From positions 1 to 6,336 of the forward strand of contig JAUYKX010000210.1 in assembly GCA_030699055.1 (NCBI GenBank): a DNA stretch of 6,336 bases, given 5' to 3'. Source of the DNA: Candidatus Nanopelagicales bacterium (GTDB lineage Bacteria; Actinomycetota; Actinomycetes; S36-B12; UBA10799). Within the stretch, counting starts at the first letter, position 1, and every line of letters starts with the position of its first letter. Below are positions 1-6,336 of this stretch, piece by piece. The notes under the pieces were generated by a model. The model made no database searches. It saw only the letters and a program-made list of their open reading frames with translations, and had not been told where the DNA came from. The translations under genes were made by a program, and so were the position numbers.

Positions 1-34
1 AGAGGCCGAGGAGACGACGGAGGGCGAGGCATGA
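1..34 (+). CDS. 3' end of an upstream gene (partial), possibly a second fluC/crcB
   Basis: The reading frame entering from the left edge ends in an acidic tail, EAEETTEGEA, and stops with TGA at 32-34. That stop overlaps the ATG of the next gene as ATGA, the usual sign of translational coupling within an operon. Only eleven codons are visible, so the product cannot be recognised. Gram-positive bacteria often carry two adjacent crcB/fluC genes whose products pair as a heterodimer, so a sister subunit is a reasonable guess, but this is inference from context only. Confidence 0.6.
   Translation, partial: EAEETTEGEA
19..24 (+). promoter_or_regulatory. Ribosome binding site of crcB
   Basis: GGAGGG sits 6 bases upstream of the ATG at 31, inside the last codons of the preceding gene. 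It supports ATG 31 as the start despite the overlap with the upstream stop. Confidence 0.6.
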
Positions 35-444
35 GCGGCTGGTCGGTCTTGGCCGTGGCGGCCGGGGCGGCGGCCGGGGCGCCGGCCCGCTTCTGGATCG
101 ACCGGCGGTGTGTTGCCCGCTGGGGGCCGCGCTGGCCGGCCGGAACGTTGACCGTGAATCTGATCGGTTGCGCGGTACTCGGTTTGATCACCGGTTTTCT
201 GGCCGGTACCGGGATGGCTGCGGGGGAGCCGGTATTTGTTGTCCTGTCGGCCGGGGCGGGGACGGGTTTTTGTGGCGCTCTGACGACTTTTGGCGGATTT
301 GGGGCCCAGATTTTGAATTTGGAGCGCCGGTCGACTCGTCCGCCACGAACTCGGTGGGCGGGCATTGGTTATGCCGTGGTTTCGGTCACGGTGGGTGTCG
401 GCTTGGCCGTTCTCGGTTACGCAGCGGGTACGGGCATTGGTTGA
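31..444 (+). CDS. crcB: Fluoride efflux channel FluC/CrcB
   Basis: This is a small membrane protein of the FluC (CrcB) family, which forms dimeric, fluoride-selective channels that let toxic fluoride leave the cytoplasm. Its 137 residues match the usual family length, with four hydrophobic segments (about 3-20, 38-60, 66-93 and 110-133). The early GAxxR element ends at Arg20. The pore segment GTLTVNLIG (38-46) carries the conserved Asn43. The fourth-motif region GFCGALTTFGGF (79-90) keeps the two phenylalanines (87, 90) of the fluoride-lining 'Phe box'. The usual TTFSTF reads TTFGGF, so the serine is Gly. A Shine-Dalgarno-like GGAGGG lies 6 bases before the ATG. The start overlaps the stop of the upstream gene, so it is probably co-translated with it. 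No fluoride riboswitch is visible because the operon start lies outside the window. Confidence 0.93.
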   Translation: MSGWSVLAVAAGAAAGAPARFWIDRRCVARWGPRWPAGTLTVNLIGCAVLGLITGFLAGTGMAAGEPVFVVLSAGAGTGFCGALTTFGGFGAQILNLERRSTRPPRTRWAGIGYAVVSVTVGVGLAVLGYAAGTGIG

Positions 445-467
445 TCGGCCGATTTTGACCGTCAACC

Positions 468-523
468 CTGTTCTTGGGTGCGTTTTTCCGTCTTGGTCCC
501 CGGGCTAACGCACCCAAGAACAG
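468..523. terminator. 17-bp perfect inverted repeat, probable bidirectional terminator
   Basis: The arm CTGTTCTTGGGTGCGTT (468-484) is the exact reverse complement of 507-523, separated by a 22-base loop. It lies between the ends of two convergent genes, fluC (stop at 444) and the cyclo-ligase (stop at 565), where a shared terminator is expected. No U-tract directly follows either arm, which is common in actinobacterial terminators. On the plus strand a T5 run begins at 534. The length and perfection of the stem are more than a minimal terminator needs. Confidence 0.6.
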
Positions 524-564
524 TGGTCGGGTGTTTTTGGGAGCTGAAAGCAGCCGATTTCGCC

Positions 565-1203
565 CTAACCCAAGATCCAGCCGTCTATAGGTTGATCGAA
601 TTCAGCCGTCGGAACGCTGTCGGTCAACTCGTCCGACCCGACAAGGGCCAGGAACACCAGCCGACCGGGGCCCGCGCCGGCACCGAGATCCGCGCCGGCC
701 CCAGCCCCAGCCCCGGCCCCGGCACCCGGGCCAGCCCCGGCGCGGGCCTCGGCGATCAGACGGTCGAAATAACCCCCACCCTGCCCGAGCCGTGAAAAGT
801 CCCGGCCGACCGCCAGGGCCGGCGTGATGACCACGGCGCAGTTGTGACGCAGCAGGCCGTCCGACCCCGGCACGGTCGCCGAATCCGGCTGGTCGGGGTA
901 ACCCCAAGCCAGCGATCGGTGAGGTTGAACCCGGGGAAGCAGGACACCGATTCCCTCCTCGCGCAGTCGGGCGATGAGGGCGGCAGTGGGAGGCTCGGTT
1001 TCGATGGCCTCGTACACAGCCACGGTTTGACCGGCGGCGGCGGCGCGGAGCACGGTTTCGTGCGCGCACACGGCCTCGGCGATCCGGGCCGCGCGAGCCT
1101 GCCACTCGGCCTCGGACATCGCTCGGCGCGCCTCCCGGCGGCGCCCGCGAAGCTCGGCGCGCAGGGCCGCCTTTCGCGCGGCCAACGGCGTCCCCTCACC
1201 CAT
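565..1203 (-). CDS. 5-formyltetrahydrofolate cyclo-ligase (MTHFS)
   Basis: This cytoplasmic enzyme of folate metabolism converts 5-formyltetrahydrofolate to 5,10-methenyltetrahydrofolate with ATP, salvaging the formyl-folate made by serine hydroxymethyltransferase. It has 212 residues, within the family range. The basic N-terminal helix KAALRAELRGRRR (11-23) has the ATP-contacting Lys/Arg pattern. ETEPPT (68-73) fits the folate-side ExxT element, and RLGQGGGYFDR (138-148) is the family signature RLGxGxGxYDR with Phe for Tyr. Residues 153-180 are an Ala/Gly/Pro-rich insert, AGAG-type, in the loop before the C-terminal strands. The family ending (vP.e..D.p.D) is recognisable as VPTAEFDQPIDGWILG. 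The gene is divergent from galU, as in mycobacteria (Rv0992c/Rv0993), and convergent with fluC. ATG 1203 is the only good start, although its ribosome binding site is weak. Confidence 0.93.
   Translation of the reverse strand: MGEGTPLAARKAALRAELRGRRREARRAMSEAEWQARAARIAEAVCAHETVLRAAAAGQTVAVYEAIETEPPTAALIARLREEGIGVLLPRVQPHRSLAWGYPDQPDSATVPGSDGLLRHNCAVVITPALAVGRDFSRLGQGGGYFDRLIAEARAGAGPGAGAGAGAGAGADLGAGAGPGRLVFLALVGSDELTDSVPTAEFDQPIDGWILG
664..747. repeat. Hexamer-like GC-rich low-complexity tract inside the cyclo-ligase gene
   Basis: On the plus strand this stretch is built from repeated AGCCCC/GGCCCC-type hexamers. On the minus strand it encodes the Ala-Gly-Pro run of the cyclo-ligase (residues 153-180). 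Six-base units keep the reading frame when slippage adds or removes copies, so length variation between strains would be tolerated. Confidence 0.75.
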
Positions 1204-1255
1204 CGGCCGAACCGCCGCTTCCGTGGCACTGCGCCCGCCGACGCCCGACGCCGGC

Positions 1256-1261
1256 TAGGGT
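1256..1261 (+). promoter_or_regulatory. -10 element of a probable leaderless galU promoter
   Basis: TAGGGT matches the actinobacterial TANNNT -10 box and ends 7 bases before the galU ATG at 1269, so transcription would begin at or next to the A of the start codon. No ribosome binding site is seen before the ATG, consistent with a leaderless transcript. No convincing -35 box is visible. Confidence 0.55.
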
Positions 1262-1268
1262 CGGACGC

Positions 1269-2228
1269 ATGACTGCAGCGCGCGGCAAGGCGGGTGAAGT
1301 GGGCGCGGCCAGCGCTGGCAACGCGGCCAGAGCCGGCAACGAGGTTCGGGCCGCGGTGATCCCGGCGGCCGGCCTGGGCACGCGATTGCTCCCGGCGACC
1401 AAGGCCCAGCCCAAGGAGATGCTGCCCGTCGTTGACACGCCAGTCATCCAATACGTCGTGGAGGAAGCAGTCAACGCCGGTCTGGCCGATGTTCTGATGG
1501 TCACGGGGCGGGGCAAGTCTTCGATGGAGGACCATTTCGACCGGGCCCCGGAGTTGGAAGCGGTCCTGCGCCAGAAGGGCGAAGAAGAACAACTGGCCAC
1601 TGTGGTTGGGCTGGCGTCATTGGCCCGGGTCCATTCCGTGCGCCAGCACGAGCCGCTCGGCCTGGGACACGCGGTGTCCTGCGCCAGGGATCATGTCGGT
1701 GACCGGCCGTTCGCGGTGCTGCTCGGTGACGACCTGATCGACCCGACGACGCCCGTGCTCGATCGGATGATCCAGGCCCGGTCCCGCCACGGCGGCACGG
1801 TGCTGTGTCTGATGCCTGTTCCGGACGACCAGATCGGCCGTTACGGCTGTGCCGCCGTCGAGCCGATCCCCGGGTCCGACGAGGTCCGAGTGACCGGCCT
1901 GGTGGAGAAGCCCGCGCCGGGGACCGCGCCAAGCAACCTGGCGCTGGTGGGTCGCTACGTGCTGGACCCGGCTGTGTTCTCCGAACTCGACGGGACGCAA
2001 CCCGGGCACGGCGGCGAGATCCAACTGACGGACGCCCTCCATGCACTGATCCACCGGGATCCGGCGACCGGGGGCGGAGTGACCGGCGTGGTGTTCGACG
2101 GTATGCGCTACGACACCGGCGACAAGCTCTCATACATCCAGGCGGTGATCCGATTGGCGTGCAACCGGGCTGACCTGGGACCGCAACTGCGCGCGTGGTT
2201 GAAGGATTTCGTCGGAAGGACCGGGTGA
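1269..2228 (+). CDS. galU: UTP-glucose-1-phosphate uridylyltransferase
   Basis: GalU makes UDP-glucose from UTP and glucose-1-phosphate in the cytoplasm, supplying cell-envelope polysaccharide, glycogen/trehalose and galactose pathways. The 319-residue protein has the nucleotidyltransferase signature GLGTRLLPATKAQPKEMLPV (35-54), the uridine-binding GLGHAV (131-136), the metal-site GDD (153-155), VEKP (212-215), GRYVL (228-232), GGEIQLTDA (248-256) and the C-terminal DTGDK (282-286). All expected motifs are present, so it should be active. The N-terminus before the nucleotide-binding strand is about 27 residues, longer than usual, and contains a tandem repeat (AASAGN/AARAGN). ATG 1269 is supported by the -10 box just upstream. 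The gene leads a likely operon, with the moeA-like start only 4 bases after its stop. Confidence 0.96.
   Translation: MTAARGKAGEVGAASAGNAARAGNEVRAAVIPAAGLGTRLLPATKAQPKEMLPVVDTPVIQYVVEEAVNAGLADVLMVTGRGKSSMEDHFDRAPELEAVLRQKGEEEQLATVVGLASLARVHSVRQHEPLGLGHAVSCARDHVGDRPFAVLLGDDLIDPTTPVLDRMIQARSRHGGTVLCLMPVPDDQIGRYGCAAVEPIPGSDEVRVTGLVEKPAPGTAPSNLALVGRYVLDPAVFSELDGTQPGHGGEIQLTDALHALIHRDPATGGGVTGVVFDGMRYDTGDKLSYIQAVIRLACNRADLGPQLRAWLKDFVGRTG
1305..1340 (+). repeat. Two tandem 18-bp units in the 5' end of galU
   Basis: Units 1305-1322 and 1323-1340 are directly adjacent and identical at 16 of 18 positions. They are in frame and encode AASAGN then AARAGN (residues 13-24) in the extension ahead of the conserved GalU fold. 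This looks like an in-frame tandem duplication in a part of the protein under weak constraint. Confidence 0.8.
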
Positions 2229-2232
2229 CCAG

Positions 2233-3444
2233 ATGACCGAACTCAGGACCGTCGAGGAGCAGCTTCAGGCGGTGTTGTCCACGTGCCATCCGCTGGACGG
2301 GTTGGAACTTCCGGTTCTGGAGGCGGGCGGCTGTGTGCTAGCCGAGGACGTGTACACCCGGCATCCCCTGCCTCCTTTCGTGGTGGTGATCCACGAGGGC
2401 TACGCGGTGCGCTCGAATGATCTGGTCGGGGTGACGATGGCCCGGCCGGCCCAGCTGACTGTGGTCGACTCGGTGGGGGCGGGTCATCGGGCGTCGGTGC
2501 CGGTCGGGCCGGGTGAGGCGATCCGGGTGGCCGCCGGGACGATGCTGCCGGACGGCTCGGACGCCGTTGTTCCGCTCGGGCACACGGACGGCGGGGCGCA
2601 GGTTGTGCTCGTCGGTGGGCAACCGGCGCCCGGGTCTGGTTTCCGGATGACCGGACAGTTCGCCGGCGCGGAACAGCTGGCCTTGCGGGCGGGAACCGCA
2701 CTCGGGCCCGCTCAGCTCGGGGCAGGAGTGGCCGCGGGCCGGTCGCGGTTGCTGGTTCATCCGGCGCCTCGGGTCGTCGCGGTGACGGTGGGCAGCGAAC
2801 TGGTCGAACCAGGTGGCGAGCTGAGGCCGGGCCTGATTCACGACGTCAATTCGATCATGCTGTCGTCGGCGGTGCTTCAGGCCGGCGCCGTCGCCTACCG
2901 GGCGGGGCCGGTGCCCGACGACCCGGCGGTGTTGGCCAGCGTCATCGAAGGGCAGCTGGTCCGCGCGGACCTGATCGTGGTCACCGGTGGAACCGGGGGT
3001 GTGGTCGGGGCGGCGATGAGCCAACTCGGCAGTTTCGATCCCGTGCCCGTCGCCGTGACTCCCGGTCCGGTGGTCGCGTTTGGCGCGGTGGACGGCCGGA
3101 TTCCTGTGATGTCGCTTCCGGGCGAGCCGGTGAGCGCGATGATCAACTATGAGGTGTTCGTCCGTCCCGCGATCCGGCGGTTGATGGGGAGTCGTCGGCT
3201 GTTTCGCCCGGTGGTCCGGGCTCGGTTGCGGGCGCCGGTGCAGGCACCGGCCGGGCTGCGCCGGTTCGTGCCGGTTGCGCTTTCGGGTAGTGACGGTCAC
3301 CACGAAGTTGATCCGGTCCCGCCGGGGTTGGACTCCTCGCCCCTGGTCGCCGCCTCGGTCACCGGTCTGGCGGTGGTGCCGGAAGAGGTCACCGTCGTCG
3401 AGGCGGGCGAGGACGTGCTGGTCATCCGGCTGGATCGGGATTGA
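2233..3444 (+). CDS. MoeA/gephyrin-like protein lacking MoeA catalytic residues; Glp-type candidate
   Basis: The 403-residue protein aligns along its length with molybdopterin molybdenumtransferase MoeA, which inserts molybdate into molybdopterin. Fold markers remain: LPPF (46-49), GYAVR (56-60), LPDGSDAVV (105-113), GSELVEPG (187-194), PGLIHDVNS (199-207), PDD (228-230), LPGEPVSA (295-302) and a domain IV with SSPLVAAS (368-375). Active-site positions are changed. The MDG Asp (Asp59 in E. coli MoeA) is Glu55, and TGAP is AAGT. GEDI is GQFA, GGVSVGxxD is GGTGGVVGA with no Asp, and KLAIKPGKP is PVAVTPGPV. Only Glu189 and Asp229 clearly survive. It is therefore probably not an enzyme. In Corynebacterium a MoeA-like protein, Glp, binds FtsZ and a membrane receptor, GlpR. 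The neighbour at 4155 resembles that receptor, so a cell-division scaffold role is inferred. Annotation pipelines will likely call it MoeA. GGAAGGA at 2214-2220 is its ribosome binding site. Confidence 0.88.
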   Translation: MTELRTVEEQLQAVLSTCHPLDGLELPVLEAGGCVLAEDVYTRHPLPPFVVVIHEGYAVRSNDLVGVTMARPAQLTVVDSVGAGHRASVPVGPGEAIRVAAGTMLPDGSDAVVPLGHTDGGAQVVLVGGQPAPGSGFRMTGQFAGAEQLALRAGTALGPAQLGAGVAAGRSRLLVHPAPRVVAVTVGSELVEPGGELRPGLIHDVNSIMLSSAVLQAGAVAYRAGPVPDDPAVLASVIEGQLVRADLIVVTGGTGGVVGAAMSQLGSFDPVPVAVTPGPVVAFGAVDGRIPVMSLPGEPVSAMINYEVFVRPAIRRLMGSRRLFRPVVRARLRAPVQAPAGLRRFVPVALSGSDGHHEVDPVPPGLDSSPLVAASVTGLAVVPEEVTVVEAGEDVLVIRLDRD

Positions 3445-4097
3445 GTTCGACCTTCCGTCGGGCGACACCGCGCTTCAGGACACCGAGCTTGAAGCTCGGC
3501 GAGGTCCAGTTGACTCCGATCCGGCTGCGGGACAGTGCCGAATGGCGGGCGGTCAGATTGCGCAACGCCTCCTGGCTGCAGCCGTGGGAAGCGACTTCCC
3601 CCGCCGGTTCGCTGCAGGCTCCGACCACTTTCGCCGACATGGTGCGCGAACTGCGCCGGGAGGCCAGAGCGGGTCGTGTCGTTCCGTGGATCATCCGGGT
3701 TTCGGGCCGGTTGGCCGGGCAGTTGACCGTCAATTCGATTTCATTCGGGTCGCTCCGATCGGCTCAGGCCGGCTACTGGGTGGCCTCGGAATTCGCCGGC
3801 CGCGGCGTCGCTCCCACAGCTTTGGCCGTGGCGACCGACCACTGTTGGACAACTCTGGGCTTGCACCGCATGGAAGTGAACATCCGGCCCGAGAACCAGG
3901 CCAGCCGGCGGGTGGTCGACAAGCTCGGATTCCGCCGCGAGGGGACCCGGGAGCGGTACCTGCACATCAACGGCGACTGGGCCGATCATCAGTCTTTCGC
4001 GCTGACGGTCGAGGAGGTTCCCGGCGGGCTGACGGCGCGTTGGTTGGATTCGCGCGGTGCCGAGGGGGCGGCTAGATCGGACGAATCCGGGAATTGA
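3441..4097 (+). CDS. rimJ: GNAT acetyltransferase, RimJ/RimL type
   Basis: This is a cytoplasmic GNAT-fold acetyltransferase of the RimJ/RimL group, which use acetyl-CoA to acetylate protein N-termini or small amines; the true substrate here is unknown. The 218-residue protein opens its domain with LTPIRLRDSAEW (24-35). It has the strand GYWVASEF (111-118) followed by the acetyl-CoA loop GRGVAP (120-125), a degenerate form of the usual Q/RxxGxG. The helix motif ENQASRRVVDKLGFRREG (151-168) is typical of the group. The C-terminal 25 residues after the fold are acidic and Gly-rich and look disordered. The chosen TTG start overlaps the previous stop as TTGA, suggesting coupling to the moeA-like gene. 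A later TTG at 3489 would also fit the domain. A rimJ gene sits in this same place in mycobacteria (Rv0995). Confidence 0.9.
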   Translation: MSSTFRRATPRFRTPSLKLGEVQLTPIRLRDSAEWRAVRLRNASWLQPWEATSPAGSLQAPTTFADMVRELRREARAGRVVPWIIRVSGRLAGQLTVNSISFGSLRSAQAGYWVASEFAGRGVAPTALAVATDHCWTTLGLHRMEVNIRPENQASRRVVDKLGFRREGTRERYLHINGDWADHQSFALTVEEVPGGLTARWLDSRGAEGAARSDESGN

Positions 4098-4142
4098 GGC
4101 GAGACACGGGGCGATTGCCCGCGCCGGAGGGCTGTTCTCTCC

Positions 4143-4148
4143 TAGTCT
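4143..4148 (+). promoter_or_regulatory. -10 element of a probable leaderless sepX/glpR promoter
   Basis: TAGTCT fits TANNNT and ends 6 bases before GTG 4155. This spacing places the transcription start at the GTG, which argues for a leaderless message and decides the start codon: a TTG at 4149 in the same frame would lie upstream of the transcript. No -35 box with good spacing is seen. Confidence 0.5.
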
Positions 4149-4154
4149 TTGCCC

Positions 4155-5201
4155 GTGCTCACCGGATTGGTCTATGCCGCAGTAGTGATCTTGTGGGCGG
4201 CCGTGTTGGTTCCGCAGTGGCTTCGGCGTCACGATCGAAACGCGGCGACCAGAACGACCCTGACTTTTCATCGGGCGATGAAGGCCCTGGGGCGTCGCCG
4301 GGTCATGCCCGGGGCGAGCCGCGCCTCGCACAACGTCGATGTCGTCGTGTCCGGCGCACAATCGCGCGTCCATGACCGGGTCCGGGTCGGAGCCCGCGGG
4401 GCGAGCGGCGCCGACCCGATCGACGAGCACTTGGATGCCGGCATTGACCCGTTTGAAGGCGGCGAGCAGGAGCGGCACCTGATCGAGGCCCGGCTGGCCC
4501 GGTCGCGGATGATCGCGCGTGAGGCCGCTGCCCGGCGTCGGCGACATGTGCGGCAGACGCTGATCGGCCTGGGGGTCATCGCGCTGGTTCTTTACGTGAT
4601 GGGGGCCGTTCCGCTGGTCGCCGTGCTGCTTCCGCCGCTGGGACTCGGCGCCCTGTGGTTCGCCACCCGGCAGATCGGTGCGCGGCCCGCCGCGTCGCGC
4701 AAACGCGCCAACACCGCGCGGCCCTCTTCGGCCCGGAGCGCGAAGAGTCGCCGCGGAACCACCAGCGCGCGGACGCGGACGAAGTCGACAACCGAGTCGG
4801 CGTCGCGGTCCCGCACCAGCTCGCGCACCAGGTCCCGCTCTGCACGTCGCTACGTCGAACCAGGCCGAGCCGGGGTGGCCACAGCGGCCGGGGGCGAGGA
4901 ACTTTCTGACGTCCGACTGTTGTCCGACGACGAAGTCGCCGCCCGGCAGGCTGCAACCGATCCCGATGCCTGGGATGCGGTGGAGTCGCCGCTTCCCCGC
5001 TACATCGCCGAGGCCGGTGCTCCCCGGCGCCGAGCGGCGGGCGGAATCCGCGGTGAGGACTGGACCGCGCGGCGCATGCTCGAGCAGGTCGAGGCCCTAC
5101 GGACACCCGGGTCGGACGCCGAGGCTGAACTGGGGCTGGACGACTTCGTCGCCGTTCCCGGCGAGGAGGCTTACGAGCACCGTCGCGCCGTCAACGACTG
5201 A
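4155..5201 (+). CDS. Membrane protein of the SepX/GlpR type (cell division)
   Basis: From GTG 4155 the protein has 348 residues. TM1 is at the extreme N-terminus (about 3-20) and is followed by RRHDR, placing the next part in the cytoplasm. A charged region of about 110 residues follows. Two close TM segments (about 134-150 and 152-169) come after a RRRRHVR cluster. A basic Ser/Thr/Arg-rich linker (176-232) then leads to an acidic C-terminal domain with WDAVESPLPRYI (273-284) and WTARRMLEQ (303-311). This layout, the W...PLP.Y motif, and the position after galU, moeA-like and rimJ match actinobacterial SepX (Streptomyces) and GlpR (Corynebacterium), and Rv0996 in M. tuberculosis. Those proteins act at the division site, and GlpR is the membrane partner of the MoeA-like Glp. 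Function here is inferred from this resemblance. It has its own apparent promoter in the 57-base gap after rimJ. Confidence 0.82.
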   Translation: MLTGLVYAAVVILWAAVLVPQWLRRHDRNAATRTTLTFHRAMKALGRRRVMPGASRASHNVDVVVSGAQSRVHDRVRVGARGASGADPIDEHLDAGIDPFEGGEQERHLIEARLARSRMIAREAAARRRRHVRQTLIGLGVIALVLYVMGAVPLVAVLLPPLGLGALWFATRQIGARPAASRKRANTARPSSARSAKSRRGTTSARTRTKSTTESASRSRTSSRTRSRSARRYVEPGRAGVATAAGGEELSDVRLLSDDEVAARQAATDPDAWDAVESPLPRYIAEAGAPRRRAAGGIRGEDWTARRMLEQVEALRTPGSDAEAELGLDDFVAVPGEEAYEHRRAVND

Positions 5202-5209
5202 CGGGCCGG

Positions 5210-5215
5210 TATCCT
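5210..5215 (+). promoter_or_regulatory. -10 element for the tRNA-Ala gene
   Basis: TATCCT begins 9 bases after the upstream stop codon and ends 17 bases before the mature tRNA 5' end. It matches the TANNNT -10 form, so the tRNA would carry a short 5' leader of about 10 bases. No clear -35 box is seen. Confidence 0.5.
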
Positions 5216-5232
5216 CTCGGAGTTCCCAATTT

Positions 5233-5309
<77 letters not shown>

Positions 5310-5320
5310 GCGTGACTACT

Positions 5321-5349
5321 TTGAGCCTTGGGCTTGCCGGGGCTAGGGT
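5321..5349 (+). promoter_or_regulatory. Promoter candidate for the small gene and rhuM
   Basis: TTGAGC (5321-5326) and TAGGGT (5344-5349) are separated by exactly 17 bases, a good fit to a housekeeping sigma-factor promoter. Transcription would begin near 5356, leaving a leader of about 60 bases before the ATG at 5417. It is the best two-box promoter in the window. Confidence 0.45.
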
Positions 5350-5403
5350 TTCCATTGGCGGCCCGCACTGTGAGGTTCTCCAGGGAAAGTGGGCATCCTG
5401 TTG

Positions 5404-5409
5404 AAAGGA
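5404..5409 (+). promoter_or_regulatory. Ribosome binding site of the small gene
   Basis: AAAGGA lies 7 bases before ATG 5417 and supports this frame over a competing ATG at 5409, which overlaps the site itself and opens a frame that runs past the rhuM start. Confidence 0.5.
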
Positions 5410-5416
5410 TGTCGCA

Positions 5417-5656
5417 ATGTCTGTCACTCGGTCCACAGCTCGCCGGAGGTTCGCTCCGGAGCTATGTGCTGCGAACCTTCACCCGTTCCGCTTGGCGGTC
5501 GAAGATGCAGCCAAGAAGGTCAACGCGGGGACTCGTAACCACTTCAGTCACGACGATCCCGAGGACGTCGACGAACAGCTCTCAGTGGAGTATTCGGCCG
5601 CAGGTAGCGCTCAGGCACGTTGGATTAGCGAATCCACCGTTGAGGTCGCCGAATGA
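5417..5656 (+). CDS. Small hypothetical protein coupled to rhuM
   Basis: I do not recognise this 79-residue protein. It has a basic N-terminus (MSVTRSTARRRFAPE), a middle stretch FRLAVEDAAKKVNAG (24-38), and an acidic second half with HDDPEDVDEQL (45-55) that ends EVAE. There are no membrane segments, signal peptide or metal-binding cysteine pairs. The sequence is soluble in character. Two things support it as a real gene: an AAAGGA ribosome binding site at good spacing, and a stop codon that overlaps the ATG of the next gene (ATGA). The overlap suggests the product is made together with the RhuM-like protein. A 6-bp GC-rich hairpin (5443-5459) lies near its 5' end. It could be a remnant of a longer gene rather than a complete small protein. 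Confidence 0.55.
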   Translation: MSVTRSTARRRFAPELCAANLHPFRLAVEDAAKKVNAGTRNHFSHDDPEDVDEQLSVEYSAAGSAQARWISESTVEVAE

Positions 5657-6231
5657 GCGACGAGAAGAAGCTGATTCGCAACAGCACGGCTGAATTTCTG
5701 ATCTTCACCTCGCAGGATCGCGGAGAGAGTATCGAAGCACGTTATGCCGATGAAACGGTTTGGCTGAGCCAGCGGCTTATGGCTGAGCTGTTCGGCGTCG
5801 ATGTGCGAACAGTCAGCGAGCATTTGAGGAACATTTTCGCCAGCGGTGAACTTGACCACGACCCAACTGTCCGGAAATTCCGGATAGTTCAAAGGGAAGG
5901 TTCGCGTGACGTTGCGCGCGAGGTGGAGCATTACAACCTCGACGCCATCATCTCCGTCGGGTACCGCGTCAATTCGATTCGGGCGACGCAGTTCCGCCAA
6001 TGGGCGACAGGTGTGCTGCGCGAGTTTGCGATCAAGGGCTACGTGCTCGACAACCAGCGGCTCGAGAACGGCGCGTTCTTGAACGAGGACTACTTCGAGC
6101 GACTCCTCGAAGAGATTCGCGAGATCCGTCTCAGTGAGCGGCGTTTCTATCAGAAGATCACTGATATCTACGCGACCAGCATCGACTACAACCCGCAGGG
6201 TCTCGTCAAAGTCGTGGCGGTGAGGGTTTGA
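5653..6231 (+). CDS. rhuM: RhuM family protein, C-terminally truncated
   Basis: The protein belongs to the RhuM family, named from Salmonella pathogenicity island 3 and common on genomic islands and near phage or restriction genes; its biochemical role is not established. A DNA-binding helix-turn-helix is suggested by VWLSQRLMAELFGVDVRTVS (36-55). It is followed by the conserved HLRNIFASGEL (57-67), YNLDAIISVGYRVNS (94-108) and FRQWATGVLREFAIKGY (114-130). The match continues to DIYATSIDYNP (171-181) and then ends abruptly. Full RhuM proteins run about 330-350 residues, with FFATVQNKLHWA-like sequence next, whereas this one stops at 192 after an unrelated tail. No other frame nearby restores the family sequence, so replacement or insertion is likelier than a frameshift. 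Start ATG 5653 overlaps the small gene's stop, and GAGG lies 7 bases upstream. It may keep the DNA-binding part only. Confidence 0.85.
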   Translation: MSDEKKLIRNSTAEFLIFTSQDRGESIEARYADETVWLSQRLMAELFGVDVRTVSEHLRNIFASGELDHDPTVRKFRIVQREGSRDVAREVEHYNLDAIISVGYRVNSIRATQFRQWATGVLREFAIKGYVLDNQRLENGAFLNEDYFERLLEEIREIRLSERRFYQKITDIYATSIDYNPQGLVKVVAVRV

Positions 6232-6336
6232 CCTGCGAATACGTCCGGGGACTGGCGCTTTCCCGGGGATTGTGATAGCTGTAGGCGGGTGCGACAACGG
6301 TTTGACGGTTCACAGGACCTGGTTGTTCGTCCTGTT
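6196..6336. other. Sequence unrelated to rhuM; possible edge of an inserted element
   Basis: RhuM similarity ends near 6195. What follows contains GTCAAA (6205-6210) inverted as TTTGAC (6227-6232), and an 8-base direct repeat GGTTTGAC at 6225-6232 and 6299-6306. There is also a hairpin at the window edge. Short inverted motifs of this sort occur at insertion-sequence ends, but no transposase or matching second end is in view, so the identity is open. Confidence 0.25.
6312..6335. terminator. Hairpin at the window end, possible terminator
   Basis: ACAGGAC (6312-6318) pairs perfectly with GTCCTGT (6329-6335) around a 10-base loop, followed by T at the edge. It could end the rhuM transcript 80 bases after its stop. 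Whether a T-run follows cannot be seen. Confidence 0.3.

Follow-up and report, generated by a model that had tools for sequence, protein, structure and literature searches.

Glp of Corynebacterium glutamicum (Cgl0883; PDB 8bve/8bvf) has the fold of the molybdotransferase MoeA and, according to the available portions of PMC10522489, binds both FtsZ and a receptor, GlpR. The same portions describe Pro-rich hinges as a signature of Glp. Together with the available text of PMC11733289, they report that glp and glpr co-localize, that the active site of Glp is poorly conserved, that its enzymatic role is predicted to be lost, and that Glp-expressing bacteria carry at least two MoeA copies. The general idea of catalytic loss is already published as a prediction in the accessible text of PMC11733289, so the original prediction for the protein examined here, a MoeA-like protein with an erased active site serving as a gephyrin-like scaffold, is not new in kind.

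We followed up this prediction in a 6,336-nucleotide stretch of DNA from a Candidatus Nanopelagicales bacterium (the window), which belongs to a draft assembly of 1.86 Mb in 367 contigs that is 68% complete (G000). The window encodes crcB, a cyclo-ligase, galU, glp, a rimJ-like gene, a SepX/GlpR-like gene, a tRNA-Ala, and a RhuM-like gene. The genes of the locus are as follows:

565..1203, minus strand: 5-formyltetrahydrofolate cyclo-ligase, a divergent neighbor that recurs at the locus in relatives
1269..2228, plus strand: galU, adjoining glp upstream (TIGR01099, 311.1 bits; cut-off, 326.8)
2233..3444, plus strand: glp, a MoeA-fold protein of 403 amino acids in which four of the five core catalytic residues are gone
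3441..4097, plus strand: rimJ-like GNAT acetyltransferase, overlapping the end of glp by 4 nucleotides if its TTG start is right
4149..5201, plus strand: glpR/sepX-like membrane protein, start codon uncertain (SepX/GlpR model, 99.3 bits; cut-off, 150)

The order cyclo-ligase/galU-glp-rimJ-glpR is repeated in relatives, and glp thus lies two genes from a candidate glpR in a conserved neighborhood, the GlpR match being the sub-cut-off score given above. The predicted GlpR has an N-terminal hydrophobic helix and a second hydrophobic stretch with room for two helices, and its C-terminal part consists of a very basic region (pI 12.0) followed by an acidic tail (pI 4.4). Elsewhere in the window, a perfect 17-nucleotide inverted repeat with 22 nucleotides between its arms (468-523) lies between crcB and the cyclo-ligase gene, whose ends face each other, and is a possible two-way terminator. 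At the other end (5233-6336), a tRNA-Ala (anticodon CGC) is followed by a fall in GC to 0.56-0.59, against 0.65-0.73 in most other parts, and the RhuM-like gene (5653-6231) has a match that covers only positions 2-111 of the 252 of the Pfam model; this region looks like a mobile insertion adjoining the tRNA.

The window protein matches Pfam MoeA_N, MoCF_biosynth, and MoeA_C above their cut-offs and so contains MoeA domains I to IV. Among PDB sequences it matches 8bve, the Glp of C. glutamicum, best, and among NCBIfam models NF045515 (Glp_gephyrin), at 343.9 bits, below the equivalog cut-off of 475. An AF2 model shows the full MoeA fold (mean pLDDT 93.8, pTM 0.87) and is closest by rmsd to closed Mo-insertases. 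The nearest relatives are 39-47% identical. When ten proteins were tried, the cut-off of 475 also failed a Glp from UBA10799 (312.4) and one from Gleimia (449.8); it likewise fails two Glps without domain II (278.7 and 183.4) and is passed by a MoeA that does not lie at the glp locus (L082, 490.5 bits). In the window's order, this cut-off does not delimit Glp well. That the gene is misannotated as a molybdenum cofactor enzyme, as was suggested, is plausible because the protein scores under the Glp cut-off. The two best matches, the galU-glp-rimJ-glpR neighborhood, and the eroded sites of sister Glps support its reading as a Glp. We put at roughly 0.8 the probability that 2233-3444 is the Glp of this locus and, judging from its sequence and context, most likely a scaffold only, which would be anchored to the membrane via the predicted GlpR. 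Taken alone, the window is a correct finding that adds to a known kind.

We take D59, T100, D142, D228, and D259 (or E at the last) to form the core of the MoeA active site, and we likewise assume that D259, K275, P298, and P301 are active-site residues. Nine positions (D59, T100, R137, D142, E188, D228, K279, R350, and S371) have been mutated in E. coli MoeA, according to PDB titles. Alignment of the window protein with E. coli MoeA, translated from NC_000913, places the following features:

2395..2397, plus strand: E55, replacing D59
2533..2535, plus strand: A101, replacing T100
2659..2661, plus strand: F143, replacing D142
2755..2778, plus strand: hinge 2, the Pro-rich stretch VHPAPRVV that links domains I and III, kept
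2917..2919, plus strand: D229, the counterpart of D228, kept
2947..2970, plus strand: EGQLVRAD, the Glp-typical EDQLVRAD element, running from a domain III helix end into the approach of the next strand (AF2 model)
2986..3012, plus strand: GGTGGVVGA, an eroded form of the loop that bears D259 in E. coli MoeA
3046..3060, plus strand: P272 to T276, with P272 replacing K275 and T276 replacing K279

D228, a reported Mg2+ ligand of MoeA in the available part of PMC9458074, is thus the sole core residue kept; D259 is replaced by G, its exact column being uncertain. R350 is replaced by P, and the SAMDGYA of MoeA reads VVIHEGYA. The S371 position is ambiguous (D in one alignment, S in two others), and K275 is not strict even among Glps encoded beside moaC (K or R in 96/141). 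Every substitution listed in the original prediction, including the loss of SAM from SAMDGYAV, is borne out by the alignment. Its phrase "erased active site" is too strong, as R137, E188, P298, and P301 remain along with D228.

A second MoeA is encoded in the same genome (contig C198, L074; frames 3801-4418 and 4422-4916) and has the motifs SAMDGYA, IMTGA, AGDDVR, and GGVSMGSYE. The search for another intact MoeA is therefore answered as far as motifs go, but the gene has one in-frame TAG and runs into the contig end in this incomplete draft; moaC lies on the same contig. With the C198 MoeA present, the case held to speak against a scaffold, in which the window gene is the only MoeA alongside active molybdoenzymes, does not arise. 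Neither MoaA nor MoCoBD_1 was found in this 68% complete genome, which has one NuoG-sized PF00384 frame. A 98% complete genome of the same family (G006) has MoaA, MoaC, a PF00384 frame of 1246 amino acids, and a MoeA with an intact core. A Glp was seen at the locus in 5 of 11 family genomes and is eroded in all five; three Glps of this family (f1) show three different patterns of residue loss. Three family genomes gave no match (G001, G003, and G007) and three gave MoeA-type matches elsewhere only (G004, G005, and G009), and three genomes from elsewhere in the order (G032, G038, and G051) also lack a match, so that in such genomes Glp can be lost, or was missed. Several genomes of the order have a third, divergent MoeA paralogue (G000:C129, that is L075, and L084, L085, L087, L088, and L090-L092), which has R where MoeA has K279 and, in most cases, E instead of D142.

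These data bear on whether the window protein could still be a molybdotransferase, or a tungsten variant of one, with a rearranged site and a moonlighting role in division. The five retained residues and the full MoeA fold, close to that of closed Mo-insertases, are what such an enzyme would show. D59, T100, D142, D259, and both Lys positions have nevertheless changed, no moaC or mogA lies beside the window glp, another MoeA with intact motifs is encoded in the genome, and a re-tuned site would not show three loss patterns in three Glps of one family. We regard continued catalysis as quite unlikely and a scaffold-only Glp as the better reading.

To place this Glp among its relatives, we used 260 unique MoeA-family frames from the loci of 60 relatives, a class sample of 148 genomes (120 hand-chosen stretches), and named loci (the best 80 of 492, rich in Streptomyces). 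Two hundred of the frames lie at the rimJ/glpR locus, and 194 of these are not cut by a sequence end. A frequent form of the locus in Actinomycetes is galU-glp-moaC-mogA-rimJ-glpR. Where moaC lies beside glp, all five core residues are present in 138 of 141 untruncated Glps, a constancy that puts the losses in the window protein beyond chance. Where it does not, they are intact in 1 of 53, with 39 eroded and 13 lacking domain II. Among the 141 linked loci, mogA was found along with moaC in 133 and was not found in 8; of these 8, three extend less than 1.5 kb downstream and the other five at least 4.9 kb. The exceptions to this linkage rule are L010 (T100A), L200 (D142E), L222 (D142A), and L223. 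At L223 (genome G093), where the Glp is intact, the usual moaC/mogA site between glp and rimJ is occupied by roughly 4 kb of frames that on visual inspection look biosynthetic, possibly a recent displacement of moaC/mogA. Of the 40 full-length Glps that are unlinked and not truncated, 10 retain T100 and 1 retains K/Q279. Nine Glps of group f9, which judging from the FtsZ loop is probably the corynebacterial order, lose D228 (two also D259) and keep T100; T100 is lost in all other unlinked full-length Glps except L223.

For tree analysis, 120 rows were chosen, comprising 66 linked Glps (at most three per family or genus) and 54 unlinked ones; four truncated Glps (three unlinked, one linked) were dropped. 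The RimJ+GalU tree comprises 119 rows, GalU being available for 91 of the 120 chosen, and contains 11 changes of linkage and 12 changes of site state. Of 300 random pairings on the best tree, 203 gave 11 concordant disjoint pairs, and the other 97 gave 10 concordant pairs and one tie; no pairing gave an opposed pair. Well-supported branches alone yield 5 disjoint pairs (mean of 4.5 concordant, 0 opposed), too few for a sign test. No statement of a rule tying moaC linkage to an intact site was found in the literature searched, whose scope took in few subscription papers. The words moaC, operon, and synteny are absent from PMC11733289; in PMC10522489, moaC, galU, and rimJ are absent, mogA occurs once, and operon occurs once, in the references. 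As far as this literature goes, a class-wide switch between enzyme-plus-scaffold and scaffold-only forms is new.

Fourteen Glps at the rimJ/glpR locus, 13 of them untruncated, lack domain II (L034-L042, L275-L278, and L279). They comprise four from f31, six plus one truncated from f6, two from f7, and one from f10; the f31 genomes consist of 1 to 3 contigs and include single-contig assemblies. All 14 have an exact EDQLVRAD and a glpR match beside them, and the 13 that were aligned share the exact element although their identity to the first ranges over 29-81%. The predicted structure of one f31 protein (pLDDT 84.0, pTM 0.84) retrieves 8bve first by E-value in Foldseek, with TM-scores equally high for MoeA and Cnx1E, and a profile of the 13 scores 210.7 bits against 8bve, 137.6 against Cnx1E, and at best 124.1 against E. 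coli MoeA chains. Genomes G027 and G039 each encode, at the locus, a Glp without domain II (L042 and L041) and, elsewhere, a full-length MoeA with an intact core (L081 and L082) that lies beside moaC/mogA and has no EDQLVRAD element.

Nine f5 genomes encode a MoeA with all five core residues (frames L019, L022-L024, L060, L061, and L070-L072) that was not seen at the rimJ/glpR locus, although a more distant rimJ could be missed for the four whose sequence extends 0.9 to 1.5 kb downstream; seven lie beside moaC/mogA. At the element these proteins read EDQLHRCD (twice), EDQLHFAD, EDQVHRAD, QDQVHRAD, or NDQVHRAD, and three show little resemblance to it. They may mirror the decayed Glps, with the enzymatic half preserved and the scaffold half eroding; we assume neither orthology nor paralogy to Glp.

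The Pro, Pro, and Arg of the hinge are present in all 40 untruncated full-length unlinked Glps, and the Q and R of EDQLVRAD are kept in 37 and 38 of them (119 and 128 of 141 in linked Glps). An element of this type, matching in at least six of eight positions, is found in 32/43 unlinked full-length, 122/143 linked, and 14/14 domain-II-less Glps, and in 12 of 60 frames not seen at the rimJ/glpR locus (eight probable Glps, seven with galU upstream, and four from f5). Since site residues are lost while hinge and element are kept, decay in unlinked Glps appears aimed at the site, and the element may be a partner surface. In the window protein, hinge 2 (HPAPR) is kept, and hinge 1 reads PLDGLEL where many Glps have PLxPL, its second Pro missing. 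VHPAPRVV would correspond to the signature region described in the available part of PMC10522489.

The FtsZ contacts follow a different pattern. The window Glp keeps two of the seven Glp side-chain contacts to FtsZ named in the accessible text of PMC10522489 and does not have the FtsZ-binding loop as in C. glutamicum, a signature that comes from Corynebacteriales and may not define Glp elsewhere. M361, Y369, L370, and F414 are each conserved in 9/9 f9 Glps and mixed in other groups, with Y369 being Y in 50 linked Glps. The FtsZ C-terminus in the window's own genome is IDVPDFLK. FtsZ binding, which the original prediction raised, is unsupported where the corynebacterial contacts are concerned, and any contact in this lineage would have to be made via other residues. 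Such losses could mean that Glp has left division for a third role, for example as a regulator that binds pterins or nucleotides and is associated with GalU or RimJ, and rimJ indeed lies beside all 57 unlinked Glps in our table, with glpR found beside 42, a count from which our queries may miss divergent glpR genes. All 14 domain-II-less Glps nevertheless have glpR beside them, and a Glp-GlpR complex is established in C. glutamicum in the available portions of PMC10522489. We therefore consider a third role unlikely and retain the reading of Glp as a GlpR-anchored scaffold.

The relationship of Glp to the cofactor pathway was compared at both extremes. For linked Glps, we chose 29 genomes with exactly one match at E <= 1e-30, a selection that speaks to existence and not to frequency. 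All 29 have one MoeA_N protein above the Pfam cut-off (G095 has one further match below it) and MoaA, 26 have MoCoBD_1 enzymes (none in G064, G103, and G120), and a linked, intact locus was verified in 28 (G115 excepted). Because Glp is the only MoeA in these 28 genomes, its site is intact, and MoaA is present, it is likely still the cell's molybdotransferase, and the blanket published statement that Glp has lost catalysis is likely contradicted for these linked Glps. MoaC was not found in 24 of 62 chosen genomes, and MoaA was also not found in 23 of the 24 (MoaA is present in G030). Each of these 23 has a Glp-type match, with the rimJ locus seen for 16 (left out are G091, G101, G118, G132, G145, G186, and G195). 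No MoCoBD_1 protein was found in 18 of the 23 on searching (left out are G091, G106, G150, G137, and G073), and the same 18 each have a single PF00384 protein, probably NuoG, whose frame spans 741 to 1354 amino acids.

The persistence of Glp in 23 genomes with no detected MoaA and MoaC also argues against the view that the window glp is a functionless, decaying pseudogene. Fast divergence, with no relative near enough for a selection test, and the failure to see a locus Glp in 6 of 11 family genomes are compatible with that view. The frame is open throughout its 403 codons, with no internal stops, its GC3 (0.817) resembles that of galU (0.819), it possibly overlaps rimJ by 4 nucleotides, and hinge and element are kept. 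A pseudogene is highly improbable, and a conserved scaffold accounts for these features better.

In the course of events that we propose, the ancestral Glp would have combined two roles, as molybdotransferase of the cell and as scaffold in the divisome. Either because a different MoeA supplied the cofactor pathway or because that pathway disappeared, moaC and mogA would have left the locus; the site would then no longer have been under selection, while the scaffold surfaces stayed. The presence of moaC and a second MoeA together on C198 fits the other-MoeA case. More broadly, we lean slightly toward a model in which Glp is two machines in one chain. It would still be a molybdotransferase plus scaffold in most sampled Actinomycetes, and would have lost its enzyme half about 11 times, each loss marked by moaC/mogA leaving the operon and the process ending in deletion of domain II. 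The conserved partner surface would be EDQLVRAD with the Pro hinge rather than the corynebacterial FtsZ hairpin, and off-locus MoeAs (f5) would keep the site while the element decays.

The published view that Glp lost catalysis and that bacteria with Glp carry at least two MoeA copies is thus contradicted for many lineages, in which Glp can be the only MoeA and have an intact site. Whether Glp is moonlighting or repurposed becomes testable in Streptomyces and its kin, and the repeated losses, including whole-domain deletions, are natural mutants that separate scaffold from catalytic surfaces. For annotation, the consequence is that the NCBIfam Glp name is given to enzymes likely to be active and withheld from decayed scaffolds, among them that of the window.

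Among known systems, E. coli MoeA (1g8l) and the C198 MoeA share the four-domain MoeA fold with the window protein (C198 by sequence only) and keep the core residues, with E at the D259 position in C198, whereas the window protein is without four of the five. Glps linked to moaC/mogA, from Streptomyces, Kribbella, Frankiales-titled MAGs, and others, have the locus and hinge in common with the window Glp but differ in the site, which is intact in 138/141 of them and reduced to one of five residues in the window. C. glutamicum Glp resembles the window Glp in its MoeA fold, its Pro-rich hinge 2, its glp-glpR neighborhood, and its loss of catalytic residues, and its element, ESQMLRSE, is related to EGQLVRAD; the charge pattern of the window's GlpR differs from that of C. 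glutamicum GlpR. As suggested, the window protein has diverged further than corynebacterial Glp in terms of numbers, with four core residues lost out of five versus two out of five, but the routes differ: C. glutamicum Glp lost D228 and D259, and the window Glp lost D59, T100, D142, and D259. Glp is the bacterial example of an enzyme of metabolism that has come to serve as a receptor scaffold. In this it parallels gephyrin, whose E domain uses the MoeA fold as a membrane-receptor scaffold in the way proposed for the window protein but, in the available text of PMC11733289, retains its enzyme role and a fused MogA domain.
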